Assembly (NCBI GenBank): GCA_030248065.1
Contig: JASAMV010005084.1
Coordinates: forward strand, 41,193-105,192
Length of the DNA stretch: 64,000 nucleotides
Direction of reading: 5' to 3'
Source: Rhynchonema sp. JSB1_4
Taxonomy: Eukaryota; Nematoda; Chromadorea; Monhysterida; Xyalidae
The notes beneath the pieces are model-generated. The model saw only the letters and a program-made list of their open reading frames with translations. It was not told the origin of the DNA and ran no database searches. The first letter of the stretch is position 1. Each line of letters opens with the position of its first letter. The position numbers and the translations under genes were made by a program. Positions 1-64,000 of this stretch are shown here, piece after piece.

Positions 1-6464
<6,464 letters not shown>

Positions 6465-6757
6465 AGACTCCGATTCGCAAATTCAAATGCGAAAATTTCT
6501 GTGGAAAAGAATCAACTATAATACAGAATAACCACACCAGTTCGTTTTTCAAAGTAATGCCATTGGTGCAATTTGGCATTTCGACAACACGAAGGCAAAA
6601 AATGCGAAACGACAACTAGTGTGCACATATATGCTTTTATCCATTTGTAATTTGAAAAAAATAACAAATGAGTAATCGTGATCACAGTTCAAAAGACCCG
6701 ACTTCACGCAGCGCAGCTCATTATCGTCAGGAACGGTACTCAGTGAAAGACAATCCA

Positions 6758-9700
6758 CTATTTCGCCCAGTCTCCTTGCTGGTCGCAATGCACCTTCCTG
6801 ACATGCACCAAGACGTGATCTTTCCTCAGAAATCGCCGTCCGCACTGTTCGCACGCGTGCGGCCTGAGTCCCCCATGTGCCCTGTGCATGTGCACCGCTA
6901 GGTCGCGACGTTCGACGAAGCTCGTTTGACACACTTGACAGCACAGGTTGGCTTTGGACGATATCTGGCCGAAATGGATCACAAGTTGAATTCGTATCCT
7001 TGCAAGTGGTTTTTGATCAGCAAAACAATCATAATACAGGTATATCTGGTGTTGGATATGGATAATGGAGAAAAAATCAGTGCGCATTGTTTCGAGATAT
7101 ATAGGCAAACTACACCAACACGAGCTCGATTTCGCAGCTGGCAGTATCGTGAAACATTCTGACGTGGCTGCTGATTTGGAAAATGTTACACGTTGAAGAA
7201 TACAAAGTGGAGGGTGATGATTTTCTCTTTCTATTCGTTTTGAACACACATCACTTTCGAAATCGGGCTCGTGTTGGCGTAGTTAGCCTTTACAAACACA
7301 CAAGAGTCATTTGGGCACAAGCTCAATGCCGGATAGGGTTCCTGGGCTAAAAAGCGATTCACGAAACATTAGTCCCCACAGCGTTGGCAAAAAAAACTAA
7401 AAACAAATATTTTCCGCCAATAACCTGATTATGCTTGGCCCTTCGATGCCTGGCCAGCTGACTGGCCGTGGTGAATGCCTTATTGCCACATTGTTCACAA
7501 CTGTAGGGTTTGTGTTTGCGATGTTTCGCGTTGACGTGCGCCGTAAGAGCACCCTTTTCCGTCGCTGAATACTCGCATTCAACGCATTTGAACGGTCGAG
7601 TCTTGAGATGAACCTGAAATATAAAACACAAATTGAAACAAACATTCAATTCCCATTATACCCATAATAAATAGACAAAAATTGCAACATCATTGTGAAA
7701 TTTTATACCAAGACCACAAGAGTAAACAACCGTTTTGCGCTTGTACGGGGTTACGCGCGTATTGTCAAGCTATGATGGCAATCAAAGACCGGTTTTACGA
7801 TACACAGGTAAACGTTTCGCCAATAACATCACAAAGATTAATACAAAACTTTGAGCAAACCTTGCTAAAATGTCTATCCAGCAACGACTTGTAGATGTAC
7901 TCGTTACCACATTCAGAGCAAACGTGCTTTTTGCCACCGGGTGTATGCTGTTGCCTCCAAAATACAAGAAAAAAGCGAGTAGTTGCAGATTCCTTTCACT
8001 CATGATCTGCCCGCATAAGCACGACCATCGAAAAGTCACAGAGCAATAAGTTACTGTTTATCCAGACTCATATCCACCGGTAATATCAGTTCCAGTTCAA
8101 ACTTATCCTCCTAAACGGCCTTCCCCTTGACTTTGAAACAGCAAAACAACAAAGCAATTCATTGTTCGCATACCTTTGATGTTCATACAGATTCGGTCGG
8201 TTCCTTGCCACAAACTCACAAACGTCACACGCGAACTCGGCGACTGTTTGCCTGCGTCCGGATGCCGTCGCCCGTCGTCTGGCTGCCGCCACAAGGGCAC
8301 TGCGATGTGTTTGTACATGCCGAGTGAGGCCCTCGCTCGAGCGGAACTTGCGCGCGCAACTCTGAAGTGCGCACTTTCTCGTTATTATACAATTCGTTTG
8401 GTTTGTTGCTCGGTCGGTTCCTGAATTTCATGTTGCGTGGTCACATAGCTTTGGTAACAAGTTCGAGGTTAATTCGGACCCAGGTGATTTCCACATAGAC
8501 ATCTAAAACTGGACAATGGGTGGAATTCACAAAACAAAGTCAAGTTCACCGTCAAGGTTCAAAGTCAGATGTTTCAGCGTCACGCTGGCTGATGGACAAG
8601 ACGCGCTTTTCTAAACGAAGTGTCAACTTTGACGCGTTGTTGTGTATGGTTGCACGGTTTTCTCAACAAGCGTTCCAGAAGAGTATTGCCGTGTTTTAGG
8701 AATTTCTGCCCAGTGGTATTGATATAATGTTGCGATCACTGATCGCAGTCAAAATTTTTTCACCGCCGCTGTTGATCACCTGTTTATTTCTTTGCCTTGT
8801 TTCAGATAATCATAAAACTGGGAAATACTCTTCCAAAACGCTTGGGTTACATCCTTAAAATAATAATAAGGAGAGAAAAGCATCCAGTCATGCACAAGAA
8901 CTCGTCAAAGTTGACCCTTCGTTTACAAAATCGTGTCCACTGCATCAGCCAGCGTCAGCTCGAAACATCTGACTTTGAACTTCGACAGTGAGGTTGACGG
9001 TGAACTTGACTTTGTTTTGTGAATTCCACCCAATAAGAGCGAGATCAAACTTGAACATTTGCAGGACTAATTGCAATCAGACAGCAAATGTTTCTACACA
9101 TTCGTATACACGGTCCAGAGTGAGCGAAATAACGGTGAAAGAAAGACGATTCGACTCAGACAACAAAAATCAAACACAAACATCCAAACGAACGTGCCCA
9201 AGTACGCCAGCACAAGGCACACTGACCGGATAATTGCACGCGAACATCTGTTGTCTGTGCACCACATACAAATGTGTGTTCAACTGTGGTCGTGTATCGA
9301 ACGCCCGCGCGCATTGTACGCACAGATTCGACTCGTGTGCATGCACGCGTAGCACGTGCGCACGGCGGGCGCTGAGTGACGCGAAATGCGCACGGCACAA
9401 CTCGCAATGCAGTGATGATGATGATGATGATGCGGTACTGGTGTTGGTGCTGCTCTTGGCTGATGTTTCAATGGGAATGAGACTGTTGTTGTGGTTGGCC
9501 GATGCGAGTGTTTTAGACGCTGTTGGTTGCTGGTGTTGACTGTAGGAAGCATCTGGAAAATGACAACGAATGCATTTATCATTTGTTGTCCTATTCATTT
9601 TCAATGTTTTTTTCAAAACTCTTCTCACGGATGTCATCTGGAACGAAAAAAAAGCCGCGTGTTATTCAGATTCAGGTGACTGATGCGTAATACATCAGCA

Positions 9701-12700
9701 ACCCAAAAAAAACAACCACGATCCATTGCTACAAATAATTTCAGCACAACCGATGCAAGTCACCAAAAAAAAATATATGCTGAGTAACCAACCCGACAAC
9801 AACGGTGATGTGCCATCGTCCATCTCTTCATCACTGCCACAACCCATCACTCCATTCGATACCGTAACCTCATTCATCTGGTTACTGTGGGCTGGCTGCA
9901 GTCGATGTTGCTGATCGTAATGAGATGACAGCGACTCTTGCGACTGATGCAGTGAACCACATTCGTTGCACAGAAATCTGTGACACATGCAAATTATAGA
10001 TGTGACGTTGTCGGTCGTACAAAATGTTTCGCGAAGCCCTTACATTCAACCCTTTCGGCACCTTCAACACTGACGTATGAATCTTTCCTAAAAACAAATT
10101 TCACTCAAACAACAACGTTCTTGCCCATGCGGCGAAGTGCAGAATGACAGGGATCAGCCATGCATTTCAAACTTGAGACAACAAAGCCAGAGTGTATTGG
10201 TCGCACAATGACCATATAAGAATTCGTCAAATCAATCCTGATTTTCACGTTCAGTCACTCTTAACCACTGTGCTATTTGTGATTCTCACAAAACATTCTC
10301 AGCTAAAAATAATCTAGCAGATCAACCACGTTGCCGCAACATTCTTTTTACTACATGCTTTGTGTGCGATCACACAACGCAACGTCACCACCCCGTCACT
10401 TTCCCGCTTTACGATTCAGGAAAAAAAGTTGACCAATTCTTATAAAGTCATTGTGCGACCAATATCAGTTCGGCTAAACAGCCATCAATTGCAAACGACT
10501 CAGCTCAGCCCACCTCAGTCCGTTGTCCATTGACACACTATCGTTATCCAAACTCGTACAAGGCATGTCCGCCTGGTCATCACGCACTTGGTGCACTGAT
10601 ACTGGCAGTATCTGGTCATCGGTGATTGGCGGACCGACTGATACTGCGACCACCTCGACCTGAAATTAAACAATAATGCGTCCGTGTTTGAGTCCTAAAA
10701 ATTAGCGAAAATGTTTCGCTTCTTTGATATGAGTCGAGTCACACATTTATGTTCAGTTAAAACTCCGGGTAATGAACACGAATTGTCAGAAAAAAAGCTC
10801 AATCACACGCACCTGACTGTCACAAAGACCACCCGGCTGATGTGATGATGAGGAAAAAGCTGAAACTCCAAGGGCAGACTGAGTTGTCACTCGTGGCCAA
10901 GAAAACAACTAATAAAATAGCGCAAAATGGAGCCAACCAGGTCGATGCCAGGCATTCCTGATGACGGCGGCGTCGGTCGGATGGACGCGAAATGCGGACG
11001 CAGACAACGAGTCCAGATCTAAGTCCGGTCGGTGCACGTTCAGTCGTCGTTCGAGTGCCTGCTGTCGACGGCGACGTTCGGCCTGCGCGCACAGACGCGA
11101 CAGCGCACCGGACTGGATCGAATGCGCACCTGTGTTGCTTTCGGGTTGTGAAACATCAAGATACCACAGTGTTGGAGGCACTCGGGAGGGATACCTACTG
11201 CACCGGGCTCAGAGAGGGGATACCTACCGTATCGGAACCGATGGCCTGGGGTTGGTATCACAGGGGGGGGGTTCACACGATATCGTGTGAAAACGTAGTA
11301 TTTGCGCGCGGCGCGCGATTTTTGGGCATTTTGGGGTAAAACCATCGATTTTTTTCACAAGTCTTGGCCATTTAGGTCAAGAATTGGCACTTCTAGAGCA
11401 ATATCGGGGGATACAACTGAACCGGGTAAAAATCGGGGGAGGGAATACCTACTGTACTGGGTAACCCACCCCCCCTCCAGCTAGAACAGTGCCACACCTA
11501 GTACAGCACAAGCTCGCAGAATATGCCAGTCTAAAAAGGAGCAGCTGTGAATGAAAATACAACAGGAGGCAAGATAAGATATTGTTCATTAAGCTGGCGA
11601 TCATTGTTTTCACACCGATTAAGCGATGAGTTCAGATCCAAAAACATCAAACTTGATGACAACATCGATCAGAACGCACGACAAACACACGCATCAAAGC
11701 AGCACATACCAAACACATCGGCCGCCTCCAGCAGCAACGGCAGCTGTGCGTGTTTGATCTGCAACGGCTTTCCGTACATGTAGTCCACCAAGACGGGCAG
11801 TTGTCGAACGTAAATCGAATCGATGCCCGTCACGTGCAACGTGGACACGCCGGTCGAATGAAGCACGTCGTCGTGACCGTTGGCCCGCGCCTGTTCGTTG
11901 CACATCACCAACAGCTCATTCTCGAATTTCGTACTGAATGCGGCCAGCACCACGCGATGACAGTATATGTCCGGCTCGGTATCTGACCAGAAGAAAAAAA
12001 TGGGTGGTTTTCGGCTGAATCAGCGAGCAAGAGCTACTGATTGAGTAAATATTCAAAAAAGTGATTCACCAGAGAATCTCTCGCACAAAAACAACAGTGA
12101 GTGTGACGCTTCATCACGTCAGTTGGCATTTATATCCAGAAAACTGTCTGAAGGGTGACTATAGCCAGATGAATACACAACTGAAGCTGAAGAAAGCATG
12201 TGACACGCCCAACAGCACCAACCAGAGATCACGCGTACGTCAGTGTACATGTCGTCGGTTCGATATTTCAACAGCGAAATGCTCATAAACGAATCAAGCG
12301 CCGGTGCAGTGAGCTGCATGTACTTGGCATTGCCCAAATGACTGTATTGTGCGTTGTGCGTGTCACATGCTTTCACCAACGCGCCCATCTTCAACAGCAC
12401 AGCCGCCGAACGTAACACGGCCACTTTCGCCGTTTCGACCTGAAAAAATTAGCGAAACTGGCAGAGTACGTTCGTTAATTCTTAGGTTTGTTAAAAATGC
12501 TGTTCTCATGCCGCGTGAGCGAAGTCTGAATGCCGGTAAATTGTAAAAAGTTTGAGGGTTTGGCGGTCAATTTTTTATGCAAATAAATTTTAGATGCAAT
12601 TGCACTGCAGTGCACCCATTCACACAACAGCACTGACTTTTGCCCGCTTCGGCCTCTTTTCACAGCCGGTGCCAGTGCCACGCCTTGCCGGTGCGAACAT

Positions 12701-14970
12701 CTCCAGCCAATTGACCCCCAGAAAGCACCACGAGCAGATCTTACTGCTCGAGTAAAACGTCACTTGCCGCGCACAAAGGTGCAAGCCAGTGAAGTCATGC
12801 AATACTGAGCTTTGCTTCGCACGAACGAACGAACACAAGCCCCCCCCCCCCAATGTGTACTTGTGCGGGTAATCCATACATGAACTGCACCATTGCCGGC
12901 AGCAATTCCTGGTGTTCGACACGAAACTGTGAAACATTCAGTAATGTGTGACCGTCGGTTTGTTGCAGATATGCGTGGAAATATCCACTGTGCGCCGCCA
13001 ACACCCCGCGATGGCACGGAATGGTGCGCTCACCCTGCAAATACATACAATTCATTGTGTCAGTGCAGTGACAATCATCCTCCTCCTCCTAAGCGTTCCT
13101 CCCACCCCCAGAAAAATGAAGCTCGGGGCATGGTACCAAAGTGGGGGTAGGGTACCAGAGTGGGGCGGGTAGGGGGTGGTGTACCAGGCAGTGTAGCTCC
13201 TGGGGGGAGGGGGTTTCCCTCAGATGGTAGACTATCCCACTAATCTCCCCCTGCACAATTATTATGCCTTAATGCACTGATGTATAGGGGATTTTACTTA
13301 GGGGGGCTCTATTCCGGGGGCTCTATTAATTCACTAACCCCTTTTTGGGGGGTTGGGGCTGTATATTACGGGGGGCTCTATTCCGGGGGGCTGTATTTAG
13401 GTTTTTGCGGTACCTACTGCACCGGCCGAGCTGGGAGGCGTACCACTACGACTTAAGGGGGCATCTGGGAATTAAAATTTTTGGTGTCTAAATATTGATG
13501 AAAATGTGGTCGAGTGTCAAACTCGAAATCACTAACTTCGCGCGCAGCGTGACGTCTGCCGGACGGACTGACCAGACCGTTGGTACATAATATGTACCGT
13601 ATATTATACCGTAAAAACCTAAATACAGCCACCCCCCGGTATATAGCCTCCCCGTAATACAGCCCCCCAAAAAAAGGGGTCAGTAAATTAATAGAGCCCC
13701 CCTAAGTAACATCCCCTATGCCGTAAAACCTAAAATACAAGGGGGGCTGTATTTTTTCACTGACCCCTTTTAGGGGGCTGTATTTTTGGGGGGGGCTGTA
13801 TTTTTTCAATGCCCAAAATCTCAAAAAATGTTCCAAAAAATACCCCTAAAATGGAGTTCTGTCAGGGTGTTACTGGTCATTATTGAGTGTTTTCAGGTGC
13901 AGATCTTCCATAAAAGGCTTTACGTCATCATATACTCAACCACAAACGTTGTACACAAGGTGTCTTATACAAGAACTTGACTTTGCGGCCCCCAAGCGGG
14001 GAATTCCAAGTTGGGGGGGGGGGGTGCATTTTGGGGGGGGGGCTCTATTTTTTAACAGACCCCTTTTATGGGGCTGTATTTTTGGAGGGCTCTGTTTTTG
14101 GGGGCTCTATTTTAGGGAATACGGCAGTGATGTAGTTGGTCCGAGCAAGAAAGCTAGCTAGCTGGAGGGGTCCGGCACAAGAAAGCTAGCTAGCTAGCCG
14201 GGTACCCCGATTTGGGGGGTATTGGTCCAGAAGTCAAAAACAGGAGCATAAAATTTGGTCTAAATTATGCTAAAATAAGCCTTAAAATGCGTATTTTTGT
14301 GCACGTGTGAGAAAATTTGAACGAATTTGACCATTTTGTCCCATAAAATGGTCATTTTGGCACTAAAATAAACACTTTTCTTACTTGATGACCGGAGCAA
14401 GAAAGCTAGCTAGCCAGTTTGGGGGGGGGGGGTCTGGGTTTCGGAGCAAGAAAGCTACCTAGCAGTTGGGGGGGGGGGTAATACCCCCCCATACCCCCCC
14501 AACCACATCACTGGAATACGGTACAGTAGTGTATTAAGGCTTGATAGTGGTGCACAGGTACATTTATGCACGTTTGTTGTTCGTTCAGAGCACATAATAC
14601 GCCTTTTATTGACGAATAGACACGAGCAAATGCGATTACAAGCGAAAAAACATCCTTTCCAACCCCTTTTTAGGGGTTTTTGGGGGTATTTCTGGGAACA
14701 ATTTTTAAGGTTCGGGTCAGTGAATTAATGGAGCCCCCCCTTCTATTTGGGTTTTTTGCGCTAACAAGAAAACTGAACGTTAAAACTAACACTCATAACA
14801 ATGACAACGTCACAGAATTGATTTTGAGTATAGAATCGTTGCAATGCCGCCAACAATAGCGAAGCGGATTCAGCGCCTTTGACAATCACCAGGTCTTTGC
14901 GAACTTGCGAGCGTCGCTTTGACATCGGTTTGGTTTGGTTTGTGCCTGAATATAGACGACCGAGCGTCAA
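6758..14970 (-). CDS. Double-BTB, multi C2H2 zinc-finger protein
   Basis: Probable nuclear DNA-binding regulator. Exon 1 (about 14970-14785) gives the start of BTB1, ending FCDVVI. Exon 2 (about 13040-12870) continues GERTIPCHRGVLAAHSGYF. Exon 3 (about 12424-12225) closes BTB1 (VLLKMGALVKACD) and opens BTB2 (YRTDDMYTDVRVIS). Exon 4 (11982-11710) completes BTB2 (PDIYCHRVVLAAFS through LLLEAADVF). Phases agree across these junctions. An Arg/Gln-rich exon starts at 11129; acidic exons follow at about 10860 and 10660-10510. C2H2 fingers occur at about 9975, 9430-9270, 8240, 7930, 7600-7430 and 6950-6760, with the stop at 6758. The junction between the acidic exons and the first finger (about 10.1-9.97 kb) could not be phase-resolved, so fusion of two adjacent genes is the main alternative. 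The start could be the ATG at 14970 or at 14925. Confidence 0.72.
7103..7289. mobile_element. MITE with AGGC(A/T)AACTAC(A/G)CCAACACGAG ends
   Basis: About 32-bp inverted ends at 7103 and 7289. A diverged copy in the opposite orientation lies at 40980-41166. This copy is in an intron next to the last zinc-finger exon. Confidence 0.75.
8517..9032. mobile_element. Long inverted-repeat (foldback-like) element
   Basis: About 85 bp starting TGGGTGGAATTCACAAAAC is repeated inverted at the other end (ends TGTGAATTCCACCCA), with about 350 bp between. No clear target duplication. It lies between zinc-finger exons. Confidence 0.7.
10197..10462. mobile_element. Tc1/mariner-type MITE, TTGGTCGCACAATGAC ends (copy 1)
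   Basis: Inverted ends TTGGTCGCACAATGAC and GTCATTGTGCGACCAA, flanked by TA/TA. A second copy of nearly the same length is at 41671-41944. Confidence 0.85.
11163..11496. mobile_element. Probable hAT-related element with iterated GGATACCTACTG words
   Basis: GGATACCTACTG/GGAATACCTACTG words lie near both ends, with G/C runs and a central GCGCGCGGCGCGCG palindrome like those in the hAT elements elsewhere here. Termini are ambiguous (CAGTGTTGGAGG, and CCTCCAGCTAGAACAGTG). It sits just upstream of an exon acceptor of the BTB gene. Confidence 0.45.
13190..14765. repeat. Cluster of G-run repeat elements in the first BTB intron
   Basis: Pieces of the CCGTAAAAACC and CCGTAAAACC families: one 3' end at 13410, a 5' end at 13609, another at about 13720, and a region at 14521-14760 that is an inverted relative of 19960-20200. 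Recurrent words are poly-G followed by CTCTATT or CTGTATTTTT, and TTCACTGACCCC. A half hAT end (CAGTGTAGCTCCTGG) lies at 13192. Confidence 0.75.
14125..14513. mobile_element. hAT-type MITE, CAGTGATGTAGTTGG ends (copy 1)
   Basis: Ends CAGTGATGTAGTTGG and CCAACCACATCACTG; exact 8-bp target duplication GAATACGG. Subterminal word GCAAGAAAGCTAGCTAGC is iterated at both ends. It inserted at the 3' terminus of an older CCGTAAAACC element. Confidence 0.92.
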
Positions 14971-14999
14971 AGAAATGTAACCTACGGGGTTATTTTTAT

Positions 15000-15489
15000 T
15001 AATGTGTTAGGAACATAATTAACAGAAATGTAACACAGACTAGGAATTTCGAAAATGGAGATTGAAAAGAAATGAAACCGAAACATCAAGTAAACCGTCA
15101 CGAGACGACCGAATACACGAACATGAACAAAATTAACCAACCTAGGCAATCGAACAACAATTTCACAACGCGACCAACGGCAACGACACTGGTGTTAGTG
15201 ACACCATAACAGTAACAGCAACAGATTAGAACCGAAACAGCGACAACCACACGCAAATTGATAGCTTGTGCCAATAATATGCAGCAACATTTTAATTTTT
15301 TTGAACGTTGGAATGAGCTGAAAATGAAGCAGCATTTCTGCAGTTTCACGTCGGTATGATAAGAAATATTTAATTAAAAAACTTTATTTTGAGTGAAATC
15401 CCAAATTCTATCATAACAATGGGCGCGAACGCGAAGGGTAGTTTTGAATTTGTGAGATGAGTTTACGGAGATGACATATTCGGGCAGAC
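15000..15489. other. No gene recognised
   Basis: Unique AT-rich sequence upstream of the BTB gene. It could hold the promoter and 5' leader of that minus-strand gene. No coding exon or repeat could be supported. Confidence 0.5.
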
Positions 15490-15855
15490 CAGTGTAGTTC
15501 CTGGGGGGGGGTCTCCCTAAGGTACAGTGCTGTGGCGGGGGGGGGGGGGTGGGGGGGGTCCCCCCAATGGTACCCTACCCGCCCCGGCCTGGTACGCTAC
15601 CCCCCTACCCGCCCCGCTCTGGTACCCTACCCCCCTACCCGCCCCGCCCTGGTACCCTACCCGCCCCGATTTTTACCCCCAAAATGCCCATTTTTCGGTC
15701 AAAAATGCCCAAATTTCGACCGAAAACCCTAAAAAGTGCAAAAAATCTCGCGCTGCGCGCGATATATGCACTTTTTAGTACATAAAAACAGGCACGCGAA
15801 AAAACTTGTGTTGTACCCTACCCGCCCCGAAAAATCTTCCCCCCCCCTCCCCCCC

Positions 15856-16705
15856 CAGTGTAGTTCCTGGGGGGGAGGGGGTCCCCCCCTCGGGTACGCT
15901 ATCTCCCCCTCGGGTGGTACACTATCCCCCTATCTACCCCTCCGGGTAGGGTTAGAGGTCGGGGGGGGGGTACCCGACACCCGACAGCCGACATCTGGAA
16001 GTACCCGACACACGACACCCGACATCTCGAAAAAAAAGCCGACACCCGACACCCGACAGTTGCAAAAAAACCCGACACCCGACATCTAGTTTTTGAAAAA
16101 ACCCGACACCTGTTTTTGGACCAAAAACAGGCAAATTTTTGCTCATTTGCATCATGAGTGCAATTTTTTGGCTCAAGTTACGGAATTCAAGTATTTTCAC
16201 ACGAAATAAACACCAAAATGTCACATTCTGCGCCTTCGGAAACATTTGGTTCGAAGAAAATTCTCTCAAAATTCTTCTCTCAGCAATACTGATGTTTTGA
16301 ACCGTAAGTGTCGGGTGTCGGGTGTCGGGTCCGAAAAAGCCCGACACCCGACATCTGGGGGTACCCGACAGCCGACACCCGACATCTCTCTAACCCTACC
16401 TCCGGGTACACTATCTCCCCCAATTTTTGCCTAAAATGGCCATTTTTAGGCCTAAAATGGGCATTTTTAGGCCTAAAATGTGTGATTTTCTGGTCAATGT
16501 TCTCAAAAGTCGCCAAAATACCCTTTTTATGAAGAATTTTTTCCAAAAAGGGGCAAAAATAGGTCAAATTTTCTACCTCAAAAAGTGACTTTTTCCCAAA
16601 TTTGGGTCTTCCCCCCCCCCTTCCCCCCCTCGGGGGTACACTATCTCCCCCTCCGAAAAAAACGGAGGGCCCGCTATCTCCCCCTCCGGACCAGGAACTA
16701 CACTG
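15856..16705. mobile_element. Nested hAT-type element, CAGTGTAGTTCCTGG ends
   Basis: Both ends are complete. It is inserted in a C-run so the duplication reads as C7-8. The subterminal word here is the variant GGTACACTATCTCCCCCT. Contains a further nested element. Confidence 0.85.
15947..16398. mobile_element. Nested hAT-type element, TAGGGTTAGAGG ends
   Basis: Ends TAGGGTTAGAGG and CTCTCTAACCCTA; exact 8-bp duplication CCTCCGGG. Iterated CCCGACACCCGACATCT words lie at both ends. This is the innermost of four nested elements. Confidence 0.9.
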
Positions 16706-17153
16706 CCCCCCCCCCCCCAAACCGGATTCCCCCCCCCCCCAAAAATCCCAGGTACACTACCCCCCTACCCGCCCCGATTTTTTCCACCTATGTACCCTAC
16801 CCGCCCCGCAAAAGTAGCCACAGCACTGCTAAGGTACACTAACCGCCGCGACCAAGGTGCACTAGTACATTAACCGCCGCGCCAGGTACACTAACCGCTT
16901 CAATTTTTGCCTAAGATCGGCATTTTTAGGGTGATTTTTAGGTCAATGATGTCAAAAGTCGCCAAAATACCCTTTTTATGGAGAATTTTTTCCAAAAAGG
17001 TGCAGAAATCGGTCAAATTTGCTTCCTCAAAAAGTGACTTTTTCCTGAATATGGGTCTTCCCACCCCCCCTTCCTTCCCCCCAGGAAGGTACGTTAACCG
17101 CCGCACGGAAAAAAGGGGTAGGTACACTAACCGCCGCGCCGGACCAGGAACTA

Positions 17154-19113
17154 CCGTAAAACCTAAAATACAAGGGGGGGCTGTATTTTTTCACTGACCC
17201 CTTTTAGGGGGGGCTGTATTTTTGGGGGGCTCTATTTTTTTGGGGGGGGCTGTATTTTTTCGCTGCCCAAAATCTCAAAAAATGTTCCAAAAAATACCCC
17301 TAAAATGGAGTTCTGTCAGGGTTTTACTGGTCATTATTGAGTGTTTTCAGGTGCAGATCTTCCATAAAAGGCTTTACGTCATCATATACTCAACCACAAA
17401 CGTTGTACACAAGGTGTCTTACACAAGAACTTGACTTTACGACCCACAAGCGGGGAATAAGTTGGGGGGGTGTATTTTTTGGGGGGGGGGGCTCCTGACC
17501 CCTTTTAGGGGGGGGGCTGTATTTTTGGGGGGGGGGCTCTATTTTTTTGGGGGGGGGCTCTATTTTAGGGCATACGGTACACTGTCTGGGGGCCAAATGA
17601 AAAATATAACCCCCCAATAATGCACCCCCCCATAAATTGAACCCCCGAAAAATAACCCTAGTGAAAAAATAGACCCCCCGGGTTTATACTGGCAGGCGGA
17701 AAAAAAACCGGTTTTTTTTTCGGAAAAAAAAACCGAAAAAAGCCGTTTTTTTTCCGAGACCCGAATACTTTTCCATTTATTTTTCCGTGGGTACCTTTTC
17801 GGTTTTTGATCGGAAAAATATCGGTACTTTATTCCAATTTTTCCAAAAAATTGTAATGCAAAACTGATGAGTTTTTCGATTTCAGTGAAAAATTGGCTCG
17901 AGCACAAAAATTAACCGGCCCAAAATGGGCCAAAAAGCGTGTAAACCACGTGTTTTCGACTGACTTCAACACTCTTCAAGAGCACTCTCGTCACTTCGAA
18001 CAAATTTTGCACTGAAATTGTTATATTTTTCGAAATTACCGTAAAAACCTAAACAGAAGGGGGGGGCTCTATTAACTCACTGACCCCATTTTGGGGGGGC
18101 TCTATTACGGGGGGGCTCTATTCCGGGGGGGCCTCTATTACCGTAAAACCTAAAATACAAGGAGGGCCGTATTTTTTCACTGACCCTTTTTAGGGGGGGC
18201 TGTATTTTTGGGGGCTCTATTTTTTGGGGGGGGGCTGTATTTTTTCGCTGCCCAACATCTCAAAAAATGTTCCAAAAAATACCCCTAAAATGGAGTTCTG
18301 TCAGGGTTTTACTGGTCATTATTGAGTGTTTTCAGGTGCAGATCTTCCATAAAAGGCTTTACGTCATCATATACTCAACCACAAACGTTGTACACAAAGG
18401 TGTCTTACACAAGAACTTGACTTTACGACCCACAAGCGGGGAATTCCACGTTGGGGGGGGGCTGTATTTTTTGGGGGGGGGGGGGCTCCTGACCCCTTTT
18501 AGGGGGGGGGGCTGTATTTTTTGGGGGGGGGCTCTATTTTTTGGGGGGGGCTCTATTTTAGGGCATACGGTACACTGTCTGGGGGCCAAATGAAAAATAT
18601 AACCCCCCAATAATTGACCCCCCCATAAATTGAACCCCCGCAAAATAACCCTAGTGAAAAAATAGACCCCCCGGGTTTATACTGGCAGGCGGAAAAAAAA
18701 CCGAAAAAAACCGTTTTTTTTCCGAGACCCGAATACTTTTCCATTTATTTTTCCGTGGGTACCTTTTCGGTTTTTGATCGGAAAAATATCGGTACTTTAT
18801 TCCAATTTTTCCAAAAAATTGTAATGCAAAACTGATGAGTTTTTCGATTTCAGTGAAAAATTGGCTCGAGCACAAAAATTAACCGGCCCAAAATGGGCCA
18901 AAAAGCGTGTAAACCACGTGTTTTCGACTGACTTCAACACTCTTCAAGAGCACTCTCGTCACTTCGAACAAATTTTGCACTGAAATTGTTATATTTTTCG
19001 AAATTACCGTAAAAACCTAAACAGAAGGGGGGGCTCTATTAACTCACTGACCCCATTTTGGGGGGGCTCTATTACGGGGGGGGGGCTCTATTCCGGGGGG
19101 GGGGCCTCTATTA
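17154..19113. repeat. Tandem duplication of a composite transposon unit (about 970-987 bp, two copies plus part)
   Basis: CCGTAAAACCTAAAATAC starts recur at 17154, 18141 and 19114. Each full unit holds a CCGTAAAACC element, the left part of a TATACTGGCAGG element, and the left part of a CCGTAAAAACC element. The two units are nearly identical, including the flanking CACTGTCTGGGG. Confidence 0.85.
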
Positions 19114-19959
19114 CCGTAAAACCTAAAATACAGGGGGGGGGGGGCTGTATTTTTTCACTGACCCCTTTTAGGGGGGGCTGTATTTTTGGGGGGGCTCTAT
19201 TTTTGGGGGGGCTGTATTTTTTCGTTGCCCAAAATCTCAAAAAATGTTCCAAAAAATACCCCTAAAATGGAGTTCTGTCAGGGTGTTACTGGTCATTATT
19301 GAGTGTTTTTAGGTGCAGATCTTCCATAAAAGGCTTTACGTAATCATATACTCAACCACAAACGTTGTACACAAGGTGTGTTATACAAGAACTTGACTTG
19401 ACTTTACGACCCCCAAGCAATGGTGTGGCTGGGGGGGTGGGGGGGTCCCCCCCCAAGGTACAGTAGGTAGGTTGCCGCCCCTCGCCTGGTACAGTAGGTA
19501 GGTTGCCGCCCCTCCCCTGGTACAGTAGGTAGGTTGCCGCCCCACCTAACTTTTCACCCAAAACATTCATTTTTGGCTTAAAATTGCATAAAATTAGCAT
19601 ATTTGTCTGCAAATAGGCGAAAAATCGCACGCTGCGCGCGAAATTAGTGTTTTAGGCCACATTTTCTTCAGTATTTAGACATAAAAAATTTCGGTTTCCA
19701 GATGACCCCCCCCCAAGTGGTACGACCCCCCCCCCCCAAGCAAGGCGGGTACAGTAGGTAGGTTGCCGCCCCGCATTTTGGGTGGTACAGTAGGTTGCCG
19801 CCCCGCCTGGGTAGCTACACCACTGCCCCCAAGTGGGGAATTCCAAGTTGGGGGGGGGCTGTATTTTTGGGGGGCTCGATTTTTTCACTGAACCCTTTTA
19901 GGGGGCTGTATTTTTGGGGGGGCTGTATTTTTGGGGGGGCTCTATTTTAGGGAATACGG
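19114..19959. mobile_element. CCGTAAAACC element, third copy, carrying a hAT insertion
   Basis: Starts CCGTAAAACCTAAAATAC and ends TAGGGAATACGG, with TA flanks. Interrupted at CCCCCAAG by the element at 19418-19825. Confidence 0.75.
19418..19825. mobile_element. hAT-type MITE, CA(G/A)TGGTGTGGCT ends
   Basis: Left end CAATGGTGTGGCTGG and right end AGCTACACCACTG; exact target duplication CCCCCAAG. Subterminal word GTACAGTAGGTAGGTTGCCGCCCC in part or whole is iterated three times at the left and twice at the right. Confidence 0.88.
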
Positions 19960-20455
19960 TAATTCACTGACCCGAACCTGAAAAATTGTTCCCAGAAATA
20001 CCCCCAAAAACCCCTAAAAACGGGTTTGAAAGGATGTTTTTTCGCTTGCAACCGCATTTATTCGTGTCTATTCGTCAATAGGAGGCGTATTATGTGCTCT
20101 GAACAAACAACAAACGTGCATACATGTACCTGTACACCACTATCAAGCCTTAATACACTACAGTATAGGGGATGTTACTTTGGGGGGGCTCTATTCCGGG
20201 GGGGGGGGGGGCTCTATTAATTCACTGACCCCTTTTTGGGGGGGGGGGTGTTTTCGGGGGGGGGGGGCTCTATTCCGGGGGGGCTGTATTTTCAAATTCA
20301 AATTTTATCTGCAAGGTATTTAGGTTTTTACGGTACGTTCTTAAGTACTGGAAAAGTATTTGGAAAAAAAACGGTTTTTTTTTTCGAAAAAAAACCGTTT
20401 TTTTTCCACGAAAAATAAAGAACGGTTCTTTATGACAGTATACCCGGGTTCTATG

Positions 20456-22109
20456 TCCGACAATACGGTAACGGTAAGCAATTCCCAATTTCCAACAACA
20501 TATTTCTTTTTCTTTGCGTTCGAGAGTCCGGCTCGGCTCAGCGCGCGCGGAATGTGACGACCATAGCCATTGGCCACAAGCCATTCAACAACTCGCTTCG
20601 CTGCATTATATTGCTGCAACGGCTGCATTTATACACTTACATTTATTTTCTCTGGGAGACTACTATGTACTACTTCCGATCGCAAAGATCAACAGTTCGC
20701 ATAGTACTAATTTAGTCCAAAAATACAATCCACAAGACCTCAGGGTCGTGGATAGGATTCGTACACTGTATATACGTTTTCCGCACTGGATCCGTAGCAC
20801 TAGGTCCATTGATCATTGGGATCCATAGTCGTACTTTTGGGACTTCTGTGGGTCCACTGTGCACATGTGTTGCAGCAAATTTAAGATGGTGATGCACAAG
20901 CAGATCACAGTGAGCCACGTTTGAACTAAGCATGTATTCAATACTTCTGCGCAAGCAGGTATGCCGCCCCGATTCCGGAGTGGTATTTTCTGATACAACC
21001 AGCTGATCACATTCGATACAGTGGTTCTCGCACAACAAACCACCGGTATTCGAATCCAAGTGCTGTAGCGCTATATCGCAAACGAGCAAAGAGTTCGTCA
21101 CTTTTTTGCATTGCGCCATTTTCATTGAACATTACCCCCAATCGGGCTTATTGTAATGCCGTCAATTCAAGTCAACCCTGACACGCACATTATATTTCTC
21201 ATTCAGAGCTGCTTGAGTTGACGACTTCCAGTTGGCTACGCAATTGGCAACATACGATAGCCAATGTTTCATGTGTCATCGCCCGCCCCGCTTCAACATT
21301 ATTTTGCTCTCGCAGATAGTTTTCTTGAAACAACTGCAGAGCAGCGCACCTGTCCAATCTGATCGAGCTCGTTGTCAGACCAATGTGTGGGCGTGCACGC
21401 GACGTGGTGGACTAACAAGTTTGGGTCCCTGCTCACTAAAGGTCATCAGGGCAACGGCTGACTGAAGATGACGTTGTAAAATACTGCCTACTTTTAGCAA
21501 TAGTTTACTAATTAGCAATAGCATAAATCTTCACATAATTAACCAATATTTTCGATCACCATATATATTTTCGAAATTTTTGTTGCATGTTAGTTTTGTT
21601 TTGGTTACAAATAAGCATGATTTTCAGATGATCCCATTGTGTTGTTGAGTTCTTCGCTTGCATGATCATGCTCCCATTCCTGTCACTTTTGTTGAAAGTC
21701 TTCTGATTGATCACAAAAGTCTCACTGACTCACATAAATTTTACTTCAGAACGCAAATTAGTGGCACCACATAATCGATAAAAATCCACGGAGGAATAAC
21801 ACAAAACACACTCGAAAACTGAAAAGGCAATAAAAAAGGTAAACAATAACCGGATCGATACAAATGAAATCGATTCTCATTCTCACGAAATTAACAACGA
21901 AAAATAAAAAAGCAACCACTTCAGACTCAAAGCTATAGAAAACGGCAAGAAGTCTTATAGCAAAAAATACGCAAAAACCACGCAGAAACCATTACAAATT
22001 AAATTCATTACAAATTAAAATGCCCATAAAGTACGCACCAACAAACCACAGCCCGTGTTTGATAAAAACAATATCATCCCATCAACAGTTAGTTGCCTGC
22101 GCATTGTAA
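20456..22109. other. No supported gene
   Basis: Unique, AT-rich in its second half (21.5-22.1 kb). A 137-codon minus-strand frame at 21125-20712 has several Cys/His but no recognisable domain, splice context or paralogue, so it is not called as a gene. Confidence 0.4.
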
Positions 22110-22298
22110 TCTATACTACTAAAACAGGAAGACGTATGTGTGTATGTATGTGTGTATGTGGCCCCCTCCCACGGAAGGGCGGACGGGTCAATTTTCACGG
22201 GTAGCTTTGGGTATGCTAACGGGTCTTCGGGGGAGGGGGGAGGGGGTACGGCACGGGCGCGGCGCTGTAGCCGGGCCGTAGGCACGGGTCCCGTCTAG
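22110..22298 (+). mobile_element. Short Helitron-like element
   Basis: Begins TCTATACTACTAAAACAGG and ends ACGGGTCCCGTCTAG, with the hairpin ACGGG-T-CCCGT directly before CTAG. The left flank base is A and the right flank base is T, the A/T target expected of Helitrons. The interior has TGTGTATG repeats. At 189 bp it is non-autonomous. Confidence 0.72.
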
Positions 22299-23248
22299 TA
22301 TTCTGACAAAAACACTTTTGAAGTGCACAGCCAGAACGGAACCATGACCAACAACATCCTTCAAATGACTACCACGGTCGCTCAATAAAAAACATCAAAA
22401 ACAACCGCCGTGACGTCTCAGAGTTACCAGCAAACAGTTCAGCAGACAAGCGGGCTTGGCCTCATCACATGATAGGTTCGAGGCTTTGATGGTAAAAAGT
22501 GCGTGGACATTTGGGGCCACACTACAACGAGTAAGAATAAATACACATTACAAAAGTAATCAAAAAAAATAAATGCCTGATGCACGTTCAAAATATCCGG
22601 AAGCAAAGCAACCCCACTATGCGAGGTATTCACAAGCAGTTTTTGGGCATCTGCGGCAAAGAGGATATTTGCACTTTTTGGTCTCAAAGACACTACAACT
22701 GTCGTAGATACAAATACGGCAAACAATTAAATGACAATACAATAGGTACTCATAAAATATAGAATCTGTGGATAATTTTACGATTTTCTACCATCTTGCA
22801 CGTTAGTGACCCAAAGCCGGGAAATCGCGTTCGAGCAGCCAAATCATACGACAAAATGGACAGTCTTTCTTCTGATCGAACCATCGCAGAATGCACTGAA
22901 AAGCATCGCAAAATGGACGAATGTTTTTCCGTATCGGTTGGTACATTGAATCGAAAAGATGAAGTTACACTTGGTGGTTGCACTTCATCAGCAGATGAGC
23001 ACTGGGTGCACACGTAGAACAGGTGACTGATGTAACATAGTGCATTTTGCAACATTCCTAACGACGATCAGTAATCCAGCCCAGATCCTATCCGATCACC
23101 AAGATTGACTTACAGTCTACCGCGTGTGCAGTGAGTGAAACCCGTCCATTATGCATGAACAACAGTTTCGTGGCGCAAACAGGCGAACATCCTACGCGTC
23201 AACAACAAAAATCCCAGACAGCTTTCATACGTGTGGGTCACTGCCACC
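22299..23248. other. No supported gene; should contain or precede the end of gene A
   Basis: The second half of the gene A RING was expected here or further left. No exon with a C..YL..R.CP.C pattern in the right phase was found. Confidence 0.35.
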
Positions 23249-23633
23249 CAGTGATGTAGTTGGTCCGAGCAAGAAAGCTAGCTAGCTGGAGGGGTACGGC
23301 GCAAGAAAGCTAGCTAGCTAGCCGGGTACCCCGATTTGGGGGGTATTGGTCCAGAAGTCAAAAACAGGGGTATAAAAATTGGTCGAAATTATGCTAAAAT
23401 AAGCCTTAAAATGCGTATTTTTGTGCACGTGTGAGAAAATTTGACCGAATTTGACCATTTTGGCCCATAAAATGGTCATTTTGGCACTAAAATCAACACT
23501 TTATTAACTTGGTGACCGGAGCAAGAAAGCTAGCTAGCCAGTTTGGGGGGGGTATGGGTTTCGGAGCAAGAAAGCTACCTAGCAGTTGGGGGGTAATACC
23601 CCCCATACCCCCCCCCCCCCAACCACATCACTG
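23249..23633. mobile_element. hAT-type MITE, CAGTGATGTAGTTGG ends (copy 2)
   Basis: Exact target duplication CTGCCACC. Same GCAAGAAAGCTAGC subterminal words and nearly the same length as copy 1. It lies directly after the RING exon of gene A. Confidence 0.92.
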
Positions 23634-23689
23634 CTGCCACCACTGACGACCAACTGTACCACACATAATCTATCCGAATCCAACCATGC

Positions 23690-26600
23690 CCCGTACGACA
23701 TACATGAGTGTGGAATGCGTTCTTGCACGACGGACAGCGTTCGATGTTGTGCGCCTGCACGGGATGCAGTTTCATCGGGTCCATGCAGATCGCGCATTCG
23801 TCGGCGGCCCGACGCGATGAGGCCAGTGATTGGACACCAGTCGCCGCCGAACTAGCTGCAAATGGAGCACATCATGTCCACGTGTCAAATTTTATGATTT
23901 CGTATTCTCACTTTTCTTCGAGTTCAACGAAGGTATAGGCGTTTATCTTGTGCCGCGCACAATCAAAACAAACAGTAGACGTGCGGCGCTGCGGTGATGT
24001 TTCACATCCAAATAGAATAGCGTGAAGGGCCCAGCAAGGCACGTGAAACAGCTACCATGGACGGAAAACAATGCATACACCCAGAGACAGTGTAGTGGCA
24101 GGCCAAGCCCATGTGTGCGAGTAGCATGATGCAGCGTTTGATACCGGAGGTGTGAAAGGCATGATTTGGTCACTCAAAAAGATAAAAAAACAGCGTTTCT
24201 AGCACAAATTTTGGTCAAAAATGGGCAAAAATTAAGGCTCTATTCAACATTTTTTGCTGAAATCGCCTTAAAATGCTCATTGTAGGCAGGCGACTTCTGA
24301 GAAAAGAGGTCGAAAGACACCGATTTTGCGTTTGAAGGGCATAAAATTGCATGTGAGAGGAACGATTTGGAGGCGAAACTTATAAGTACTCATCAACACC
24401 CCCACCCCTCGGATTTTTTCGACGTAAGTATGGCGAGGGAGTAACCCATCCGGTACTATGTCCAGAGACGATCTTCCGTTGGACAAAAGAACTAACGTCT
24501 GGGCGACGGTTGCTGCTGCATCACTTGTTGTTGTTGTTGAATGAAGTTTTGCGCAACGAGCGGCGCGGTGTCAGGCGGCGAATCGGATCGATCAACGGTC
24601 AACGCGTGTGCGTCGGTCGACATATTTTGAGCGGAGGAGGTGGTCGCAGCTTGTTGTTGCGGGGCTGCGACGGCCAACTGTGCTTGCTGTTGTTGTTGTT
24701 GTTGTTGTTGTTGCAGTTGTTCAAGGTACACACGGAAGTCGTCCGGAATCGCCAGCTGAAATATGACAACAAGGCATACTGGATCCACTGTTCAAACAGC
24801 AAATAATATTATGCAAAAATAGTTCATAAAAAGTCAGTGCGTGCGTGAATTGAGTAACTGACAAGCCGACCGTTACATCATCGAGCGTGTTGCGTGAAAT
24901 AATATCGCAATCGGTCTCTCAAAGCTCGATAAAAAAACACGTGACCAAGTTCGATATCTTGACAAATAATATTTTGATGCCAAAAATTCTGAGCACGCAC
25001 CCCACGTCCGTTGTATATTTCGAGCAGCATATTGACGGCAATTGTCTCGACGCTGTTCAACGCCGTCAACAGGCCGGCCGCACGCAGATGGCGCAGGAAA
25101 TCCATCACGTAGTTTCTGAAAACGTATGAATGACAACCCGTCGTGTTTGTATCACGTGAAAGTGCCAGAAGGACCAAGGTTAGAAATACAAAGTTATTCA
25201 CCTTGTGACTTCAGGGAAATATGCATGCACAATCGTCAGTATTTCATCAACATACGACCGACGTTGTTCTTGTTGCGGCTGCGCGGGTGGTGGTGGCGGT
25301 GTCGGGGCAGCAGCTGCCGGTGTTGCATTCTACAACACGAATGTGCATGAGTCAATTAATCAGAGAATACGAATCGGGGACCACTTTCAACTTCAGAATG
25401 AAATTCGTGACATACGGGGTGAAGAAGAATGCACATTTTCAATCCATGCTTGTTTGGGTCTTTCATCACTTAGACAAAAGTTGAACAGACATGCCACTTG
25501 TAGCATGGTTGATGAGGAGCGTCCACACGCGCGACGAACACAACAGGTAAATGCACGAAACGACACTGTTGGTGCACTGCCAAGGCGTGACAGCGAGTGA
25601 TCGAAGCAAGTCACAACACTGTGGTTCCTAGTTTAAGACGAGGCCACGTTTAACGTGTAATATTCGACTGCGTCAAGCAGATCCCAAATAGCCAATCACC
25701 GAAACCAGTCACAAACATTTCCGTCTCATCCAACCGACGCATAAAACGCCCTTCCCCAGCCCCAACTGACCGACAACTGTGGCTGCGACTGTTGCACGAC
25801 TTTGCCATGTTGCACGACGTGCACTGCCTGCTGTGATCGTTGCACGTTGTCCACCACCGTCGATGGGGCGATTCCAAGTGGCACAGTTGTTGGTGCTGCC
25901 GTGGCAACGGGTGCAGGTGCAGATTGCTGCATTGGAATGCTGGGTGGAGGTGGAGCTTGTTGTTGCTGCTGCATTGTTGTTGACGAGAGGTAGCCGTTTG
26001 GCAATTGAGCGGCGGGACGCGATGCTTGCTGTAAATCGCATTTTTGGATTTGCCCAAGCCGGTCATCGTGAGGGAACTCATTCTGACCTGTCACTCCTGA
26101 GCCTGGCATTCGGGGATCCGCACAAGGGATGACTTTAGACTCTAACAAAAAAATGAAACGAAACACAAACCGGAAACCTATGTTGGCGGAAAAACCGGTT
26201 TTTTATATTTCGTGAAAAACCGAAAAATGAGAAAAAAAACCGATAAAGAACCGCAGTGTATCAGGGGAAGCTCAAATAAGGTATTTGTGACCAGTGGTGT
26301 CGTTGAGAAATCGAAATTTTCCCATACCCAGCCCAATTTTCGGGAAATTTCCCATGCATACCCCCAAAAATTTCCCATACCAGGGGGGGGTTTCCAAAAA
26401 CTCAAAAATTTCCAATACCCGAGGGTGGGGGTTTGAAAAAAATGACCCCAAAAATCTTCTAAAAGTGCCAAAATTGGTCTAAAAAGTGCTTAAAACAGAG
26501 TTTTCTTGCGGTAGTAAGCGATTTTTGACATTTTTGGACGAAAAATAGCCAATTTTGGTACTTCTCTGGGTCAAAAAGTCATTTCTTAGGGGTGCTTGTT

Positions 26601-29600
26601 CCAAAAGTGAAAAATTTCCCATACCCCCGGCCGATTTCCCATACCCCATACCAGGGGGGGTAACCCCCCCCCCCCAACGACACCACTGTTTGTGACACAT
26701 AGTAATGTTAGCACAGACAAAACAGTGGTGCCTATGGGTGTTTTTGATGCTTATTGTGACTAAAATAGTTGAAACCAGCCACATTGACATCGCCCGCGCT
26801 TGGCCAAAGTTGTTCTGAACAAAAATATTTCCCAACTTCAGTCAAAAATTGCAAAATTTCGTGAAAAAAGACCGATGTTTCTCGGACGCTGAGGTTTTTT
26901 CGTTTTTTTTCTCGTCCAGATGGACCACGTCACGAAAAAAACGGTTTTTTTCATCAGCCAGTATACGGAAACCAACCGTTTGTTGTTGTTGGTGTTGCAG
27001 TTGGTGCGCGGCAATGGCAGCATTGACACTGCCCGACGTGTTCGACGTGTGACTGGCGCGCGACGTTCGCCCTGACAGATCAGGCACGGGCAGCTGCGGT
27101 GCGACCGGGATGTGGTGCTCGACCAGGGTGATGTCGGGCAGCGAGTCAAAGTCGACGCCACGCTGCACGCGCGACAGACAGTCGGTGTAGTGCGCCTGTG
27201 ACAATGTACCGAACGGGAATAGGGAGGAAACAGTGGCAATTAAATAAAGAAAAGCGGTACGAGTTTTTGTATTTAGCGTCAGCCTGCCTTCGCAGACGTT
27301 TGGCGCACTGAACATCACAACAAGGCCAAGGTCAGATGACCAAACGAACAAACGCTGGCTGGTTCTATGCTCGCATGAAACATCGCTGCAGACAAGTTTC
27401 GTCAGAGCAGTACTCCATGGCGGTATGATATGATAGAACCACACAATGCGCGCTGAAATCACATGAGTCCTGCCCTGCGGCGTCTGTTGCGTATGCGCAC
27501 TGTTGTTGCGTATCACAGCCGAACCCGAATGCACAACCCAAAAAAAGGCTTGGCCTGAGCGTGAAGCACACGAGGCGACACACCTCATCCTCCACGTTCG
27601 TTTCTCTGTAACACGTCAGTCAGACAAACTGCTCGCTTGGTGACAAGAACATCAGTAAGATTCGAAACCAGTGCGAGCCGCACTGGACAAGAGCGCTTGT
27701 GAGTTGACACCGTGCATTTGTGAACCTTGCTTTTCGATTTGGCAGATAAGCCAAGACAAAGCAAATCAAATTCAGTTACGCTTGTTGCCAAAAAAAACAA
27801 AAGCGCCGCAAAAATGTTTTTTTTGACGTTTCGGTGCCCAACAGGCGACCTTCTTCAGGCAACTGGTGCGCAGTGGCATGTCGATTAAATAGCCAGTGCA
27901 CAGCATCAGTTGACCGACCTTCATCAGCGCGCACACGCGCAATTAAGCCAAAAAAGTAAAATAAATGTTCAAGAAAACACCGACAGAGGGCATGTCACAC
28001 CAGCGGACAGCCATTGAAAATAGAAAATTGACATTGTTTACGTCTGTGTGTCTGGCTGAAACATCAGCCAACCTGCATGCGCACTGGCTGTATACATGTG
28101 AAAATTAATAGACAAGAAAGATGATGTTTCGCAGGGCAACGATGATGTGCAGAAACATCTTAACATCTGCAAATGCAACTCGTAACACGTACGGTACACA
28201 AGACGCGCCGCAAACAATCGCCCCGATGCTCTTACCTCAATAGTGATGCCGTGTTGTTGTATGCGTTTGATTGTGTCATTCCATTCTTTGGCGTGTGCAC
28301 GCCATTGAGCGATCAGATCACGATTTTGATTAGGGTCCGTTGACAATCTGCAGTTTTACTTTGTTCGGCATAAATAAATCGACATTCTTAGCGCAACAGA
28401 TAAGATCTGTGGAAAATGATGCCCACTAACGCATCAGCAATCTTCTTCGCCTTGGCCGAATTATCCTTCGCCTCGCGAATTTCCATTTCCATTTTTCGTG
28501 CGAACAACTGCTGATGTAGACGCAACACACGGGTCTGAACGAAGAGAAACATTTTGAAAAACTACCAGAAAGCGAAAACAATACAAAAAACAACTGTCTT
28601 GAATAATTCAAATTTATTTTGCACCAGAATGACAACAGAAAGGTGAAAAAAATACACCAAACTCACATCGGCGGCCATGACGCGTTGTTTGGCTAAATTC
28701 TCACTCGCCTCTCGTTCCATTCGTTTGGCATCGCGCTCCTCGAGCTCTTTTCGTAAAGCTGCCATTCTGAAACGGGCAAATAGAAAAATCGCACAAACAA
28801 GCGCAAGACAAAATTAGGTGTCAAGACAAAACCACACTTACTCTTGCGCATGTCTGGTCATCTGGCCACCTTTGTCTTTGCGTTCGTTTTTCAACCTGGA
28901 AACAAGAACATGAATGCTGATGAAATGAAACGTTTATGCTAATGAAATGAAACGTTTATGCTAATGAAATGAAATGTTTATGCTAATGAAATGAAATGTT
29001 TATGCTAATGAAATGAAATGTTTATGCTAATGAAATGAAATGTTTATGCTAATGAAATGAAATGTTTATGCTAATGAAATGATATGTTTATGCTAATGAA
29101 ATGAAATGTTTATGCTAATGAAATGAAATGTTTATGCTAATGAAATGAAATGTTTATGCTAATGAAATGAAATGTTTATGCTAATGAAATGAAATGTTTA
29201 TGCTAATGAAATGAAATGTTTATGCTAATGAAATGAAATGTTTATGCTAATGAAATGAAATGTTTATGCTAATGAAATGATATGTTTATGCTAATGAAAT
29301 GAAATGTTTATGCTAATGAAATGAAATGTTTATGCTAATAAAATGAAATGTTTATGCTAATGAAATGAAATGTTTATGCCAATGAAATGAAATGTTTGAA
29401 AAAGCATAACGGCTAATGGAAACCAAAACAACTTACGACTGTTGGGCGTCAGTAAGGTCTTTGTGCAGCTGCTTTATTTCTTTTTCCAACGCCTGAAAAT
29501 CGCCATAGGAATTGGATTCTGATTAGAAACTAAAAAAACCAACAAGTAAGAAATAAGCACGAAGATCGTTTCTAAACACAAACTTTTTTCTCGCTCTCCA

Positions 29601-32600
29601 AATTCTTGAACTTCAATTGCATTTTGTGTTGTTGGTCGTTGAATTCAGTCTGTTTGTCAGCCAGCTGCGATTCTAGTCGTGCCTGAAAAACGGGTGTGAT
29701 AAAAATTACGCACGTCGGTTATCATCAGGCTAAAAAGCATGATGCAGGGGTTGGTCGAGACGAATTTAAGCATTTTTTTCGTGGCGAGATTGACCAGCAA
29801 GTTCAATGGGTGATATTTTCGAAACGGTGTAAAGGTCGGTAGAAAGCTCGGTCGACAGCTCAGTGTGATAGACCTCGGTGTAAACTTGAAACATTCCACG
29901 TTAATAACAGGCAATGTTTCACGTTTACACCGAGCTGCGCCGACCGAGCTTTCGACCGAACTTTACACCGACCTTTACGCCCAACTGACCTTTACACCGT
30001 TTCGAAAATTCCACCCTATACCGGCACGGACACTGATTTGCAACGTGGCACATGAACGATAATCAGCAGGAGACCCGAAATAATTGAATACCAGCTGAAC
30101 CAACCACTTCCTCCGTCAATTCTTCGATGTTTTCGCGTTCCACTTTCGATGTCACGCTGCCCAACGTTTCGTCCACGTCAATACTGCTGCAACGAGAAAC
30201 GACAACAATTTGAGAAAATTGCATGGAAAACTGCAAAACGGCAAGATAATGAAACCAGAAGTTACCCATTGTTCGAATTCAGCATCATCCTGGCACTGCT
30301 GCTGTTGTCATCGTCATCTATCGATTGATCGACCGTTGACGGACTTTCCGACTGCAAAGAATTTTGTTTCTAGTAAAAAAGAAAGCTGTGAGAAATTCTG
30401 ATACCGTCTCCACAACAACGGAATAAATCCAACAACTAACATTTAGACGCATCTTGGTCAGTTCAAGCGCCGCCGCCGTCAACGTCTTGTCTGAGTCCCC
30501 ATTACCATGGAATGCCGTCGTCGATCCATAAAGACTGCAATCACAATTGTCTTCACAAAATTGGGAATAAAAAATAAAAATCTTCGACGAATCAAGCAAT
30601 CACTGATTTGCGCACTTTTTCGTTCTGTCACTCTCAAATCCCAATTCCAGTTGATCGGCCTTCACCTTGTCTTTCTTCTTTTTCTTTTTCGACTTCACGC
30701 CGGCAGCGATGGGCACGGGCTCGGTGAGTGGCTGGGATTGCAGTGCGGCTGAAAACAAAAATCTCAAATTATGGCTTTTTTGAGAACCGGAAAAAAGCAT
30801 GCACTGTGCGTTGTTGTAAAAGCGACTACTCACGTTCAACCGTAGATAGTAGTTCTTTGGACAAATCAATGGATGAGGCATCTGAAAAATGATCCAGCAT
30901 TTAGCATTTTATTTATCTGTGATCGATTCAAATAAAAAAAACCTGATGAAAAACGCACTGTTCGATTCAGTATCGAGAGTCACAATCGGTTTCGTTTCCT
31001 CCACTTTATTCGAATAACTACCACTGCGCCCTTTTGCCGGTTGTTGATGTTGCTGCTGTTTCTTGTCTTCTTTTAGTTTCTCTTTTCGACCGCGCTGATC
31101 CGCTGGTGCAGGATGATCTTTGGCGTTGCGCTGAATATTGTCATTAGATCAAGATCAAAAGTATCATCATAGTAAAGCATGAATTAACCGCACTCAAAAA
31201 TATTCAATTTCTACAAAATTTCGCGGTTTGTTTGTAACGTTAATATGTCCTACGCATCAGAAAAAATAATTTACCATAGCAAAAAAGAAAATGCTTGTAG
31301 TTTACTTCCAAGCGGTCAGAGCTCATATTTGTATTACATTTCAGGTAAAGTCAATCCACGCAAGCATTAGTTCTGGTTGTCGCGGGGATGGCTGCATTCT
31401 AATCTGTTACCGAAACACAACTCACCGTCTTATCCACTTCACCGTCACTGTTGTGTTGAATAATTTGCGAGATTCTACCAGTGCACGACGGCGTATAGCA
31501 CTGCGCGTTCATGAAATCCTATAGATTTTTTGGTAGTTTAATCGTGCTGCTAGCGAAATGAGTTCGTCTGCACACGAAATCAGCTGAATGAAAATTTCAA
31601 CACATTTTGTTGGATTCAAGAGTGGTCTGGGAACCAACATAAATTGTGCAGGCTTTATATTTCATGTCAAACGAAAGTCGATCTCCGACTCGGCTCAGTG
31701 AACGGCGCATGAAATGTTCTAGCCATTTCACAAAAATGGGTCATTTTTACAACTCTGTGATCTGTGATGAAGATAATTTTGAATGATCACAAAATTAATT
31801 GCAAGACTTCCATGACAACAAACAGCGTTGCGGATATTCCACAGTCCGCACCCGGATGCGTAGTGCAGCGTGCATCTGCATGCAATGCAACACATTTGGA
31901 CACACACTCGCTCACAGAACAGTTGTGTGCCATCACACAACGGAACCAGCAGTATTCTTGAAACAAACGTTACGCAACGGCACAAAAACACCCAACCACA
32001 CCGACCTTCCACTCCATATTGTTCGCCTTTTTCTCAAACAGAAAGCACTCGTTGTGCATGAACGCGCGGCAGTTCTCGGGCGCACACCTGATCTCGACGT
32101 ACGAGTCGCGGTCGATGTCCTTGCGCACACCTTCGTCTTTGGGATCGGCTGCAAACAATGTCAAGATATATAACTCAGCCGTACATTGCAAATAGCAGAA
32201 GAATCATCGAGAAATCATGAAAACAGACGGTAAATTCGAACACGAAAACGACACCAATAATCAAACTGCACGCACGATAGTAGGCGTCACGTCGATGTTT
32301 CTTGCACTCAACGGCCACACAACGATATGTCGGTTTGGTGGACGCTTTGGCGGCGGTCACCTCCAGACGCTCTTGTTTCACCAATTGCTGCAACGAACAA
32401 AGTACCGGATTGCAATGGCATGTGGTCAGTCAAACAGTGCCAACACCCACACACAACAACACAATTTTCAAGACACCAAATGTCCAGCGCAGGCACACAC
32501 ACACACACACACACGACCGACCTTCAAATGCTCCTCTCCATCGACCACCGTCGTCCTGTACAATTCATACATTTCATTGTCATCCGATTCGTGCCAGCCT

Positions 32601-35600
32601 TCCTTGGTCGGCGTGACGCTGCAGCACGGATAGTGGGCCGTCACGTACACCAACTCGCTCATCGTTTCATCCAGACTATCGCACGCTTTCAACGCATCAT
32701 CGAAACTGAAACATCACAAAATAGGTGAAATAGACAGCAATGTTGGTCAGTCCGGACATTGTTTAGATTAAGAAAGTGGACGGCCGATTTCAGCAAGCAA
32801 CTAGCTGCATGGCAAGCTTTGGTTACAATTATTCAAGCGCACTTTGGTTGCTTAACAGCAGTATGATAGGTCTGACATCTGGATACGGCCGGCCCAACTC
32901 AATTCGGAGCAAAAACTGTCCAATACAACATACTGTACATGAATGCAGGCGAAAGATGCTACAAATGTTCGTCAGGCATCCAAATGTGTGCCGGACCGTG
33001 TTCGGCCTGTTTCACAATAGCGACAGGAAGTCTGATCAGACGAAAACCGCCAACAACAATCATTGTGCACCACGCTGCACGTGAACCACAAATTGAAGCA
33101 AGAAAATTGCCATGAATAGATCCGGCCCTCAAAATGTCGTGACGTGGCAAGTCGTGAGCGTTCGTTTTGTTCAGGCTGTTATTATACCGAAGCTAATTAA
33201 GCCAGACTCTGCTGAGGGCTAGCTCTGGCAGTTCGCAAGCAATCAGCCATCAGTGACACTGCATAAAGTCAGTTTACCTGAGCGGCAAGGACGGATGCCA
33301 TCTGAAAGAGACGCCGAGTGACAAACAACCTAAATACCCAAAAGTGTCTCCTTGAAGCAGCAGCCACCAAAAAACTTTTGTTTCAATAACGAAGTATTGT
33401 GAACGAAGCCCGTGACCCGGATTGCGCGGCGGTCATAATGCTGTTCTTTGATTGTATCCAGATGTCAGAGTCAGTGATCATGAACACTGCAAACGTTTTT
33501 CGTGAACATTGCGATGCGCGAGTAGAAAAAACCCCAACGAACTCATTCATGCGCAAATATCGTTCGACCGCAGCCAGTTTGAGCAGGGCACGGTAGGTGG
33601 CGGGAATTTCGGGATGTGCGTCCATCAGTTGATGCGCTTCGTTGAATACTGGCTCGCACGCTTGCACCAGTCCCTGCAGAAAAAAGCATTTGCAGCTACA
33701 GTATGTCAGATGGCTCGCATGTTCGCCGCATGGCCCTGACGCCGAAACTCATATCACCAACCACAGTGGCACTGGCAATGCATTGCGAATTTCACCTTGC
33801 GTGACGAGGTAAAAATCCGCTTAGGGCTCCACCAGATAAACTCGAAACCCGAAATATAAATTTTTTCTATGTCCGTATTTCGGGTTTTGAAACAAAACCA
33901 GAAACCCGAAACACGGAGATAGTAGAAAAAAATGTATTTCGGGTTTCGGGTCTATCTGGCTGAGCCCTTAAAAAGTACAAAACAAAGAAAATATTCAAAA
34001 TACCAGTGTTAACTGGCAAAACGAGTTATTTTCATGCGATAAACACGCAGTAATTTATGGACAGCTTGAATATGTGCACACAAATCACAGTGCAGCGTCC
34101 GCCCAAAAATCCCAATAATAATCGAACCTCGACAGAATTGTCGGACAGAATAATGCTCTTCACATACAGATGCTTGAGAGCGACCAGATCAGTCGGTGAT
34201 AGCGAGTCGGTCTGCAAACAAGCAGAATGAATGAGAACACGGTAGACCGGTAACATTGTTCTAAAAAAAACAACGAAAGAGAGCGTCCAACCAATTTCTG
34301 CCTGAGCTCGTTGTCGTCATAGAAACGGCGGACGTCGTTGAACGCATCGTCCTGGAATGACTCAACGACCGCGATCACACGCGCGCGCAACTCGGCCCGT
34401 TCTCTGAATGGAAACGGCACACACACAATTGGGTAGTTGTGGAATATGTACCAATGTTTGGCTGCATGTCCAATTAGGAAAGAATCGGCTGGTCACAGGG
34501 GATACGCCGAGGACTACCAGCTTCACTTGAAAAGAGAGAACATCCACGCGCCCGATGTAGGCCTATGCACTTGCCGCACGCCGTGAAATGAACGAGCGAT
34601 GCCCCATACTGCCGCGGCATTTCAAAGCTCGCACGCCCCGCCCCGTTCATCGTTTTAATGACCAAAACAGTTTCACGAATGACACCCAATCATAAACTTA
34701 CTTTTCCATTTCGGCTTGTTCTTTCTTTTGCTTTTCGACTTCTGCCATAATTTCGTTGACCTTAAGTTGTGACAACCGTATGCAAACAAAAACACCGTGA
34801 ATTGGCATCAAGAAAGTGGACGAGATTTGGTGCTGCTGCCTGGACAGATCACCACAGGAAGCGGAGATCCGCATTAGAACAGCGGTTCTTCTGTTTTTAC
34901 ATCTACAATAATGTCACAGCAGTAAGCTATGCCCGTTTCGGCCTGTTTTCACAAATGGGCGAGGTGCCAGGCCTCGTTGGTGCGAACACTGGCCAATTGA
35001 CTCCAAAAAGCACCTCGAGCAGATCTTATTAGAGCTTCTAGCCTGAAGCTGAACATTGTTGCCAGTCCCGCCTGATGTGTCAATGCAGCACAAAGACCCC
35101 TCCACAACTTTCGGATATCGACACAAGAGCCTGCATAAGCACAGTACGAGGACAATACGACATCTAATCATTATAGACCAACCTTCCGCCTGATGTTCTC
35201 TTCGTCTTTGATGTACCTCTTCATCATCTCCTTCGACTTCTCCGGTGGCCCCTCCGCCTTCCATCTCGTCCACATTTCATCAAATCGTCCCATCCAATCG
35301 ACTGGTGCGTGACCGGTCATGTCCATGCACATTTCGCCAAAGCCCTGCTCTTCCAAGCACTTCCACATGTCTGAGAAAACAATGAAACGCTTGATCGTTT
35401 TCGGAATTCATTGAAAATCGCATTTCACCCAAGTCGATCGACAATAAATGTGCGAATGCATGTCTACCTTGAAGAAAGGCCCGAATTTCGCGAGTTGAGA
35501 AATCGTCGTGCGCACCGACGCAGTCCCGCAATACTTTGCCAGCCTCGGTTTTCTGCAATCGAAATACTGTTGGTAAAACCCAACAACTCATCCACCTGAC

Positions 35601-38600
35601 AAGCAGGACTGGCGGGGTTACAGCGATACCGGGTGTCATGTGCCTCCAGATGTCGGGTTTCTTCGACACCCATACATCGCCGTGAACAGGCTCAGGCTAC
35701 GTGAGCCACATACGAGTATCGCATCCGACTTGCAATTTAGAGGAACAAAAATTTTTCGCAAAAGAACAAGCCAACAAGCTAAAAACATTCCCGTTGATGA
35801 AACCCTAGCGGAGCGACAAAACCGCATACGACAACGACACACGTACCCAGTTTTTCATTTGTGATGTGGTGAAAGACAGCCAGAGACTGCGCATGTAGTT
35901 CTCAGCAAAGTGCACTTGGATTTCGAAGTTGAATTCACGACGGTCGCTTTCTTTATTGAAATCGTACGCGCTCGATACCTCGGGTCTGTCGGGTTTCTCA
36001 GTTGCGTCACCGTTACGCACTGAAAAGTAGCGAGCACGGGATTGAAAAGCAACTCAAGAAACTCGTTTTTTTGTAACGGACCCTGGGGCAACAAGTAACA
36101 CACCGGCCAAAGTGAACAAGTCCCATAAAGGCTTCTTGGCTCATAGACACCTTCTTGCCCGGCCGTGTACGGAAACATAGAAAAGGTGGCGGTCAAAAAT
36201 CCCAAAAAACGGTTTAGTGCGAAACTAACCAACTGACGCCGTAACGCCTAACATTAAACAACAAAACAGCATGCTCATACGTAATAAAGTGATAACTATG
36301 ACAAGCAACAAGCACTAACTAACAGGCTTGACAGATGACCACCAGCGCGCTGTGTTTGTCGGCAGAGCTGTTCAGGTGTGTGAGCGCGTTCGCATACGCT
36401 CTGTACACCATGCCAACAATGGTGGTCTCGAAACTAGACCGCGAGTGCACGCCGTCCGCCAACTTCACCACATCTTTCACCCATGACACATCTTTACTGG
36501 TCCAATTTGAGTCCGACGATGTAGGTGGTGCTAAAATTATGGAAGTGGCCCATTTTCAGTTTCATCATACCGCAACGCCAACACGCAACACGTGGAAGAT
36601 GAGCATGATGATCACGCCAACAAAATAACAATTACTGGTTTGAACTATGCGGCTTGACACCCAATCAGCGATGGCGAATGAAACGGCGTATGTAACAGCA
36701 ATCAACACTTTAGTTTTCTCCGAGTGATTTATTGCGGAATAAAGAAGGGATATCCATTTCGATCGCAACACAATCAACAAAACCCTAGTTTTAATCACGA
36801 TAACAGTACCTTTCTTCTTCGGCGCTTCTTTTACGTCCCGTGTCGGCTCAGTCGATGGTGGCCGATTCGCATCACGCTGCTTTTTCCATTCCTCCACCAT
36901 TTCACGATGTTTGCTCATCAGCGACGTTTGCTGCATCAACGAACTCAGCTTGGCTGCTTCAACCAGGTGTTTCCAGAAATCTGCAGATAAATTATTGATA
37001 TCACTGAATATTTGAAAGCTAGACCACTGGACAATACGAAAGTTAACTACTCGGGGCTCCCTTTGTCTTGGTGGAAGATGGAAATCAAAATATTTTAAGT
37101 TTAATTTATTAATTTAATTAATTTTAGTCTATGTTTAAGTTTTCCATTTCCATTTTCCAGTACAACTAAGGGCATACTGGAAAATGGAAATGAAAGAAAA
37201 CATTTTCTGTAGCAGTCAGGTTTTGGTATAAAAAACATTTTCTGTGCCACTCATATTTGGACCGCTGATTGGTCAGCATTTACGCAAAAAAATTTTTGGT
37301 TTATTTCCATTTTCCATTTCCACTAAGACCAAGGGAGCCTTTATAACAATCAAACTAGACGCCAAAAACTCTACGTACTCTGCAGAAACTGTTCAGCAGC
37401 CGAATCGTTGTCTTTCGACTTTAACAGGTTCACCATTTCGTCCTTTCTGTCGGGTGACTTTTCGTTGGTTTTCGGTGAAGATTCCTGAAGAGAAAAAGTA
37501 TTCGATCTCTCAGGGTGTTATTTTCGGCGTTAGTTGTTTGTCAGCCACAGTACGTTTGAACATTACCGTTTCTGAACGCCACGCCACACGTTATATGCGT
37601 ATTGCAAAACATGTCCACCTTGAGCATGATCACTGAGGAACTACGTGAATGAGATGAGAAATATAGTCCAGCCACGTGCTCATGAGACGCCTCCTTTCAA
37701 AGCTTGCTTGGCCAGATTCAAAAATGTGCCGGTTACACGTGTTTTCGCAAACAAAAAAGAGATTGCGCCGAGAGACATGATGACAAGTTCCAACTGGCTA
37801 ACCTCAACTTGTTGCGTGCTTGCGCGAACAGCAACGTCGTTCAACACACAAATGTCTTGCGAGTCAAAAGGGAATTTACGCACCGAGGAGGAGAGCGTGT
37901 TTTTAAAAAATACATACGTTTATCTTTCTTTCATTTCCGAAATACGTGGAACCGGAACATTATTGGATCCGTTCAAGTCAACTTCAAAATAAGTCGTCTC
38001 ATGATCGTCGTGGCTGGATTATACGCCAAACAGCTGACCTTGTCATTATCCAGCCCATAGATCGTATCCCACACACTCTTCACCACCGCACCGTGAGTGC
38101 TGAGCAATTGTTGCACTTTTTCCTCATCCGATTGCGCGAGAAAGCCAGTTGACGGCGTGAATTGCAGGCCACCCGACCACACGGTCGCCTGTCCATCCTG
38201 AACAAGGCGGCCGATGGCGATATCCGGCCGACTAACACACACCTGAAATTAGGACAGGCATTATAAACGACGGGTTTTCCGGAATACCGCCCTGACTCCC
38301 CACAGATATTATTTGACTGCCTGTTCGGCAGCCAAACAGAGCAAGAACAAGAAAGAGAGCGGTCAATGGACAGAGCGGAAATGCAATCACAACAAGCAAT
38401 CACGCCGCCGGGCACCCCGGGACCCCAACCCCCCGGAAGAGAAGAAAAACACAGAGACGAGAACAACAAAAACCAAACAAACCTCGTCACACGCAGCACG
38501 CACCAGTGCGCGCATGCTGTGTTCGACCGTCAACGGTGTCTGTTCGGGCGGTGGTTTCGACTCGGCATTGTCCACTGCGAAACAAGGTTGATAAAAGAAT

Positions 38601-39897
38601 ACGAATTTGATACGTAGCAGGCGTCGCAAACCGTGGAATGCCTTCAGTCATACAACATCCGGAACAACAAGACAAAAAGGACGAACACCATCAACCTTTC
38701 GGGCCTAACTATACTTCGTTCTCTCAGAGAACAAAGAACAAAATTCTCGCGCGCTCATTGGCTGTTGAACATATATGGACCAATCAGCGCGCGAGAATTT
38801 GTTCTTTGTTCTCTGAGAGAACGAAGTATAGTTAGGCCTTTACCCTCATGATCGTCATCATCTGATTTCTCTTCATTGTTGTTCTTCTCTTCCTGGTCCT
38901 TCGTCAATCGTTCCAAGTCGACTTCATTGATCGGCACAATCAGTGGTGGATTGGGGCTGGCTTCGGACGCGTCTGCAATGTTTGACCTTTTCGCACGCAA
39001 CAATTTTGTTATCGCCTTCACGCCAAACATTTTTTCGTTTTTTCTGCACCGAGACAAAAACTAGCGTGAATAATAATCACCAAACAGCAATGCGGCATCG
39101 GAATAGCGCAACAATATGGTATGGTACATTTTCCTCACTACGGTGTGACACGGACACAGCAAGGTCTAATCAAAGCACATGGTCTCAAAAAAACGAGAGT
39201 AACCTGTTACGTTATCATCCGATCTCGGGGACCACTGCGACGATTCGGAGCTCAGCGGCGATTCTGACGATCGACACCCATCAACCGCATCGGTGTTCGA
39301 AACATCAACTGCGACTGGCTGGTCTGTCGCGGTCGGTTGTTGCGTCGTAACTAGAAAAAGAACAGAAATAGAACTTCGCCCAGATTCGACTTAGTAGCGC
39401 CCTTCTGCGAAACATTACCTTGATGCAAGCAATTGGCGGAAAGATAGCTTGAAAGTGAACTATCGATAGGCGTGGTGGGGATAGCAGCAGGGCAACAAAG
39501 AAAGCAGATGCCTAAAACAATGCAAAGTACTATAAACAAAAATGTTTCAGCAACAGGACCAACTGTGCAGTAAACAGTGCGAACCACGATTTTTAAAAGT
39601 CAACCAAAAGCATAGATATGCAGTGCAAAAAAAACAGAAGATAACCGAAAAGCCCAAAATACATGCAAGTAGCAAGCAAGTCATGAAGCCCTATGACGAT
39701 GAAACATAACAAGAACGCTCACGCGCACCGTTTTCAAGTTGTCCACTCTGGTGCGCTGTTTGGTCAACCCGATCTTGTTGGGTACGGGTGGTGGCTGTGC
39801 CATTTGATTCACCATTTGTCAATATTGGATTCTGTTCCGACTCGGTGCCTGCATCCACAGCCCCTTTCTTCATCTCGGGCACTGCGTTTTCATCCAT
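23690..39897 (-). CDS. TTC3/DZIP3-like RING E3 ubiquitin ligase, gene A
   Basis: Long gene of about 30 exons. It starts at the ATG at 39897 (MDENAVPEMKK) with an acidic Ser/Asp-rich N-terminus. A helical repeat region lies at about 38.2-33.5 kb (for example 36985-36820, 36020-35850, 35375-35190, 33680-33540). A Cys/His cluster follows at 32.7-31.4 kb with CVAVECKKH, CAPENCRAFMHNEC and CYTPSC. Next come a basic linker (KSKKKKKKDK, about 30680), coiled coil from 30.5 to 28.2 kb, and a Gln/Pro-rich region from 27.2 to 24.5 kb including a CAG/CAA polyQ tract near 24700. The last exon I can support (about 23860-23700) holds half a RING: CAICMDPM, then CPSCKNAFHTH with a GTATGT donor. The second RING half should lie below 23250 but I did not find it. 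Order and the Cys/His domain resemble TTC3/DZIP3. The paralogue at 41.3-49.1 kb supports the model. Confidence 0.62.
26180..26965. mobile_element. Probable TATACTGGC-family element (copy 3), carrying a hAT insertion
   Basis: The left part has GTTGGCGGAAAAACCGG with AAAACCG runs; the right part has AACGGTTTTTTTCATC then CCAGTATACGG. Resembles copies 1 and 2 but is more diverged. Intron of gene A. Confidence 0.5.
26292..26688. mobile_element. hAT-type MITE, CAGTGGTGTCGTTG ends (copy 1)
   Basis: Ends CAGTGGTGTCGTTG and CAACGACACCACTG; exact target duplication TTTGTGAC. The interior iterates TTTCCCATACCC words. Confidence 0.9.
28918..29396. repeat. 22-bp minisatellite, about 21 copies
   Basis: The unit GCTAATGAAATGAAATGTTTAT is repeated head to tail with few substitutions (AAACG in the first units, ATATG in two, one ATAAAATG). 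It lies in an intron of gene A within the coiled-coil region. Confidence 0.95.
29806..30017. mobile_element. Foldback MITE with GGGTG(G)..TTTCGAAACGGTGTAAAGG ends
   Basis: The left end has TTTTCGAAACGGTGTAAAGG and the right end CCTTTACACCGTTTCGAAAA, with further internal inverted pairing. Intron of gene A. Confidence 0.75.
32493..32514. repeat. (AC)n microsatellite
   Basis: About ten CA units in an intron of gene A. Confidence 0.9.
33822..33970. mobile_element. Hairpin MITE with TAGGGCTC..CCAGATA ends
   Basis: About 40-bp inverted ends (AGGGCTCCACCAGATA and TATCTGGCTGAGCCCT), with repeated GAAACCCGAAATA words. Intron of gene A. Confidence 0.75.
37055..37339. mobile_element. MITE with GGCTCCCTTTGTCTT ends
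   Basis: Inverted ends GGCTCCCTTTGTCTTGGTGG and CCACTAAGACCAAGGGAGCC. Iterated TTTCCATTTTCCA words. Intron of gene A. Confidence 0.75.
38315..38415. repeat. Dispersed repeat shared with about 58665-58770
   Basis: Both sites share GCGGTCAATGGACAGA, a following GCAATCAC..CAAGCAAT stretch and GCCGGGCAC over about 100 bp. Type unknown, possibly SINE-like. Confidence 0.55.
38702..38838. mobile_element. Near-perfect palindromic MITE, GGCCTAACTATACTTCG ends
   Basis: About 60-bp arms (GGCCTAACTATACTTCGTTC and its inverse) around a short loop near 38765. The right end is directly next to the 5' splice site of the gene A exon ending near 38847. Confidence 0.88.
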
Positions 39898-39959
39898 GAT
39901 GGAGAATCCTGCATAAGAAATGCTGCGAAATGTTAGGCACTCAATGGTTAATGAAACGC

Positions 39960-41276
39960 ACACGAAATATTTTCATGACAAAAAGGAGCTTGTCGAGCAG
40001 CTCCTGGGAGCAGAGCAACCCACGAAATCATCGAGTGATCATAACACCAGTTTCTGGGATTAAGTATGCACTTTTATACCAATCAACACGGGTTTCATTT
40101 TCTTCGGTGACAAAGATTGATATAAAACAGAACGACAACAATGAAAGAAAACCGAGAAATGCACTGAAGACACTGGATTAAAACTTTAATTCATTGAATA
40201 GTAATCAATCGATTCACAAAATTCTTATGGTACATGCTCTGTAATTTGGAAGAAATATTTTAAGGATAGAGCTGAAATCAGGCAAAAAAACTTCTGACGA
40301 TCTTATTCGGCGCGAGAACCAAACATAAGCCAATTTAGCAGAAGACTTTAAATTCACAAGACAACAGACTATAATCACTAAATGTTCACAACCAGGAGAC
40401 CAGTATTTATTTCAGCAAGTTTGGCCTTTGTCAACGCAACAGCAGCAACAGTACACGCAGATTTCACAAGCACTTGTTGAATTCGAATAAAAATCAATAA
40501 CTGTCATGATCCATCTCTAATTTAATAGCTGCTACCAGTATACGATAAACTGTGCATCAATTTCGAACTAGAAAACTGCCTTGCAGAGGTTTATACCCAC
40601 AACTCAAGGAAAACAACAAGGACTAATTAACCAAAATCGAATAAGCAGTCACCGCAATAACAAGCACTAAAAACATACAAACTCAAGAAGGACCAGAAAC
40701 GTTTTGACAACCAGACAATGCGAAATAAGCATAAATGAAAAACAAAAACACCGACCAGACATTAGGCAAGAAGGTGACATGGCTGTTTCAATTTTGTAAT
40801 CGGAATTTCACAATCAGGTGAACAATAGTCGGTAGGAAAACGAAGCAAAGTTACTGATACCCATGAACCGAAATACTGCTCACGAGATAATCAAACAGAA
40901 AGCCGCAAACACAGTAGATGAATAGCTGTATTATGATTTGAACACGGACGCCGAGTATGTACAAATATGCAGGCTAAAGGTAAACTACACCAACGCGAGC
41001 CCGATTTCCAAGGTGGTGTGCATTTAAAACGAATAGAAAGAGAAAATCACCATGCTCCACTTTGTATTCTTCAACGTGTAACATTTCCCAAATCAGCAGC
41101 CACGTATGAATGTTTCACTATTCCGCCAGCTGCGAAATCGAGCTCATGTTGGTGTAGTTTGCCTATACACGCCGAATATGTCTTGTGTTACAGAGATTTT
41201 GGCACAGAAAAGAGCGAATTTCACCCGAAAGAAAATACGGAAGTGAAGCAGTGTATATTCTCACGTGCCCCCGTCC
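39960..41276. other. Intergenic region between gene A start and gene B end
   Basis: No supported coding exon. AT-rich, likely holding the gene A promoter and gene B 3' UTR. Contains the MITE at 40980-41166. Confidence 0.5.
40980..41166. mobile_element. MITE, second copy of the 7103-7289 family (inverted orientation)
   Basis: Ends AAACTACACCAACGCGAG and CTCATGTTGGTGTAGTTTGCCT. The interior aligns to the reverse complement of copy 1 (shared AAAGAGAAAATCA and CTTCAACGTGTAACATTT). Confidence 0.8.
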
Positions 41277-43129
41277 TCATTTGTTCAACGTCGGAAATTG
41301 CTTCTTCAGCTGCCATGCACGTCGACATTGCGGACATGTACGACTGTCCGCCAGATATTCTTGGCACTGCAGAAAACGTGCTGATCAATAACATTTATCA
41401 AGACGATATCTCTGGACAAGACGAATTAAAGTTTTCTGCCGGCAATGCAACGCGGGAAAAACTTACGACTGACGGAAGAATGCTATTTTTCAATTTTTTT
41501 GAACGTTTTCGCAACCAAAAAATGGTTCGGGATTCGGGTTTCTGTATAGCAACGTATTGCACGCTTTGTGTGTGAAATCGATATACAACACACACATGCG
41601 GATCGCTTCCGGTAAATAAAGTGGTGTGCTGCATTTTTCTGGTTGCGTCATAACGATGTATCACGAGGTAATGGTCGCACAATGACCATATAAGAATTCA
41701 TCAAATGAATCCTGATGTTTATGTTCAGTCACTCTTAACCACTGTGCTATTTGTGATTCGCACAAAACATTTTCATCTGAATATAATCCAGCAGAGCACC
41801 CACGTTGCTGCGGGCCTGAAACATTTTGGTGACTGCATGTTTTGTGTGCGATCGCGCAACGCAACGTCACTGCCCCGTCACTTTCTCGCTTTACGATTCA
41901 GGAAAAAAATTTGACCAATTTTTATAAAGTCATTGTGCGACCAATATATGTACAACCGACGCGATGCGTGCCATTATATCCCACCGAGCCCTCTTTTGAC
42001 ACGGTTCAATTAAAAGATCGCGCGAACTTGTCAAGTTTCGGCACGGAAATGTGCGAGAAAGTCACCCCTGAATGACGCACGCCGCTCACCTTCGGCCGAT
42101 CGCACACTTTTAACGTGCATTCGTCGCATTTCTGCGGATTCGGCCCGACGCTGCACATACATATGTTGCACTCCATCTCCGTCGGCACCGTCGACGTCGA
42201 CGTGTATGACTGCGCTGAAAGCCGAGTCCGGCTGATGATCAACAAAATACACACACTCGCCAAAATCGTTTACATGGTATGTTCGCCAGACGTAACCAAA
42301 CGTACCGCTGGGCGATGGCGGTCGGGCCGGGCCGGCGATGTGGCGATAGACGCGCACGATCAAGCCGGTCGGATCGTTCTGGTATTTCTTCAGCTGATTG
42401 TGTTGACTCAACGCGCGCAACGCCTCGACCACTTGTTTGCTGAACACCGTGAAAACAACGTTGCAATAATCGTCCGTTCGAGGAAAAACCAAAGCGTCAG
42501 ATTCAAATGATCCGGTCTGGTCTTAACTGCCAAATGACTTTCTGCACTTTATCGACAAAGAATCTGACGAATGACATCAGCAACACAAAGTCACGCAACC
42601 AAGAAGACCGGACCCAGTCAAACCGGAAAGATCACCAACAATCGATAGCCGGCTTATAGCAATGTCGTCAAATCACATCTATTATTCTGCGCAAATTTGG
42701 GGCTCCTGTACTATTGCTTGTTTGACAAGTTTATTTGACGACAAAACTATTAGCCCGATAGCCTATCGTTTGTGGAACAGTAGCTCATCAGTCGCAATGT
42801 TTTACGAACGTACTGCTCGATGGACGGATCCATGCGACGCACGCCGTCTGAGACGCTCGCCAGGCCGGTAACGTTGCCGCCCGGTTGAGGTTCAGGCGGC
42901 TGTGCAACCGGCTGCAAGGTAACCATGAAACACCAGCCGTTATGCAAAAAATAAAAGGTAATCTTTCTTTGAATAGAAATTTCTTCACTACAATTATGAG
43001 TTGTTCAAGGCATGCTAGTTGCTCATATGGTGTGTATGTTATTGTCAGTGAGTAAAAAACGTTTTTTTCCGAAAAATGTTTTTTTTAAAAAAAAATTTTT
43101 TTAAAAAAAAATTTTAAAAAAACCAACAC

Positions 43130-43160
<31 letters not shown>

Positions 43161-43207
43161 AATAAAAAAAAAAAAAAACAACCACAAAAAAAAAAAATAG
43201 TCTAAAA

Positions 43208-43258
<51 letters not shown>

Positions 43259-46200
43259 ATTTTATAAAAAAAAAAAAAAAAAAATAAACAAAAAACCCGG
43301 GTTAGAGGTCGGGGGCTACCCGACACCCGACATCTGGAAGTACCCGACATCTGAGAAAAACCCGACACCCGGCATCTAGTTTTTGAAAAAAACCGACACC
43401 CGACACTTGTTTTTGGACCAAAAACAGGCAAATTTTTGCTCATTTGCATCATTAGTGCAATTTTTTGGCTCAAGTTACTGTATTCAAGTATTTTCACACG
43501 AAATAAACACCAAAATGTCACATTCTGCGTCTTCGGAAACATTTGGTTCGAAGAAAATTTCTTCTCAAAATTCTTCTCTTAACAAAACTGATGTTTTGAA
43601 CCGTAAGTGTCGGGTCCCAAAAAACCGACAGACACCCGACATCTGGAGGTACCCGACACCTACACCTTTTTGGCACCGGACACGCGACAGCCGACACATC
43701 TCTCTAACCCTATCAGTGAGTGGTGACGATCATTCACAGTCCACTTTTTCATTCCGCCGAGCTAACATTAACATCGAACCCGACATAAACACAAACTCTA
43801 ACAAAAAAAGTGGCGTTGCACCAACTTGAGGGATCGGTTCACCATGCACGGCGCCAGTCACCAGGCTCTCCATGTTCGGTTCAACGGGCGGTGCTGGGAT
43901 GCCCGGCAAGGGCAACGGGCTGATTTGCATCAATGTCTGGCCAGCATCGAGCGCACGTTGCGCCTGTTCGTACACCGCCTGCAATGCAAACGACTAGTTT
44001 TTTGCTGAATTATCAAAAATTTTACGAAAATGACTTGATTTTCCACATCTACCGACCTCAGCCTGTAGCACTGAATTTCGGAGGGTTGTGATGTTGTTGT
44101 TCCACTGTTCGATGTAAGGCATCCAGACCTGGGCAGCGTTTTGAATACCCGACATTTGGAACCTAGAGCAAGCGCGGGAGATTCCCAAGTGACACACAGC
44201 GGACGTCATAGATCACACAATGAACATCATCATCATCATCATCATCATCAACACTCACTGTTGCAAAACGCGGTGTGCCGTGTCGCGATTGCATTCGGCC
44301 TGTTCAACATGACTGCTGTATCGATCGAGATCCATTTGCTTGAGCAGACTCAGCACGGATTTCTGAAAAAGCACAAGACTGAGTTTTATTGGCGTGTCTG
44401 CGCTAACAACACGTACCCAAAGTGGTGACGTTGAGAGGGGAGGGGGTTTCTCCCTCCTGGTATCCGTACCTTCATTTTTTCATCCAGGAGTATCCGCAAG
44501 CATAACTTATATAATGACCTTTTTACTGTTGCAACACCGATTTTACTCATTTTTCCTCTAAAAAATCACCATTATTGGACAACCCCTTGAGTATCTGTGA
44601 CTTTTCATTTTCGGGGCCAGCCCCCCACCGGTATCCGATAATTGTCATTTTGAGCATGCGTTATCCTAAAACTTTGGATTTTGGGTATCCGGACTTTTTT
44701 GATTTCCCACGGACACTACTGCGTACCCGCGGTGGTGCGATGATAGTTAACCAGGAACGAACATCAACGAAATATCCCCGAGCGCAGGTACAATTCAAAA
44801 ATCAAAACCATCGAACAAAACAATGCAGCACCAAATTTCTGACCTCAGCAACACGCGCCCGCTCCTCGTGCAAAATCAACTGGCCCATCTGTGCAGTCAA
44901 GTCGGCGATTTCTTTATCCCTGACGGCAACCGACTGATTTAGATGACTCTCGGCGCTGAAACGCGAAAGCAGTGACGTTTTGACAAAATTTACAAAAATG
45001 AAAAACTCACTTTTTCAACTGCTGTATTTGTTGTTTGTACACTTGTTCGTCTTTCTTGCTCAACTTGTTTTTCTCGGTTTCTTGTTTCGATGCGGCCAAC
45101 TGCAGAATCTTCATTAGTTTCTCCAGCTCAAACTTGTCATCTTCCAGTTCCTGAAATGTGGTACAGCAATAATGATATAATAAACAGAACTTTTTAAGCT
45201 TCATGTGTGAAAATACAAACTTCTTAAACCCCCTTTCATGTGTGAAAATATAAACTTCTTAAACTCGCTTTCATGTGCGAAAATATAATAAAGTAAAAAA
45301 TTTATGTTGTAAAACCTACTTTATTTTTGGTCGACAATTCCTGCAGTTCCATCTTCTTTTTGTTCTCAAACTTGTAATTTTGGTCTTTTTCAATCTCCAA
45401 CTGTCGTTTCAGATCTTCCTGAAGACGTAAACCATAGTTAAGCACCAGCAATGACAAAAACAAATATTCAGCAAAGAAAATCCCAAATCCAAAACCCAAA
45501 CGCACATTTTCCTGCAACGCTTCTGTCCATTCTTCATAATAATTGATGCCCTCATCCTTGTGCGCGTCGTCTGTGCCATTCTGAAGCACGTTTCAACATC
45601 ATTAGGTCAAACGTGCAACATCAGACAAACGTGAACTTTGCAGTTCAGGTCCGCCACAGGTTAACAAACACATAATTGGACGTGCACACCAGACTCAGGC
45701 TTCCCACGGGTTAGCGGATTAGCCTCACGTGCACAGTGCGCGCGACCCGCTAATCCACTTGCATTGTGTCGGAGGCCGGAGGCCTACAGTTCTATAGTCC
45801 AACAACAGCTAATTCCGAATTTATGTCCACTGCGTTGCCTGATCCGCCAAGCACATAACGCGTGATGCAACATTATAAACACACCCACGCAGCCAGCCAA
45901 CACACACAAGCTGACTGCCTGGCTGTGCTTGTAATGTTGCATCACGCGTTATGTGCTTGGCGGATCAGGCAACGCAGTGGACATAAATTCTGCATTAGCT
46001 GTTGTTGGACTATATTTACAGGCGTGAACACCGACTAATGTTAGAACACCATCATTCCACAACTGACCTGTGCACTTGCATCCATTGATGTAACCGAGTC
46101 CTTGTGCTCAGACGAACGGGCAACGCGACCGGTCGGCGAACCAGAACGAGACCGGGACTCTGAATTAGTTTGACAAATTACGCAAGGCGTTGTTTGGCAA

Positions 46201-49090
46201 ATTTCAGATCCCAATTAGCGATAAAATGCGTCAAACACCAACCTCGCACATCGTGCTTTCGGTTCTGTTTCTGTTTCTTGTTCTTCTTCTGTTTGCCTGG
46301 CTTCTCGTCCTCAATCTTTGCATCTTTACTCTCGCTCCACTGACAAGAAACAGCCACTATTGTCGGAGAAGCAAACGATCATGTGACACTGTTTCACAAC
46401 AGCCCAATAAAAATGTAAGAAACATAACAACAACCAACCAATGTCTGTTCAGTGTTGCCGTTCTTGTTCTTTTCAACCACCGACACCAAACGGCCGTTAC
46501 AGTTCCTGGCCAGACAGTTCTTCGCGAGTTCCTAAAATGCGGGTGATGTGAAAAGATAGAAAGATCCTCAGGTTTGACCCCAATGTCCAATTGAAAAATA
46601 ATTTTGATCACATGGGCAACCCAACTTGAAAGAAACGCCTTGAAAGTGAACAAAATGTGAATAACCTTCATGGTTCCCTCATTTCCCATTGTTTTGCGCA
46701 TTTTCTTGAAACAATCAAAGTGGTAGAACATTTCGGCACAACCCTGTTCGGAGCATTGCACCAGCACGTAATTGGGCAGGTCAATATCAACTGGAGCTGT
46801 TGGGTCACTGGACAAGGCTGAAACAAACAAAAGATTGTGACAGCTTCCCAGCAAAAAATGAGAAAACAGACAAAGCTATCACTGACGATAATAGGAAGAG
46901 GTACGCGGCAGCAACTCGTTTTTGTTCACACACTGATCTTCATACGCACAGCGTTTCGGTATGGATCGGGCATTTTCGGTCACGGCACTCGCGCGTAATT
47001 TATCCATGCGATCCTGATGAGTGGTACGCTAGTGCGCATCATTAATTTTGTTTATTTTCCAAGTGTTGTCCGCGACCATTCATTCAAGAATGTACAAAAG
47101 CAACCGACCCTTTCTGCATATTTAATGCAAATTGTCAAGTCGGACCGCACGTGCAAATACACCACAAGCAGTCACAAAACAATTCACTATTCCCACCAAC
47201 TTTGAGCACTTTCGGCTGCGCTTCCGTCAGCAATTCCGGCTCACCAAATGCTTTCTTCAGCTGATCACCAGTCTCATCAACCTGAAACGAGTTTCTCTGT
47301 TGATTTCGTTTCAAATTAAAGATTGCATCACACCTAGAACACAAGATTTTGTGTCTCAGCAGCAAAAAGGTGCTAAATTTTTCCAACTCGCTATCGGAGA
47401 CCAATTTTTAGAACAAATAAATTCTGCTGCTCACTTCAATTCCCAATTTCGCGCCACTGGGAACCGGATAGTAATAGGTGGGTGAGCCTTTGGATAGTCG
47501 GTCGGCCCACTGCGGGTAGTCTTGGATGAATTGGTCGCATTTGGAGATCGCGTTGTCGAAACTGAAAAACATGCGATTGATGTCAAGCGCAATTAAGACT
47601 AACGGATCAAATATTTTTTTGTAAGAAATACAAACAGAGAAGCTCAAAACCCCACTTATTCAGTGCCAGTTGCTTTTCCGCTTCCAACAGCTGCAACATC
47701 GGGCGGAATGTGGTCAGATTGTGCTCGTCGACCAGTTTTGCCAGCGTTCGCTGCATTGCCATGAACTTTTCGAACTTCTGCAATTGAGGTGCATCACTTT
47801 TTTGGAACCGTCCCACATCGCCACGGTTCAAAATGTAAAACGTTGATGTCCCGATGCGACCATGGCCGACCCAGATCGGCCTCGACTCTTCCTTTTATGA
47901 AGTGACTGACAGCAGCAAGTCAATTGACGTGACGTCAACACGCAAACGCTAGATAAAGAAACATGAACACTAACATCTTTCTTGCCCTTCGAAATGTGGA
48001 TGAGCGCGGCGCAGCGCAGGAACAGAAAGATGGCCTGTTTGTGGGGCGCGTCGAAGGACAGCTTGTTATTGCTGTTGATCAGATCCTGCGCAGTGTTCCA
48101 TTCGGTCGTGGCGCGCCAGTAGTCGTTGTTCTTGTACGCCTCTTTGCCGGCTTGGAATGCGCCCCAGAATTTCTGCTCCATCGTCGACAGCAGGGGCATC
48201 GGTTTGAACTTGTCCGTTTGCGCGCTACGACTCTCCGACGGCGGCTTGGGTCGTGACTGTGGTTCTGGAATGGAAAGACAGGGAATGAAAGTCTGGGTGA
48301 TGGCCACATGGAGCACACCCTCCACAACCAACCTTCTTTTTTTGGTTCCTCTGCCTGCACTGCAGGTGATTCCGAGCTGGCCTTGGATTCGGTCGGTTTT
48401 GACTTGTCAGTCGCATCAGCTTTCTCAGACGGCTTTTGTGTTTCTGAAATTTCGACAATAGACCAGCATTTTTTTATCTCAAACACTAATTTTGGAGAAA
48501 ATTGCACCCAAAGCTAACTGTTCAAGAATCCCTTCTTCAGCCCTCCGACTGCTGCGGCTGAGGTGCTGTCGTCACGTTTTCGCGCGTTCGAAGAACTGGC
48601 CACTGGTTGCTGATTGGCAGACTCTTTTGGTTTCGGTGGTTCTTTTGGTTTCTAAAATATGAAAACTATTTTGTTGATAAATATACACTTGCCAATGTCA
48701 AGTATATGCGTAATTGTCTAAAAACGCCATAGTGAAGCCGTAAACCGCCCGAAAAGAACAGACTGGTGACTGGAAAGGGACTACTTTATCATAAACGTCA
48801 TCTGGGAGTGGGGCCTCCGCTCACTTCGGTTTGTTTCCGCTTGGCCGTTTTCGATATGCCGCATGTTCCACGATGCTCTTCGTTGTCGGACTCCGGCTCC
48901 CATTCGGACGATGACCCGGTCGTGGTTGATGAGCCTCAAATTGAAAAAAACGCGTGGATTTACATGACTGAATTTTTACAATCTTTATAATTCAATTCAT
49001 GCAACGAAAAACAATAAAGAATCCTCCAGAAGAACACAAACCATCATCCGACCATAAATGGTCGTCGTCACCGCCTGCTTGCGTTGCCAT
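41277..49090 (-). CDS. TTC3/DZIP3-like RING E3 ubiquitin ligase, gene B
   Basis: Exons 1-3 are 49090-49042 (MATQAGGDDDHLW), 48934-48825 (TTTGSSSEWEPESDNEE) and 48651-48519, all phase-consistent. Exon 4 (about 48445-48333) leads into a TPR-like helical exon (48265-47975; KEAYKNNDYWRATTEWNTAQ). More helical exons lie at 47.8-47.2 kb. The Cys/His domain at 46.8-46.4 kb has CSEQGCAEMFYHFDCFKKM and CLARNCNGR, matching gene A. A basic linker (46.34-46.07) and coiled-coil exons (45.6-43.8) follow. The C-terminal RING is split: CNICMCSV and KCDEC in the exon 42208-42091, then CQEYLADSRTCPQCRR in the final exon, stop at 41279-41277. The RING is atypical, with Cys where His is usual. It is shorter than gene A and lacks the Gln/Pro-rich region. 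Inferred role: ubiquitin ligase. Tandem duplicate of gene A, same strand. Confidence 0.66.
41671..41944. mobile_element. Tc1/mariner-type MITE, TGGTCGCACAATGAC ends (copy 2)
   Basis: TA target duplication on both sides and the same interior as copy 1. It inserted in the intron that separates the two RING-coding exons of gene B. Confidence 0.87.
43053..43712. mobile_element. hAT-type element, TAGGGTTAGAG family, with long A-run expansion
   Basis: Exact 8-bp duplication TCAGTGAG. The right end CTCTCTAACCCTA and the CCCGACATCTGG words match the 15947-16398 element. The left terminus is replaced by about 250 bp of A-rich homopolymer (43077-43292) before GGGTTAGAGG. Confidence 0.8.
44420..44721. 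mobile_element. Diverged hAT-type MITE, CAGTGGTGTCGTTG family (copy 2)
   Basis: Ends AAGTGGTGACGTTGAG and CACGGACACTACTG; target duplication CGTACCCA/CGTACCCG. Iterated GGTATCCG words. Intron of gene B. Confidence 0.75.
45795..46012. mobile_element. Hairpin MITE, TAGTCCAACAACAGCTAAT ends, TA duplication
   Basis: Arms of roughly 85 bp are almost perfectly inverted (TAGTCCAACAACAGCTAAT and ATTAGCTGTTGTTGGACTA), flanked by TA. Intron of gene B. Confidence 0.88.
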
Positions 49091-50023
49091 GAATGCGCTT
49101 AAGATTCGGAATTGGGATTCGGAATTCGGATTCTGCTTGTGCGTTATTCAGACAGAGATATCGCCGATATTCGGGAGTTTTTGTGGTGGATTTCTGGAAT
49201 GACGCTTGAAGTTGCACATGAAAATGGCTGGGTATGCAAACAAATTGCTACAAAACCACAAGTCTCGCTACGGTGGGCTTTCAGCACTATTTGACAGACA
49301 CACGTAAATTGGACCAGACCAATACAAATCCATAAACTGTGGTTGTGAGCACACACACGCAAAGCCAGCCAAGCGATATAACGACAAAATGACAGGCAGC
49401 GTTGGCTGAGGGTGGCACGTGTGTGTATGTTGCCGCTGGTGGCTGTTCACGTTCAGTTTATGCGAAACGAAAAGCACACACAGCACTCGCCTTGGAAACG
49501 AAGGCAAGACAAGACGCAATTCAAAAATTCGCGGCTCTGGGTTGGCACAGATAAAATACATCACACACTCACATCGCAGATGTGGTTGCGCATTTTTTAA
49601 ATTCCACGCCTTGAGAGGAAAGGCAAAACTTTCGACCTGCATTCGAGTGCGCGGATCGGCAGAGGGTTTGGCCCAAGCCTGGGCCAACAGAATGTTTCAG
49701 ACTGCAGCAACGTGGCTGCTCTACTAGATTACTTTCAGATGAAAATGCTTTTGTCGGAAATACAAATGGTCCGCCTCCACCAGTGAACCCAGAAAGCAAG
49801 GTTGACAAATTCTGCTTTGGTCGGCTATTGCGAGACAAATACAAAAGATAAGAATTGCGTAAATGTGGCAAAAACTAACCCCAGTTATGCGTTACGTAGG
49901 ATCAATTGCTTTTCGCCACGCGAGATCAATCCGCCCTCACGATGGTTTTTCGGAAGAATGCAGTGTATCGAATCTGTAATAACTTACAGATGACTGTTGG
50001 GAGCACATCAAAAGCGATACAAC
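49091..50023. other. Region upstream of gene B; no gene supported
   Basis: Likely promoter and leader of gene B plus intergenic sequence down to the minigene. No repeat with clear ends was seen. Confidence 0.45.
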
Positions 50024-50594
50024 CAGTGTGGTTCCTGGGGGGAGGGCGGTCCCCGTCAGGCGGTACACTATCCCCCTCCCCCTCGAGCACACTATCTCCC
50101 CCAATTTTTGCCTAAAATGGCCATTTTTGGGCCTAGAACAGGGTTTATTTTTTTTAAAATGGGCTAGTAGCAAGAAGCTAGTAAAATCAAAAATTTAGTA
50201 GCTTTTTTTGCCGCTGAAAAGCCAAATGTACCAGCTTTTTTGGCCAACATACAAAATTTAGTTGCTTTTAGGGTGCTAAATTTGAAAATTTACTAGCTTT
50301 TCAAAAAAAATTGGTGGCTAAAAAGCTACTAAATTTGGTTTAAAAAAATCCATGGCCTAGAATCTGCTTTTTTAGGCCTAAAATGTGATTTTCAAATCAA
50401 TGTTTCTCAAAAGTCGCCAAAATACCCTTTTTATGAAGAATTTTTTCCAAAAAAGAGCAAAAATAGGTCAAAGTTTGTACCTCAAAAAGCGACTTTTTCC
50501 TGGATTTGGGTCTTCCCCCCTCGGGGGCACACTATCTCCCCCTCCGAAAAAACGGGGGGTCCGCGATCCCCCCTCCGGACCAGGAACTACACTG
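50024..50594. mobile_element. hAT-type element, CAGTGT(A/G)GTTCCTGG ends
   Basis: Left CAGTGTGGTTCCTGG and right CCAGGAACTACACTG; flanks GATACAAC/GATACGAG (6 of 8). Carries a nested element at 50139-50354. Confidence 0.82.
50139..50354. mobile_element. Nested hAT-type MITE, CAGGGTTTATTTTTTTTAAA ends
   Basis: Left CAGGGTTTATTTTTTTTAAA, right TTTAAAAAAATCCATG; exact 8-bp duplication GCCTAGAA. The interior repeats TAGTAGCTTTT-like words. Confidence 0.8.
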
Positions 50595-50933
50595 GATACG
50601 AGTCATCATAGCGGTATGAAGATCAAGAGATCAACACGGAATCAAACCGCAAGGTCCACAGAACAACGGTGCGAACTCTGGCCAGCCGAAACTCTTCATA
50701 ACACGCGTGATACAAGTGTAGAGCAATCGAGTCCATCCAGCACATTATATATACCAACAATAATGATCGACCACAAAGCAACCAACATATTCGCCACCAG
50801 CACATAACACAACGAACATGGAAAAGTGAAAACCCAGCAAGAAGAACAAAAATTAATCACACAAAATACACTTGTAGGAATACGTTTTACTTCGCATGCG
50901 AAATATCATTTCCGTCGAGGCCGTCCGACCGAC

Positions 50934-53900
50934 TTAATCCTTCTTCTTTGGTGGCGGAGGTGAACCTGGAAAGCATAAAGAAATGCACCTTTGGCATTTG
51001 TGATCACGAAAAAATGCAAGTGACCAAACGTTTTCCCAGCAGAAAGCCTCGTTTGAGTCCACAGACGTTTGGCTTGGTGGAACCATGCTTTCGGGTTTTC
51101 GAACAATTTCGCTGATCGTCGGACTCCGTCATGTTCGGCTTTGTCGTTGTTTGTGGTTTCTGGAAGGATATGCCAGGTTATCACCGGGCACGAATATCTC
51201 ATCAATTGAGTGTCTAAAGAACCACGTAAACAAGCATGCACCCACGTTTACTTTCGCTGAACCTTTTGCTGGTGCGCCAGTTTCGCGACACTTTTCGGTG
51301 TCAGAATAATCTGACCAGTCCGACGACGATCCAGTCGTTGTTGACGTAGCTGGAAAATGGGGTCCATTTTTTCAATTTTTAACCATTAGAACGTGCACCT
51401 TTCAATTTTTCATTATATCGAAGACTTCACCTTTCTGGGATGGCCATAATAGCCTAAAGCAGTGCAGGGATGTGGTTGGGGGGGGGGGTATGGGGGGGGG
51501 GGTTTTACCCCCCCCCCCCCAACTGCTAGGTAGCTTTCTTGCTCCGAAACCCATACCCCCCCCCAAACTGGCTAGCTAGCTTTCTTGCTCCGGTCATCAA
51601 GTAAGAAAAGTGTTGATTTTAGTGCCAAAATGACCATTTTATGGGCCAAAATGGTCAAATTCGTTCAAATTTTCTCACACGTGCACAAAAATACGCATTT
51701 TAAGGCTTATTTTAGCATAATTTCGACCAAATTTTATACCCCTGTTTTTGACTTCTGGACCAATACCCCCCCAAATCGGGGTACCCGGCTAGCTAGCTAG
51801 CTTTCTTGTGCCGGACCCCTCCAGCTAGCTAGCTTTCTTGCTCGGACCAACTACATCACTGAAGCAGTGGTGTCGTTGGGAGGGAAGGGGGGGGGGTTAC
51901 CCCCCCCTAGTATCCGGTATCCGGTATCTTGATTTTTTCACCCAGGGGTATCCGGTATCCTGACTTTTTGTCCAAGGGTATCCTGCCCTAAAAATTTTCC
52001 GAAAACGGTGAAAATCGCCCATTTTTACCTCCAAAATGCTCAACATCGCTTGCTAGCGCAAGCATAACCCCCAAAATGACCATTTTTTGCGCTTTCAGCA
52101 CCGATTTTGCTCAATTTTCCTCTTAAAAAATTGACTTTTTTGAACAACCCCCCCCCCTGGGTATCCGAGATTTTTTATTTTAGGGAGCAACCCCCCCCCC
52201 CTGGTATCCGAGATTTTTCATTTTGGGTATCCGGTATCCGAAAATTTTGGATTTTGGGTATCCGGTATCCTGACTTTTTGATTTCCCAACGACACCACTG
52301 GCCTAAAGCTTAGGTGTTTTACTTGCAAGCGCCAAGTTCTCCTTTCGGTATGCATCTTTCCTTGGACGCGTTTCCTTGGACCAAGAAAGACAGGAAACAC
52401 TATACCTGTACCTAGGGGAGCCCCCACTCCCCCCAGCTGCACCAGTGTAGGGGAGGTTACTTAGAGGCAGTGTAGTTCCTGGTCCGGAGGGGGAACAGGC
52501 GGTGCCCCCTTTTTTCGGAGGGGGAACAGACGTACCCACCTGGGGCTGGGGGAAGGACCCCGAAGGGGGGTGCAGATCAGCCATAAAAGGCTTTACGTCA
52601 TCATATACTCAACCACAGACGTTGTACATAAGGTGTCTTATACAAGAACTTGACTTTACGACCCCCAAGCGGGGAATTCCAAGTTGGGGGGCTGTATTTT
52701 TGGGGGGCTCTATTTTTTCACTGACCCCTTTTAGGGGGGCTGTATTTTTGGGGGGCTCTATTTTAGGGAATACGGTACCCGGAGGGGGAACAGTGGGGCA
52801 GGCGTACCATGGAGGGGGAACAGACGTACCCGAGGGGGCAGTGCTGTGGCTACTTTTGCGGGGCGGGTAGGGTACATAGGTGGAAAAAATCGGGGCGGGT
52901 AGGGGGCAGAGGTCGCAATCGGGCCGGCCCGACGTCGGGCCGGGCCGGGCCGGGCCGCGATTTTGGGCGTTTGGCTCGGGCCGGGCCGGGCCGGAGATTT
53001 GGAGGGTCGGGCCGGGCCGGGCCGGGCACCCCGGCCCGAAGCTTCTGAAGTGACTTATTTTACTGAAAAAAGTAGGGTTTTTTTTGTCAAAAACACTAAA
53101 ATTTCTGACGGATTCAGCAAGTAAGTGATCAGTATTGTCCAGTGGTGTGGCTACCCAGGTGTGCAATCAACTTACTGTACCACCAGAAAGGCCTGCAATC
53201 AACCTACCTACTGTACCGGCCGAGCTAGGGGGGAACAAAAATTTTTGTGTCTAAATTTAGATGCAAATGCACTCTAAAACCCTCATTTCGCGCGATTTTT
53301 CGATTATTTGGAGTGAAAAATTTCGATTTTATACCATTTTGGGCCAAAAATAGCAACCTACTGTACCAGCCGGGGGCGGCGACCTACCTACTGTACCAGG
53401 ATGGCGCGTCATCGACCTTACCTACCTACTGTACCTAGGAGGGACCCCCAGCCACACCATCGGTATTGTCTATCTGGCGACTTTTTTATGGAAAACAATG
53501 AATTTTCAACCAAAAAAATAGATTCAAAAATCGCAAAAATTATGACAAAAATTGGGTTAAAATCTGAGCCAAAAATTCGGGCCGGGCCGGGCCGGGCCGG
53601 AGATTTGGGGGTTCGGGCCGGGCCGGGCCGGAGATTTGGGGGTACGGGTCGGGCCGGGCCGGGCCGGGCCGGGCCGGAGATTTGGGGGCTCGGGCCGGGC
53701 CGGGCCGGCCAAACCCGGCCCGATTGCGACCTCTGGTAGGGGGTAGTGTACCTGGGATTTTGGGGGGGGGGGGGGGCCGGGGGGGGGGGGGGGGGGGGGG
53801 GATCGGGCGGGGCGGGTAGGGTACAACACAAGTTTTTTCGGGTGCCTGTTTTTATGTACTAAAAAGTGCATATATCGCGCGCAGCGCGAGATTTTTTGCA

Positions 53901-54287
53901 CTTTTTAGGGTTTTCGGTCGAAATTTGGGCATTTTTGACCGAAAAATGGGCATTTTGGGGGTAAAAATCGGGGCGGGTCGGGTACCAGGGCGGGGCGGGT
54001 CGGGGGGTAGGGTACAAGAGCGGGGCGGGTAGGGGGGTAGCGTACCAGGCCGGGGCGGGTAGGGTACCATTGGGGGGGACCCCCCACCCCCCCCCCCCCC
54101 CCAGCCACAGCACTGCGAGGGGGACCCCCTCCCCCCAGGAACTACACTGCTTAGGGGGGTCTATTCCGGGGGGGGGGGGGCTATTCTATTTCTATAAAAC
54201 AGAACACGAACCGTCAGACCAGTCCTCATCGCTATCATCATCTTTGGCATCAGCAATAGCATCGCGTGTCGGATACGAAGTTGCCAT
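50934..54287 (-). CDS. 64-aa minigene paralogous to the N-terminus of gene B
   Basis: Three phase-consistent exons: 54287-54212 (MATSYPTRDAIADAK, ending DEDWSD), 51349-51263 (TSTTTGSSSDWSDYSDTE) and 50965-50934 (SPPPPKKKD then stop). Both introns are phase 1 with acceptable GT-AG sites. Exons 1 and 2 are recognisably related to exons 1 and 2 of the neighbouring TTC3-like gene (MAT start, DDG/A junction, TTTGSSS[ED]W motif), including the position and phase of the first intron. It is therefore a truncated tandem copy that kept an open frame and gained or retained a short Pro/Lys tail. No domain is recognisable: the protein is acidic, Ser/Asp-rich and likely disordered. It could be a decaying pseudogene or a functional microprotein. 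Intron 1 (2.9 kb) is mostly nested hAT elements. Confidence 0.5.
51460..52300. mobile_element. hAT-type element, CAGTGGTGTCGTTGGGA ends, interrupted at its first bases
   Basis: Flanked by exact GCCTAAAG duplications (51452-51459, 52301-52308). After its first five bases (CAGTG) the element is interrupted by another hAT MITE. Iterated GGTATCCGGTATCC words lie at both ends. Confidence 0.9.
51465..51861. mobile_element. hAT-type MITE, CAGTGATGTAGTTGG family (copy 3, inverted)
   Basis: Left CAGGGATGTGGTTGG, right CCAACTACATCACTG; exact 8-bp duplication AAGCAGTG, made of flank plus the first five bases of the host element. Confidence 0.92.
52907..53735. mobile_element. Nested hAT-type element, CAGAGGTCGCAATCGGG ends
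   Basis: Ends CAGAGGTCGCAATCGGG and CCCGATTGCGACCTCTG; exact duplication GTAGGGGG. Iterated GGGCCGGGCCGGAGATTTGG words. Confidence 0.9.
53140..53462. mobile_element. Innermost nested hAT-type MITE, CAGTGGTGTGGCT ends
   Basis: Left CAGTGGTGTGGCTACCC; right AGCCACACCATCG (terminal CACTG altered to ATCG-like). Exact duplication GTATTGTC. Iterated CCTACTGTACC words. Confidence 0.87.
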
Positions 54288-55255
54288 TTTTCGTAATAAT
54301 TCACAGAGCTGGTTGCTTTCAAAATACAGGTGTCTCGCTGGCTCGGCCACTCACCAATAAAAAATTAATCTTCACACGCGTGCGTGAGTACCGTAAAAAC
54401 CTAAACACAGTCTCGAGCCCCGCCGGAGTTTTGGTCAGTCGGGCTGGGGCAGGGCCCAACGGCGGCCGAGGTTACCCGGCCGGCTCGATCCTAACCTCTG
54501 GTGCCTGCTGGGGTGGACCAAATCAAATGAGTCAAGGGAACTGATCCCAACCTGCTGATTGTTGGCTTGATCGGGTGCACCTCGCTTTGCTCCGGCTTTG
54601 TTGCTGGCGACAAAACCAGTGAAAAATTGAAACACCCAAAAATTAAAAACCAATGAAAGAGAAAAATGCGCGAAAGTTGAAGCGCTCTGCCTATGACAAA
54701 AAGCAACATTGTTTTGATTCTCGAAACGAAGTTGGGGTTAAGCTGTGCTCAACGCGCCACATGCAATTAACCAAGATGAGCCTTTCGCTGAATTAACTTC
54801 AGATTTCAGTTTGTCTCAGTCACGAACTTGAGTGCGTCAGGGGCAGCCCTGAGCCTACCAAAGTTAGTATTTAAACGTATATGCAGGTGTGCTTTGAGGG
54901 TACGGGGTGCATATGCATGACGCGTGGTGGGGTCGCGGTTTCAACCCAAGGTCTAATACGGCGGCCTAGGTCTCGTCAGTTAGACGGCCAGGGCTGGCCC
55001 CCAAAACCTGACTCTCAGTCACATTCACAGAAAATTCAATCCAAGCAAAGAGCTTCACGCGATGACCCATAACAGAAGCACATGCGGGCATGTGATAAGT
55101 CAAGCGGAGAATGCCGTTTTGTTTTTATTTTTTGAGAGCCACTGCTCTGATGCAGAGTCCGCATTCAGCGTTCACACAAGTCAACGTTTTTATCTCTGGG
55201 CTTTGGATATGATAAATCCGTAAATCATCAAGATCTGCATCGTTTGCCACCCCCA
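54288..55255. other. Intergenic; possible tRNA-derived SINE at about 54880-55080
   Basis: A minus-strand open stretch at about 54610-54545 could be a further leader exon of the minigene. GCGGTTTCAACCCAAGG near 54935 resembles a pol III B box, but no A box or target duplication was confirmed. Confidence 0.25.
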
Positions 55256-55677
55256 ATGAATACCGTAATGCTGGTGTTGCTGCTGCTATTGGGCACCGCT
55301 GTTTGTGTGCCATTCAGGCGAGACGATTTGGAGGATTCCGACGTTGGTTAAAAAAATTCTGTTGCTAGTTTGGATTTGACTTTGACCAATAGACATTTAA
55401 ATGAATTCAAGCGGCCGAAAATTTACGCCGCGCATACTTTTTTCAGTTGGTTCTGGTAAAGCGTCAGGCAGATGATATGGATTCCGACGTTGAGGATTCC
55501 CATTCCGGTGATGTGAAACAGCGGCCAATGGTGGTTCTGCCGATCTTCTTCACGCAACATTTCTATGACAAAGAAGAAGACGACGATGATGACGAAGACG
55601 ATTCATCGCAATCCCATCACGTGCATCATTTCCACCCCCATCCGCCCATGTTCCAACCACACCCCTATTATGGCTGA
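55256..55677 (+). CDS. Secreted acidic/His-rich propeptide, cluster gene 1
   Basis: Two exons. 55256-55342 encodes a 29-residue segment with a hydrophobic signal peptide (LVLLLLLGTAVCV, then RRDD); 55447-55677 encodes 76 residues. The phase-0 junction is GAC/GTTGGT to TTTTTCAG. Exon 2 has a dibasic site (LVKRQADD), then the core MVVLPIFFTQHF shared with the next gene, a run of Asp/Glu, and a His/Pro-rich tail (HHVHHFHPHPPMFQPHPYYG). The His and Asp content suggests metal binding, which is inference. The leader motif AATCATCAAGA lies at 55223. A hAT element inserted so that its 8-bp duplication contains the stop codon, leaving the frame intact. No known family recognised. Confidence 0.75.
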
Positions 55678-55681
55678 AGAG

Positions 55682-56356
55682 CAGGGTTGGGCAAAAAAAA
55701 AATTTTTTTTTTAAAAAAAGGTTTTTGAAAAAATTTTTTTAAAAAAAAAAATTTTTTTTTTAAAAATTTTCGGGGGAACAAAATGTTCTAAAACGTCCAA
55801 AAATGGCCCTTTTGGGGGTTATTTTTTGTCATTTTTTCTCAAGGGTCGAAAAATTTTCTTCACAAGATCACCTTTGGGGCATGTATTTGGTACCTAAGAT
55901 ACCCCAAATGATGTTATTATACCTTCCCTTGGTACATGGGACACAGTATGCATGTGCCTACATGGTACTTCGATGTCATACCCCATCAGGTCGGTCATAT
56001 ACGACTGATTCAGCTGCCCGACAAGTATTTCTGCAGCTTATATTCTCAATTCTGTGTGGTTTATGAGTGAATCTTGCTTATTCGGCCACAAACTGTTGTG
56101 TCCGATACCACAGAGCAGCAATCATCGGTCCATATCAAGCACAGACTGTTGGATCGTACCGAAATGACGTAAACACCCTTGATAAGTGATGCAAACCAAG
56201 TCACAAAAGTGACTTGTCAATTAAAGTTGCATTTTTCGCGATTTTGCGCGTTTTTTAGGCAAATTTGGTAAAATTTCCCCGAATCTCAGACTTTTTAAAA
56301 AAAAATTTTTTTTTTAAAAAAAACTTGTTTAAAAAAAATTTTTTTTTCCAACCCTG
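55682..56356. mobile_element. hAT-type element, CAGGGTTGGGCAAAAA ends
   Basis: Left CAGGGTTGGGCAAAAA, right TTTTTCCAACCCTG; exact 8-bp duplication CTGAAGAG. A/T homopolymers lie inside each end. It begins four bases after the stop codon of secreted cluster gene 1. Confidence 0.9.
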
Positions 56357-56803
56357 CTGAAGAGAGATTACCTGGTTTGACATCAGATCAATTTTTATGC
56401 GCCGTGTGATCTTTTGTGAAAAGAGTATCCCCATTGGTGTTGGAGTTCATGGTTTTTGTTTTTGTGACCAAGCAAAATGTGAACATTGTATGGGTATATT
56501 AGAATCAGAATGTTGAATTATCCATAAGCTTGAATGAGTAGGTAAGCATTTCTGTGCATTGTGATTTTGGGAAATAGAACTGCGTACTTTTGGATGCTCA
56601 CACCTGCCATCAGTTCCTGCATCGCTTCTTTCTTTTGATATGACTCGAAGATATTTTACAGGCACACCACGAGTACAAGATAAAGCTTGCCAGAAAAAAA
56701 CAGAAACTTTGAAATTTTATTATTATTGTGTTTGCACTCGAAAGTCTAACGTTTGAATACCGGCTAAGCATCACAAAATCATCAACATCACGATCGTACC
56801 AAA

Positions 56804-57088
56804 ATGAATACCGTAACCCTGATGTTGCTACTATTGGCCACCGTCATTTGTGTGGCGCTCAACCAAGACGATTTCGATGATTCCGAAGTAAGTCTCATAG
56901 ATTGTGAGTCAAGATGAACAAATGTTGTGATAGATGAAAGTTACACAGCACAACTTTGCCGGTGCTTTCAGTCGAATCGGGTAAAGCGAAAGGACGATTA
57001 CGATGATGGCCAACAGTCAACAATGGTGGTTCTGCCGCTTTTCTTCACGCAACATTTTCATAAAAGCGACGATGACGAAAAAACTTAA
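56804..57088 (+). CDS. Secreted short acidic propeptide, cluster gene 2
   Basis: Two exons, 56804-56887 (28 codons, signal peptide LMLLLLATVICVALNQDD) and 56972-57088 (38 codons plus stop). The phase-0 intron has GTAAGT and TTTCAG sites. Exon 2 has SNRVKRKDD, a dibasic cleavage site, then MVVLPLFFTQHF, the same core as the previous gene, and a short acidic end (KSDDDEKT). It lacks the long Asp run and His-rich tail of its neighbour. The total is 66 residues. The leader motif AATCATCAACA is 27 nt before the ATG. It is a paralogue of cluster gene 1. Function unknown; likely a processed secreted peptide. Confidence 0.75.
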
Positions 57089-57897
57089 GGAAACCTCAAT
57101 TCGACTCCAATTTTACCGTTATGATTCATATAGTTTGACAACAGATCGTGTTTATAATACTACGTGAAGCATTTCGTGAAAAAAAAACGTGACTATTATC
57201 CGTATGTAGAGGGCACTGTGTGGATTGGTTGTTGTTTTGATATTGCACAAGAGTGTGAACATTGCGTTTGTGTTATTTTTATTCGTGCTGCGTTGAAGAG
57301 TAAAACATTTATGATGAAGTTATGCATTGCCGGCAATCATGTTTGACTGCTTTTGATATACACTATACTGTAGACCGAAAGATAGAGCGACAAACTCGGT
57401 GATACGATCGTACCGGACGTGCTTTGCCTTGGTCACGTGACTGTTATGAAGACGCCCCTAACTTCGTCCGGCGTAAAAGACGTTCCCCGACCGAAATGAA
57501 TAACCTTTAATATGGACGAAAATAGTGCCTCCAGTAAATTGCTTAATGCAAATGCAAGAATCACGCTTCATCAAAGGTTCACACATCCGGTTCTATCTGA
57601 TGATCACCAAGTTTGGTATTGCTCATGGGGTTTTTCCACCTCAAAATATTCAAAATTTGGTGGCCGCAGAGTAGGCTCACGCACCACGAAGGGATTAAGC
57701 ACACAGTGGTACTGATAGCAAACCATTCATTCCGCATTCATACTAGGTCATGTAACAAAGGACAGGACACTGTCAGGACCATAAAAGCAGGCAGAAGCGT
57801 CAGCTTTTGATCACTGTTTTTACACTCAGAAGCGACGCTTGGCCTTGTAGTTCGATATCCGAGTTCACAAAATCATCAAGATCACAATCGTTCCAAA
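57089..57897. other. Spacer between cluster genes 2 and 3
   Basis: No exon supported; holds the presumed promoter of gene 3 near its right end. Confidence 0.4.
57780..57787 (+). promoter_or_regulatory. TATA-like box upstream of cluster gene 3
   Basis: CATAAAAG lies 110 nt before the ATG of the third secreted-peptide gene and is followed by GC-richer sequence that could hold the transcription start. No equivalent box was recognised for the other cluster genes, so this is a weak call. Confidence 0.25.
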
Positions 57898-58339
57898 ATG
57901 ACTACCGCAACCCTGGTGTTGCTGCTGTTGGCCACCGCCGTTTGCGTTGTGCGCAGTCAAGACGATTTGGGTGCTGTCGATGTTTGTTTGTTTTTGAACG
58001 ATTTCAATTTTGTCACAGTGATTTCTCTGCCCAACAAAAATTCACAAAATTTCTTCAGATGGACCTGGACAAGCGTCAGACCGATGTGGATTTCGATGAC
58101 GTAAGATGACATATTGCACCTTTTTGGAACTTTTTGGCAAGTCCATGTTTTGTCCTTTGGTTCCAGGTCGATGAACTGACAAAGCGAAACCACTATGGGG
58201 ATGAGGAGCTCGGCAGAGGCAAGGTACTGATTGGACTGCGCATGTGTTACCATGCTTTCAAAGTCGTGTAACACTGCACTCCTGCACGGTCACTGTTGAA
58301 ACATATCGTTTTTTGTTGCAGCGTAATTTCAAGAAATGA
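57898..58339 (+). CDS. Secreted multi-dibasic peptide precursor, cluster gene 3
   Basis: Four exons: 57898-57981, 58059-58100, 58167-58223 and 58322-58339, all joined in phase 0, giving 66 residues. The signal peptide is LVLLLLATAVCVV, ending SQDD. Three basic sites follow: DKR before QTDVDFDD, TKR before NHYGDEELGR, and GKR before a terminal NFKK. The Gly-Lys-Arg is the classic precursor signal for C-terminal amidation, so a possible product is NHYGDEELGR-amide. Gln after the first KR could form pyroglutamate. The amidation triplet is split by intron 3. The leader motif AATCATCAAGA is 27 nt upstream. The layout is neuropeptide-like, but the cluster context equally allows a gland secretion. 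No known family recognised. Confidence 0.72.
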
Positions 58340-59269
58340 AGACGAAGATGATGCTGTTGAGGCGCGTATTTGATATCCGGATATTTTTTTTTAAAATACT
58401 TGGGATGTTTTGTGATAAGTGATTAGTACAAACTTTGTTTTCATTTTTGTAAGCGACATGTGACAATGCATTGCATTGAATTCCTTTCGTCAGCATAAAA
58501 ATTTGTCACCCGTAAGTTCCACCTATCTTTCCAAGCGCGTGTCAGGTTTTCCAGCGCGAAAAATACAGTCCGTTTTAGGCTTGGTTGCGTGTTTCCTTCG
58601 ATTCAAGCTGAGGCTTAAAGTCAGTTTGTACTCTGACTGCCCGGCAGTAGCAGTGAGAAATTTGTGGCTGCCCGTTCGGTCAGCTCATTACCAGACCAAG
58701 AACAGCAGGCAGCGGTCAATGGACAGATCAGAGCAGGCAATCACCACAAGCAATAACTGCCTTGCCGGGCACTTCTGCGTGGTAATGACTTCTCCGAATT
58801 TTGATTTCTACTTCCCGGAAGTCAGAAGTATAAATCGACCTTTAGGCGCAGGCCTAAGCCTGAGCCTAAAAATAAGCCTAAACCTAATTCCGTACCTGTT
58901 TAGGTTGTTGTCCAGATTGTCGCTTTTGTTTCAATGACTGCTTCTTCAATGTTTTGTCGTCTTTGTCTTGTCCTTTACGTCAGCCGCCTATGGCGTCGAA
59001 TTGGTGGGAAATAATCAGTATAGCACACGTCCACGCTTCAGTGGAAAACTGGTTGAAAAATTGTAGAATTAGAAAAGCTTATTTGAATTCTGGTTCTATT
59101 TTGTTTTCGTTGTAGAGCCGCGAGACACAAATAATCGTTTATTTCGGTTCCGGTAACCTGAATTCTCTAGCATTTGTCATTTTCAATTGCAAAGCTAACG
59201 TTCACACTTGGACTTCGAGTTGAATATCAGAATTGCCATGTGAATCATCAAGACCACCATCATATCGCA
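58340..59269. other. Spacer between cluster genes 3 and 4
   Basis: Contains the second copy of the dispersed repeat (about 58665-58770) and a CCTAA-type tract (58841-58895, GGCCTAAGCCTGAGCCTAAA-like). No exon supported. Confidence 0.4.
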
Positions 59270-62010
59270 ATGGGTACCGTAACCGTGGTGTTTGTGCTGT
59301 TGACCGCCTTCGTTTGTGTTGTGCTCAATCAGGACGACATGGATTTGGACGTTTGTTCCGTTGAGAAGTGCGATTTGTAGTGTTCACGAAAGTCATGTTA
59401 TGACGTTCTCACACGCAAACCTACACATGTTGTGATCTTAGCCCTAATTTCAGCAATCAGATCCGGAGAAGCGACAGACCGACGTGGACTTGAAAGATGT
59501 AAACAGTTTCGCAGTTTCATTGACTTCGCTTGTACAGACATTTTTAAGCATGTGCTTCCTCCCTGCAGACCGGTGAACTGGCAAAGCGAAGCTTCTCTCC
59601 GGAAACGTTCGAGGACTTTGAGAGAGTCCCGGTGAGTATTACATATGATTAGTACCTGATTGTGGTATAAGTTTTACTGCTCCTGCTAAATACTGCGTCT
59701 GAGAAAACTACTGGCTTACCACATGATCATGCTAATCAATTCAGCGCAAAGCCAGAGGAAGGAAGAAGCTTGGCAGGAAGACAAAACCTAGAAGGAAACA
59801 GAGGAAGAAAATAACGAAGGGAATTCGAAAGAAAAAGGTGAAAAATGTGAAGAATGTTAAGCAACGAAGAAACAGGCAAAAGAAAAATGGGAAAAATAGG
59901 CTGGGCAAAAACACGAAGAAAGTGAAACAACAGAGGAATGAAAAGAAGATGGTGACGAATAAAGGCAAGAAGAAGAAGCCGCAACAAAAGAAGAACAAGA
60001 AGGAAATGAAGATAAATGGCAAGAGGAGGAAGAAGCCACAACAAAAGAATAACAAGAAGAAGATGAAAATAAGTGACAAGAAGAAGAAGCCACAACAAAA
60101 GAGTAAACAGAAGAAGATGAAAACAAATGGCAAGAAGAAGAAGCCACAACAAATGAATAAAACAAAGAAGGTAACGATGAGTAGCAAGAAGAAAGCACAA
60201 CAAAAGAATAAAAAGAAAAAGAAGAAGACACTAAATGGCAAGAAGGAGAAGAAACAGAAAAGTAAGAAGAAGAATAAGCTTGAAACGAAGAAGAAACAGA
60301 AAAAGATGAAAGACAAGAAAAAGAAACGGAAGAATATGGAAAGTGATCCCGGAGGACAAGGAGTTGGCGCTGGGGCAGCTCTAGCCGGAGCCGGAATTGG
60401 TGCAGGGGCTGCTCTGGGCGGAGCCGGAATTGGCGCAGGGGCTGCTCTGGGCGGAGCCGGAATTGGCGCAGGCGCAGCTCTGGGCGGGGCCGGGCTTGGC
60501 AAGGGAGAAGCTGGCCCCGGCGGAGGCGGAGCTCTCGAGGCCCGAGGATCGGTGGGGCTGGCCCCGGCGGAGGCGGAGGTTTCGGTGGAGCTGGCCCCGG
60601 CGGAGGCGGAGGTTTCGGTGGGGCTGGCCCCGGCGGAGGCGGAGGTTTCGGTGGAGCTGGCCCCGGCGGAGGCGGAGGTTTCGGTGGAGCTGGTCCCGGC
60701 GGAGGCGGAGGTTCGAGCGCCCCGGCGGAGGCGGAGGTTTCGGTGGCTCAGGCGTGGGCGCAGCAGCCGCACAAGGGATGGAAGCACCGGGACAATGGAG
60801 AGGAGGTGCTTGCCAAGGAGGACAATGCCAAATAGCAGATATGAGTCCAGGGGCAGACATCGGCCAAGATCAAGGTGGTTCGGGACGAACACCGGGAAAC
60901 GCCGGGCAAGGTTTACTTTTTGGAGCTTCAAATCGGATATCATCCATAATATGAATTTACGGCCTTTCGTGTGACATAAAACACCCAACACAAACAGGTC
61001 AACAAGGAGGAGACGACTTCGGTGGAGGAACGGAATCTGAAGAAGAGGACAGTTCCGCTGAGGAAGAAGAAGAAGAAGATTCCCGAGGAGCATCACAAAA
61101 AGACGGGCAAGGTTTGCTCTTTGGGGCTTCTAATTTGGGGTTTCTTCTGTGGCATAAAGCATACAACACAAACAGATCATCAAGAATCAGATGACATCGG
61201 TGGACGAAAAGACCCCGAAAGGCAAGAATCTTTTGCTGGAGAAAAAGGAGGAAATCACGCAGGAGCATCTGAGGATGACAGCCAAGGTCTACATTTCCCA
61301 GGGCTTTTATTCCTCGTTCATAAGTAACGTTAAAGCTCTTAGTGTGTTGCTCGTAAGTGCACAAGTATTGAAGAGCGTGAACAAAACAAAACGCACACAC
61401 AGGTTCTGAGAACTTGGACGGTCAACAAAAAGTAGGCGATTTCCGAGGAGGAGGAGGAATTGGTGCAAAGGAACATTTCACACAAGGCGTAGAAAAACAA
61501 GACTGGGGAGGTGGACCGGCGGAAGACTTCGGGCCAGGTTTGCTATCGTTGGAGTTCTTATCTCGAATTCATAAGTCTTTAGCGCTTATCGTCTGTTGCT
61601 CATAATTATATCAACGTTGATGACTGTTTATAAAACATAGAGCGCACACAGGTTCTGAGAAAGTGGGCGCGCAACAGAAAGGAGGCGACTTCCAAGGAGA
61701 AGGAGACATTGGAGCGAAAGAAAATTCCACACAAGACGAAGAAAGAAAAGAATGGGGAGGGGCACCGGCGGAAGAAAGAAAAGACTGGGGAGGGGGACCG
61801 GCGGAAGAAAGAAAAGACGGGGGAGGGGGACCGGCCGAAGACTTCCAGCAACATTCAAAGGAATTTGAAGGAGAACCAGAAGAAGAATTCAAGCAGAGAG
61901 ACGAACACAAAAGTGAAGGTACCCAATGGGAACACCAAGACGGACAAGGAATTGGAGAGACAGATGAGCAATGGAAGGGAAAACTGGACACGGAAGCGGC
62001 AATGGCTTAG
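59270..62010 (+). CDS. Large secreted Lys-block/Gly-rich/acidic modular protein, cluster gene 4
   Basis: Exons: 59270-59350 (signal peptide), 59454-59498 (QSDPEKRQTDVDLKD), 59569-59631 (ELAKRSFSPETFEDFERVP), 59745-60910, 60998-61111, 61176-61286, 61403-61537 and 61652-62010 (stop TAG). Exon 4 starts with about 200 residues dominated by Lys, with recurring KKKKPQQ and NGKKKK words, then GAGIGAGAALGG repeats, then GPGGGGGFGGA repeats. Exons 5-8 are phase-1 symmetric and encode Gly/Glu/Asp-rich modules with GGDF-like words and repeated (K)(D/E)WGGGPAE units. Within the Gly-rich part the readable frame shifts twice, so one continuous protein is not obtained as sequenced. Indels in GC-rich repeats or real decay could explain it. 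The domain order recalls silk-, glue- or matrix-type structural proteins. No homologue recognised. Confidence 0.68.
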
Positions 62011-62760
62011 CACTGATGTTAAAGCGATTCAGGACCAAATGAAAAGTGATATTATGACTTGTTACATGTCGCATTTTTACATGACGTACGATGTGTTTTA
62101 TATCAGTTGAAATGTGTTTTTTTTGATTGTCCATAAACCGCCCAATGGAAGCGAAAGCGAAATAACCGCGTTGAAATTTGAGTGCAGACGATAAACAGAT
62201 CTAGAAAATTATGTAGGTAACGGATTTTTGAACGCCTATCCGCCCGCCTCCATGGAAACTAGGGGGAAAACTGGGTATTATTCAGGCAGAGGATAATACA
62301 TGGACAGATCTGGAAAATCTGTATGATGAGATTTTGGCTGTTGATTCGGCCACCCGAAGACGAAAGAACGGGGTTAAAGACTGTATTACGAAAGAATCGT
62401 TATTGTGAGAGTGAATATTTTGCGAAAAACGTGAGGGCTTGGTATCTTTTAATCCGGGATATGCATTGGCCTATAAGGAGCACAAACACAGATCAGGGAG
62501 CACCGAATACCATAATATCGAACAAGACCACCGGTGCGTTCTTGAGTGCTAATGTACTGAAACTTCAAAATGAAAAAACGCACTTTTGCGTTTGTTATTT
62601 GGCGTTCGAATGTACACACGGATAATTTCAATTTGGTCATCTGAATTCAGTCGCATTTCATTATTTTACTTTTCCGTTTGCAAAAACAACGTTCACGCTT
62701 GGACTTCGAATTGAATATCAGAATTCCCATGTGAATCATCAAGACCACCATTATATCGCT
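62011..62760. other. Spacer between cluster genes 4 and 5
   Basis: No exon supported. The last 70 bp are closely similar to the leader of gene 4, showing the duplication boundary lies upstream of the ATG. Confidence 0.45.
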
Positions 62761-64000
62761 ATGGGTACCGTAACCGTGGTGTTTGTGCTGTTGACCACCT
62801 TCGTTTGTGTGGTGCTCAATCAGGACGACGTGGATTTAGACGTTTGTTCCGTTGAGAAGTGCGATTTGTAGTGTTCACGAAAGTCATGTTATGACGTTCT
62901 CACACGCATGTTGCGACCTTTCCCTCAATTACTTCAGACTGATTTGGAAAAACGACAGGCCGACATGGACTTCGATAGCGTGAGATATCAAGTGTTGCTT
63001 TCTTTTTTATTCCGGATTTTAAACACTTATGAGAGTCTTTCCTTTCTACAGACCGCTGACCTGGCAAAGCAAAATTACTCTTTGGCTACGAAAGAAGACT
63101 TTGATAGAGTTAGGGTGAGTAATTCAATCAGTAACTATATTATGAGTGCAATCTTCATCATTCAAATGCGCAGTTATAATCGTCACTTTAAGGTTCTTAC
63201 ATGCTCATTGTTTTAGCGAGCTAGACCCAGGGCAAAGAAGAAGGCAAAGAAACCGAGGAAAAAGCGAAAAAATAGGAAGAATTTCAAAAGGACGCAGCCG
63301 AAGAAAAAGAAAAGCAGGAACCAGAAGAAAATTGGAAAAAATGTGACGAGTGTTAAAAGACAGAAAACCAAGGGAAAGAAGGGCAAGGGTAGGAAGAACA
63401 GCAAGAAGATGAAAGTCAAACAAATGGATACGAAAAAACAGAATGGAAAACATCTGAAGCAGAAAGCGAAAAGTGTGAAAGGTGTTGGTGGGAAGAAAAA
63501 CAAAAGACAGAAGGATAAAAAGAAGAACAGATTAAAGGATAAGAAAGGGTTGATGGATAAAAACAAGAAGAAAAAGAACTTAAAGAGCTCGAAGAACAAA
63601 GGACTGAAGGAGAAGAAGAAGAGAGGAAAGAGTAAGAACAGGCCGATGAATCGCAACAAAAAGAAAACCAAAGGAAAGAACATCAAGAAAAACAAGAAAA
63701 ATATGAAAGATGTAAAAGGGAAAGGGAAGCAAAAGAAGAAGGGAAAGCAAATAAAAAAAAGAAGTAAATGGCAAGAAGAAGAAGCCACAAAAAAGAAGAA
63801 GAAGAATATGCTTGACACGAAGACAAAGAAAGCAGAAAAAGCTGAAAGACAAAGAAAAAAAACAGAAGAAGTCGAAAAAAAAGCCAATTGCGAAGAACTA
63901 GGAGTTGGCGCAGGGGCTGCTCTTTGGATGGGCGGGGCCGGGCTTGGGGCAGGGGCGCTGTGGGCGGGGCCGGCCTTGGGGCAGGCGCAGCTCTTGGCGG
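62761..64000 (+). CDS. Large secreted Lys-block protein, cluster gene 5 (3' truncated by window)
   Basis: Exons 62761-62841, 62938-62979 and 63052-63114, with exon 4 from 63217 open to the right edge; all junctions are phase 0. The signal exon differs from gene 4 by very few residues, and the 5' leader and the start of intron 1 are nearly identical. The propeptide has TDLEKRQADMDFDS. The second basic site of gene 4 (AKR) reads AKQ here. Exon 4 begins RARPRAKKKAKK and remains Lys-rich for about 220 residues, then turns to Gly/Ala-rich (GVGAGAAL, GGAGLGAG). After the A8 run near 63750 the reading departs from the NGKKKKPQ word seen in gene 4, and one base appears missing near 63957, so indels are likely here too. 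Confidence 0.68.

Follow-up and report, generated by a model that had tools for sequence, protein, structure and literature searches.

A tandem array of five genes behind a common signal exon

The stretch of DNA analysed here (the window) covers the final 64 kb of contig C3124, which is 105192 bp long and belongs to a 204 Mb assembly. Five genes lie head to tail at 55256-64000, all on the plus strand, and gene 5 is truncated by the end of the contig, where the window also stops. In models with predicted GT-AG splicing, genes 1 and 2 have two exons each and genes 3, 4 and 5 have four each, and the introns between exons 1 to 4 are all phase 0. Each gene opens with a signal exon of 81-87 nt that ends in phase 0 at a GT, exon 2 following after an AG; the end of the signal exon is marked by RRDD in gene 1 and by QDD in genes 2-5. 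A preliminary description had claimed a five-gene array with this shared exon, its phase-0 intron and a QDD/RDD ending, all of which the gene models bear out.

It had also placed a leader motif 27 nt before the ATG (33 nt in gene 1), and the motif was found in all five genes, starting 33 nt 5' of the ATG in gene 1 and 27 nt in genes 2-5. At up to one mismatch, AATCATCAASANC has six matches in the window against 1.01 expected, a count that none of 100 shuffles reached, and five of the six are exact, namely the leaders of genes 1-5. The motif is real and specific within the window; loci beyond it have in common with the motif just a shorter core, TCATCA, mostly as TCATCAAG.

Gene 1 comprises the leader AATCATCAAGA (55223-55233), a signal exon (55256-55342) that ends RRDDLEDSD in phase 0, and exon 2 (55447-55677), which runs LVLVKRQ... 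MVVLPIFFTQHF to an acidic, His-rich end and a TGA stop. Gene 2 has the leader AATCATCAACA (56777-56787), a signal exon (56804-56887) and a shorter exon 2 (56972-57088; SNRVKRK... MVVLPLFFTQHF, then a stop). The leader of gene 3, again AATCATCAAGA (57871-57881), precedes a signal exon (57898-57981), an acidic propeptide exon with KRQ (58059-58100), a second propeptide exon with TKRN that ends RGK (58167-58223; junction RGK|R) and a minimal terminal exon, RNFKK followed by a stop (58322-58339). In gene 4 the leader (59243-59253) and signal exon (59270-59350) are followed by propeptide exons with KRQ (59454-59498) and with the ending RVP (59569-59631; junction RVP|R), and then by a long exon 4 (59745-60910) in which a lysine-rich block, 44% K across 202 residues, gives way to Gly/Ala-rich 33-nt repeats. 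The glycine-rich repeat changes frame at ~60530 and ~60720, as judged by eye from the reading frames. Downstream, three modelled acidic tail exons, phase 1 at both ends (60998-61111, 61176-61286 and 61403-61537), and a fourth of acidic/Gly repeats with a TAG stop (61652-62010) have pI values of 4.1-4.5, and the third is 63% identical to the start of the fourth. Gene 5 repeats the plan with its leader (62734-62744), signal exon (62761-62841), propeptide exons with KRQ (62938-62979) and with the ending RVR (63052-63114; junction RVR|R), and an exon 4 that is lysine-rich, then Gly-rich, up to the contig end (63217-64000).

The KRQ or KRK that had been reported after the first intron in four genes is in fact present in all five (KRQ in genes 1, 3, 4 and 5; KRK in gene 2). 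Relatedness of the front ends is also evident in searches. Against a small local set, in which chance matches start at about E 0.14, exon 1 of gene 4 finds gene 1 (E 0.011), gene 2 (2e-7), gene 3 (2e-5) and gene 5 (5e-14); against the whole 204 Mb genome it finds gene 5 (3e-9) and gene 2 (0.015), genes 1 and 3 being absent from the matches at E up to 10, and a consensus-like query composed for the search recovers all five. The further claim that the mature parts are unrelated stands in part. Genes 1 and 2 have MVVLP(I/L)FFTQHF in common (E 5e-7), genes 3, 4 and 5 have exons 1-3 and a terminal exon starting with R in common, and for the most part the picture of unrelated products gives way to that of a single variable terminal exon, usually rich in lysine.

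Family members across the genome

Whole-genome searches with exon 1 recovered at least 17 loci in which this exon is intact: five in the window and at least 12 on six other contigs (three on C3826, one on C344, two on C1216, four on C162 and one each on C648 and C235). The distribution is scattered and partly tandem. The C344 locus is a near-copy of C3826e (97.3% identity), and C3826 carries two additional, degenerate exon-1 copies. Both C3826 and C1216 are internally palindromic, with main inverted repeats of 0.8-1.7 kb at 94-98% identity, which may be an assembly artefact. Exon 1 of C648 matches the family at the DNA level with E 2e-7, using a query composed from family sequence.

C162 holds a separate tandem array of short, intact members. 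Among the three of its four copies that were compared, identity is 83-91% in the signal exon, 72-79% in the introns and 56-69% in the terminal exon, a pattern consistent with a conserved front and a product that changes quickly. Other parts are spread unevenly: gene 4 and C1216 have a repeated acidic exon type in common, weakly across contigs (E 0.94 in the genome search), and 12 of the 13 final residues of C3826c and C1216a are identical. The MVVLP(I/L)FFTQHF product was found nowhere in the genome besides genes 1-2 with the query used at E up to 1, and the terminal exon of C3826e had no genomic match outside C3826e and its C344 near-copy.

A modular exon plan with a cleavage motif split by an intron

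Thirteen models on six contigs share one layout: the signal exon comes first, between one and three short exons follow, and the terminal exon is in most cases lysine-rich; the set leaves out C1216b (terminal exon not found), genes 1-2 (which have no such exon) and the C344 near-copy. There is one middle exon in C162, C648, C235 and C3826e (three exons in total), two in genes 3-5 and three in C3826a, C3826c and C1216a (five in total). Exon 1 of the models begins with Met and leads into a core rich in leucine and valine, the N-terminal hydrophobic signal having been judged by eye on each, and propeptides are acidic (pI 4.1-4.8) in 12 of the 13, C3826e being neutral. Because exon borders are phase 0 and exon sizes are multiples of three, an added exon keeps the frame. 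The earlier suggestion of cassette reuse thereby takes a more precise form: the length of every signal and propeptide exon is divisible by three, their borders are phase 0, the propeptide exons number one, two or three, and the last of them in most cases carries the beginning of a furin site at its end.

That site spans the last intron. R-X-(K/R)-R is present at the last junction of 10 of the 13 models and R-X-X-R at 11, with arginine at both P4 and P1 expected about 0.005 times per model in composition shuffles, these counts coming from members related by ancestry and so not from independent trials. The junctions found are RVKR, RGKR, RTKR, RVRR, RPKR, RSKR, RAKR, RVPR and RSKG. Gene 4 has RVPR only, and RSKG takes the place of a furin site in C162-4 and C235, which are close relatives of each other. 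Some members carry additional KR sites in their middle exons. We regard the architecture of signal exon, acidic exons and junction motif as highly probable.

Coding evidence

Purine-only sequence has few stops, so open-frame length is weak evidence of coding in lysine-rich exons; the reverse strand of gene 4 is itself open for 462 codons. An alternative interpretation is that the loci are purine-rich repeats that do not code, or pseudogenes, and that the signal-like frames in front of them arose by chance, in line with the openness of purine-only sequence on either strand, the frame changes in gene 4 and the two degenerate exon-1 copies on C3826. We consider this very improbable because GT-AG phase-0 junctions are common to all 13 models on six contigs and because frame-keeping gaps are commoner in exons. 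Gap lengths were multiples of three in 15 of 25 coding and 2 of 15 non-coding gaps over five comparisons, three of which involve C3826 sequence, with counts in lysine-rich sequence resting on ambiguous alignment. Between C3826e and its C344 near-copy there are no coding gaps and nine non-coding ones, and the inverted copy of C1216a has a 19-nt gap inside coding sequence.

Six genes were compared pairwise over the signal exon and two propeptide exons, leaving out the additional propeptide exon of C3826/C1216; pS exceeded pN in 14 of the 15 pairs, which are not independent of one another, the exception being genes 3 and 4 (pS 0.28, pN 0.32). Since lysine codons align arbitrarily, dN/dS is unusable for the C162 terminal exon, and for the same reason no positive selection on that exon is shown among the C162 copies.

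Length, charge and helical moment of the terminal products

The terminal exon of genes 4 and 5 starts with R and is lysine-rich, and in gene 3 it is reduced to RNFKK, which would leave NFKK after the predicted cut. Products count 19 residues after the R in C648 and 41-53 in C162, gene 5 has at least 226 lysine-rich residues, and the terminal exon of C3826c has 265. Charge is segregated in the long members: in C3826c a basic block (94 K/R vs 8 D/E) precedes an acidic one (46 D/E vs 6 K/R), and the same order is seen in C1216a (80 K/R vs 6 D/E, then 48 D/E vs 5 K/R). Genes 1-2 encode a short acidic product with MVVLP(I/L)FFTQHF and no terminal cationic exon, the product of gene 1 being His/Asp-rich without cysteine. 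The terminal exon of C3826e is of another character, with a helical-looking stretch, an acidic tail and an acidic product overall.

Short members carry a net charge of +9 to +20. Their mean helical moments exceed 95% of shuffles in three of five C648 and C162 members and fall below that level in two (z of 2.5 for C648, 2.1 for C162-4, 1.8 for C162-3, 1.3 for C162-2 and 0.8 for C162-1); the C3826e domain reaches 3.3, and the long members C1216a and gene 4 give 0.5 and -0.4. From sequence, then, short products of 19-53 residues resemble cationic peptides of the linear type, with a modest amphipathic bias, and the products of C1216a and gene 4, without such a bias, are better seen as block polyelectrolytes.

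It is conceivable, though we think it unlikely, that the family serves structure only, its members making up an adhesive, slime or coat secreted by glands (caudal, pharyngeal or epidermal ones, for example), in which basic and acidic blocks would form a complex coacervate and the short members would be minor or degenerate, without an antimicrobial role. The sharp segregation of basic and acidic blocks, the Gly/Ala repeats and the repeated acidic tail exons of long members fit such a material. However, the short intact members form an array of their own on C162, three of the four have the same furin junction, and there is some amphipathic bias among them; one literature search, judged by titles and abstracts, gave no paper on nematode caudal-gland adhesive proteins.

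The animal is a nematode

The genome contains at least 42 exon-level matches to major sperm protein (MSP) at E up to 0.001, at 43-58% identity over residues 28-80, and the mitochondrial contig C2636 uses invertebrate code 5 (AGA/AGG=Ser, AAA=Lys, ATA=Met, TGA=Trp). Together, AGR=Ser in this code and the multigene set of MSP identify the animal as a nematode. Readings of the locus as encoding mollusc mantle or shell matrix proteins, and with them the mantle setting in the preliminary description, were dropped on these grounds, as were readings as glass-sponge silica proteins and cnidarian nematocyst proteins.

Apart from an inverted nad5 piece at the contig end, those mitochondrial protein genes that were recognised share a single strand, and GC skew is 0.21. 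In the available text of one source, this skew falls in the range of Chromadorea and the one-strand pattern is given for Chromadorea (PMC9115964); longidorid mitochondria, by contrast, are described in part of another as coding on both strands (PMC5288807). A genome search for the SL1 leader gave two matches at three mismatches, equal to a backwards control, and thus an ordinary SL1-bearing rhabditid is excluded, provided that the assembly is complete. The missing SL1 and the MSP identity of 43-58% presumably point away from plant-parasitic tylenchids as well, and the worm probably belongs outside the usual model and plant-parasite nematode groups.

These traits bear on the suggestion that the products are secreted effectors whose lysine tracts, resembling nuclear-localisation signals, act inside a host cell. 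A secretion-type exon 1 with dense lysine tracts would suit that role, but nothing marks the worm as a parasite, its presumed distance from tylenchids argues against it and the acidic tails would mask the basic tract, so we judge it improbable. The cyst-nematode dorsal-gland box, ATGCCA, occurs on the gene strand of three of 10 upstream stretches, all close copies, and gives no support.

A candidate secretory cassette

We lean, if slightly, towards a nematode precursor family built of phase-0 exon modules from which a furin-type enzyme would release polycations, the short ones of a defence type and the long ones charged secretion polymers. The signal exon would target the precursor to the endoplasmic reticulum (ER), and the acidic exons may balance the charge of the polycation up to the point at which a furin-type convertase cleaves the R-X-(K/R)-R that spans the last intron and frees the terminal product; where middle exons carry KR sites, the propeptide would be chopped further. 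For short members, what is released would be a lysine-rich linear peptide with some amphipathic character, resembling host-defence or cytolytic peptides most closely. The terminal exon of long members (genes 4 and 5, C3826a, C3826c and C1216a) would have grown into poly-lysine followed by an acidic or glycine-rich block, and charge may condense the blocks into a gel, coat or glue. Genes 1-2 would be side branches with a short acidic/histidine product, and C3826e a mixed variant of the terminal exon.

Of these functional assignments, a defence-type role for short members is tentative, and a gel or adhesive role for long ones is put forward just as guardedly; gland-specific expression, as proposed in the preliminary description, would likewise be a prediction. 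We caution that the most inclusive form of this reading, in which one furin-processed cassette was stretched from short helical cationic peptides to block polyelectrolytes and the family spans defence peptides and self-condensing material, is rather doubtful.

The family offers a traceable case of a secreted product whose length goes from a handful of residues to over 250 behind a single front end for secretion and processing. A protease site split by an intron suggests a route by which product exons can be swapped or grown with processing kept.

Comparison with known systems

The preliminary description recognised no described family, and searches agree. No Pfam match exceeded the curated cut-off among 14 precursors (genes 1-5, with gene 4 read up to its first frame change and gene 5 truncated, C3826a, C3826e, C1216a, the four C162 members, C648 and C235; C3826c and C1216b were left out). 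For the C162-1 precursor the Protein Data Bank gave no match better than E 0.94, and a search of 5.8 billion predicted proteins, among which nematodes are covered to an uncertain extent, gave the precursors of C3826e, C162-3 and gene 1 no relative at E up to 1.

Conotoxin-type and frog-skin-type precursors combine conserved signal/propeptide exons with a fast-changing mature exon, and cnidarian nematocyst proteins place different products behind a common propart ending in KR (Lys-Arg). Gene 1 scored 14.5 bits against a conotoxin cut-off of 25.1 bits in Pfam and has no cysteine framework. Perisilin and glassin, the glass-sponge silica proteins, are like the products here in being secreted and His-rich or charged, as in His/Asp-rich gene 1; perisilin, as far as the consulted section describes it, has a 186-residue domain with 12 Cys (PMC10772126), whereas the window, C3826 and C1216 models have no cysteine-rich domain and belong to another phylum.

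Nematode antimicrobial peptides are likewise secreted nematode prepropeptides, among which cecropins are amphipathic helices. Our precursors differ in being without a cysteine framework and without a Pfam match over the cut-off, and the cecropin model was not among matches at E up to 1 (eight precursors), 10 (C3826e) or 0.01 (five more). Cecropins are reported, in the portions available, as restricted to Ascaridoidea (PMC10506718, PMC10414684). The same portions describe antimicrobial surveys that relied on homology to five known groups or on a length filter, and a novel-peptide survey that dropped proteins >150 aa and peptides of at least 100 aa (PMC10506718, PMC10414684). Under such a filter the long members of a lysine-rich family would be missed, and the family described here would add to a phylum in which surveys of this kind could overlook them.

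Among the nearest likenesses are the precursors of linear cytolytic or antimicrobial peptides in spider venom, such as latarcins, which have a signal peptide, a short acidic propeptide and a lysine-rich linear peptide (PMC8290080), and with which the family shares related fronts, varied products and multiple copies. In the spider precursors the propeptide closes with a processing quadruplet motif whose final residue is Arg and which has one or more Glu at -2 to -4 (PMC8290080), whereas the junctions here read R-X-K-R in place of that motif; long basic-acidic products and additional propeptide exons are also outside the spider features described in the part of that source consulted (PMC8290080). 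On sequence grounds, the precursor design resembles that of spider linear peptides, but the protease motif differs.

Other contigs of the assembly

Two of the other contigs that carry members of the secreted lysine-rich precursor family, C3826 (stretches L008 and L009) and C1216 (L010 and L013), form imperfect palindromes whose main inverted repeats span 0.8-1.7 kb at 94-98% identity, which may reflect either an inverted duplication of the cluster or folding of the assembly. C3826 also contains an additional short, secreted-looking open frame on the plus strand (L008, 221-475), which begins MSGTLKLTVVMIILGEV and, by eye, bears no evident likeness to the signal/propeptide cassette of the family.

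On the mitochondrial contig C2636 (L026 and L027), the gene order read by eye was nad5-cox3-cox1-nad3-atp6-cob-nad6-nad4L-nad4-nad1-cox2, with an inverted repeat of nad5 at one end; neither nad2 nor atp8 was recognised in the same reading, and searches of this contig for rRNA with Rfam and for tRNA with ARAGORN in bacterial mode returned no matches.

Other features of the window

Exons of an ABCC-type transporter lie on the minus strand at window positions 718-6046, as indicated by sequence matches and position: the segment at 2350-2817 matched ABCC4 best, and the top match of 718-1254 was an ABC transporter C family member 2; 5309-6046, for which a Pfam scan gave no match, is assigned to this gene only by its position. 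Upstream of the array, a GC-rich stretch at 52001-54200 (GC 0.537 at 52001-54000) contains tandem repeats with a unit of 30-34 bp, and long runs of G or C are present at 54000-54200.

Within the array, terminal inverted repeats and a target duplication delimit an AT-rich element of 675 bp (55682-56356; 55674-56364 with both duplications). The inverted repeats are perfect over 9 bp (CAGGGTTGG), and the 8-bp duplication, CTGAAGAG, flanks the element at 55674-55681 and 56357-56364. The element lies directly 3' of the gene 1 coding sequence, since the left duplication contains the stop codon of that gene. These features are typical of a hAT-type MITE.
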